DNA from: an uncultured Rickettsiales bacterium
GTDB taxonomy: Bacteria > Pseudomonadota > Alphaproteobacteria > Rickettsiales > UBA1997
Direction of reading: 5' to 3'
DNA: 40,223 nt
NCBI GenBank assembly: GCA_905478165.1
Contig: CAJQHK010000007.1
Location: forward strand, 1-40,223
Shown: piece by piece, positions 1-40,223 of the stretch
Numbering within the stretch: the first letter of the stretch is position 1
Layout of the letters: each line of letters begins with the position of its first letter
Translations under genes and position numbers: made by a program
Notes under the pieces: generated by a model
Databases searched by the model: none
Told to the model about the DNA's origin: nothing
The model's input: the letters and a program-made list of their open reading frames with translations, nothing else

Positions 1-3000
1 TAATTTATGTTTCTTTTGGTGGTACCTTTACTATTATTATGAGCTTGGTGGGCAATTATTTTTCTTTGGAGGTTTTTAAAGGCGGCGTCATTATATATCT
101 TGTCTTGCAACGCATTATAACCATCTTGAGTAGTGATGTCGTCGGAACTCAAACTTTTTTCCTTCATTCTGTTATCGCTCATTATGCGTATAACTATTTT
201 TTTATGCTCAATATCAAAATTCTTATACACCTTTTCATCACTCAAATTCTCTTTTATAACTTTTTTTAGCAGATCATCAAACTTATTATCTAGATATTTA
301 ATGTTGAATTGTCTCTCCACTTCTTTTTCCAAATCTTGTTCATTATATTTAACTGAGTTATCTTCTTGTATTAGATTCTTGATGTTATTTCGTAATGCTA
401 ATTTAACTTTTTTTGTTGCCTCAATATTAGTTAATAACGGATCTTTTTCAATTAGGTCTTGTATTACACTTAATATATTCTTTTCTACAAAATGTGTATT
501 TAAGATAGATGTAACAGTGTGCATTTTACTAACAGAGGCTCCTTCTAAAGAAACCTGATTAATAATTTGAGACCTTATCGCCGACTCTATATTTAACCCC
601 TCCTTACTACTATTAAACTTTGTTTCTGCCTTTTTTATCGCACTCTTAATTTTAGGAGATAATTCGGCGTTGTTGTAAGCTTCATTTGAGGTGATGGATG
701 AGTAAGCTGGGGTGATGGATGAGTAAGCTGAGGTGATGGATGAGTAAGCTCTACCAGCGCCACTGCCAATACGGCTCTTTGCAATATAAGAATTAGCTCT
801 TCTTATTCGGTTGCCAATACGGCTCTTTGCAATATAAGAACTAGCTCTGCTTATTCGGTCACCAGATAACCTGTCAAGAGCTCTGAAGCCGCCATCATGC
901 TCTTGGAGAAATTTTGCAGATCCCGGTCCAATTCTTTTTGCATAGCCAACACCGCTACTTACCATTGATTTTGCAGATCCTATTATGAAAGAATTGCTAT
1001 CCATCATGTTGCTAAATATGGCGGACCCCTCTTTCGATATGCCCCCTATTATACTATTAACCCTAGCAGATTGTTGTTGATAAGAAATTAGTCCAGAAGC
1101 GATGATGCCAATTTGAGATATAACCATATCTAAGAAATATAGTAATATAATTACTTCCATAATAATAAGTATCATTTCAAAAAAATCCTTATCACCAACA
1201 AATTTTCCAGTCCCATCCCCACTATCTATTCCTTTAGTTGGATCTGCAGCGTAAATTGTAAAAAATGATAATAGTGATCTTAAGACTGCCTCCGCTACTT
1301 TATCAGTTGCCGTCTCACTGTCTATATCGCCTATTGTAAGACCCGTTTTACCGCTCCATTTAAACAAATCAAATAAATTAGCGGGACAGCTTTCGAAATA
1401 CAGCAAAGATTCCGGACTTGCTTGGCCATATAACCCAATTTTATCATTGATAATCGACAGAAAGGCATATAGTACTAAAAAAACCATTACAATCTCGATT
1501 GATCTTGCTCCAAGAGTCACTAACCATCTATGAAAGAAGGTGGATGTAGTTTTGTGAACTGTTAAAATAAATGCTAAGGGACCTAAGGATAATAATAATA
1601 TTGAACTAGAAAATAAAGTTAGATAAACAATAACAATTTTTACCATGATATATATAAAATAAATCATGATAATATACACGCCAGCAATAATAATGATGGC
1701 AGCAATGTTAAAGGGAGAAAAAAGAAGGGACCACAATTTGATAAATACATTTTCCGATGAAAAAAATATTTTGATCATTTCGTCAGGAAAGGCAAATTTT
1801 GACGCATTGCCACTGACAGAAGATAGTTGTTCTAATGTCCTTATGTCGCTGCTAATGTGGAAAAGGTCCAAATTTAATGTGAAGTTGGACATGGTCTCAA
1901 TACTGCCAATAAAAAATCCTACAACTATACCATTGTACCATGACCAGCTATCTGGAGAGGTAAAAAATATTATTAGAGAAATCTTTAGTATTTTGGAAAA
2001 AAATTCCTGACGAGATATTTCCATTGTACCGCTTAAGATGCCAAAACCCATAAATAGAAGATATAATATTAATGTTAATCTAACAATAGCTTTGAAAATG
2101 GAGTTACTCACAATTTTATTATATGATTTTTCTAGAGCCCCATCATTGTAAAATAATCCTTCAATAGTGTTGACTATATTTGTCAATATACCGTTATATT
2201 CCTTATCTAAAACACCTTCTATAAAATAAATATTGTAATGACCACTGTTATCTTCATAGTAACCATCTTTAAATTTAACTTTTATCTCCTCTCCTGCTTC
2301 ATGACCTGGATATAGTTGATTATTGGGGCTGGAATATCTATATTTATCTACATCTTTAAGATAAAATTCTGAATATAGCGCGTATTCTTTTGTTGGCTCA
2401 GTTTCTCCATTATAACCAAATAATCCAATGTAAGCGTTATATCCAGCATCATTATAGCAAGTCTCTTGCTTATCGGATTCTTTTTCCTCAGTATTTTTCT
2501 TCTTATAATTTAAATCAATGTATTCTAACCTTGGGTCATTGTAGACTATGTCTTCTTTAGCAGGGTCATACTCATTATTTTTGTTTAGATCAATAAAAAA
2601 TTGATCAGTACAGCTCCAATTACTCTCACTATTTTGATTATCAGTTCCTGGTATTTCACATTCTTTATATTGACTCACACCTTCAGTATATATGGGGCAA
2701 TATTTGCTATCAGTAATTGCCGTTGGTTTTTCTCTGATATCGATGTGATGTAGGTCTGGGTTATTATTGAGGTTTTCTTCCTTTATACCACCAACATTCC
2801 TAATCTTTGTGCAAAGGCAGTTATGCAGAGAGCGGTCATATATGATTGGATTACCACTACTATCCTTACCTTTTAATATAAATTTTACTTTATCGTCATC
2901 TTCATAATCTGTTTTTGGTTTTGCACATATTCTGCACCTAGTATTACCGTCTCCAAACTTCTTATTGATATATGTAATACCTTTAATATCAATAATGAAG

Positions 3001-3275
3001 GCGTTACCATCTGCTTTATATCCATTAGCTCTCCAATCAGATTGTTGTCCACCAGATTGAACAGGAATATATTCATTACCTGTAACCTTATAACCCTTGG
3101 CATCTACTATAGAAGACTCAATAAAGCCATTGTCTATTATGCACCCTCTGTCATAATTATTGCTAGAAAGAATCATTATGAAGACCAATATTATGAATAC
3201 GAATATAAAAAAGGAGCGTAAGAACGCCTTTTTAGAACCCAATATTATTGAACCTGTTTCTCTTATAGATCGCAA
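1..3275 (-). CDS. VirB6/TrbL-like type IV secretion protein, partial (C-terminus off left edge)
   Basis: I translated the minus strand by hand and the frame is open from about 3305 to base 1, at least 1091 codons without a stop. Order of parts: short basic N-terminus and one membrane anchor (about residues 10-35, FLRSFFIFVFIILVF); a long Cys-containing extracytoplasmic region (about 35-390) with AYIGLFGYNGE and YALYSEFYLKD; a TrbL/VirB6-type block of membrane segments (about 390-735, including LTLILYLLFMGFG and ILLLSLGPLAFIL); then a hydrophilic Lys/Ser-rich tail with tandem repeats. This plan matches the over-sized VirB6 paralogues of Rickettsiales P-type T4SS, inner-membrane channel components. 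Start is uncertain: an in-frame stop lies at 3306-3308, the ATG at 3304 is out of frame, and the first usable in-frame start is TTG at 3275. No other vir gene is in the window. Confidence 0.85.
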   Translation of the reverse strand, partial: MRSIRETGSIILGSKKAFLRSFFIFVFIILVFIMILSSNNYDRGCIIDNGFIESSIVDAKGYKVTGNEYIPVQSGGQQSDWRANGYKADGNAFIIDIKGITYINKKFGDGNTRCRICAKPKTDYEDDDKVKFILKGKDSSGNPIIYDRSLHNCLCTKIRNVGGIKEENLNNNPDLHHIDIREKPTAITDSKYCPIYTEGVSQYKECEIPGTDNQNSESNWSCTDQFFIDLNKNNEYDPAKEDIVYNDPRLEYIDLNYKKKNTEEKESDKQETCYNDAGYNAYIGLFGYNGETEPTKEYALYSEFYLKDVDKYRYSSPNNQLYPGHEAGEEIKVKFKDGYYEDNSGHYNIYFIEGVLDKEYNGILTNIVNTIEGLFYNDGALEKSYNKIVSNSIFKAIVRLTLILYLLFMGFGILSGTMEISRQEFFSKILKISLIIFFTSPDSWSWYNGIVVGFFIGSIETMSNFTLNLDLFHISSDIRTLEQLSSVSGNASKFAFPDEMIKIFFSSENVFIKLWSLLFSPFNIAAIIIIAGVYIIMIYFIYIMVKIVIVYLTLFSSSILLLSLGPLAFILTVHKTTSTFFHRWLVTLGARSIEIVMVFLVLYAFLSIINDKIGLYGQASPESLLYFESCPANLFDLFKWSGKTGLTIGDIDSETATDKVAEAVLRSLLSFFTIYAADPTKGIDSGDGTGKFVGDKDFFEMILIIMEVIILLYFLDMVISQIGIIASGLISYQQQSARVNSIIGGISKEGSAIFSNMMDSNSFIIGSAKSMVSSGVGYAKRIGPGSAKFLQEHDGGFRALDRLSGDRISRASSYIAKSRIGNRIRRANSYIAKSRIGSGAGRAYSSITSAYSSITPAYSSITSNEAYNNAELSPKIKSAIKKAETKFNSSKEGLNIESAIRSQIINQVSLEGASVSKMHTVTSILNTHFVEKNILSVIQDLIEKDPLLTNIEATKKVKLALRNNIKNLIQEDNSVKYNEQDLEKEVERQFNIKYLDNKFDDLLKKVIKENLSDEKVYKNFDIEHKKIVIRIMSDNRMKEKSLSSDDITTQDGYNALQDKIYNDAAFKNLQRKIIAHQAHNNSKGTTKRNIN
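688..750 (-). repeat. 21-bp tandem repeat, three copies, inside the VirB6-like tail
   Basis: Three consecutive 21-bp units (688-708, 709-729, 730-750) on the pattern GAGGTGATGGATGAGTAAGC+T, differing at one or two bases. They are in frame on the minus strand and encode AYSSIT(S/P) heptads in the hydrophilic tail. Unit length is a multiple of three, so copy-number change would not break the gene. Confidence 0.9.
764..859 (-). repeat. 48-bp tandem duplication inside the VirB6-like tail
   Basis: Two adjacent 48-bp copies (764-811 and 812-859) with only about three mismatches, each starting TGCCAATACGGCTCTTTGC. In frame on the minus strand each encodes a 16-residue basic unit (NSYIAKSRIGNRIRRA). 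The high identity suggests a recent duplication. Confidence 0.9.
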
Positions 3276-3370
3276 ATTTTCTGAAGTTGTTTCTGTAGCA
3301 CCATTTTAACTTGAAAGAGTGATGATTTAATTAGAGTTTACTTTAAGCTAAGAGTTGATGCAATCTGTGA

Positions 3371-3456
3371 TGGTACCTGCGGCCGGACTTGAACCGGCAC
3401 GAGCTAGGCTCCACGGATTTTAAGTCCGTTATGTCTACCAATTCCATCACGCAGGC
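3371..3456 (-). tRNA. tRNA-Leu(TAA)
   Basis: Minus-strand cloverleaf of 86 nt. Acceptor arms GCCTGCG and CGCAGGT pair (one G-U), the discriminator is A and CCA is encoded. The D arm has GGAATTGGTAGAC, the anticodon loop CTTAAAA carries TAA, there is a long class II variable arm (GTGGAGCCTAGCTCGT region) and the T arm has GGTTCAAGTCC. The long variable arm and anticodon together specify leucine. It lies just upstream of the VirB6-like gene on the same strand. Confidence 0.95.
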
Positions 3457-3573
3457 ATTTTGTAAAAAAATTAATAGTCGCTAATTTTTTTTTATATTGC
3501 AAGTTTTAATTATTTTGATTGACAATTCTATTATGGTAATTATCAGTCTAAAGCGTATTATGTATAGTTAGGA

Positions 3574-3668
3574 AATAGTCAAAAATAACGCTAAATTCCA
3601 CTACTAATTTGAACAAAACATATAATTTTTAAACCAAAGAATTTGATGCTAATTTTAGCTTTTCATTC
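3574..3668 (-). mobile_element. Eroded 3' end of an IS256-family element
   Basis: The minus strand encodes NEKLKLASNSLV followed by a stop (3629-3631), nearly the same as NEMLKLASNSSV at the end of the transposase remnant at 39507-39815. Similarity continues past the stop in both places (ATATAATTT..TAGACC-like, then GCTAAATTC), as expected for the shared terminal non-coding part of an IS. Only the last dozen codons and the tip survive; reading further in meets stops at once. Confidence 0.55.
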
Positions 3669-3727
3669 TAAACTTGATTAGGGGTCTTGTGGCCTAATAT
3701 TTTTCTTGATATACAGACTGCGACTAA

Positions 3728-3785
3728 TACCAATTTCCACCTTTAAAGCAGTTTTTTCGAAATATTTTTATTCATAAATATTTAA
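3728..3785. repeat. Left half of the dispersed palindromic element
   Basis: From TACCAATTTCCACC through AAAGCAGTTTTTTCG to TTCATAAATATTTAAC this matches the left arm of the full element at 39874-40041 almost base for base. The central hairpin and right arm are missing. Confidence 0.75.
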
Positions 3786-4131
3786 CTAAGGTCTTTGATG
3801 TTATTCAGGGTTATAAAGTTAGGGATATAGCGCAGTTACTTCCTTGGGATATTATTCTGGAGTAGACTTAAATAAATTAATAGGAGCGGGTTTGCTGGAC
3901 GCTCACCTTTAATTCTACTAAAAATTATTGTAACATCATGTTATTTATAAAAATAAACAACTACTTCTTAAGAGTTTTGTTAATCTTTTTATCGGTTTCA
4001 TATTGATTAAGAAAAATGACGCCCACATTTCATCCTAAATGAAAAAATATAATTTAGACTTTTCTCTTTAAAAAATTTATGGTAATTATATTTTTAGGGC
4101 AAGAACTAAGTAAAAAAATGAACTTTAATAT
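3786..4131. other. Non-coding spacer, no gene recognised
   Basis: AT-rich DNA with stops in all frames. The plus strand around 3810-3865 reads GYKVRDIAQLLPWDIILE then stop; the LLPW ending resembles the C-terminus of IS66-type transposases, but the stretch is too short to call. No promoter, terminator or RNA was identified with confidence. Confidence 0.5.
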
Positions 4132-4341
4132 CTAACCTCCACCAATGAAGTGAATCATTTCAATTTCATCTCCCTCCTGAATGATTTCGTTTTTATATTG
4201 GTCAGGAAAAATAATGTCTAAATTTTTTTCAATTGCAATTTTCTTTACATCCAAACCTAAATTACTTATTAAATCCTCTATGGAAGATTTTTCTGCTAAT
4301 TCAGTAATTTTTCCATTGAGATTTATTTTAATTTTCGCCAT
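4132..4341 (-). CDS. thiS: Sulfur carrier protein ThiS
   Basis: A 69-residue ubiquitin-fold sulfur carrier. It starts MAKIKINLNGK and ends MIHFIGGG; the C-terminal Gly-Gly is what is adenylated and thiocarboxylated to donate sulfur for the thiazole ring of thiamine. Size and the acidic IIQEGDEIEMI segment before the tail fit the family. I chose ATG at 4341; a TTG at 4362 would add seven residues with no family support. There is no thiG, thiF or thiO beside it, so its partners must be elsewhere if the pathway is complete. A MoaD-like carrier is the alternative; the length and ending favour ThiS. Confidence 0.85.
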   Translation of the reverse strand: MAKIKINLNGKITELAEKSSIEDLISNLGLDVKKIAIEKNLDIIFPDQYKNEIIQEGDEIEMIHFIGGG

Positions 4342-4433
4342 TATTTGTTTATTTAATATCAAAGAGTCATTTTTAATCCAGATTTAATAAAATATTTTAA
4401 AGATAAATTTTGGCACAAGACAATAACTAAATT

Positions 4434-5510
4434 TTGAAATTATATTATCAATATATCCTAAAAAATAATATTAAGCAATTTATTTTTGTAACTTTAACTT
4501 TAGTTTCAGTAATTTTACTTACCAGATCGTCATCTTTTTTGGTATTTATAACTGAAAAGGGGGTTGGGTTAGTCGATTTTTTATCTTTATTGATTTTAAT
4601 CACACCTTGGCTTTTAACAATTATTATTCCGGCGTCTTTATTTATTTCTCTTATAATTTGTTTTAATAAGATGATTTCTAATAATGAGATTACGATTTTA
4701 AAAAATGCAGGACTTAGTAAGTTCAATATTTTAAGGCCGGTTATTTTACTCTCTGTTTTATGTTCTTTGGTGTGTTACGTAATTTCTTTGTATTTGATGC
4801 CGATGGCGAATAAGCATTTAAAGATGAAAAAACATAATTTTCAGTTAAATTATAATAATATAATGATTTCTCCTGGTATTTTTGAAAACTTAAATAATGT
4901 CACTATCAGCGTTGAAGGTAGGAAGGGTAATCTATTGTCAGGAATTTTAATTTATGATGATAGAAATTTAAACTATTCATCAACTATCACCTCTACTAGT
5001 GGATTAATCGAAAGAAAATCAGACTCCTTACTTATTCATCTTAAGGATGGAACTATTCAGAGGTTTAATAATCAAACTAATATTACAGAAATTTTAAGAT
5101 TTGATAGCTATATTATTGATTTAAATGACGAAAAGAAAATTAATGAAAATTTTACTTGGAAGGCTAGGGAGAGGTATTTTGGTGAATTATTAAATTATGA
5201 TAAAAATCTTCATCCAAAACATATTGCTCAATATAAGGTCGAGATTCATAAAAGAATAACAATGCCATTATTTTCTGTAATATTAACTCTTATTGCAACT
5301 TCAAGCTTGTTCAGCGGCTCTTTTAATAGGAGGGGTAATTTAAGAAATATTTTAAAATCAGTATTTCTGGCAATCCTTTTTATTACCTCATCTATATTGA
5401 TTTACAATATAATGGAAAAATCAATAGCATTTGCGCCATTAATATATTTAAATTTTCTTATATTTTTTATATTCTGTTCTGTTGTGATAGCAAAAAATAA
5501 ACTCAATTAA
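4434..5510 (+). CDS. lptF: LPS export permease LptF
   Basis: A YjgP/YjgQ-family permease of 358 residues, a transmembrane subunit of the LptB2FG ABC machine that extracts lipopolysaccharide from the inner membrane. It starts MKLYYQYILKNN and has N-terminal helices (about 15-120) including LLTIIIPASLF and the coupling segment NNEITILKNAGLSKFNI. A periplasmic jellyroll-like region (about 125-265) and three C-terminal helices follow. The start is TTG at 4434; no in-frame ATG fits the N-terminus. It overlaps lptG by one base (TAATG), so the two are translationally coupled. It implies the organism makes some form of LPS or a related glycolipid. Confidence 0.9.
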   Translation: MKLYYQYILKNNIKQFIFVTLTLVSVILLTRSSSFLVFITEKGVGLVDFLSLLILITPWLLTIIIPASLFISLIICFNKMISNNEITILKNAGLSKFNILRPVILLSVLCSLVCYVISLYLMPMANKHLKMKKHNFQLNYNNIMISPGIFENLNNVTISVEGRKGNLLSGILIYDDRNLNYSSTITSTSGLIERKSDSLLIHLKDGTIQRFNNQTNITEILRFDSYIIDLNDEKKINENFTWKARERYFGELLNYDKNLHPKHIAQYKVEIHKRITMPLFSVILTLIATSSLFSGSFNRRGNLRNILKSVFLAILFITSSILIYNIMEKSIAFAPLIYLNFLIFFIFCSVVIAKNKLN

Positions 5511-6628
5511 TGTTTTCAATAATTAACTTATATTTAATAAGGCAATTTTTACAGAGATTTTTTATTATAACCTGCTGTATCTCGGTATTAATTATTACTT
5601 TTAATTTGTTTGACCTTCTTGATGGTGCTGGCGGAGTTCCTTTGTCAACTTCGTTTTTTTTAGCAATATTGAAGTTACCAAGCTTTATTAGAGAGATGTT
5701 TATTTTTTTTATTATGATATCGGTAATGACGACATTCTACTCCCTGTCCTTAAGTAATGAGATTACAGTAATGCGCTCCTCTGGATTATCTCTATTTAAA
5801 ATTATAACACCAATTTCTATATCAATTTTTATTATTGGAATTCTTTTGGTATCCGTTTTTAATGAAATTGTTATCGTTTCTGATAAAAAATATAAAAAGA
5901 TAGAAAATTCACTTAAAAAAGATCAGGAAGATAGTTTTATTTATAGTCCAAAAGATGGAATTTGGTTTAAGCAAAATAATTTTGATAATCTAGGTGGCAA
6001 AATTATTTTCCGATCTGGATCAGCAAATAATCGTGATATTATTTTTTATGACGCAAAGATTTGGTATTTTAATTCTAATAATGAATTTTATCAAAAGATT
6101 GATACTAAGGAATTAAGGTTAAAGGGAGGTTATTTGGTTGCTCAAAATGTCAGAGTTAATAATGATAAGTTAATTAATAAAAAGTTAGAAGATTTTCGCA
6201 TGAAAACAGATTTAACTTCTGAGTTTATAAGGCAAAAAATTAGCAATAATTTTAGTGACGTAAGATCCTTTTCGATTTTCAAATTACCAAATTTAATAGA
6301 AGATATGAAAAATTCTGGATATTCTACTAGAAAATTTCAAATCTATTATCACTCTTTACTTTCAAAGCCGTTCATATTGATAGCTGTATCAATTATAGCT
6401 TTGTATTTTACAATAGTTAACACTAGGAATAAAAATAATATTTTCAATTTTATTATAGGAGTTGTATCTGGTTTTTTATTATATATTTTGATAGCTGTAT
6501 CGCACGCTTTCGGGTCTTCTGGGTTTATACCATTTTTTGTTTCTACCTGGATCTTTGTAGTAATTATTCTTGCTATTTCTATTTTGTTATTAATAATAAG
6601 AGACCATTATTATTTAAATAAAAACTAA
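5510..6628 (+). CDS. lptG: LPS export permease LptG
   Basis: Second YjgP/YjgQ permease, 372 residues, partner of LptF. It shares the same plan: N-terminal helices with LIRQFLQRFFIITC, the coupling motif LSNEITVMRSSGLSLFKI near residue 90, a periplasmic domain (about 130-270, with SPKDGIWFKQ typical of LptG) and a C-terminal helix bundle. The ATG sits in the lptF stop (TAATG). It is followed after 7 bases by a lipoprotein gene, suggesting a single envelope transcript running towards yajC-secD. Confidence 0.92.
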   Translation: MFSIINLYLIRQFLQRFFIITCCISVLIITFNLFDLLDGAGGVPLSTSFFLAILKLPSFIREMFIFFIMISVMTTFYSLSLSNEITVMRSSGLSLFKIITPISISIFIIGILLVSVFNEIVIVSDKKYKKIENSLKKDQEDSFIYSPKDGIWFKQNNFDNLGGKIIFRSGSANNRDIIFYDAKIWYFNSNNEFYQKIDTKELRLKGGYLVAQNVRVNNDKLINKKLEDFRMKTDLTSEFIRQKISNNFSDVRSFSIFKLPNLIEDMKNSGYSTRKFQIYYHSLLSKPFILIAVSIIALYFTIVNTRNKNNIFNFIIGVVSGFLLYILIAVSHAFGSSGFIPFFVSTWIFVVIILAISILLLIIRDHYYLNKN

Positions 6629-6635
6629 CATAATT

Positions 6636-7226
6636 ATGAAAAATTTATTTTGTATCAAGGTTATTGCTATAATTTTTTTGTTAGTATCATGCTCTTCAAA
6701 TGATACGGATCAAAAAGAAGTTTTAAAATCTACTAGCTCAAACATTAATTTGCCAGAATGGGTTCTTGATCCAAAAATTGAAAATGGTATTGCTGCAGTA
6801 GGCATATCCTCTCCAAGTCGTGGTGGATTAAGGTTTCAAATTCCAAAAGCGGAATCTGATGCAAGGGCTAATATTGCAGAAATTTTACAATCTGAAATTT
6901 CTCGTGTGACCAAGAATGCTTTACGAGAATCTAAGCTAAATGACGTTAATGATGTGGAGGAATTTTTCTCTCAGGCTACAAAAAATGTTGTTAAAAATGT
7001 TAAATTGTCTGGCGCAGAAAGAACTGATATATATCAGGCTGATGATGGATCACTATTTATCAGGATGGTTATCAAACAAAATAATTACGCCAAAATTTTA
7101 AAGGATAGTCAGGAGTTGTTTAAGCAGGTCATTGTTAATTCTGATATGAGTCAGGATAATATTGATAAATCTCAAGAAGCGGTTCAAGACATGTTTGAAG
7201 AGCTTGAGATGGAAAGGGGTCAATAA
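6636..7226 (+). CDS. LPP20-like outer-membrane lipoprotein
   Basis: A 196-residue lipoprotein. It has a signal peptide (about 1-18) with lipobox LVSC; LPEWVLDP and GIAAVGIS then open an LPP20-type domain. The domain's ESDARANIAEILQSEIS helix is of the kind seen in LPP20/FlgP-like lipoproteins. The Ser residues after the Cys are compatible with sorting to the outer membrane. A paralogue-like protein is encoded at 28831-29802. It sits directly after lptG and its stop overlaps the next ATG (TAATG). The function of the family is structural or unknown. Confidence 0.75.
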   Translation: MKNLFCIKVIAIIFLLVSCSSNDTDQKEVLKSTSSNINLPEWVLDPKIENGIAAVGISSPSRGGLRFQIPKAESDARANIAEILQSEISRVTKNALRESKLNDVNDVEEFFSQATKNVVKNVKLSGAERTDIYQADDGSLFIRMVIKQNNYAKILKDSQELFKQVIVNSDMSQDNIDKSQEAVQDMFEELEMERGQ

Positions 7227-7381
7227 TGAAGGAGTTATATATTTTTAAAAGTATATTGATTATTTTATTAATTTTTACCTTTACTTCTTGTATTAAGAAG
7301 ATTAAATCTGACTCTGCTTCAAGTAGAATTTTAAATTCTGAAGCAAGTGTAGATAAATTATTTAACGAATTAAAAGATTAA
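7226..7381 (+). CDS. Small lipoprotein, 51 aa, unknown
   Basis: Read directly from the sequence: ATG at 7226 overlaps the preceding stop and TAA is at 7379-7381. The product begins MKELYIFKSILIILLI and has lipobox FTSC at about residues 20-23, leaving a mature peptide of about 29 residues (IKKIKSDSAS.. to ..DKLFNELKD). The preceding gene ends in GGAAAGGGGTCAATAATG, one of the better Shine-Dalgarno-like stretches here. Four bases separate it from yajC. The coupling on both sides and clean lipobox argue for a real gene. I do not recognise the family. Confidence 0.7.
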   Translation: MKELYIFKSILIILLIFTFTSCIKKIKSDSASSRILNSEASVDKLFNELKD

Positions 7382-7384
7382 ATT

Positions 7385-7789
7385 ATGAGCAAGCAAATTA
7401 TATTTTTATTTACTGTATTTTTGTCATTTTCAGCTTTTGCTGATAGTACTGCCGAGCAGCCGAGCACTTTAACCAGCTTGATGCCGTTAGTTTTGGTTGC
7501 GCTTATATTATATTTTATAATATTTAGACCTCAAATGAAGAAAGAAAAAAATAGAGAAAAAATGGTTAATGAGTTAAAAGCAGGTGATTCTGTAGTTACC
7601 GATTCTGGTATACACGGTATTATTTCGAAAGTTAATGGTAAGGAGGGTTTAATTTTATTAGAAATATCGAAAGGTAATATTATTAAAATTAAGAATCGCA
7701 ATATAATTGAGCTTGGAGAAAAAAACAAATCTGCAAAGTCAAAAAATTCACCAAAAATTGTCAATAAGCCTACAAAAGCTAAAAAATAA
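7385..7789 (+). CDS. yajC: Preprotein translocase accessory subunit YajC
   Basis: A 134-residue YajC. It has an N-terminal signal-like segment ending AFADS, a single membrane helix (about 31-48), then the hallmark FIIFRPQMKKEKNREKM and LKAGDSVVTDSGIHGIISKV. It associates with SecDF-YidC at the inner membrane. The extra N-terminal cleavable-looking segment is longer than in E. coli YajC (110 aa), and the Lys-rich end (KSAKSKNSPK..) is also an extension. Its stop overlaps the secD start (TAATG), the conserved yajC-secD order. Confidence 0.92.
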   Translation: MSKQIIFLFTVFLSFSAFADSTAEQPSTLTSLMPLVLVALILYFIIFRPQMKKEKNREKMVNELKAGDSVVTDSGIHGIISKVNGKEGLILLEISKGNIIKIKNRNIIELGEKNKSAKSKNSPKIVNKPTKAKK

Positions 7790-9324
7790 TGTTATATTTT
7801 TCTAAATGGAAAATTGCTAGCATTCTTTCGATATGTATAATATCTATATATTTTACCATACCATCCTTTATTCCAAAAGAAAGTCAGGATTCTTCATTCG
7901 CTAAGTTTTTTTCAGGTTCAAAAGTTTCTTTAGGTTTAGATTTAAGAGGAGGTTCTCATCTGTTGCTTGAGATTGATACTGATTACTACATTAAAGAGCA
8001 ATTAGAAGTTTTGCGTTTAGAAATAAAGAATGAATTAAAGGAGAAAAAAATTAGAGCTTTACCTAGAGTATCAAATAATAAAATCATTATCATCGTCAAG
8101 AATGAGAAACATTTTAGGGATATAAAAACAATTATCTACAAAATTAACAGTAATATCAAAATTGATGATAAGGATGGGAGATTGATTTTAAGTTTTACTG
8201 ATAATGAGATTTTGGAGATGAAGAGGAAGTTGATGATTCAGTCGATTGGGATAGTAAGAAGGCGGATTGATGAGACAGGAACTAAAGAGCCAATTATTCA
8301 GTCAAAAAATATTGACAGAATATTAGTTCAAGTTCCTGGTATTAGTAACCCAGGTCAAATCAAAAATATTCTTGGTAAAACTGCTAAAATGACTTTTCAT
8401 TTAGTAGATAATAGCATTCAGTCTGAAGATTCTATCGAGTCATTAAAAAATAAAAGTAAGGTGTATGATGATAGTGGACGTTCGTACATTATACATGATG
8501 AAGTCATATTAAGTGGAGATATGCTAGTAGATGCTAATGCTACATATTACGAAGGAGAGCCGGCCGTTTCTTTTAAGTTTAATTTAATTGGTTCCAAAAA
8601 ATTTGCTAAAATTACTAGGGAAAATATTGGTAGATTATTTGCAATTATTTTAGATGGCAAAGTGGTAACGGCACCTAGAATAAATTCGGTGATTAATCAA
8701 GGTTTGGGCGTAATTTCTGGTAACTTTAATATCGAAGAGGCAAAAGAAACCGCTATTATTCTAAGAGCGGGTGCGTTACCAGCGCCTTTATCAATTATTG
8801 AGGAAAGAAGTGTCGGACCTTCTCTTGGGCTTGACTCTATTAAATCTGGTGTCACATCAATAATTATTGGATTTATTTTGGTGATATTATTGATGTTATT
8901 CATTTATAGAATATACGGGCTGGTGGCAATTATTGCTCTTGTGATAAATATTTCGATCATTATATCTTTATTGTCATTTATTGGGGCTGCACTAACTTTA
9001 CCTGGAATTGCTGGAATTGTACTAACTATTGGTATGGCAGTGGATGCTAATGTTTTGATTTTTGAGAGAATAAGAGAGGAAATGCTTAAAACTAAAAAGA
9101 AGATGGTTGCTATTGACAATGGATTTTCGGAGGCATTTAGAACTATTATCGATTCCAATATCACGACTTTAATTGTAGCTCTATTTTTATATCTTCTTGG
9201 TACTGGATCTGTTAAAGGTTTTGCGGTTACCCTATCAATTGGAATTTTAGCCTCTATGTTTTCATCTATTATGTTAACAAGGATGTTAATAACTTTTTGG
9301 ATAAGGAGAGGATCTTCTCATTAG
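7789..9324 (+). CDS. secD: Protein translocase subunit SecD
   Basis: A 511-residue RND-type subunit that uses proton motive force to pull secreted proteins through SecYEG. It has a first helix (about 8-25), LGLDLRGGSHLLLEID (D1 motif), QSIGIVRRRIDETGTKEP, the P1-head repeat, GRLFAIILDGKVVTAPRI, LRAGALPAPL, then five helices with the conserved AVDANVLIFERIREE and a final LTRMLITFWIRRG. secF is not next to it, unlike many proteobacteria; what follows is about 350 bp of non-coding DNA. Confidence 0.95.
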   Translation: MLYFSKWKIASILSICIISIYFTIPSFIPKESQDSSFAKFFSGSKVSLGLDLRGGSHLLLEIDTDYYIKEQLEVLRLEIKNELKEKKIRALPRVSNNKIIIIVKNEKHFRDIKTIIYKINSNIKIDDKDGRLILSFTDNEILEMKRKLMIQSIGIVRRRIDETGTKEPIIQSKNIDRILVQVPGISNPGQIKNILGKTAKMTFHLVDNSIQSEDSIESLKNKSKVYDDSGRSYIIHDEVILSGDMLVDANATYYEGEPAVSFKFNLIGSKKFAKITRENIGRLFAIILDGKVVTAPRINSVINQGLGVISGNFNIEEAKETAIILRAGALPAPLSIIEERSVGPSLGLDSIKSGVTSIIIGFILVILLMLFIYRIYGLVAIIALVINISIIISLLSFIGAALTLPGIAGIVLTIGMAVDANVLIFERIREEMLKTKKKMVAIDNGFSEAFRTIIDSNITTLIVALFLYLLGTGSVKGFAVTLSIGILASMFSSIMLTRMLITFWIRRGSSH

Positions 9325-9678
9325 AGATTGATATTAATTACCGTATATTATAGAGCGTTTATACTTCTTATACTAAGATCTGCAATATATACAAAAGTGG
9401 ATTTTAGCACTATCTTTGGCCAAAAATTATCATAAATTTTTGACAAAAACTAGTTTATCTAAATGTTCCATTATAGAAGAAACGATTCTTTACAAAGAGA
9501 GTTGTAATCTAGAAATAGGGGTGACATTGCAAAACTCAACACTTATATCTTGATTTTCGTAAAATTCTTCTCTAAGGCAGAGGATTATTGATTTGATTTT
9601 AATAAATTAACTTCTGCTATTTTTTAGAGCAAGAAGTTCGTAAAACATAAAGTACGGTGATTCAAAATAAGTTTTTTA
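9325..9678. other. Non-coding spacer between secD and mscS
   Basis: About 350 bp between convergent genes with stops in all frames. The stretch AGGGGTGACATTGCAAAACTC near 9517-9537 looks like it could belong to an old IS end, but no partner inverted repeat was found in the window. No RNA gene or clear terminator hairpin seen. Confidence 0.4.
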
Positions 9679-10656
9679 TCATTTATTTTTAATTGAATTA
9701 GTTTTGCCATCATTATTGATAATATGAACATCCCTTTGAGGGAAAGGAATTTCGATATCATTATCCTTAAACTTTTTCCAAATAACCCTCATAACGTCAC
9801 TTTGAGGTTCAAATCTTCCAATAGTAACATCATCAACCCAAAAATATAATAAGAAATTAACTGAGCTATCAGCATACTCCCTAAGAAAACACTCTGGCTC
9901 TGGGGTTTTGCTGCACATACTATGCTCCCTTGCTGCTTCTAACATTAGATCTCTAGCTTTTTCAATATCAGATTTATAGGAAACTCCAACCGAGATATCA
10001 ACCCTTCCTTGTTTATTAGAATATGTCCAATTAACTACATTTTTAGTAATAAACTCCTCATTTGGTATCATAATCTCCTTACTATCAAATGTTTCGATCA
10101 GTGTGTAGCGAGCCCCCGTATTTCTGATAAAGCCATATACACCATTGTCCAATTCTACCAAATCACCTTCTTCAATTGATTTTTCAAATAATAGGATTAA
10201 GCCACTAATAAAATTGGAAGTAATTTTTTGTAAACCAAAGCCAAGTCCAATACCAACCGCACCACCAAAAAATGCTAAATTGGTTACTTTAATATTCAAA
10301 ATATTTAAACCAATCATGCAGGCTATAAAAAAGATAAGTATCTGATAAATTTTGATAATTAGAGGTTTGTTAGTTGGCTTTATCCTCCTCAATCTCCTGA
10401 GATACTTAACCCCTTTATCTAAAATAGAGTTTGCTAACGCTAGTAGTAAAATAATAAATGTAGCGCGTTTTAATAGTTGATACAGGGATATCTTTATTGA
10501 CCCTAAGGTAAGTGATAGTTTTTCAGAATCAAGTAACTCAATCGTGGGTTTTAAATATCCAAGATATCCAAGTACTGATGTTGTTAGGATTATTATCAAT
10601 ATAAAGGTTTTTATAAACCACCCATTAGGTTTGATTAAATATGGAAATATATTCAT
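9679..10656 (-). CDS. MscS-family mechanosensitive channel
   Basis: A 325-residue small-conductance mechanosensitive channel protein. It has several N-terminal helices (about 1-130), a pore-lining TM3 rich in Gly/Ala (FFGGAVGIGLGFGLQKI), then the beta domain with ISGLILLFEKSIEEGDLVEL and MIPNEEFITKNVVNWTYS. The C-terminal alpha/beta vestibule ends near EIPFPQRDVHI, the usual MscS ending. It releases solutes on hypo-osmotic shock. I chose ATG at 10656; a TTG at 10719 would prepend 21 residues. It is a single gene, with the next gene on the same strand starting 135 bp upstream. Confidence 0.9.
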   Translation of the reverse strand: MNIFPYLIKPNGWFIKTFILIIILTTSVLGYLGYLKPTIELLDSEKLSLTLGSIKISLYQLLKRATFIILLLALANSILDKGVKYLRRLRRIKPTNKPLIIKIYQILIFFIACMIGLNILNIKVTNLAFFGGAVGIGLGFGLQKITSNFISGLILLFEKSIEEGDLVELDNGVYGFIRNTGARYTLIETFDSKEIMIPNEEFITKNVVNWTYSNKQGRVDISVGVSYKSDIEKARDLMLEAAREHSMCSKTPEPECFLREYADSSVNFLLYFWVDDVTIGRFEPQSDVMRVIWKKFKDNDIEIPFPQRDVHIINNDGKTNSIKNK

Positions 10657-10790
10657 AATTTTATTTAAAAAATGATTAAAGTTTAAGTAAAAATTAACAT
10701 CTTGTTTTAATAGATACAATTGGTTTTGCGCAGTTAGGCGAACATTATCTAAAAAAGCAAAAATAATGTTAAAAATATAAATTTTCTAAG

Positions 10791-11675
10791 TTAAGATTCT
10801 ATCAACTTCTTGACCAAAGACAAAGCTATGCCACTAGCATTACATTCTGGATGAAACTGGGTTAATAAAAACATTTTTGGATGATTTTTATACTCAACAG
10901 CTTCAATAACTCCATCTGGAGAAGTGGCAACAATTTTCAATTTATCAGAGATATTTTCTGCAAAACATCCTTGGTGATGAATGCTTAATTCTTTTATATT
11001 TTTTAAATCAATATTTGGATCTTGCTCTTGATAGATCTTAGCAAGTAATGAATTTTCTTCTACCTTCATTGAGTGAGTTCCTTGATATAAGCTATTCTCC
11101 TTTTCTCCACTGATAATTTTCTCAAAATTATTTTCAAAATCCTGTAATTCATCATCCGTCATATCTTTTAAATTTTTATCATGATGAGTATTATCTTCCT
11201 CAATAATTCTAGGATCATCTGGTAAATGTTGTACTAATGAACCTCCCAAAACAGCATTTATTAATTGCATTCCACCGCATATTCCAAGAACTGGAATATC
11301 TTTCTTTTTTAATGCATATTGTAGCATCTTTATTTCTGTTTCTTGTCTTACGTTTAATTTATTTTGACTCAGTCTTTTTTTGGTTTCAGGATGAATTTGC
11401 GATACCCCGTAAAGACCGGGATTGACATCTTTTTTATTGCCAGGAAATATCAAAGCATCGCAGCTTTGCAAAATATTATCAACTTTATCTAAATGAACAT
11501 CAATAGCCTCATCCAACTCTTTATAACTAGCTGACTTATCTCTAAGTGTATTTTTATCTAAATACACAGGAACTAGTGTGGGAATAGCTCCACATATCTC
11601 AATAAGCTTAACAATAAGTCGACACCTCATAATGTTAGTATCGTCAGTGATTCCGATTCTAAATTTATTTTTCAT
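10791..11675 (-). CDS. Class I glutamine amidotransferase-like hydrolase (peptidase C26)
   Basis: A 294-residue peptidase C26 / PuuD-like protein. It starts FRIGITDDTN and has LIFPGNKKDVNPGLYG; the nucleophile elbow GICGGMQLINAVLGG (Cys about 152) is present, and FHPEC near the end supplies the catalytic His-Glu. Family members hydrolyse gamma-glutamyl bonds (gamma-glutamyl-GABA, gamma-glutamyl peptides). An acidic insert (about 185-215, KNLKDMTDDELQDFENN) is longer than usual. It is divergent from the RimK-like ligase, with under 90 bp between start codons. Substrate cannot be told from sequence. Confidence 0.85.
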   Translation of the reverse strand: MKNKFRIGITDDTNIMRCRLIVKLIEICGAIPTLVPVYLDKNTLRDKSASYKELDEAIDVHLDKVDNILQSCDALIFPGNKKDVNPGLYGVSQIHPETKKRLSQNKLNVRQETEIKMLQYALKKKDIPVLGICGGMQLINAVLGGSLVQHLPDDPRIIEEDNTHHDKNLKDMTDDELQDFENNFEKIISGEKENSLYQGTHSMKVEENSLLAKIYQEQDPNIDLKNIKELSIHHQGCFAENISDKLKIVATSPDGVIEAVEYKNHPKMFLLTQFHPECNASGIALSLVKKLIES

Positions 11676-11763
11676 TTTTTAATTAAATTTATTTTGATAG
11701 TTAATTTTATATATGCTAATTTTTTTAACAAATTTATCAATTATAATTTTAACATACAAAGCA

Positions 11764-12651
11764 GTGAAAATAGGATTATTGGTATCAGAAAAAGGATTAT
11801 ACTCCCATAAAAGACTAAAAGAAGAGGCGGAAAAAAAAGGTCATAAATTCAGAATTATTAACCTTACAGAATGCTTTGTTAATATAACTAATGATACGCC
11901 AACAATTTATGATAAAAATGGTAAACCAATTAGAGATTTAGATGCGGTGATCCCCAGAATTGAGCCTTCTATTACTTTTTATGGCACCGCTATTCTAAGG
12001 CAGTTTGAAATGCTTGGGGTTTATTCTTTAAATAGCTCTGTAGCCGTTTTGAACGCCAGAGATAAGCTAAAATCTTTACAAATCTTGGCAAAAAATGATA
12101 TTCCAATGCCTTCAACTGGTATTGCAAATTCTCCAACTACTATTGATGCAATCATTAAATCTCTGGGAGGAGCTCCATTGATAATTAAATTAGTTGAAGG
12201 AACTGAAGGGGAAGGAGTCGTTCTGGCTGAAACAGATAGCGCCGCAAAAAGTGTTATATCAGCATTCAAACAGCTTCATGCCAATGTAATTGTTCAAGAG
12301 TTTATTAAAGAATCATCAGGCAGAGACTTAAGATGTTTTGTTGTTGGCAATAAAGTTGTGGCCTCAATGGAAAGAATTGCCAATGAGGGTGAATATAGAG
12401 CAAATTATCATCTTGGGGCAATCGTGCAGCCAGTTACTATCACTAAAGAAGAAAGGGCTATGGCTATTAAAGCTAGTAAGGTGATGGGTATGGATGTAGC
12501 AGGTGTTGATATTTTAAGGTCAAATCGTGGTTCACTTATTCTTGAGATAAATTCTTCTCCGGGACTTGAGGGCATTGAGAAGGCTACTAAAAAGAATGTT
12601 GCTGGCTTTATGATTGAGTATATTGAAAGAAATATTAAAAACTTATCTTAA
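11764..12651 (+). CDS. rimK: RimK-family ATP-grasp glutamate ligase
   Basis: About 295 residues, the size of RimK, which adds glutamates to the C-terminus of ribosomal protein S6 in E. coli. Features: N-terminal KIGLLVSEKGLYSHKRL, DAVIPRIEPSITFYGTAILRQFE, then the ATP-grasp core with LIIKLVEGTEGEGVVLAE, GRDLRCFVVG and LILEINSSPGLEGIEKAT (metal-binding Glu/Asn). The family's N-terminus begins at GTG 11764 (VKIGLL). An ATG at 11713 would add a hydrophobic 17-residue leader not expected in a cytoplasmic ligase, so I prefer 11764, with real doubt. Other ATP-grasp family members make different peptides, so the target is open. Confidence 0.85.
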   Translation: MKIGLLVSEKGLYSHKRLKEEAEKKGHKFRIINLTECFVNITNDTPTIYDKNGKPIRDLDAVIPRIEPSITFYGTAILRQFEMLGVYSLNSSVAVLNARDKLKSLQILAKNDIPMPSTGIANSPTTIDAIIKSLGGAPLIIKLVEGTEGEGVVLAETDSAAKSVISAFKQLHANVIVQEFIKESSGRDLRCFVVGNKVVASMERIANEGEYRANYHLGAIVQPVTITKEERAMAIKASKVMGMDVAGVDILRSNRGSLILEINSSPGLEGIEKATKKNVAGFMIEYIERNIKNLS

Positions 12652-12745
12652 TTTCAATAAAATTATTATAATTTTTTGCTAAAATTTAAGTTTTTAGGGG
12701 GGTAATTTTACAAGATTAATGCTCAAAAATATCCTCCTGATCTTC

Positions 12746-12925
12746 CTATAAATAAGTAATCTGTTTTGCGATAATATCCTGCAATCTCAAGGTTATAGGT
12801 TTAATTTCAGTCAATATTTTCTTGATAATTATTGGTGAAATAAAGTTCAGATTAATAACCTTGTTGACATAGTAATTTTCAACTTTCTCCTTTTTGTGAG
12901 CTTGTTCATCATCAATGACGTTTGG
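12746..12925 (-). pseudogene. Remnant of a site-specific recombinase C-terminus (tentative)
   Basis: The minus strand is open for 59 codons with protein-like composition: VIDDEQAHKKEKVENYYVNK, then a segment containing NLNFISPIIIKKILTE and a final LRLQDIIAKQITYL. The pattern of a Phe-Ile/Leu-Ser/Ala-Pro followed by an Ile-Leu helix resembles the C-terminal part of phage/transposon serine recombinases. There is no start codon and it is bounded by stops. The family assignment is a guess from pattern; the coding look is stronger than the name. Confidence 0.35.
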
Positions 12926-12980
12926 TTAGTAAAATCAGACAGCAACCCTTATTTTTATTTTTCTACCCAATTGCCACTTA

Positions 12981-13072
12981 TACCAATTCCCACCCTTAAA
13001 GCAGTTTTTTCGAAATATTTTTATCCTTAAATCATCAAAAAGCCTTACACCCTATTAACATAGGGTGGGCAT
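12981..13072. repeat. Palindromic element, truncated copy ending at the RND stop codon
   Basis: Starts TACCAATTCCCACC and carries the AAAGCAGTTTTTTCG left arm. The central hairpin CACCCTAT-TAAC-ATAGGGTG follows, in the opposite orientation to the copy at 39874-40041 (its 13027-13072 stretch is the exact reverse complement of the centre there). Identity ceases at about 13072, where the stop codon of the RND transporter (13072-13074) begins. Confidence 0.85.
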
Positions 13073-15573
13073 TAAATATAGGATGAATTTTTATTGTCAT
13101 TCCCAAAGGGTTTGAACTTAACAAATAAAACCGGTAACAACAAGAAGTCAGCTAACAAGGCGAAGACCATTGACAATGTTGTTAGAAATCCAAAATAGAT
13201 TGTCGGCACAAAATTAGAAAACACTAGGATAAAAAATCCAAATCCAACTATAGCAGTTGTGTAATACATAGCTTTTCCAATCGTATTGTGAGACCTTTTA
13301 ACTGCCTCAATATAGTTTCCATCTTTTTTTAATTCCTCTTCAAATCTGTGCGTATAATGAATTGTGTCATCAACGGCAATACCAATTGCAATTGCGGCAA
13401 TAGTAATAGTCATGATGTCGAGAGGGATGTTTGTCAAGCCCATAACTCCAAGGATAAAAACCGCTACAATAATATTTGGAATAATGGCAATGAGAGAGAC
13501 TTTAATATTTCTAAAAATAAGAAGAAACATTATCAAGATTACAAAAAATACAAAGATCAAAGTTAATATTTGGCTTTTAAAGAGGCTTTGTAAAATATTA
13601 TTATATAGAACTAAGATACCATTTAGATGGATATCATCTTCTTCTAAATTAAATTTTGTAACTAGATCGCTTTCTATTCTTTTTATTAGTTCATTCCTTC
13701 TTAAATTTTTACTAGATTCAATAATTCTGGCACTAAAATGTATTTTATTGCCATCATCCGATAAATAGGGGTAAAATAAGGTATTTTTTATATCTTCTGA
13801 GGTTTTATTGCACGCAAGTGTTAGTATAAAATCATCAAGATCTGCGTCGCCATTAAGAGATTTAAGTATAAATAGCGAGCTTGATAGTGACGTCACTTTT
13901 CCAATTTCTGGTAAATTACTTAGATAATCATGAATTCGATCTATAAGATCAATATTATTACTATTATACCAATAGCTATTAGAAAACTGACATTTATCCT
14001 CCTCAAAATCATCTTCGGAAAAGAAATCTTCAAATTCATCTTCATATTTTTCTTCAGTTTTGACACTTCTAGGGGCCTCAATCACTAGATTTAGAGGGGT
14101 AGTGCCACCTAATTTGCTATCTATCATCCTCATGCCCTTGTTAATCTGGGTGGATTCTTTGTAATAATTGATAAAGCTATTCTCAACCGTTAATCTGAAC
14201 ATGCCAATAATAGCCAAAAGAAATAGGGAGGAGAAAATGATGATAATTAATGAAGATTTTTTTCTTACCAACTGATAAAAATAATTAATAGAGTTGGTTA
14301 AAACATTATACTCCCTAGAGTGATTAACGATATCATCATTGTTGATGGTCAGTAAGTTTGGTAGTAATATAAAAGTAAATAGGTAGGAAATTAATATACC
14401 AATTGCCATCATATAGCCAAAGTCAATAACTGGAGTAATATCACTCATAATCAATGATCCAAAGGCAACTATAGTTGTCACTGAGGTATAAAAACAGGGT
14501 AAGGACACTTTTTTAACCGACCACAATATTAAATCTATCTGACTGATATTTTTTTCCTTAGTGAGTATTTCCCTATATCGCACCATTAAATGGATATTCA
14601 TTGATAGCGTGATAATGAATAGTAAGGAGATGAAGTTAGAAGAAACCAACGTTACTGGCCAATCTAAAAAGCCAAGCAAGCCAAGCATTGATATTATTAC
14701 CCCTACACAAATCAATAATGGAGCGACAACCCATTTTAGGGATTTAAAAATTAATAATAATGTTAAAATAGTAAAAATTAATATTAGAAGGCTAAATATT
14801 TTGATGTCACTATTGATAAAATCAATTGAATCAGCTATAATCATCGGCACTCCAGCAATATGAATGTTGTAATTATCTTGATAATCGGATAATATCTGCC
14901 TCACTATTTTAATATTATATCTTTGTTTTTTTAGGTTAGATTGGTGATATTTGCTAAAATTACTCTCAACATTTTTTAATTTTTCTTCATTTAAAAGCCT
15001 GTCATCTCTTGCTACCTTTCTTAAGGAGTCTCTTTTATTTAGTAATTTGTAATAAGCTTCGTCTCTTTTAAATTTAATTAGGATAGTTGAAATTTCAGCG
15101 TTCAGGTCAATAAGATTCTGCGAATATAAGGGGTTGGTGGTAAGCTCTGCTTTTGCTAGATTTTTATCAACATTTCCATCTGAAATTCTTCTAATACCTG
15201 CGGGCAAATCTTCAAAGGAAATTTTTGGACTGTTAATCAGTGGAACATCTAGAATTGTAATAACAGAATTTACGTCATTAATTTCTAGTAATTTACGCCT
15301 CAATTCTTTTAAATCTGCTAAACTATCATCAGAAAATAAATCCTTGTTAATGGGGTCGTAAGTAACTATCAAAAATTCATCAGATCCAAATTCTTTAACA
15401 ATTTCGCGATAATATTCTACGTCCTTATCATTTTTTAAATTGAGAGAGTCGGAAGAGGCGTCTAATTTAAAATCGAGGGCATGATAGGTAGAAAAGCAAG
15501 TGACACAAATAAATATTAAGAATATTAGGTTCGGCTTACCTAAAAATAATTTTTGATATATCTTACTCAGCAT
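13072..15573 (-). CDS. RND-superfamily (MMPL-type) exporter
   Basis: An 833-residue polytopic protein with two halves, each having one N-terminal helix, a large periplasmic loop and a five-helix block. Motifs: DSLNLKNDKDVEYYREIVKEFG at the first loop, FKSLKWVVAPLL, SNFISLLFIITLSMNIHLMV, then in the second half ITIAAIAIGIAVDDTIHYTHRFEEEL, the conserved RND TM4 signature with the acidic proton-relay residues. It fits the predicted-exporter/MMPL group that moves lipids or hydrophobic compounds. The second loop has an unusual acidic stretch (about residues 508-525, YEDEFEDFFSEDDFEED). It overlaps the pepF stop by 11 bases at its start. Its stop codon abuts a repeat element. Confidence 0.88.
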   Translation of the reverse strand: MLSKIYQKLFLGKPNLIFLIFICVTCFSTYHALDFKLDASSDSLNLKNDKDVEYYREIVKEFGSDEFLIVTYDPINKDLFSDDSLADLKELRRKLLEINDVNSVITILDVPLINSPKISFEDLPAGIRRISDGNVDKNLAKAELTTNPLYSQNLIDLNAEISTILIKFKRDEAYYKLLNKRDSLRKVARDDRLLNEEKLKNVESNFSKYHQSNLKKQRYNIKIVRQILSDYQDNYNIHIAGVPMIIADSIDFINSDIKIFSLLILIFTILTLLLIFKSLKWVVAPLLICVGVIISMLGLLGFLDWPVTLVSSNFISLLFIITLSMNIHLMVRYREILTKEKNISQIDLILWSVKKVSLPCFYTSVTTIVAFGSLIMSDITPVIDFGYMMAIGILISYLFTFILLPNLLTINNDDIVNHSREYNVLTNSINYFYQLVRKKSSLIIIIFSSLFLLAIIGMFRLTVENSFINYYKESTQINKGMRMIDSKLGGTTPLNLVIEAPRSVKTEEKYEDEFEDFFSEDDFEEDKCQFSNSYWYNSNNIDLIDRIHDYLSNLPEIGKVTSLSSSLFILKSLNGDADLDDFILTLACNKTSEDIKNTLFYPYLSDDGNKIHFSARIIESSKNLRRNELIKRIESDLVTKFNLEEDDIHLNGILVLYNNILQSLFKSQILTLIFVFFVILIMFLLIFRNIKVSLIAIIPNIIVAVFILGVMGLTNIPLDIMTITIAAIAIGIAVDDTIHYTHRFEEELKKDGNYIEAVKRSHNTIGKAMYYTTAIVGFGFFILVFSNFVPTIYFGFLTTLSMVFALLADFLLLPVLFVKFKPFGNDNKNSSYI

Positions 15574-17329
15574 CTTCTATTTGATCAATGTAGTTTGAAA
15601 TAATATCTAAACCTTGCTGCCAAAATTCTGGCTTACTAGCGTCCAGTCCAAAGGGTGATAGAAGTTCTTTGTGGTGCAAAGTACCTCCAGATTTTAACAT
15701 TTCTAGGTATTTTTCTTCAAAATTTTCTAAACCATTTTTATAACAAGAATATAATGAATTGACCAAGCAATCACCAAAAGCATAGGAATAAACGTAAAAA
15801 GGTGAGTGAATAAAATGCGGAATATATGACCAATAATATTTATATTCATCATCAAAAACAAAGGCATCTCCTAAACTTTCTTTCTGTGTCTCCATCCAAA
15901 ACTGACATAATTTTTCAGTAGAAATTTCACCTTTTTTACGCTCATCATGAACCTTTCTTTCAAATTCTAAAAAGGCAATTTGACGAACAACTGTATTGAT
16001 CATGTCTTCAACCTTAGAGGCTATGATAATTTTTTTGCGCTTAAGGTCAGTTTCTCTTTTTAAAATTTCTTGAAAGGTCAGCTGTTCTCCAAAAACTGAG
16101 GCAGTTTCGGCTAAAGTAAGTGGCGTTCCTGACATAAAATATCCCTGCTTAGAAGATAAAATTTGGTGAACTCCATGTCCTAATTCATGAGCAAGTGTCA
16201 TGACATCTCTTATCTTTCCTTGATAATTTAATAATAGATATGGATGAACAGACGGTACTGTCGGGTGAGCAAAGGCGCCAGAATCTTTTCCATCACGAGC
16301 TCCAACATCAATCCATTCATTATCAAAGAATTTCTGTCCAATTTTTGCTAATTCTGGTGAAAAATTATTATAAGCATCAAGGACTATCTTTTTAGCATCT
16401 TCCCAAGAGGTTAAATTTTCATCCATAGATAGAGGTGCGTTACGATCAGAATAGTGCATTTTTTCTAATCCAAGTAATTTTGCTTTAATTTTATAATAGC
16501 GATGCGAAATATTTGGGTAATTTTTTTTCACTACCGAAATCAAATTATCAACAATTTTATCCTCAATAAAATTATTTAAATTTTTTGAGGAAATTGGTTT
16601 TGCAAAATTACGAAGATTGTCATCTATATCTTTATCTTTGGCCAAAATGTTGGTGATAAACGATAGTAGGCGAATATTTTTTCCTAAGGTTTCGCCAATA
16701 ATTTTTGATGCTTTCTTACGAGTTGCAGATTCTTTGGAGCTAAGTAAATTGAAAATTTCCGAAGCATTTAATTCCTTTTTATCATAAGAAAATCTTATAT
16801 TATTAATAGTTTCGTCAAATAATCTGCTCCAAGCACTGGAGCTAGTAGATCTTTTTTCCAGTAAAATTTTTTCTAAATCTTCATTTAATTGGTGCTTTTT
16901 AAAAACTCTGACATCCCTTAAGAATGGCTGATATTTTTTTAGGTTTTCTGATGAATTGTAAAGTTTTTGAAGATCATCTTCCTTGATTTCGTTAATTTCT
17001 AATTCAAAAAAGACCAAATCTTTAGAAATCTTTCTAATTTTTTCTGAAGAATCTTGATAAAAGGCGGTGTTTTTTTGATCTAGCATATTTGCCGCATAAT
17101 TAAGATAGGAAAAACTAGATATTTTACCGAATTTTTCGGCAATTTCTTCATTTTCTAAGATTGTTCGATAAAGATCCTCACCGGATAATTTGGTAATTTT
17201 TCCTTTGTAATCATTGCTAAATTTTTTAACTTTTTTTTCTAAGTTTTTAAAGTCTAGTTCAATATTTTTATCATCAATATTTTGGTAAAAATCAGTTAAA
17301 TCCCATTTTGGTAAATTTGTAAAGCTCAT
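15563..17329 (-). CDS. pepF: Oligoendopeptidase F (M3 family)
   Basis: A 588-residue cytosolic zinc metallopeptidase. The N-terminus is LPKWDLTDFYQNIDD; the PepF/M3 helical region follows and the zinc site is HELGHGVHQ (HExxH, about residues 381-389), with the downstream Glu in LAETASVFGEQLTFQE. The C-terminal part includes IPHFIHSPFYVYSYAFGDCL, typical of the pepF_M3B group. It degrades peptides of roughly 7-17 residues. It is upstream of, and overlaps by 11 bases, the RND exporter gene, so the two are probably cotranscribed. Confidence 0.93.
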   Translation of the reverse strand: MSFTNLPKWDLTDFYQNIDDKNIELDFKNLEKKVKKFSNDYKGKITKLSGEDLYRTILENEEIAEKFGKISSFSYLNYAANMLDQKNTAFYQDSSEKIRKISKDLVFFELEINEIKEDDLQKLYNSSENLKKYQPFLRDVRVFKKHQLNEDLEKILLEKRSTSSSAWSRLFDETINNIRFSYDKKELNASEIFNLLSSKESATRKKASKIIGETLGKNIRLLSFITNILAKDKDIDDNLRNFAKPISSKNLNNFIEDKIVDNLISVVKKNYPNISHRYYKIKAKLLGLEKMHYSDRNAPLSMDENLTSWEDAKKIVLDAYNNFSPELAKIGQKFFDNEWIDVGARDGKDSGAFAHPTVPSVHPYLLLNYQGKIRDVMTLAHELGHGVHQILSSKQGYFMSGTPLTLAETASVFGEQLTFQEILKRETDLKRKKIIIASKVEDMINTVVRQIAFLEFERKVHDERKKGEISTEKLCQFWMETQKESLGDAFVFDDEYKYYWSYIPHFIHSPFYVYSYAFGDCLVNSLYSCYKNGLENFEEKYLEMLKSGGTLHHKELLSPFGLDASKPEFWQQGLDIISNYIDQIEDAE

Positions 17330-17390
17330 ATCTATTTATTATTAAACTATTGTCAAAGTTATCTTGCAATTTTAGTAGGAGTTTTAAGTT

Positions 17391-17418
17391 GTTGACTTTT
17401 ATATCAAAAATATATACA
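17391..17418 (+). promoter_or_regulatory. Candidate sigma70-like promoter for ndk
   Basis: TTGACT at 17392-17397 and TATACA at 17413-17418, spacer 15 bp, shorter than the ideal 17. It lies about 50 bp upstream of the ndk ATG, in the divergent pepF-ndk interval. In DNA this AT-rich such matches are common by chance. Confidence 0.3.
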
Positions 17419-17464
17419 AAGAATCAGTCGAATCAAGAAATATTAATTAATTATAACTAAAATA

Positions 17465-17884
17465 ATGACAAATTTAACTTTTTCAATCATAAAGCCGGAT
17501 GCAACCAAGAGAAACATTACCGGTAAAATCAATTCTTATATTGAGGATGCTGGATTACAAATAGTGGCTCAAAGAAGAGTTCAGATGACAAGGGATGTGG
17601 CAGAAAAATTTTACGAAGTTCATAAGGAAAGACCTTTTTATGATGATTTAGTTTCTTTTATGATTTCTGGCCCAGTTGTTGTGCAAGTTTTAAAAGGTGA
17701 GGGTGCCGTAAAGAAATATAGAGATATTATGGGAGCAACTAATCCGTCAGATGCTGCAGCAGGAACAATTAGAAAGGATTTTGCAGTTAATATTGAGCAA
17801 AACTCAGTTCACGGCTCTGATTCTGATGAAAATGCTCAAATTGAGCTTGCACAATTTTTTACTAAAACTGATATTGTCGAGTAA
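17465..17884 (+). CDS. ndk: Nucleoside diphosphate kinase
   Basis: A 139-residue NDK that exchanges terminal phosphates among nucleoside di- and triphosphates. It shows [13 protein letters not shown] at the start, the conserved [36 protein letters not shown] and the active-site His in [12 protein letters not shown] (about residue 116), which carries the phosphate. Length is normal. It stands alone between divergent pepF and convergent mscS. Confidence 0.97.
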
Positions 17885-17890
17885 ATTTCT

Positions 17891-17915
17891 AACTCCTTCT
17901 GAGAATGAGGGAGTT
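17891..17915 (+). terminator. Hairpin after ndk
   Basis: AACTCCTTC and GAGGGAGTT can pair over nine positions (one G-U) around a loop TGAGAAT, seven bases after the ndk stop. Only a weak T-run follows, so it may be a poor rho-independent terminator or an mRNA end-protecting hairpin, possibly bidirectional for the convergent mscS gene. Confidence 0.4.
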
Positions 17916-17952
17916 AAGGTGTTATAATTTAGTTTGTAAATATCAATTAAAT

Positions 17953-19020
17953 CTATTTTTCTAACCCACCAGATAATTTAACTTCAGAAGTCGGGAAGGC
18001 AATTTCCGCTCCTTCATTATCAATAATATCGCTAATTTGTAGAAGAATTTTTTGCTTTACCTCATGAAATTCTGCCCAATTTGTAGTTTTGGTAAAAGTA
18101 TAAATAAAGAAATCGACAGAAAAATCATTAAATTTATTAAGATTGACCATCAAAGTTTTTTTACTTTCAATATCTTCGTGATTTTCTAGCATATTCCTGA
18201 CTTTTTCAATAATAGCTCCAACCTTTTTAACATCATCATAGCGAACGCCGATTGTTTCAAAAATTCTCCTATTAGACATTCTAGAGGGATTTTCAATGGC
18301 AATATTGCTAAAAATTGAATTTGGTACATAAAGCATTCTGCTTTCAAAAGTTCGAATCTTTGTTAGTCGCCAACCAATATTAGTAACTGTTCCCTCAATG
18401 TTGCGATCAGGAGATTTAACCCAATCGCCTACAGAAAATGGTCGATCAAGATAGATCATGATAGCACCAAAAAAGTTGGCCAAAAGATCTTTAGCAGCAA
18501 AACCAATGGCAATGCCACCAATACCACCAAAGGCAATAATGCCACTCAAGCTAATCCCAAATTGATTAAGAGCCATTAATAAAAAGACAATAATTAAAAT
18601 AGCTTTAAGAAGCTTAATGACAGCTAAAATAGTTGTTAAGTCATATTTATTTTTCTTATCTTCGGTAAAATAATTTTCATAAGAAATAATCATTCTCCAA
18701 CCAAACCAAATAAGTGAAAAGGTTAGGCCGATAGTAAAGGTTCGGTGGGCAATAATTAAGCTGTAATTAGAATATTTTTGAAAAAATATAGTGATAATTG
18801 CTGTAAAGCAGGATAGAAAGAAAAAATTTAATGGTTTTTTAAGAGAGGTAAGGATTATTTGTTTCTTGTTGTCATTAGCAATTCTTTTTTGCAATTTTTT
18901 TATTATCTTATTGTTGATAAAAATTACTATAGCATAAATAATAATTAAAACTAATATCGTAAAAAAACTAATAGAAGAAGAGTCAAAATGGCTGTAAATT
19001 TTATTCAGGAAATCCAACAT
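17953..19020 (-). CDS. MscS-family mechanosensitive channel (second)
   Basis: A 355-residue MscS-like protein distinct from the one at 9679. It has about five N-terminal helices, then the pore helix GIIAFGGIGGIAIGFAAKDLLAN, MIYLDRPFSVGDWVKSPDRN, TVTNIGWRLTKIRTFESRMLYVPNS and the C-terminal domain ending AEIAFPTSEVKLSG. The GDWV..GTV..I..R.T.IRT order is that of YnaI/YbdG-like channels. I chose ATG at 19020 over TTG at 19029. Its start codon is 15 bp from the divergent dnaB start, a very tight shared upstream region. Confidence 0.9.
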   Translation of the reverse strand: MLDFLNKIYSHFDSSSISFFTILVLIIIYAIVIFINNKIIKKLQKRIANDNKKQIILTSLKKPLNFFFLSCFTAIITIFFQKYSNYSLIIAHRTFTIGLTFSLIWFGWRMIISYENYFTEDKKNKYDLTTILAVIKLLKAILIIVFLLMALNQFGISLSGIIAFGGIGGIAIGFAAKDLLANFFGAIMIYLDRPFSVGDWVKSPDRNIEGTVTNIGWRLTKIRTFESRMLYVPNSIFSNIAIENPSRMSNRRIFETIGVRYDDVKKVGAIIEKVRNMLENHEDIESKKTLMVNLNKFNDFSVDFFIYTFTKTTNWAEFHEVKQKILLQISDIIDNEGAEIAFPTSEVKLSGGLEK

Positions 19021-19034
19021 AATTAACAAATTTA

Positions 19035-20489
19035 ATGGAACATAATCTTAGTGTTGATAATATAGCTACCGAACCAGTAAAATCAATTAATAAAAGGGAA
19101 TTATATCATCTGGAGGCTGAGCAAATTATCTTAGGTACCATTATCTTAAATAATGATTACCTTAATCGTGTATCAGAATTTTTACTATCTGAGCATTTCT
19201 ATGAGCCCGCACATCAGAAAATTTATTCTGAGATTCTTCACATCGTTAGTGACATGAATATTATTGCCAATAACGTTACTTTGAAGCAATTTTTCTCCGA
19301 AAGTACTGAAATATCTGGTATCGGCGGCATGAAATATATGGCAGTTTTAATGGATAAGGCTACTGGCATTGTTGATATAGCTGATTATGCAAAATTAATT
19401 TATGATTTATATCTCAAGCGCAACTTAACCATGATTGCAGAAGATATTATTATAAATTGTAATGATTTAGATGATCAGACGGCATTAGAAAAAATTGAAA
19501 ACGCTGAAAGAGAAATCTTTAATTTAACTTTTGCTCAAAATTCTGGCAGTGATTTTAGGGGGATTTCAGAAGCTTTAAAAACCACTTTAGAGAAAACGCT
19601 AATTGCCAAACAAGCTGACTCTAGTATAACTGGAGTTTCGACTGGTCTTGCTGATTTTGACCATATTTTAAGTGGCTTGCAAGATTCTGATTTAATAATT
19701 ATTGCCGGACGTCCTTCGATGGGTAAAACCGCTTTAGCTATTAATGTTGCAGTTAATGCTTGTAAGGATTTAATAAAAAAAGATGAAGAGAAAGAGGAAA
19801 AAAGATCTGTTGGAATTTTTTCTTTAGAGATGTCTTCTGATCAATTATCTTCAAGAATTTTATCGATGGAAACTAGTATTAACGCTACCAAATTTAGGTC
19901 CGGAGCTATTAGTGAAGATGAGTGGCAAGTAATTAGCGCCAGAAGTGCTGAAATTGCTGAAATGCCAATTTTTATTGATGATACTCCAGCTCTTTCAATT
20001 TCTGCTATTAGAACTAGAACTAGAAGATTAGTTAAGAAGAAAAATTTATCCTTATTGATTATTGATTATTTACAATTAATTAGGGGTAGTAAGAAGACTG
20101 AAAATAGGGTTCAGGAAATTACTGAAATTACACAAGGTTTAAAAGCTATTGCTAAGGAATTTAATATTCCGGTTATCGCTCTTTCGCAACTTTCAAGGGC
20201 GGTTGAACAAAGAGATGACAAAAGACCGCAGCTCTCTGATTTAAGAGAATCTGGATCAATTGAGCAAGATGCAGATGTTGTTACCTTCATTTATCGTGAA
20301 AGTTACTATTTAGAGCGCAAAAGGCCAGATGAGAGCGAGGTTGAATCTTTCAAAAATTGGCAAGATAAAATGAATGAAATTAGAAATAAATCAGAAGTAA
20401 TTATCGCTAAACAAAGAAATGGCCCAGTTGGAGGTGTTGAGTTGTTTTTTGATGCCGAATTTACTAGATTTGCCAATTGGGGAGGTTAG
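19035..20489 (+). CDS. dnaB: Replicative DNA helicase DnaB
   Basis: A 484-residue hexameric helicase that unwinds the fork. N-terminal domain: HLEAEQIILGTIILNNDYLNR and SEHFYEPAHQKIYSEI. RecA-like C-terminal domain: Walker A GRPSMGKTALAINVA (about 227-241), FSLEMSSDQLSSRIL, Walker B-type LLIIDYLQLI, then LSQLSRAVEQRDDKRPQLSDLRESGSIEQDAD and the C-terminal KQRNGPVGGVELFF. All expected motifs are intact and length is normal. Confidence 0.97.
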   Translation: MEHNLSVDNIATEPVKSINKRELYHLEAEQIILGTIILNNDYLNRVSEFLLSEHFYEPAHQKIYSEILHIVSDMNIIANNVTLKQFFSESTEISGIGGMKYMAVLMDKATGIVDIADYAKLIYDLYLKRNLTMIAEDIIINCNDLDDQTALEKIENAEREIFNLTFAQNSGSDFRGISEALKTTLEKTLIAKQADSSITGVSTGLADFDHILSGLQDSDLIIIAGRPSMGKTALAINVAVNACKDLIKKDEEKEEKRSVGIFSLEMSSDQLSSRILSMETSINATKFRSGAISEDEWQVISARSAEIAEMPIFIDDTPALSISAIRTRTRRLVKKKNLSLLIIDYLQLIRGSKKTENRVQEITEITQGLKAIAKEFNIPVIALSQLSRAVEQRDDKRPQLSDLRESGSIEQDADVVTFIYRESYYLERKRPDESEVESFKNWQDKMNEIRNKSEVIIAKQRNGPVGGVELFFDAEFTRFANWGG

Positions 20490-20599
20490 TATTCCTGTCA
20501 AACAACCTGTATACCAAAATATTTTAACGTTAATTTGTGCAAACTATGCCAAATGATTTGGGGGGGTAAAGTCCAATGGGTCCCGCTCGTAATCTAATT

Positions 20600-20665
20600 C
20601 TAGATTATGTCTTTTTCAGTAGTTGGAGGTTCTGATGCAGCAGATGGATTGGTAGTTATTGGCAT
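20600..20665 (-). other. Possible 21-residue ORF after ribE
   Basis: ATG at 20665, about 11 bases downstream of the ribE stop on the same strand, reads MPITTNPSAASEPPTTEKD.. to a TAG at 20600-20602. It is Pro/Thr-rich and could be the start of a broken gene or chance. Nothing downstream continues it. Listed only because it is tightly placed behind ribE. Confidence 0.2.
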
Positions 20666-20676
20666 ATTTTTTTAAA

Positions 20677-21309
20677 TCAAATGAAAACATTTTTAGCGTG
20701 AACATATCTGGCAATCATGTCGATCTCAATATTAACTTGATCCGTTTTATTTAAAAATTGTAAATTGGTGCTGTCAAGAGTATGGCTAATGATGTTGGTT
20801 TGAAATAAAAAATGATTTTTATCAAAATCTATTACATCATTTACTGTTAATGAGATACCATTAATACAAATTGATCCTTTTTGACAGATAAATTTTCTAA
20901 ACTCATTGGAAATTTTAAAGGTAAAAATCCAAGAATCCTTATTAGCTTTGGTAATTTCGTGAATTTTACAGATTGTATCAACATGACCACCAACCAGATG
21001 TCCGCCAATTTCATCGCCAATTTTAAGAGAAAACTCAATATTAATAAAACTACCAATTTTCCAATTAAAAATGGTAGTTTTGGCAATAGTTTCCGGAGAA
21101 ACTTCGAAAGAAAATAAATTAAAACCTGATTTTTCTTCTAATTTTATTAAAGTTAAGCAAATTCCAGAGCAGGAAATTGACGATCCAATTTGATATTTAC
21201 CGTTTTTAAGGTCTTTTTCGGCAATTTTAATTGTCAAAACTAGATCTCGATCATTTTTCTTAGTAGTGTCTGTAATTTCTGCAATATGAGTTATGAGTCC
21301 AGTAAACAT
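20677..21309 (-). CDS. ribE: Riboflavin synthase alpha subunit
   Basis: A 210-residue riboflavin synthase, which dismutates two 6,7-dimethyl-8-ribityllumazines to riboflavin. It has the invariant MFTGLI start and two similar lumazine-binding barrels: SSISCSGICLTLIKLEE and VSPETIAKTT in the first, and GGHLVGGHVDTICKI then GSICINGISLTVNDV in the second. Length is normal. It pairs functionally with ribD at 23942; ribA/B and ribH are not in the window. Riboflavin synthesis is missing from Rickettsia but present in other Rickettsiales, which helps place the organism. Confidence 0.95.
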   Translation of the reverse strand: MFTGLITHIAEITDTTKKNDRDLVLTIKIAEKDLKNGKYQIGSSISCSGICLTLIKLEEKSGFNLFSFEVSPETIAKTTIFNWKIGSFINIEFSLKIGDEIGGHLVGGHVDTICKIHEITKANKDSWIFTFKISNEFRKFICQKGSICINGISLTVNDVIDFDKNHFLFQTNIISHTLDSTNLQFLNKTDQVNIEIDMIARYVHAKNVFI

Positions 21310-21485
21310 AAATTTAAATAATTTTAAAAAACTGCTTTAAAAGACCTCAGTACAACTGAAGCATATTGTATAAAAGTCTTTTTTAAAGTCCTATATTGGA
21401 ACAATGTTATTGCGTCTTTTTTTAAGTTAAAGATTTATTATTGATTTTATTAAATGGGTAATTAGACTAAAAGGATCAAAAATAG

Positions 21486-21562
21486 GGGTTTGTAGCTCAG
21501 CTGGTTAGAGTGCGCGCCTGATAAGCGCGAGGTCGGTGGTTCAAGTCCACCCAGACCCACCA
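21486..21562 (+). tRNA. tRNA-Ile(GAT)
   Basis: A 77-nt cloverleaf: acceptor GGGTTTG with CAGACCC (one G-U), D arm AGCTCAGCTGGTTAGAG, anticodon stem GCGCC/.GCGC with loop carrying GAT, variable GAGGTC, T arm GGTGG-TTCAAGT-CCACC, discriminator A and encoded CCA. It stands alone rather than in a 16S-23S spacer, consistent with the split rRNA operons of Rickettsiales. Confidence 0.96.
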
Positions 21563-21581
21563 TCATTTATTTATTAATTTA

Positions 21582-21740
21582 ATGATAAAAATTTTTTTAT
21601 TTATATTGTTGTTTTTTGTAACTTCTTGTTTTGGCAAGAAATATGTAGACATAAAAAGTCCTTGTGTTTCAAGCGAAGGTGGTCCTTGCGGACCTAAGAT
21701 GCCAGTTAATGATTGGTGGCTTAAAGATTATAATGCTTAA
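21582..21740 (+). CDS. Small lipoprotein, 52 aa (DUF2706-like)
   Basis: Read directly: ATG 21582, TAA 21738-21740. It begins MIKIFLFILLFFVTSC, an almost minimal signal peptide with lipobox VTSC at residue 16. The mature part has SPCVSSEGGPCGPKMPVNDWWL with two further Cys and a Trp-Trp pair near the end. The SPC..GGPC..PVNDWW pattern recalls a short rickettsial lipoprotein family (DUF2706, from memory). It lies 19 bases after tRNA-Ile and 33 bases before the next gene. The function is unknown. Confidence 0.75.
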   Translation: MIKIFLFILLFFVTSCFGKKYVDIKSPCVSSEGGPCGPKMPVNDWWLKDYNA

Positions 21741-21773
21741 TACTAAGTAAAGCAAAAATATAAAATAAACATT

Positions 21774-22172
21774 ATGAGTGATTCAGGTGGCAATTCTTTT
21801 GCTGATAGATACAAAAAATCCTCCGGTCCCGCTACCGAAGATCGTAAATCATCAGGTGGATTTGCTGAAAAATATGCTAAAAAAGATAATATGACAGCAA
21901 CCAATATAGGAGTTAATGCTAGCCCAGAAAATCAAGCAAAGAGAGCTGATGCTAGTTTATTATTTTTAGTTAAAGGTATCGATGATAATCGCCCCGCTTG
22001 GTACTATGTATTGATTGAGAGGTTAAAGTTACCTATGTTTAAAAAAGCTCTTAATGATAATATCATTCATTTAGAAGAATATGGTAAGATACTATATTCT
22101 GCATATGGCGATCATCCTCCCGAAGAAATAAAGAAAAAAATAAGAGACGAATTTGGTATTCCTGAAGAATAA
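21774..22172 (+). CDS. Conserved-looking protein of unknown function, 132 aa
   Basis: I do not recognise it with certainty. The N-terminal 45 residues look disordered and contain a repeated short motif: NSFADRYKKSSG then GGFAEKYAKKDN. The C-terminal part (about 60-132) is a compact alpha-helical domain: ASLLFLVKGIDDNRPAWYYVLI, LKLPMFKKALNDN, LEEYGKILYSAYGDHPPEEI and an end IRDEFGIPEE. No signal peptide or membrane helix, so probably cytoplasmic. Codon use is like its neighbours. The domain is compatible with a short helical adaptor, but that is a guess. Confidence 0.75.
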   Translation: MSDSGGNSFADRYKKSSGPATEDRKSSGGFAEKYAKKDNMTATNIGVNASPENQAKRADASLLFLVKGIDDNRPAWYYVLIERLKLPMFKKALNDNIIHLEEYGKILYSAYGDHPPEEIKKKIRDEFGIPEE

Positions 22173-22309
22173 TAGTTCTTTACTGAGATTTACATGATTT
22201 AATTTTTGAATTAAAATAAGTAAAATCATGATAGAATTTAAACCTTGTCTTGTGATAAGTTTTTTGTCAATTATAGTTTTTATATGTCGCGGTACAATAC
22301 TAAAATTCA

Positions 22310-22405
22310 CTTTAAAACTAAGTAATATATCAACTGTTTTTTGTAAAAAATAATTGAAATATGACTGTATTTCATAATACTTTTTGTCTGCCTAATTCGA
22401 TAAAA
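22310..22405. repeat. Intergenic repeat family B, copy 1 (upstream of ctpA)
   Basis: Aligns with 25060-25155: shared ACTTTAAAA(C)TAAGTAATATATC, then TTTGTAAAAAATAA.TG.AATATG, TATTTC and CTTTTTGT at matching spacing. It is about 100 bp with interior substitutions. It lies 30 bp before the ctpA start. Confidence 0.65.
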
Positions 22406-22434
22406 AAGATAAATCTAAAAATTAAAATTTCTTG

Positions 22435-23964
22435 ATGCAACTCTATCAGAAAACCAAACTATTCTTGATGAAACACATATTTAAAGTAGTAATATTGTCA
22501 TCTATATTATCAATTATCGTATTTAGTTCGGCTATTTCTAATCCTGATAATAAGTTGGTCCCAAAGATTATTAAAAAATATTTCTCAACAAAAGTGCTTG
22601 AAAATGAAGGGTTGTCTTTGGTGAGCAAAAGAGAAAATATTGAGGATAAAAAAGATATCAAAACTAAAACTAAGGAAGAAGATGTTTATTTTGATAACAA
22701 AAACTTTCTGAATGACGTAATAAACTATGTTGAAGAAAAATATGTACATGAAAAGACTCGCAAAGAAATTTTAGAAGCTGCTGCTGAGGGAATTTTATCT
22801 TCTCTTGATCCACATTCATCTTACTTAAAGAAAGATGTTTTTAGTGAGGTTAGGGTCCAGCTTGAAGGCGAATTTGGTGGCTTAGGCATCAGAATTAGTT
22901 CGGATAGTAAATTAATAAAAATTATTACACCAATTGATAACACTCCAGCTGCAAAGGCTGGAATTAAAGCTGGAGATTACATTTCTGAAGTTAATGGTAA
23001 GTCTATTTATGGCAAATCTGTTATGGAGGTGGTTAAAATGCTTCGAGGAAAGCCAAAAACTAGCGTAGAAATTACTATTTTAAGGGAAGGCGAGAAAACT
23101 CCTCTAAAATTTACTTTGGTTCGTGACATAATAAAGATCGATTCAGTTAGATCGGAAATTTATGGTAATATTGCTTATATTAGGCTGGCTACTTTTTCAA
23201 AATGCGTGAGTTTCGATATTGCAACTAAAATAGAAAATGCTATTATAAAAATTGGTAAGGATAATGTGGAGGGCATAGTATTAGATGTTAGAAATAATCC
23301 TGGTGGAGCCTTAGATGCTTCAGTTAATATTAGTAGTATATTTTTAAAAGAAGGAAAAGAGGTTGTTTCAATTAAGGGTAGAGGAACGAAGAGAGCGTCT
23401 TATCAGTCAAGAGATACATTGAAATGTGGTGATGGAGGTATATTTAAAGAAGCTTATAAATTCAAAGATAAGGATCATAAAAAATTATTAAAATCATTGC
23501 CAATTATTGTTTTGGTTAATTTGGGGTCAGCCTCTGCTTCTGAAATTGTTGCTGGGGCAATTCAAGATAATAAGAGGGGTCTTATTGTTGGTAGCAAGAC
23601 TTTTGGTAAGGGCTCTGTGCAGTCTCTTATTCCATTAAATAAAGGTAGTTCTGCCATAAAATTAACCATAGCTCTTTATTATACACCTTCAGGAATATCA
23701 ATACAGGCAGACGGTATTAAGCCTGATATTGTTGTTAAGGAAGCTAAATTAGAAGCTGTTGAAAATAATTTAAAATCTGAATCTGATCTTGACGGTCATT
23801 TACAAGGTCAGATCAAAGAGATAGCAAAGGAAAATAGCGATGAAGAGGTTAAGCAAAAAGAAAATGATATTTTATACAATGATGATTATCAGTTAACTCG
23901 GGCAATTGATTTGATAAGAGGTATTAATTTATATAAAAATCTTGATTTTTCAGACAAAAAATAA
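22435..23964 (+). CDS. ctpA: Carboxy-terminal processing protease (S41, CtpA)
   Basis: A 509-residue periplasmic serine protease. It has an N-terminal signal/anchor (KHIFKVVILSSILSIIVFSS), the pro-region SLDPHSSYLKKD, a PDZ domain (about 140-225: GEFGGLGIRISSDS, AAKAGIKAGDYISEVNG, VVKMLRGKP), then the S41 core with VLDVRNNPGGALDASV, the nucleophile Ser in GSASASEIVAGAIQD and the Lys in GSKTFGKGSVQS, giving a Ser-Lys dyad. The C-terminal tail is acidic. I chose ATG at 22435 over the TTG just before it. Its 3' end overlaps the proposed ribD start by 23 bases. Confidence 0.94.
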   Translation: MQLYQKTKLFLMKHIFKVVILSSILSIIVFSSAISNPDNKLVPKIIKKYFSTKVLENEGLSLVSKRENIEDKKDIKTKTKEEDVYFDNKNFLNDVINYVEEKYVHEKTRKEILEAAAEGILSSLDPHSSYLKKDVFSEVRVQLEGEFGGLGIRISSDSKLIKIITPIDNTPAAKAGIKAGDYISEVNGKSIYGKSVMEVVKMLRGKPKTSVEITILREGEKTPLKFTLVRDIIKIDSVRSEIYGNIAYIRLATFSKCVSFDIATKIENAIIKIGKDNVEGIVLDVRNNPGGALDASVNISSIFLKEGKEVVSIKGRGTKRASYQSRDTLKCGDGGIFKEAYKFKDKDHKKLLKSLPIIVLVNLGSASASEIVAGAIQDNKRGLIVGSKTFGKGSVQSLIPLNKGSSAIKLTIALYYTPSGISIQADGIKPDIVVKEAKLEAVENNLKSESDLDGHLQGQIKEIAKENSDEEVKQKENDILYNDDYQLTRAIDLIRGINLYKNLDFSDKK

Positions 23965-25066
23965 AGATTTAAAATTCATGTCTTTGGCTATTAATTTGGC
24001 AAAAAATAATATTGGAATTACCGCCCCCAACCCTTCCGTTGGAACTGTTATCGTCAGGGAAGGAGTTATTTTAGCAACTGGAGTTACAGGCTCTACTGGT
24101 CGCCCTCATTCTGAGGAGCTGGCTATTTCTAAATTATCTTCTGATTTGTTACAAGATTCAGTCATTTATATTTCCCTCGAACCCTGCTGCCATCAAGGTA
24201 GAGGAGGGTTATCTTGTCTTGATTTAATTATAAAGTCAGGAATTAAAAGAGTAGTTTTTGCAGTAAAAGATCCCGACACTAGAACTGACGGCAAGTCAAT
24301 TAAATTATTACAGGAGAAGGGGGTGGAGGTTCAGTTTGGATTAATGGCTGATGAGGCTAAAGAGATAAATCGTGGTTTTTTTAAAGCAAAATTAAAAAAT
24401 AAACCATTCATTACGGTAAAAATTGCTACCACAATTGACGGCAAGATTGCAACAAAGACTTTTGATAGTAAATGGATTACTAGCAAAGATTCTCGTCAAT
24501 ATACTAATTTCTTAAGGTCAAAAAATGACGCAATTTTAATCGGAGCAAATAGTTTTAGAGAGGATTTACCTTCATTGGATTGTCGAATTTCTGGAATTGA
24601 GGATAGGTCGCCAATAAGAATTATTTTAAATAAAAATTTTGACCTTCATTTGAGTCAAGAATTTGTAAACTCTTGTCAAAAAATTCCAACATTTTTTGTG
24701 GTCAGAGATGATTTTGATAAAAATACAGAAAATTACCAACATATTAATTTTATAAAATGCCCCCTAGACACTCGTAATAATATTGATCTAGAGGATTTGG
24801 TGTCAAGGATTGCAGTACTTGGAATTAACAATCTTTTAATTGAGGGTGGTGGACAGATTTTTGCTAGTTTTTTAAGGGGAGGTTTAATTGATGAGTTGAT
24901 TTTGGTTAAAGGTAACTTTATTTTAGGTAATGATGCAATTTCTGCAACTTCTGATTTAGGGGTTAATTTGATATCAGATGTTGAGAATAAATTTCGACTT
25001 GATAAAGTTAGGAATATAGGAGATGATATTGTTATAAAATACAAATCATACCAAAACCTACTTTAA
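23942..25066 (+). CDS. ribD: Bifunctional riboflavin deaminase/reductase RibD
   Basis: Two domains. The deaminase (about 10-150) has APNPSVGTVIV, zinc ligands in RPHSEELAI (His) and EPCCHQGRGGLSCLDLI (two Cys), and FAVKDPDTRTDGKSI. The reductase (about 155-374) has PFITVKIATTIDGKIATKT, SKWITSKDSRQYTNFLRS, DAILIGANSFREDLPSL and LLIEGGGQIFASFLRGGLIDEL. It carries out the second and third steps of riboflavin synthesis. TTG at 23942, inside ctpA, gives the full family N-terminus (KDLKFMSLAINLAK aligns with the usual first helix); ATG at 23978 would cut that helix short. Its stop lies in the start of repeat copy 25060. Confidence 0.93.
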   Translation: MIFQTKNKDLKFMSLAINLAKNNIGITAPNPSVGTVIVREGVILATGVTGSTGRPHSEELAISKLSSDLLQDSVIYISLEPCCHQGRGGLSCLDLIIKSGIKRVVFAVKDPDTRTDGKSIKLLQEKGVEVQFGLMADEAKEINRGFFKAKLKNKPFITVKIATTIDGKIATKTFDSKWITSKDSRQYTNFLRSKNDAILIGANSFREDLPSLDCRISGIEDRSPIRIILNKNFDLHLSQEFVNSCQKIPTFFVVRDDFDKNTENYQHINFIKCPLDTRNNIDLEDLVSRIAVLGINNLLIEGGGQIFASFLRGGLIDELILVKGNFILGNDAISATSDLGVNLISDVENKFRLDKVRNIGDDIVIKYKSYQNLL

Positions 25067-25155
25067 AATAAGTAATATATCAAAGCATTATTACTGTCAT
25101 TTGTAAAAAATAACTGGAATATGTCCATATTTCGCAAGGCTTTTTGTAGATGATA
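25060..25155. repeat. Intergenic repeat family B, copy 2 (upstream of thrC)
   Basis: Homologous to 22310-22405 as described there. The similarity begins at ACTTTAAAATAAG, which already contains the ribD stop codon, and ends about 85 bp before the thrC start. Confidence 0.65.
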
Positions 25156-25239
25156 GGTAAAAGATAAAGATAGATTATTTAGTTTTTTTAACATAGTTTT
25201 TAAGGTAAAATTTGGTATTGGGAAATTAATAAAAGAATA

Positions 25240-26646
25240 ATGAAATATATCAGTACAAGAGGAAGGGCAGCAAATTTAAATTTTGAAGATGTTGTTTTGC
25301 AAGGGTTAGCTGAAGATGGAGGGCTTTACATTCCAGAAGATTTACCAAAATTTTCTAAAGAAGAAATATCAGAGATGAAAAAGCTAAATTATCAGGATTT
25401 AACTTTTAAGATTGTGAAGCCATTTGTTGCTGGTGAAATTTCTGACTCAGATTTAACAAAAATTATCAAAAAATCCTATTTAAAATTTTCTAATAAAGCA
25501 ATTGCGCCAATTAAGCAGCTTTCACATAATCAGTTTTTACTAGAACTTTTTCATGGACCTACTTTGGCTTTTAAAGATTTTGCTCTACAATTTTTGGGTA
25601 ATATTTTTGATTTTATTTTAGAAAAAAGGAAGGAGAGAGTTGTCATTGTTGGAGCAACTTCTGGCGATACCGGATCCGCAGCAATTATGGGTTGCAAAGA
25701 TTGTGATAATGTAGATATTTTTATTTTACACCCTTATAAAAAAGTCTCTGAAGTTCAAAGAAGACAAATGACAAGTGTTATAAGTGACAATGTTCATAAC
25801 ATTTCTTTGAAAGGTAATTTTGATGATTGTCAGGAATATGTTAAGGAGATGTTTTCTGACCAATCATTTTTAGGTGGTGCAAGAATGGCTGCGGTAAATT
25901 CTATCAATTGGGTTAGAATTATGGCTCAAATTGTTTATTATTTTTATTCTGCTGTTCGATTAGATGTTTCTAAAAAAAATCCAATCTCATTTTCCGTTCC
26001 AACTGGGAATTTTGGTGATATCTATGCTGGATATTTAGCTAAAAGAATGGGACTTCCAATTAACAAATTAATTGTAGCTACTAATAAAAATGATATTTTA
26101 ACTAGATTCTTTCAGGGTAATGATTATTCTCGCAAGGAATTGATAGAAACATTATCTCCTAGTATGAATATCCAAGTCTCTAGTAATTTTGAAAGAATGT
26201 TATTTGATTATCATAAAAAATTTGATAAGGAAAATGAGGTTTTTAATAAAATGTCAGAATTTAAAAAGACGGGTAAGTTAAAAGTTTCTGATGAAATTTT
26301 TTCTGACATTAGAAATGATTTTATTTCTTATTCAATTGACGATAAAGAGACTTGCAAAATTATCAATCGAACCTATCAAGAAAATGAAGAAATTCTTGAT
26401 CCCCATACCGCAACCGGCATTGGTGCTGCTGATTTATATCAAAAATCTAGGGATTATCAAGGTGAATATGTCGTAATTTTAGCAACGGCACATCCTTCAA
26501 AATTCCCCGATGCTATTGTGAAGTCAGAAGTTCCTGAGGCAAAATTACCGTTATTTTTATCTGACTTGATGAATAAGGAAGAAAAAATGAGTATTATTGA
26601 GAAGGATTTGGACATGGTTAAGAATTTTATTTCAAATAAAATATAA
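25240..26646 (+). CDS. thrC: Threonine synthase
   Basis: A 468-residue PLP enzyme converting O-phosphohomoserine to threonine, of the longer proteobacterial/yeast type. It starts MKYISTRGRAANLNFEDVV, has LAEDGGLYIPEDLPKF, the PLP-lysine in HGPTLAFKDFALQFLGN, the Gly-rich phosphate loop VGATSGDTGSAAIMGCK, FSVPTGNFGDIYAGYLAKRMGLP and DPHTATGIGAADLYQ. No thrA or thrB nearby. Keeping threonine synthesis is unusual for an intracellular Rickettsiales and argues for a less dependent lifestyle or a deep-branching lineage. Confidence 0.95.
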   Translation: MKYISTRGRAANLNFEDVVLQGLAEDGGLYIPEDLPKFSKEEISEMKKLNYQDLTFKIVKPFVAGEISDSDLTKIIKKSYLKFSNKAIAPIKQLSHNQFLLELFHGPTLAFKDFALQFLGNIFDFILEKRKERVVIVGATSGDTGSAAIMGCKDCDNVDIFILHPYKKVSEVQRRQMTSVISDNVHNISLKGNFDDCQEYVKEMFSDQSFLGGARMAAVNSINWVRIMAQIVYYFYSAVRLDVSKKNPISFSVPTGNFGDIYAGYLAKRMGLPINKLIVATNKNDILTRFFQGNDYSRKELIETLSPSMNIQVSSNFERMLFDYHKKFDKENEVFNKMSEFKKTGKLKVSDEIFSDIRNDFISYSIDDKETCKIINRTYQENEEILDPHTATGIGAADLYQKSRDYQGEYVVILATAHPSKFPDAIVKSEVPEAKLPLFLSDLMNKEEKMSIIEKDLDMVKNFISNKI

Positions 26647-26998
26647 CATTATGCCAAAAGGAGAATTTAGAGAGGGTACAATTTATACTACAGGAAAAAA
26701 TTGTATGGGATATAGTGGAAGATAATAGATTGAGCAAAATTAACTTCAAAACATCTGATGGAAGTAAACATGGAACATATTATGGAGAATGGGTAGATTC
26801 AAATCATCTAGATCTTCAGAACTCACTATAATAACTGAAGTTTCTTAGGAAACTATTCTAACGCTTCCAAAGATGATATCTTAGGGGTTAGTCAAGAATC
26901 TAGAGACCTTAGTCAACAACCTTTTATTCTGAAATTTCTTTGTTTTGAAGGTAAATCTTCAAAGAACATTGCTAGCTTGTAACTTATAAAAATTGATA
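26647..26998. other. Spacer with short coding-like debris after thrC
   Basis: A 24-codon frame from ATG 26651 (MPKGEFREGTIYTTGKNCMG..) stops at 26725. A second, longer frame shifted by one base continues with DNRLSKINFKTSDGSKHGTY and ends at a TAA near 26831. Together they may be the wreck of one small gene, but neither is convincing. The remainder shows nothing recognisable. Confidence 0.35.
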
Positions 26999-28717
26999 AT
27001 GAACTTAGACTTAAAAAAACAAAAAAATAACCTTCTTTTTATCCCTCTCGGTGGTTCTGGAGAAATTGGTATGAATGTAAATCTTTATCATCTTGATGGT
27101 AAATTTATTATGATTGATCTTGGACTTGGTTTTGCCCACAATATTCCTGGCGTCAATATGATTGCACCGGATCTTACTTTTATCAAAAAACATAGAAAAG
27201 ATCTGTTGGGAATTGTAATCACTCATATTCACGAAGATCATATTGGTTCTGTGCAGCATTTGTGGCAGGAATTAAGGGTTCCAGTTTATTGTACGAATCT
27301 TGCTAAAAATTTTCTTGAAGCAAAATTAGAGGAATATTCTTTTAAAAAGCAGGTTAAAATCAATGTTATTGACGGTTCAAAAAAATTAAAATTAGGATCT
27401 TTTGAGATGGAATTTATTGGCCTGACTCATTCGGTACCAGAAATGAATGCAATTTGCGTAAGAACTAAATTTGGTAATATTTTACATACTGGAGATTGGA
27501 AATTTGATCCCGATCCTGTTGTTGGAAATATTTCAGAGAAGGAGAAGATTGCTAAAATTGCTGATGAAGAGGGTTTTTTAGCCATAGTTTCTGATTCTAC
27601 AAATATTTTAAATAAGGGTAGATCAGGTTCCGAAGGGCAGTTATTAGAAAATCTTGAGAGAATTATTTTGGAATCTAAAGGGATGGTTGGTGTTACAACT
27701 TTTGCTTCTAATATTGCCAGAATATCAACAATTGCTAAGGCGGCAATTAAGTCTGGTCGTAAAGTTGTTCTAGCAGGTTTTTCTATTAGAAGATTGTATG
27801 AGGTTGGTAAAAAATCTGGTTATTTACAGGATTTGCAGCAATGCGTAATTTCTGAAAATGAAATAAGATCTTACGATAGGAACAAAATTTTAGTATTATG
27901 TACTGGTTGTCAGGGTGAAATTAACGCATCAACCATGAAAATTGCCACCAATAATCATCGTGTGATTAAGTTTAAGTCTGGCGATTCAATGATTTTTTCT
28001 TCTAAGATTATTCCTGGTAATGAAAAGCAGATTTTTAATATTTTTAACCTTTTTGCTAGAAGAAAGATAGAGGTAATCACTGAAAAAACTGAAATGATTC
28101 ATGTTTCTGGACATCCAAATCGTGATGAAGTTGCGGAAATGTATAAGATAGCTAAACCGAAATTTTCTATTCCAGTTCATGGTGAATATTATCATATTTT
28201 AGAGCATAGAAGGCTTGCTAAGGAAGAGTGGGGTTGCGAACACGCCAATCTAACTGAAAATGGCTGTGTTATTAAGATTAATGAGAATAGTTGTGAGAAA
28301 ATTGCAAATGTAGAAACTGGTTATTTAGCGGTTGATGGTAAGAACTTAATTCCAACTGATGGCAAAATAATCTCTCAGAGAAAAATATTACAAGATTCAG
28401 GAGCGGTTTTTGTTATAGTTTTGCTCTCAACAAGCGGTGAGATTCTTGATATTGATTTAAAATCCGTTGGCTCTTATGATTTTGAAAATGATCCATATTG
28501 TTTAAATGATATTGAGGATGATATTGGTAATGCAGTTAAAAGCTCTAGCTCTGAGATTAGAAAAGCTAAAAAATCTCTTTTTAAAAAGGAAGGTGATCTG
28601 AGTAAAATATCAAAATCAATTGCTAAGGGGGTTAAATCAAAATTAATGAAAAACATGATGGATTTAACTGGCAAAAAACCAGCAATAGAGGTTTCGATAA
28701 TGTTCAATAAATCTTAA
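26999..28717 (+). CDS. rnj: Ribonuclease J
   Basis: A 572-residue metallo-beta-lactamase/beta-CASP RNase with 5'-3' exo- and endonuclease activity, the main RNA turnover enzyme in many alphaproteobacteria. It has FIPLGGSGEIGMNVNLY, the zinc motif THIHEDHIGS (HxHxDH, about 73-79), GLTHSVPEMNAI, LHTGDWKFDPDP, VVSDSTN-like AIVSDSTNILNKGRSGSE, beta-CASP region with CTGCQGEINAS and HVSGHPNRDE, and FSIPVHGEYYHILEH. I chose ATG 26999 over TTG 26993. It ends with a C-terminal domain (GKKPAIEVSIMFNKS). Confidence 0.95.
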   Translation: MNLDLKKQKNNLLFIPLGGSGEIGMNVNLYHLDGKFIMIDLGLGFAHNIPGVNMIAPDLTFIKKHRKDLLGIVITHIHEDHIGSVQHLWQELRVPVYCTNLAKNFLEAKLEEYSFKKQVKINVIDGSKKLKLGSFEMEFIGLTHSVPEMNAICVRTKFGNILHTGDWKFDPDPVVGNISEKEKIAKIADEEGFLAIVSDSTNILNKGRSGSEGQLLENLERIILESKGMVGVTTFASNIARISTIAKAAIKSGRKVVLAGFSIRRLYEVGKKSGYLQDLQQCVISENEIRSYDRNKILVLCTGCQGEINASTMKIATNNHRVIKFKSGDSMIFSSKIIPGNEKQIFNIFNLFARRKIEVITEKTEMIHVSGHPNRDEVAEMYKIAKPKFSIPVHGEYYHILEHRRLAKEEWGCEHANLTENGCVIKINENSCEKIANVETGYLAVDGKNLIPTDGKIISQRKILQDSGAVFVIVLLSTSGEILDIDLKSVGSYDFENDPYCLNDIEDDIGNAVKSSSSEIRKAKKSLFKKEGDLSKISKSIAKGVKSKLMKNMMDLTGKKPAIEVSIMFNKS

Positions 28718-28830
28718 TAAAATACTTCAAAAAAAACTGCTTTAAAGATATGGGTTACTATGAGCCCAAGATCTTTTTTGCCTAAGTCTAGGAAATGCAA
28801 TAAAAATGTTGATCTTTTTATAAGAGTAAA

Positions 28831-29802
28831 GTGAAAAATTTTGTAATATTATTATTTTTATCATCTTGCTTGGGATTCAATTTTGATCAAGCGCAGAAAT
28901 TGAATTCCTTGCCGGAATTTTATACCTCTCCAAAGCAGAATAATCTATCAATTCTTTATGGCGTTGGTTCTGGGTATAGCCTTAACTCGGCTACAAAGTC
29001 TGCTCTTAGTAGTGCCTCTTCAAAACTGATGACCAATATTTCTTCTGAATCTAGAATGCTGGCAAAGTCTTATAATGAGAATGTTAGTGAGCAATATCGA
29101 GAACAAATCAGTGAAAAATTAGAAAAAATTACCTTTAATAATTATCAAATTTCTAATTCAGCAAATTTTAAGGATAAGATTTATGTTGAGGTGGCTATTA
29201 GTAGGAGTAATTTTATCAAGCAAAATTCTAATAAATTAAATAATCTTAATCAAAGGTTTGAAAATCTATCAAAACATTTAGAGGAAAAAAATATTATTGA
29301 TCAATATAGGAATCTAGGTAAAATACAAAGCAAAATTAATGACGCTAAAATTTTAAATATTATTTTAGATTCAATAAAGTACAAGGGTGTAGATTATCAG
29401 GAAAATTATAAAAATTACAATTCATATCAAAATTCTTTTGATGATTTAATTGAAAAAATAATTTTTAAGATTGACCCAAAAGCCGACAAAGATATCTCCA
29501 GAATTATTAAAAAAGGATTTTCAGAACAGAAGATTAAATTAACCACTAGAAATCATAAATCAAAAAATCTTATCATCTTAAAAATAGAAAAGGAGGAAAT
29601 TTCTGACAAAATTTATGGCAGTTTTATTGTTAAACTAAGAGTGAACTTTTCTCTAATTAATCAGGGTAAAATTTTAGCAAGTAATATGATTGAATCTAGC
29701 GGCTCCTCATTGATTAGCAAGAAGGAAGCAAAAAATTCTGCTATTTTAGAGATTTACAAAAAAATTAAAGCAGAATCTGTAGAAAAGATCATTGGTTTAT
29801 AA
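28831..29802 (+). CDS. LPP20-like lipoprotein, large variant
   Basis: A 323-residue lipoprotein with a GTG start and a very short signal peptide: MKNFVILLFLSSC (lipobox LSSC, Cys at 13). The N-terminal half has LPEFYTSPKQ, LYGVGSGYSLNSATKSALSSA and YVEVAISRSNF, the LPP20-type layout also seen at 6636-7226. The C-terminal half (about 160-323) adds a second domain ending SSLISKKEAKNSAILEIYKKI that looks like another copy of the same fold. It is outer-membrane-bound by inference. No clear operon partner: 113 bp from RNase J and 160 bp from the next gene. Confidence 0.7.
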   Translation: MKNFVILLFLSSCLGFNFDQAQKLNSLPEFYTSPKQNNLSILYGVGSGYSLNSATKSALSSASSKLMTNISSESRMLAKSYNENVSEQYREQISEKLEKITFNNYQISNSANFKDKIYVEVAISRSNFIKQNSNKLNNLNQRFENLSKHLEEKNIIDQYRNLGKIQSKINDAKILNIILDSIKYKGVDYQENYKNYNSYQNSFDDLIEKIIFKIDPKADKDISRIIKKGFSEQKIKLTTRNHKSKNLIILKIEKEEISDKIYGSFIVKLRVNFSLINQGKILASNMIESSGSSLISKKEAKNSAILEIYKKIKAESVEKIIGL

Positions 29803-29868
29803 AAAATTAGTTAAAAAAGATGGAAATTGCTGTTGGTAAAATAGAAAATGATTTTATTGACACATACT

Positions 29869-29902
29869 CATGAAAATATTATGATAAATATCATGTTTTT
29901 TT
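29869..29902 (+). terminator. Possible rho-independent terminator
   Basis: CATGA at 29869-29873 pairs with TCATG at 29891-29895, with an inner TATT/AATA pairing after a three-base bulge, followed by a run of seven T. AT-rich and weak, but placed about 65 bp after the lipoprotein stop. Confidence 0.35.
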
Positions 29903-29962
29903 GCTATGAAAAAAAATTTTAAAATGGTAGAAAAATATTAATAAAAATAGAAACACATTATA

Positions 29963-30541
29963 ATGCCTAGTAATATTGATAAGCCTGATAATTACATAAA
30001 GTTGAGCAAAGACGAGTTTGATATCGAGTTATTGGGCATAAATAATGTAAAATTTTTAAGCAACAAAAGACGTGAATTTCTTTCTCATATGAAGTTTAGT
30101 AGTAAGGTAATTAAGATGGATTTTTCAGATGAAATTGTAGAGGAATCGGTCTGGATATTGCAGCCTGATTATCTTTATTTAATTGACGAGAGAATAAGGA
30201 AGTTAGCTTTGTATAATGATATTGAGGATGTGAGTTGTGCGATTTTAGATCGTTCTAGGGGTGGGTTTGGTGATGTTACTAACACTTCTCTTTTAGAGAT
30301 AGAAAGAGAGGTGTGTAATGACAGATTAGAGATTTCTTTAGGAGGCGGGTCGCAATCTGTGAATATTAGTTTTGCAAGGGAGGTAAATGATGGGCAGAAA
30401 ATATACCCAATACGGCTACCCTTAACTTTTTATATTGAAGATGGAATTAAAGAGTTGCAAAAAGAGATGCGTGGCAGTAAAGAAAGTGACATACCTTCTT
30501 TGCCCTCAGTCAGGAGTTCTTCAGCAATAGTTAGTTTGTAA
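29963..30541 (+). CDS. Protein of unknown function, 192 aa, coupled to gshA
   Basis: I do not recognise it. No signal peptide or membrane segment. It opens with a charged stretch (NIDKPDNYIKLSKDEFDIEL), has helical middle parts with VWILQPDYLYLIDERIRKLAL, a Gly-rich loop (LDRSRGGFGDVTNTSLL) and LEISLGGGSQSVNISFAREV. A probably disordered Ser-rich tail ends SLPSVRSSSAIVSL. The stop TAA is immediately followed by the gshA ATG with no gap, so the two are very likely cotranslated. GC content is slightly higher than neighbours in places. Confidence 0.7.
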   Translation: MPSNIDKPDNYIKLSKDEFDIELLGINNVKFLSNKRREFLSHMKFSSKVIKMDFSDEIVEESVWILQPDYLYLIDERIRKLALYNDIEDVSCAILDRSRGGFGDVTNTSLLEIEREVCNDRLEISLGGGSQSVNISFAREVNDGQKIYPIRLPLTFYIEDGIKELQKEMRGSKESDIPSLPSVRSSSAIVSL

Positions 30542-31771
30542 ATGATTAATATATATCAAATATTATTAGAAAGGATATCGGGAAAAAAAGACCCAATATC
30601 TGATTGGTTTGCTGATAAATTATTAAATGTTAATTTACATTTTTATAACTCAGTAGATCTTCGTCATTTTGGGCACAAGATTGCTCCTGTTGATGTCAAT
30701 TGCTTTCCTGCAGGTTTTAATCATTTAAGTTCCAAGTCAAAAAAAAATGCCAACCTAAAAGCTAAAAATTATTTAAATAATAATTTTCCAGGAATTAAGA
30801 GAATTTTGATTATTGCCGAATCTCACACAAAAAATCTTAAATATCTTGAGAATGTCCTGTCACTAAAAAATATTATTTTAGATGCAGGTTACGAGGTTGA
30901 AATTGCCAACCTTAATAGCGAAATCACTGATATTTTAGAAATTGATTTAGAAAATAACAAAAAAATTACAATTAATAAAATTATCAGAAAACATGATCGA
31001 ATTTTAACTTCAAAAGGTTTTGAGCCAGATTTAATTATTTCTAATAATGATTTTACTGATGGAATTGCTAAAATTTTACAAAATATTGAGCAAAAAATTA
31101 TTCCCGACCCTTTTTTTGGATGGTTTCAAAGGTTAAAATCAGAGCATTTTAGATGTTATAATGAGTTAGTAACTGAATTTTCTAATTTAATTGAGATCGA
31201 TCCTTGGCTAATTTCTGCTAAATTTGACATGGCACAGAATCTTGATTTTAAACAACAAGTTGGTATTGACAATTTGGCTATTAAAACTGGCAATCTTTTA
31301 AAAGATTTGCAAGAAAAATACAAACAATATGAGATAAAATCGAATCCTTATTGTTTTATTAAGGCTGATAATGGAACCTATGGTATGGCAATTATGAATG
31401 TATCTTCTGCTGATGAGTTAGTTTCATTAAATAAAAAAAATCGTAACAAGATGAATATGCTTAAAAATAATGTACAAAATCATCAAGTTATTATTCAAGA
31501 AGGTGTGCCAACAATTGATAAAATAAGGGGGTTTAATGCTGAGCCAATGATTTATATGGTTGGCGGCGAAGTCGTTGGTAATTTATTTCGCTACAATGAG
31601 GCCAGAGATGAGAAGAGTAATCTTAATTCTGGTACGATGCAATTTAGCGATCTAAATATTTTAAATTCTGACGATACTGATCTTGGTGGTAAAAAGGAAG
31701 ATTTGACCAAGATATATGAGGTAATTTCTAAAATTTCTGCAATTGCCTCAGGAATGGAGAGATATTTTTAA
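30542..31771 (+). CDS. gshA: Glutamate-cysteine ligase (proteobacterial short type)
   Basis: A 409-residue enzyme for the first step of glutathione synthesis, of the type first named from Acidithiobacillus rather than the E. coli type. It shows YNSVDLRHFGHKIAPVDVNCFPAGFNHLS near the N-terminus, IIPDPFFGWFQRLKSEHFRCY, ANIM-like CFIKADNGTYGMAIMNVSSADEL, QEGVPTIDKIRGFNAEPMIYM and GNLFRYNEARDEKSNLNSGT. gshB is not beside it. It abuts an unknown 192-aa gene and is convergent with trpE (14 bp apart). Confidence 0.9.
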   Translation: MINIYQILLERISGKKDPISDWFADKLLNVNLHFYNSVDLRHFGHKIAPVDVNCFPAGFNHLSSKSKKNANLKAKNYLNNNFPGIKRILIIAESHTKNLKYLENVLSLKNIILDAGYEVEIANLNSEITDILEIDLENNKKITINKIIRKHDRILTSKGFEPDLIISNNDFTDGIAKILQNIEQKIIPDPFFGWFQRLKSEHFRCYNELVTEFSNLIEIDPWLISAKFDMAQNLDFKQQVGIDNLAIKTGNLLKDLQEKYKQYEIKSNPYCFIKADNGTYGMAIMNVSSADELVSLNKKNRNKMNMLKNNVQNHQVIIQEGVPTIDKIRGFNAEPMIYMVGGEVVGNLFRYNEARDEKSNLNSGTMQFSDLNILNSDDTDLGGKKEDLTKIYEVISKISAIASGMERYF

Positions 31772-31785
31772 ATTATCAAATAAAA

Positions 31786-33270
31786 TCAGAGAATATTATC
31801 ATTGATTTTTATTGATTTCATTAATGCAGCAGCCTTATTTAGGCATTCTTGATATTCTGATTCTGGCACTGAATCATAAACAATTCCAGCGCCAGCCTGA
31901 AGATAGATTGTATTATTTTTAATAAGTGAGGTTCGAAGGCAGATGCAATGCTCCATATCTCCATTTGCTGAAAAATAGCCAACCGAACCAGCATAGAATC
32001 CTCTTTTTTCTTCCTCAATTTCTTCAATAATTTGCATGGCACGAATTTTTGGTGCACCACTAACGGTGCCAGCAGGAAAAGAGCTAGTCAAAACATCTAA
32101 ACCATCCTTATTATCTAAAATTTCTCCCTCAACATTTGAGCTAATATGCATGACATGGGAATAATATTCAATAATCATTTTTTCAGTAACTTTGACGCTT
32201 TGCTTTTTACAGACTCTAGCAACATCATTACGCCCCAAGTCAATTAACATTAAATGTTCAGCAATTTCTTTTTTATCAGAGAGTAAATCTTTGGCATTTT
32301 TCTTATCTTCAAACTCATCCCTTCCTCTTTTTCTGGTGCCTGCAAGAGGGCGAATAGTAACTTTACCATTTTTAAGAGAGCTTAAGATTTCAGGGCTTGA
32401 ACCGATGATATTAAAATCATCAAAATTAACAAAAAACATGAAGGGAGAAGGGTTAATAGAGCGAAGTGATCGGTAAAAATCAAAAGAATTTTCTTGATTA
32501 AATTTTGCTGAAAATCTTTGAGAAATAAGGATTTGCAAAGCATCTCCAGAGGTAATGTAATCCTTGGCCTTTTGAACCATATTTTTATATTTTTCTTCTG
32601 ATAAATGATTCTTAAATTCTATTTTTTTATCTCCTAAATTAACTTCAGAGCCAGAAAATGATGAATTAATAATGTCAGTGACTTCTTTAATGTTACTTTG
32701 AGCATGTTTGTATGAATCTTCTGGATTTTGGTTCTCTTGAGGAAAAATTGGTGCAGTAATGTAAATTACATCAAATAAACTATCGAAAATAACTAAAATT
32801 TGCGGCCTAATAAAAATAGAATCTGGAATATTAATTTCGTCATCCTGTCTATGGTCGCCAATATTTTCCATCAATTTGACCATGTCATAAGACATGTAAC
32901 CAAAAAGACCGGACTCTACAGGTAAATCAGATTTTATGTCGTTAATTTTACAGGAATTTATTAGTTTCCGTAGATTTTCTAGGGGGTTTTCAGTGATTTT
33001 GATAAAATTTTCCGAGTTTTCTTCAAAATTTTCATTAAAATAGGCAATTTTATCCTTAATTTTCCACATTAAGTCTGGCTTGAGACCTATTATTGAAAAT
33101 CTAGCTCTATTTTTACCTTTTTCTACCGACTCATAGAGAAAATTATTTTTTGGAAAATATTTCTTTAATTTTAAAAAAGTTAAAACGGGCGTAGTTAAAT
33201 CTGATGAGATTTTAACCTTTAAAATTACTGATTTTTTCTGTTCTAATTTTTTGATTATGTTAATTTTCAT
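31786..33270 (-). CDS. trpE: Anthranilate synthase component I
   Basis: A 494-residue chorismate-utilising enzyme. The N-terminal domain has YPKNNFLYESVE-like FPKNNFLYESVEKGKNRARFSIIG, with the LLES-type tryptophan site near FLYESVE. The catalytic core carries ALQILISQRFSA, INPSPFMFFVNF, GSSPEILSSL, RPLAGTRKRG, LIDLGRNDVARV, VMHISSNVEGE, FPAGTVSGAPKIRAM and LQAGAGIVYDS, all typical of TrpE. trpG and other trp genes are not adjacent. The region just before its ATG is a relic of the palindromic element, which could affect its expression. PabB is the alternative; N-terminal features and length favour TrpE. Confidence 0.9.
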   Translation of the reverse strand: MKINIIKKLEQKKSVILKVKISSDLTTPVLTFLKLKKYFPKNNFLYESVEKGKNRARFSIIGLKPDLMWKIKDKIAYFNENFEENSENFIKITENPLENLRKLINSCKINDIKSDLPVESGLFGYMSYDMVKLMENIGDHRQDDEINIPDSIFIRPQILVIFDSLFDVIYITAPIFPQENQNPEDSYKHAQSNIKEVTDIINSSFSGSEVNLGDKKIEFKNHLSEEKYKNMVQKAKDYITSGDALQILISQRFSAKFNQENSFDFYRSLRSINPSPFMFFVNFDDFNIIGSSPEILSSLKNGKVTIRPLAGTRKRGRDEFEDKKNAKDLLSDKKEIAEHLMLIDLGRNDVARVCKKQSVKVTEKMIIEYYSHVMHISSNVEGEILDNKDGLDVLTSSFPAGTVSGAPKIRAMQIIEEIEEEKRGFYAGSVGYFSANGDMEHCICLRTSLIKNNTIYLQAGAGIVYDSVPESEYQECLNKAAALMKSIKINDNIL

Positions 33271-33378
33271 CTTTAAGGTGGTTTTTTAAAATATTCTATT
33301 CATAAACTATTAAAAAATAATGATTTTTGATGATTTAGGAGAAAAAAACATCTGTTTTAATCAGCATATTTTAAGGGC
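33262..33378. repeat. Palindromic element, eroded copy upstream of trpE
   Basis: Matches in order: CTTTAA-GGTGGTTTTTT, then ATTCTATTCATAAACTATTAAAAAA, TTTTTGATGATTTA, a shortened right arm (AAAAACATCTGTTTTAA) and ATTTTAAGG. The central GC-rich hairpin has been lost. The left end lies across the trpE start codon (33268-33270). Confidence 0.55.
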
Positions 33379-34467
33379 AAAAATTAACATTAGTCTAGCC
33401 ATAATGTTTTATCGCTAAGAGCTGCCCTCATATTTATTTTATTAAATAATTTTGTATTTAAAGCTTTATATCTTATAAAACATCAATCTCTTTATTTAAT
33501 TTTCCTGCTATTAATATTGTGATTTTAAATAATATTATTGATAATTTTTTAAAATAATAAAGTGTTTTTTAGTAAAACACAAATTCTTATAAATAATTCA
33601 TTTTTTAATAATAATTGATTCAGATATTTTTCATTATCTACGATTTCTTGCAACTCCTTTTTTTATATTCGTAAAAAAATACATCCACAATATATCTGCC
33701 ATAGAGATCGATTTTTATGATATTTATTAAAGATGTCTATTAAAAGATTGTCGTAAATATTTGTTATTATTTTATTATTCGTCGCTGTTTAGGGGGTTTT
33801 CTTCGGTATGGGAAATTTTAAATAAAGTGAGATATTTTGAGGGTAACAGCCATCTTTTCCACTTTACAAACTTTGTGAACACATTAAGAATATTGCCTTA
33901 TTGGATAAGATCTATTTTGTAATGCTGGTGGAGAATCTAATATATGACTGGTTCAAAGGTAGAGTGGTATATCAAAATTCTAACGAAATGGATGATGTAA
34001 ATTTTCATTGAAATGAAGACGCTAGTCGTAGTAATGCCGAAGAGAGTGTAGTTAGTTTGTTAGAAGGCTCCGCATACAAAATAGGTAGCCCATTTTCTTG
34101 CTCAAGAGCCTCCTCTTTTGTAAGTCTATTAACTGACTTGATCTATTCTCCTATTTTGGTAAATTCGTCATTAGCTAGCCAATTGGGTCCATCACTCCCC
34201 TCTATATCGGAAATTTTTGATTGTAGCAAAATATATTCTGGAACTATTATAAGTTAGTTTTCTTAGTAAGTTTAATTTTTTAAGGAGTCTAGTGCTGTTA
34301 AGGTTTGACAACAAGGAGGGGGTTGGATCTAGTACCATACGACCTCCCACTTGAAAATAGATAAAAGATAGTTATAATATTTATATATTTCATGAGGTTT
34401 TTTTTAGCTATCTTAACAAAAAAGATAAAGTTATGATAATGTTATTGAAAAGTTTAAATTAAAGATA
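33379..34467. other. Gene-poor 1.1-kb region between trpE and coaD
   Basis: No intact gene. The first 450 bp are extremely AT-rich with stops in every frame. From about 33840 base composition rises and coding-like frames appear (see the next entry). No RNA gene recognised; a short GGAGGGGGTTGGATC stretch near 34313 has no clear role. Confidence 0.5.
33847..34257 (+). pseudogene. Possible decayed gene, unknown
   Basis: One plus-strand frame runs 136 codons with a single internal TGA (about 34009-34011). It reads ALLDKIYFVMLVENLIYDWF, then after the stop SRSNAEESVVSLLEGSAYK and an end at TAA/TAG 34257. The opposite strand over 34020-34250 also reads in a protein-like way (SVNRLTKEEALEQENGLPIL) with one stop, so which strand was coding is unresolved. 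Treat as remnant DNA of unknown origin. Confidence 0.25.
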
Positions 34468-34950
34468 ATGATAAAAAATATTGCAATTTATCCTGGATCC
34501 TTTGATCCAATTACTTTAGGACATATCGATATTATCAAAAGAGCTAGTAAGATTTTTGATCATGTCATCCTTGCTATAGCTCGCGATAATACAAAAAGTT
34601 CATTTTTCTCAATGGAAAAGAAAGTAAGTATGGCTAGGAATGAATTGAAGGACCTTAAAAATGTTGAGGTCAGTGATTTTTCTGGTCTTTTAGTTAATTT
34701 TGCTAAGAAAAGAAAAGCTACAATTGCCATTCGAGGATTAAGAGCGATTTCTGATTTTGAATATGAATTTCAAATTTACAACATGAACTCAAAATTAGAT
34801 CCCAACTTGCAAACTATTTTTTTACCATCCTCCACTGAACTGCAATTTATTTCTTCCAAATTGGTTAAAGAGGTGGCACGCCTTGGTGGTAATGTTTCTT
34901 CCTTTGTCAGTCCCGTAGTTGAGAAGGAGTTAAAAGAAGCATTCTTATAA
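34468..34950 (+). CDS. coaD: Phosphopantetheine adenylyltransferase
   Basis: A 160-residue nucleotidyltransferase making dephospho-CoA from 4'-phosphopantetheine and ATP. It has IAIYPGSFDPITLGHIDII (the T/HxGH motif), RGLRAISDFEYEFQ, and the IS-S-x-x-x-K-E motif in FISSKLVKEVARLGGNVSSFV. Length is typical. The stop overlaps the rlmB ATG (TAATG), forming a coaD-rlmB-ModA-like run of overlapping genes. Confidence 0.96.
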   Translation: MIKNIAIYPGSFDPITLGHIDIIKRASKIFDHVILAIARDNTKSSFFSMEKKVSMARNELKDLKNVEVSDFSGLLVNFAKKRKATIAIRGLRAISDFEYEFQIYNMNSKLDPNLQTIFLPSSTELQFISSKLVKEVARLGGNVSSFVSPVVEKELKEAFL

Positions 34951-35669
34951 TGTGGATTTACGGTAAGAATGTTATTTTTAATTGCATTTTAAATGGTAGA
35001 AAGATCCATAAAATACTACTCACTCAAAAAAATTACCTAGAATTAGAAGAGTTTTTGCAGAAAAATAAAATAAAATTTTTAAAAAATCTTATTGAAATTT
35101 GTGATAAAAAAAGGATTGATAAGGAATTTACGGAAGATGTCTCCCACCAATCCATTATTGCTAAAATTGATCAAATAAGTTTACTGAATGAAAATGAATT
35201 TTTAGTAAAAAAATTTAATCATAAGCCTCATATTTTAATTTTAGACCAAATTACTGATCCACAAAATATCGGGGCCATCATCAGAAGCGCTTTCGCTTTT
35301 AATTTTGAGTATGTTTTTGTTGATAAGAGGCATTTTCCAGTAAAAAGTCATGCAATTTTTAAATCTTCTACTGGTTATATTGATAATATCAAGTTACATT
35401 CTTACGGCAATCTAAACAATTTACTCGAAAATTTAAAAAAAATTGATTATTGGTGCGTGGGTTTAGATGGTTCGGCGTCAAAAGATATCTCTGAAGTTAG
35501 AAACTTAGAAAATATTGCTTTAGTTTTAGGTTCAGAGGGTTCTGGTATCAGGAGTTTAGTCAAAAAAAATTGTGATTTGTTGGTAAAAATTCAGATGAGC
35601 CCAAAGGCAGAAAGTTTAAACGTCTCTAATGCTGCAGCAATAATTATGAATCAAATATTTTCATCATGA
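34950..35669 (+). CDS. rlmB: 23S rRNA 2'-O-ribose methyltransferase (TrmH/RlmB family)
   Basis: A 239-residue SPOUT methyltransferase. The N-terminal substrate-binding domain begins MWIYGKNVIFNCI (the YGxNxV signature). The SPOUT domain has LDQITDPQNIGAIIRSAFAF (motif 1), GLDGS, ALVLGSEGSGIRSLV (motif 2) and SLNVSNAAAIIMNQ (motif 3), forming the knotted AdoMet site. RlmB modifies G2251 of 23S rRNA; other family members act on tRNA, so the exact base is inferred. It overlaps the next gene by four bases (ATGA). Confidence 0.92.
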   Translation: MWIYGKNVIFNCILNGRKIHKILLTQKNYLELEEFLQKNKIKFLKNLIEICDKKRIDKEFTEDVSHQSIIAKIDQISLLNENEFLVKKFNHKPHILILDQITDPQNIGAIIRSAFAFNFEYVFVDKRHFPVKSHAIFKSSTGYIDNIKLHSYGNLNNLLENLKKIDYWCVGLDGSASKDISEVRNLENIALVLGSEGSGIRSLVKKNCDLLVKIQMSPKAESLNVSNAAAIIMNQIFSS

Positions 35670-36400
35670 TTAAGAAAATTTTAATATTAATTCTATTTTT
35701 TTCTAACTCCTCTTATGCTAAGGAATCTGAAAATTTAACTATTTTTGCTGAATCTAACTTGGCAGTTCCATTGGTTAAGATTATTAGAAAATACTCACAA
35801 GAAAGGCATGTGATAGTTTCTATTAATTTTCGATCGTCTTTTGATTTAATTAAAAAAATTGACGAAGGAGAGCCAGCAGATATTTTTATTTCATCTCATA
35901 ATGATTGGATTAATTCTTTAAAACAAAAGGGTTTAATTGATATTTACAGCATATCAAACATTTCTGAAGATAGCCTAGTTTTAATTACCTCTAATAAGAA
36001 TAAAAAATTTCTTGAAAGTAAGATTGATAAAAAAAACCTTAGTTCAATTTTTACAAACTTAGGTAGTAATGGGTATGCTTTAATTGCTGAATCTGAGTAT
36101 AAATCTCTTGGTAAATACAGCAGTAAAATCGTAAAAAAATACAACATTAAGCCTAATGTAGTTTTTAGAAAATTAAATGAGGATAAAAAATCTATTATTG
36201 ATTTTGTTGCAGAAGATAAAAACCTTTTTGCATTAGTTTTGGAGAGTGCCGTATTGCCAAAGGATGACGTCAACATCGTTGCTAAGATACCAGATATTGA
36301 AATTAATTATCAGGCCTCTGCTATTGCCGGTAACAATATGGAGTTAGCTCGTGATTTTATTACATTTTTAGAAGAGGTGGAGTTTAAGAAATATTTTTAA
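35666..36400 (+). CDS. ModA-like periplasmic substrate-binding protein
   Basis: A 244-residue binding protein with a cleavable signal peptide (KKILILILFFSNSSYA-KE). The mature part follows the ModA plan: LTIFAESNLAVPLVKIIRKY, INFRSSFDLIKKIDEGEPADIFISSHNDWI, DSLVLITSNKN, FVAEDKNLFALVLESAV and AIAGNNMELARDFITFLEE. In ModA these segments bind molybdate or tungstate. No modB/modC follows; the next genes are convergent. The oxyanion-binding serines look partly kept (AESNLA, FRSSF), but molybdate as ligand is not secure. It overlaps rlmB by four bases. Confidence 0.8.
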   Translation: MIKKILILILFFSNSSYAKESENLTIFAESNLAVPLVKIIRKYSQERHVIVSINFRSSFDLIKKIDEGEPADIFISSHNDWINSLKQKGLIDIYSISNISEDSLVLITSNKNKKFLESKIDKKNLSSIFTNLGSNGYALIAESEYKSLGKYSSKIVKKYNIKPNVVFRKLNEDKKSIIDFVAEDKNLFALVLESAVLPKDDVNIVAKIPDIEINYQASAIAGNNMELARDFITFLEEVEFKKYF

Positions 36401-36468
36401 TTGACTAGTCATATACAGGTCTTTTTCAAATAAAATCATTAAGAAAAATCTTTTTATTAAATGTGTAG

Positions 36469-36999
36469 TTAGGTTTGATTATCGGCATAAGGATCGGAGA
36501 TATTAGATTCTTCTAAAATTTTAATCTCTAACCTTTCCATCTCCTCTCTTTCTTTACTTTCAATATGATCATAGCCAATTAAGTGCAGCAAGCCATGTAA
36601 TAATAAATGTTTTAAATGGTGATCTATTAATTTACCCTGCATCAACGCTTCATTTTGTATGTATTCTAGAGATAATACTAAGTCTCCGAGAATTAAACTA
36701 TTATCAAATAAATATTCAGTAACATCTTGATTTTTTTTTAAGTCTAGGTCGTGCAATGGAAAGGCTAAAATATTAGTCTCCTTGTCCTTATAGAGATAAT
36801 TTTTGTTTAATTCTTTAATTTGATCATTATTTGTTAAGAGAACTGATATTTCGATATTAATATTTTTTTTCAGAATGCGATTTAACTTTATTTTTCTTGA
36901 TACCTCTTCTAAGAAGTTACTAATACTTACTGAAATATTTTTATCATATTTTAGCCAACTTTTATTCTTTATGTTAAATTCTATATTAATATTAGACAT
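36469..36999 (-). CDS. ybeY: Endoribonuclease YbeY
   Basis: A 176-residue single-strand RNase for 16S rRNA 3' maturation and ribosome quality control. It carries NYLYKDKETNILAFPL and the zinc site HGLLHLIGYDH (HGxLHLxGYDH, about residues 134-144). The C-terminus is slightly extended (EESNISDPYADNQT). Its start overlaps the xerD stop by eight bases, so it is downstream in the same transcript. Confidence 0.95.
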   Translation of the reverse strand: MSNINIEFNIKNKSWLKYDKNISVSISNFLEEVSRKIKLNRILKKNINIEISVLLTNNDQIKELNKNYLYKDKETNILAFPLHDLDLKKNQDVTEYLFDNSLILGDLVLSLEYIQNEALMQGKLIDHHLKHLLLHGLLHLIGYDHIESKEREEMERLEIKILEESNISDPYADNQT

Positions 37000-37960
37000 T
37001 TAGTGGGTGTTTTTTAATTAGTTTTTGTAATTTTGATTCAATTATGTGAGTATAAATTTGTGTAGTTGATATATCGCTATGTCCCAACAATTCCTGTAAA
37101 ATTACCAAATCTACGCCATTATTTAATAAATGAGTGGCAAAAGAATGTCGAATAATATGAGGTGAGACACGATCAGGATCAATATCGGTTTTGCCAGCTA
37201 ACTCCTTTAAGATCTGATGAAATCTTTGTCTAGTAATATGGGCATCGGCACAAACTACATCTCTGGTAATAATTTTTTCTTTTTTACTAGCGCGAATAAT
37301 TCCAGGAAAAAGATATTTTGAGTGTGATTGACCCATTTTCTTTCTTAAATTTAGATATTTTTCTAAGATTTCTAATGATTTTGTGCTAAGAGGAACTATT
37401 CTTTCTTTATTACCCTTACCCTTAATAATTAAGTAATTTTTAAGGGTAATTTTATTATTTTGATTGATTTTGCCAATAATATTAATTGGCAATGAGACTA
37501 GTTCGGAAGCTCTAAGACCTGAGGCATAAAGAATTTCTAGCATGCAGGAAATTCTAACGCCAGATTCTGAAGGGTCGTTGTTGGAGCAGTTTAATAAGGT
37601 TAAAATTTCCTTTTCAGAAAGAAATTTTGGTATTTTTTGTTTTTTCTTTGGGATTATGAGATTTTTTGCTGGATTTTCTGAAATCATTTTCTCGATTTCT
37701 AAAAATTTAAAGAAGCTTCTAAATGTTGCTATTTTACGGCAAATTGTGTTGGTGGTAATTTTATTTTGATCCAAAAATGCTAAAAAATTAACAAGATCTT
37801 GTTCAGATGTTTTTGTAAGGCCTGTTTTTTTGTGGGTAAGAAATTTTTGTAATTGCAATAAATCATTTTGATAAGAGGTTATGGTATTTTTAGAAAACCC
37901 ATTTTCACTTTCTAAAAGTAAAAGAAAATTATTTAATATCTCTTGATCACAATGTTTCAT
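36992..37960 (-). CDS. xerD: Tyrosine recombinase XerD/XerC
   Basis: A 322-residue integrase-family recombinase. N-terminal SAM-like domain: FLLLLESENGFSKNTITSYQNDL and FRSFFKFLEIEKMISENPA. Catalytic domain: LYASGLRASELVSLP (Arg I), KGKGNKERIVPL (beta-strand Lys), HIIRHSFATHLLNNG (HxxR), LQELLGHSDISTTQIYTH with the nucleophilic Tyr. It resolves chromosome dimers at dif with FtsK; XerD rather than XerC by overall resemblance, and a single-Xer system is possible. A dif site was not seen. Confidence 0.88.
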   Translation of the reverse strand: MKHCDQEILNNFLLLLESENGFSKNTITSYQNDLLQLQKFLTHKKTGLTKTSEQDLVNFLAFLDQNKITTNTICRKIATFRSFFKFLEIEKMISENPAKNLIIPKKKQKIPKFLSEKEILTLLNCSNNDPSESGVRISCMLEILYASGLRASELVSLPINIIGKINQNNKITLKNYLIIKGKGNKERIVPLSTKSLEILEKYLNLRKKMGQSHSKYLFPGIIRASKKEKIITRDVVCADAHITRQRFHQILKELAGKTDIDPDRVSPHIIRHSFATHLLNNGVDLVILQELLGHSDISTTQIYTHIIESKLQKLIKKHPLNV

Positions 37961-37996
37961 TTAGGTCTTATATCATTTCCCGTTTATAATGCATTA

Positions 37997-38069
37997 TACC
38001 GATTCCCACCTTTAAAAGATAAAGCTAGATCATGTTATTATTTATCCAATATTATGGTGGGAATTGGTA
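37997..38069. repeat. Palindromic element, short internal-deletion derivative
   Basis: 73 bp bounded by TACCGATTCCCACC and GGTGGGAATTGGTA, the same termini as the full element at 39874, but with a different, shorter centre (AAAGCTAGATCATGTTATTA). It ends exactly where the stop codon (38070-38072) of the small ORF 38070-38228 begins. Confidence 0.8.
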
Positions 38070-38228
38070 TTAGTGCGCGCTGCAGATATTGATTTTATCA
38101 GGCAGATCTATTTGAACCGTAATTTCCTCTTGATTGAGTACCCTCTTTTCACCAATGAAAAATAAAAATAACATTCCAAGAGTAACAATTAGTACGAGAT
38201 AAATGGTTAAATTTTTAATTATTCCCAT
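38070..38228 (-). CDS. Small membrane protein, 52 aa, overlapping purL
   Basis: Read directly on the minus strand: ATG at 38228 lies inside the last codons of purL (CCATGGGAATAA) and the frame ends at 38070. The product begins [15 protein letters not shown] and has one clear membrane helix (about 8-25, through GMLFLFFIG), followed by a polar tail ([19 protein letters not shown]). N-in/C-out is likely. The ten-base overlap suggests coupling to purL. The tail may have been trimmed or supplied by the repeat element that touches its stop. No family recognised. Confidence 0.55.
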
Positions 38229-39361
38229 GGACGATCATATTCTGGAGAGTTTTCTGATAACGGGATTGATTCGATATCAGCGTAAATCTTATCATTCATT
38301 TTAATTACAACCCTTCCAGTGTCAGTTACTTTTCCAATTACAGCGAAATCTAACTCCCATTTATCAAAAATCTTTTTAGCTTCCTCTTCTTTTTCTGGCT
38401 TAATTACCATTAACATTCTTTCCTGACTTTCTGAGAGCATGATCTCGTAAGGGGTCATATTTTTTTCTCTTTGAGGAACTTTTTCAAGATTGAGCTCAAT
38501 GCCAGTACCTCCCTTGCCAGACATTTCGAAAGAAGATGATGTTAGGCCAGCCGCTCCCATATCTTGGATAGAAAGAATAGTATCTTTTTGCATTAATTCT
38601 AGACAACTCTCAAGTAAGAGTTTTTCAGTAAAGGGGTCGCCAACTTGTACAGTTGGTCTTTTATCTTCGTCACCTTCTTTAAATTCATCAGATGCCATAA
38701 CTGCACCATTGATGCCATCGCGACCAGTTTTTGAGCCAATATAAACAACAGAAGCGCCGATATTACTTGCTGCACTGTAGAAAATTTTATCTTTTTTAGC
38801 TATACCAACTGACATGGCGTTAACTAAGATATTACCATTGTAACTTTTGTCAAAAGTTACTTCGCCACCAACGGTTGGAACGCCAATCGAGTTGCCATAA
38901 TGACTGATACCAGAAACTACCCCATTAATTAGTTGTTTAGTTTTTGGGTGGTCAATGTCGCCGAATCTTAAGGAGTTAATGTTAGCGATTGGTCTTGCTC
39001 CCATAGTAAAAACATCTCGTAAAATACCGCCAACACCAGTTGCAGCCCCTTGAAATGGTTCAATAAAAGATGGATGATTATGTGACTCCATTTTAAAAAT
39101 TACAGCGTCACCATCGCCAATGTCAATAATGCCAGCGTTTTCACCTGGACCACAAATTACCCAATCTTCTTGAGTATGCATGGTTTTAAGCCATTTTTTA
39201 GTAGATTTGTAAGAGCAATGCTCACTCCACATGGCAGAAAAAATGCCAAGTTCGGTAAAAGTTGGTACGCGATCTTGGATTTCAAGGATTTTCTGATATT
39301 CCTCTTTGGTTAGATTATGATTTTCTATTAATTCTGCAGTAATTTCTGGCTCTTTAGTCAT
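38219..39361 (-). CDS. purL: Phosphoribosylformylglycinamidine synthase PurL, first half only
   Basis: A 380-residue protein matching the N-terminal half of PurL, the amidotransferase-coupled fourth step of purine synthesis. It has the linker [20 protein letters not shown] (active-site His), [105 protein letters not shown] and [13 protein letters not shown]-like [12 protein letters not shown]. It stops at SPEYDRPWE, where normal PurL (about 740 aa) continues through a second AIRS pair. No second half follows in any frame. The frame itself is clean, so this is a split or shortened gene rather than an obviously decayed one. Confidence 0.9.
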
Positions 39362-39506
39362 TTTTATTAATTTGAAATATTTGTAAAACCATAATAAGAT
39401 AAAAAACTAAATAATCTAGAATAGTTTTGACGTGGATAGGAAAAATAATTTGGTTAATAGGTAGTCTGCTAAATTCAAGTACTAAATGTAACGAAATATA
39501 TAATTT

Positions 39507-39815
39507 CTAGACCGATGAATTTGATGCTAATTTTAGCATTTCATTCGGCATTATCCATTTTTTCTCTATGTTTTTTAAAGCTAAGTATAAAAGTTTAGAA
39601 ATAGCAATGTCATTTTTTAATATTGATCTATTTTTAATAATTTTTCTAAGACTATAATTAACAGATTCGATAGTATTGGTAGTATATGTTGCCTTTCTGA
39701 TATAATCAGGATATTCAAGGAGTGGCATGCTTTTCGTTTATAGATAAATAAATAGACTTTAAATCTTTGGCAGCTTCTTTCTTTTCTTTGTGGTACCATA
39801 ATGCGTATAATTAGT
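39507..39815 (-). pseudogene. Remnant of IS256-family (Mutator-type) transposase
   Basis: The last 73 codons read LLEYPDYIRKATYTTNTIES, VNYSLRKIIKNRSILKND, LLYLALKNIEKKWIMP, the conserved C-terminal block of IS256 transposases. Upstream, in another frame, the strand reads LYALWYHKEKKEAAKDLKSI, which belongs about 35-40 residues earlier in the intact protein. So there has been an internal deletion plus frameshift, and all of the catalytic N-terminal two thirds is gone. The same element's tip is found at 3574-3668. Confidence 0.8.
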
Positions 39816-39873
39816 AACAAAATATCCAATTTTAGTACTCAACCCATATCACCCAGTATAAACTTATCTCTTA

Positions 39874-40041
39874 TACCAATTCCTACCTTTAAAGCAGTTT
39901 TTTTCGAAATATTTTTATTCATAAATTATTAAAAAATGCCCACCCTATGTTAATAGGGTGTAAGGCTTTTTGATGATTTATGAATAAAAAGATTTCGAAA
40001 AATCTGTCTTAACTTCTATATTTTAAAGATGGGAATTGGTA
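39874..40041. repeat. Full copy of dispersed palindromic (MITE-like) element
   Basis: 168 bp. Terminal inverted repeats TACCAATTCCTACCTTTAAA and TTTAAAGATGGGAATTGGTA; subterminal arms TTCGAAATATTTTTATTCAT and its near-exact reverse complement ATGAATAAAAAGATTTCGAA; a central perfect hairpin CACCCTAT-GTTA-ATAGGGTG. The whole can fold as one long hairpin. Non-coding. Related pieces lie at 3728, 12981, 33262 and 37997, with shorter scraps near 21325 and 28727. Confidence 0.85.
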
Positions 40042-40223
40042 GTACCTACCTTTTGGTACTAACAATAATTGTAATTAATTACCTTAATATCACAATATAG
40101 TTGATATTTATCTTCTTTTTTTATATACTTATATACATGATGTTATTTTTAACTTCAATATATATAAATCTTATGTTAGCTAGTTTTTACCAAGTTAAAA
40201 AAGTAACATATTATTTTACAATC

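Follow-up and report, generated by a model that had tools for sequence, protein, structure and literature searches.

A palindromic MITE of an uncultured Rickettsiales bacterium, very probably mobilized in trans by an IS630-family transposase with a 3-bp target duplication

We find that a dispersed palindromic element of an uncultured Rickettsiales bacterium is very probably a MITE that was moved in trans by an IS630-family DDE transposase encoded elsewhere, with a TWA target-site duplication and a mobilizer that is apparently dead in this genome. The stretch analyzed (the window, 40,223 nucleotides) is contig 7 of a 1.2-Mb genome in 31 contigs, G000. A preliminary description had proposed a MITE mobilized in trans; that proposal is supported by the number of copies, by fixed boundaries with a target-site duplication, by a transposase gene that lies beside the same end in genome G006, and by a gap that is occupied in G000 and empty in relatives. 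MITEs are a known kind of element, and the unusual feature of this one is its 3-base insertion signature. A Rickettsiales MITE family thus gains a candidate mobilizer, ends, and a target rule.

The 168-bp palindrome with terminal inverted repeats (TIRs) that had been described at the right side of the window was confirmed, with TIRs of 20 bp (Table 1). Its left end reads TACCAATTCCTACC and its right end, on the other strand, TACCAATTCCCATC; each is one mismatch away from the 14-mer given in the preliminary description, which has 7 matches in the window at up to 2 mismatches versus 0.12 expected. Folded as RNA, the plus strand of this copy reaches -73.4 kcal/mol (z = -13.7), and the minus strand has a z of -10.9. 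All four partial copies reported earlier (3728-3785, 12981-13072, 33262-33378, and 37997-38069) were recovered by blastn, but the last is a complete 73-bp element and not a truncated one. The search also returned two copies that had been missed (25101-25217 and 34361-34446) and three weaker fragments (22333-22387, 28702-28750, and 21308-21341). The half copy overlaps by 2 bp the 3′ end of a minus-strand open reading frame (ORF) at 13072-15573.

Table 1. Element copies and their parts, in window coordinates
Feature	Position	Strand	Remarks
Complete MITE copy, 168 bp (reference)	39874..40041	+	Flanks TTA / GTA, a target-site duplication with one change
Left TIR (TACCAATTCCTACCTTTAAA)	39874..39893	+	
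Right TIR (TACCAATTCCCATCTTTAAA on minus strand)	40022..40041	-	
Central GC-richer hairpin	39938..39966	.	Terminator-like on minus strand (39960-39941)
Left-end fragment	3728..3785	+	92% identity over 59 bp
Rearranged half copy: left TIR and arm, then central part inverted	12981..13073	+	
Copy, strongly decayed	33262..33378	+	blastn
Complete 73-bp element	37997..38069	+	Flanks TTA/TTA; interior partly sister-subfamily-like
Sister-subfamily copy	25101..25217	+	79% identity to element of G010 (another genus)
Sister-subfamily fragment	34361..34446	+	75-78% to G010 elements
Fragment	22333..22387	+	80%; resembles sister-subfamily copy at 25093-25147
Arm fragment	28702..28750	-	
Short arm fragment, weak	21308..21341	-	

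The case for a mobile family depended on copies outside the window, and these exist. A blastn search of G000 with the 168-bp copy gave at least 74 matches, which we merged by hand into at least about 41 places (40 stretches, one of them with two copies); these are minimum values, since scoring covered 40 of 97 initial candidates. Among the matches listed, 12 are full-query copies at ≥90% identity. Identity drops to about 75% in older copies, which differ in the parts they lack, and this spread of copy ages also supports the earlier proposal of a MITE mobilized in trans. A 20-bp end pattern, allowing up to 2 mismatches, occurs 33 times on the plus strand and 27 times on the minus strand of G000; the reversed pattern, used as a control, occurs on neither. 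The elements are short (33 to 274 bp, too short for a transposase gene) and multicopy, and the copies end at the 20-bp TIR, which gives them fixed boundaries. One 153-bp copy (L022, G000:C2:107-259) is almost perfectly palindromic, as though one arm had been overwritten by a copy of its partner. Such repeats break assemblies: contig C26 of G000 terminates within the first 21 bases of a copy.

We then considered the target site. Flanking 3-mers were identical in 60 of 109 nontandem TIR pairs, counted uncurated over all loci, and identical 4-mers were found in 0 of 109; the 109 include cases in which one right end is paired with more than one left end, as well as two pairs from other phyla that match by chance. 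For this count, 9 tandem pairs were dropped and genome labels were assigned by hand. In the 68 pairs with TWA on both sides, the middle base is the same in 58, versus 34 expected (p = 1.7e-9). The 12 young full-length G000 copies (≥90%) have identical triplets in eight cases and a one-base difference in four, including the window copy. The preliminary description had suggested a TA duplication, and this is ruled out by the middle base: since a TA duplication would not make it agree, the element is TACC...GGTA with a 3-bp TWA duplication.

A comparison of occupied and empty sites, a point raised earlier, also favors a mobile element. The gap between two genes that we take, by eye, to be lemA-like and htpX-like is 185 bp in G000, where an old copy fills it, and 11 bp in both G002, of the same genus, and G004, of the same family. 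At E ≤ 1e-15, htpX was matched in none of the other 17 among the 19 relatives searched. The extra 174 bp can be accounted for by a 171-bp element and 3 further bp, although small indels could hide in this difference, the copy being old and decayed and its boundary being deduced from gap lengths.

What enzyme could have moved this element? A profile search with PF13358 (DDE_3) gave 14 matches in G006, several of them at contig ends. At six contig ends, TACCAATTCCCATCTTTAAT stands directly after the transposase gene, whose C terminus lies immediately inside the TIR; the outer triplets there are TTA, TCA, TTA, TAA, TTA, and TAA. The preliminary description had called for a transposase that carries the same terminal repeat. 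Indeed, a gene adjoins the same end at these six places, but at one end only, all six copies being cut by contig ends that fall inside the gene. No complete element with the exact TIR at both ends and an intact transposase was seen. A complete relative in G006, L183 (1,103 bp, frameshifted, flanks TAA/TAA), belongs to the IS630 family, with 144.7 bits for NF033545 (cutoff, 100) and 86.9 bits for DDE_3. A 69-amino-acid (aa) fragment adjoining the exact TIR scores 56.7 bits for NF033545, below this whole-protein cutoff, and 39.3 bits for DDE_3, over the cutoff. The transposase associated with the MITE ends is thus of the IS630 family.

The canonical duplication of IS630 elements is a 2-bp TA. 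TA is also called the classical duplication for Tc1/mariner, in the part of the source available to us (PMC7386202). A search with the L183 transposase across 299 genomes of the order found relatives in 24, including multicopy, stop-free genes in two other families. Four IS630 elements of about 1.1 kb from these two families end in TAC[C/T]A, and their eight copies all have identical triplets (TAA, TTA, or TGA); the ends were set by comparing two loci for each element, and two further pairs had no clear right end. Together with L183, identical TNA triplets flank 9 of 10 complete IS630 copies, the mismatch being L179 (TTA/TAA). Since 9 of 10 IS630 copies show it, the 3-bp rule appears to be a property of the IS630 lineage and not of the MITE alone; the canonical 2-bp duplication was found neither in the MITEs nor in these nine copies. 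The complete IS630 copies share with the MITE only roughly the outer 6 to 13 bases.

Duplications of 3 bp with a TWA target are usual for IS5/PIF-Harbinger elements, so the duplication in this MITE family would also suit a transposase of that kind, and L146 has a full copy with a stop-free IS5-family transposase ORF of 289 aa 0.4 kb away. However, at 12 PF01609 loci in 5 genomes, the TIR is on both sides of the gene in none, with an element or end on one side in four. A crude search for exact 10-mers gave no other inverted repeats flanking these loci, and a profile search with PF13359 in 10 genomes returned only the same IS5-type gene again. By contrast, the IS630 gene directly adjoins the TIR six times in G006. 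We therefore rejected IS5-type transposases as the partner and consider an IS5/PIF-Harbinger-like mobilizer very unlikely. Long TIR pairs were also rejected as autonomous elements: L110 (1,093 bp), L074 (1,949 bp), L118 (2,311 bp), and L126 (2,350 bp) bracket not transposases but ordinary genes, which by eye we take to be, in turn, an alaS-like fragment, peptidase/bactofilin-like, relA/spoT-like, and priA-like. L110 (5517-6609, G010:C35) places what is presumably the N-terminal fragment of an alanyl-tRNA synthetase (269 aa) between two element ends. Two pattern scans for these transposons in viral contigs gave 0 matches.

In the mechanism we favor, an IS630-family DDE transposase encoded elsewhere would recognize the ends of about 20 bp, TACCAATTCCCAYCTTTAAA, move the DNA between them, and insert it at a T-N-A site (TTA or TAA in most cases), with duplication of these three bases. 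The interior would be dispensable for recognition, because interiors differ among relatives that have the same ends, and units as small as 33 to 73 bp exist. The mobilizer seems dead in G000, because only a relic of a closely related transposase was found there, and the copies would now be decaying. This relic (C12:37439-37642) has 65% identity and five stops and is flanked by genes that we take, by eye, to be dnaE-like and engB-like. Other IS630 gene fragments are at C3:710-1099, which looks like another subgroup, and on C1; G000 yielded no IS630 gene beyond such fragments. The mobilizer in G000 is either extinct or missing from the assembly, and given the five stops in the relic, the MITE family is probably stranded in this genome. 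We infer that this IS630 transposase would act on the MITE ends and that transposition in G000 has ceased.

The same ends occur well beyond G000. Among 61 genomes of the GTDB family, 21 contain the end pattern at up to 2 mismatches, many of them as a single match. A stricter form that includes the TWA flank was present in 12 genomes when 343 of the order were scanned: 11 in the same family and one (G227) in another. The end-rich genomes are G000 and three relatives with the same ends at high copy, G010 (record CAJQHT01, Rickettsiales), G001, and G043 (record CANEUR01, Rickettsiales); G006, G018, and G227 have about a dozen ends each. The presence of the family is patchy: G002, a member of the window's own genus, contains only a single end match. 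Single matches to the TIR pattern in Patescibacteria, Chloroflexi, Lutibacter, Gillisia, Lachnospiraceae, and Thiotrichaceae were taken as chance. One matching record, CAMAWV010000006.1 (L117), is titled Rickettsia typhi, and its match position equals that in G018:C6 of this family; the label looks wrong.

Interiors follow a different pattern. Sequence matches to the element at E ≤ 0.001 were found in 18 of 83 genomes and are short outside G000 and G010. The G010 copies are diverged relatives of the window element and align along it at 67 to 78%. Elements in G001, G043, G018, and G227 have the same TIR and interiors unlike that of the window element; for the first three, matching stretches are at most 49 bp, with 10 candidates scored per genome. 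The G014, G020, and G024 elements resemble one another by eye. The shortest elements are 33 bp (G010, L123), 42 bp (G000, L144), and 51 bp (G001, L160 and L172, with the same interior); these and L207 of G227, all of 33 to 51 bp, are little beyond two ends back to back. Despite their tiny size, L160, L123, and L144 retain identical TWA triplets. At the other extreme, L159 (G001:C30:15185-15458) is a 274-bp element with the same ends and extra internal DNA. In G010, six loci (L081, L108, L112, L083, L091, and L115) hold head-to-tail MITE arrays with GGTA abutting TACC, a period of 172 to 184 bp, and no duplication between units, several of them near contig ends; these could be products of slippage or of circular intermediates.

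The main weakness of the proposed partnership is G010. Despite 188 end matches at up to 3 mismatches, this genome gave no DDE_3 match, and a search with the L183 transposase found nothing there at E ≤ 1e-20. This is compatible with a mobilizer that has died out or is absent from the assembly. DDE_3 matches are likewise lacking in G001 and G043, but these two genomes are only 63 to 70% complete. A broader reading, on which we are evenly divided, is that bacterial IS630 includes an undescribed sublineage that occurs in at least three Rickettsiales families, duplicates 3-bp TNA and not the TA that marks the IS630-Tc1-mariner group, and has seeded several genera with their own cohorts of MITEs, which have mainly the ends in common and include units as small as 33 to 51 bp.

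We compared the family with known systems. It belongs with the MITEs on all four features examined (short multicopy units lacking a transposase gene, TIRs at fixed boundaries, a target-site duplication, and ends in common with a transposase-bearing element), and its mode of action parallels that of RUP with IS630-Spn1. REP/BIME sequences with a RAYT transposase were rejected, REP/BIME being 20- to 40-bp units with no target-site duplication and full copies here being about 168 bp with one. Cardinium, which lies outside the Rickettsiales, provides another comparison. Its MITECca01 and ISCca4 are similarly a MITE and a parental IS, in an intracellular endosymbiont; the main text, as far as available to us, has no match for IS630 or for a target-site duplication (PMC9769881). 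RUP of Streptococcus pneumoniae is, like our element, a short intergenic MITE whose TA-terminal TIRs resemble those of an IS630-family element, IS630-Spn1, with mobilization in trans proposed; judged by its description in the part of the review available to us, it differs in being 107 bp long and in inserting at TA-containing targets, whereas the window family duplicates 3-bp TWA/TNA (PMC2229807). The pogo/Fot elements of the IS630-Tc1-mariner group likewise have a 3-bp TAA duplication instead of TA, but they are eukaryotic, and this comparison too is by description in the accessible part of the source (PMC7386202). Should biochemistry bear out the 3-bp duplication, a change of cut spacing would be within the reach of bacterial IS630 transposases, as it was for the eukaryotic Fot elements described there (PMC7386202). 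Titles and abstract openings in the open-licence literature, without ISfinder, gave neither this element nor a 3-bp TNA duplication for a Rickettsiales IS630.

Where the copies lie bears on two further explanations. ORFs of ≥80 aa contain none of the 43 copies, although six copies reach 2 to 49 bp into the end of an ORF. We classed 37 of the 43 by gene context, 19 in tandem, 11 in convergent, and 7 in divergent gaps, leaving 6 unclassed; the background is one 40-kb window, 84% coding. One explanation is that the element belongs to the Rickettsia palindromic elements (RPEs), palindromic repeats that invade protein-coding genes and are retained there. RPEs are found in Rickettsiales, are palindromic, measure about 105 to 150 bp, and form several families, according to the parts of two sources available to us (PMC2229807, PMC10969869). 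The window family resembles them in order, palindromy, and size: records of relatives within the GTDB family are titled Rickettsiales, and its palindrome of about 150 to 170 bp folds into a strong hairpin. However, nearly half of RPEs are in ORFs, often in frame, in the accessible part of one source (PMC10969869), versus 0 of 43 here, so that the frequent in-frame insertion typical of RPEs is absent. Target duplications of RPEs are marked "?" in the review table (PMC2229807), whereas the window family has a clear one, is intergenic, and has a candidate transposase. An RPE is thus a most improbable identity, and the earlier view that the family is distinct holds by location.

The other explanation is that copies are kept between genes as bidirectional transcription terminators or as stabilizers of mRNA 3′ ends. 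Terminator-like hairpins on both strands are indeed present in 11 of 18 G000 TIR pairs of 120 to 210 bp, versus 0.57 expected from shuffles, and in the single G020 element tested; the absence of copies from ORFs and their low number in divergent gaps (7 of 37) would also suit such a role. However, both-strand hairpins are present in only 1 of 30 G010 pairs, in 0 of 2 in G001, and in 0 of 1 each in G043, G018, G227, and G024, and element interiors differ between genomes. Only 4 of 42 consensus pairs have a double-sided change, and we rejected a conserved RNA structure on this ground. An intergenic location is equally expected from selection against gene disruption. Since the sister subfamily does not share these hairpins, we rejected a family-wide role in transcription termination, claim no host function, and regard the explanation as unlikely. 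We read the pattern as selection against harmful insertions combined with a palindromic selfish element, and not as a shared host function.

The window also contains a second dispersed repeat of about 75 to 100 bp with GCTAAAATT-like inverted ends, at 3590-3668 and 39468-39546, each 60 to 330 bp from a MITE copy. This repeat also occurs at L135, L156, and L146/L178, and its longer copies are 85 to 88% identical to each other. Two tandem repeats lie near the left end of the window: three copies of a 21-nt unit at 687-750 and two copies of a 48-nt unit, 96% identical, at 764-859.
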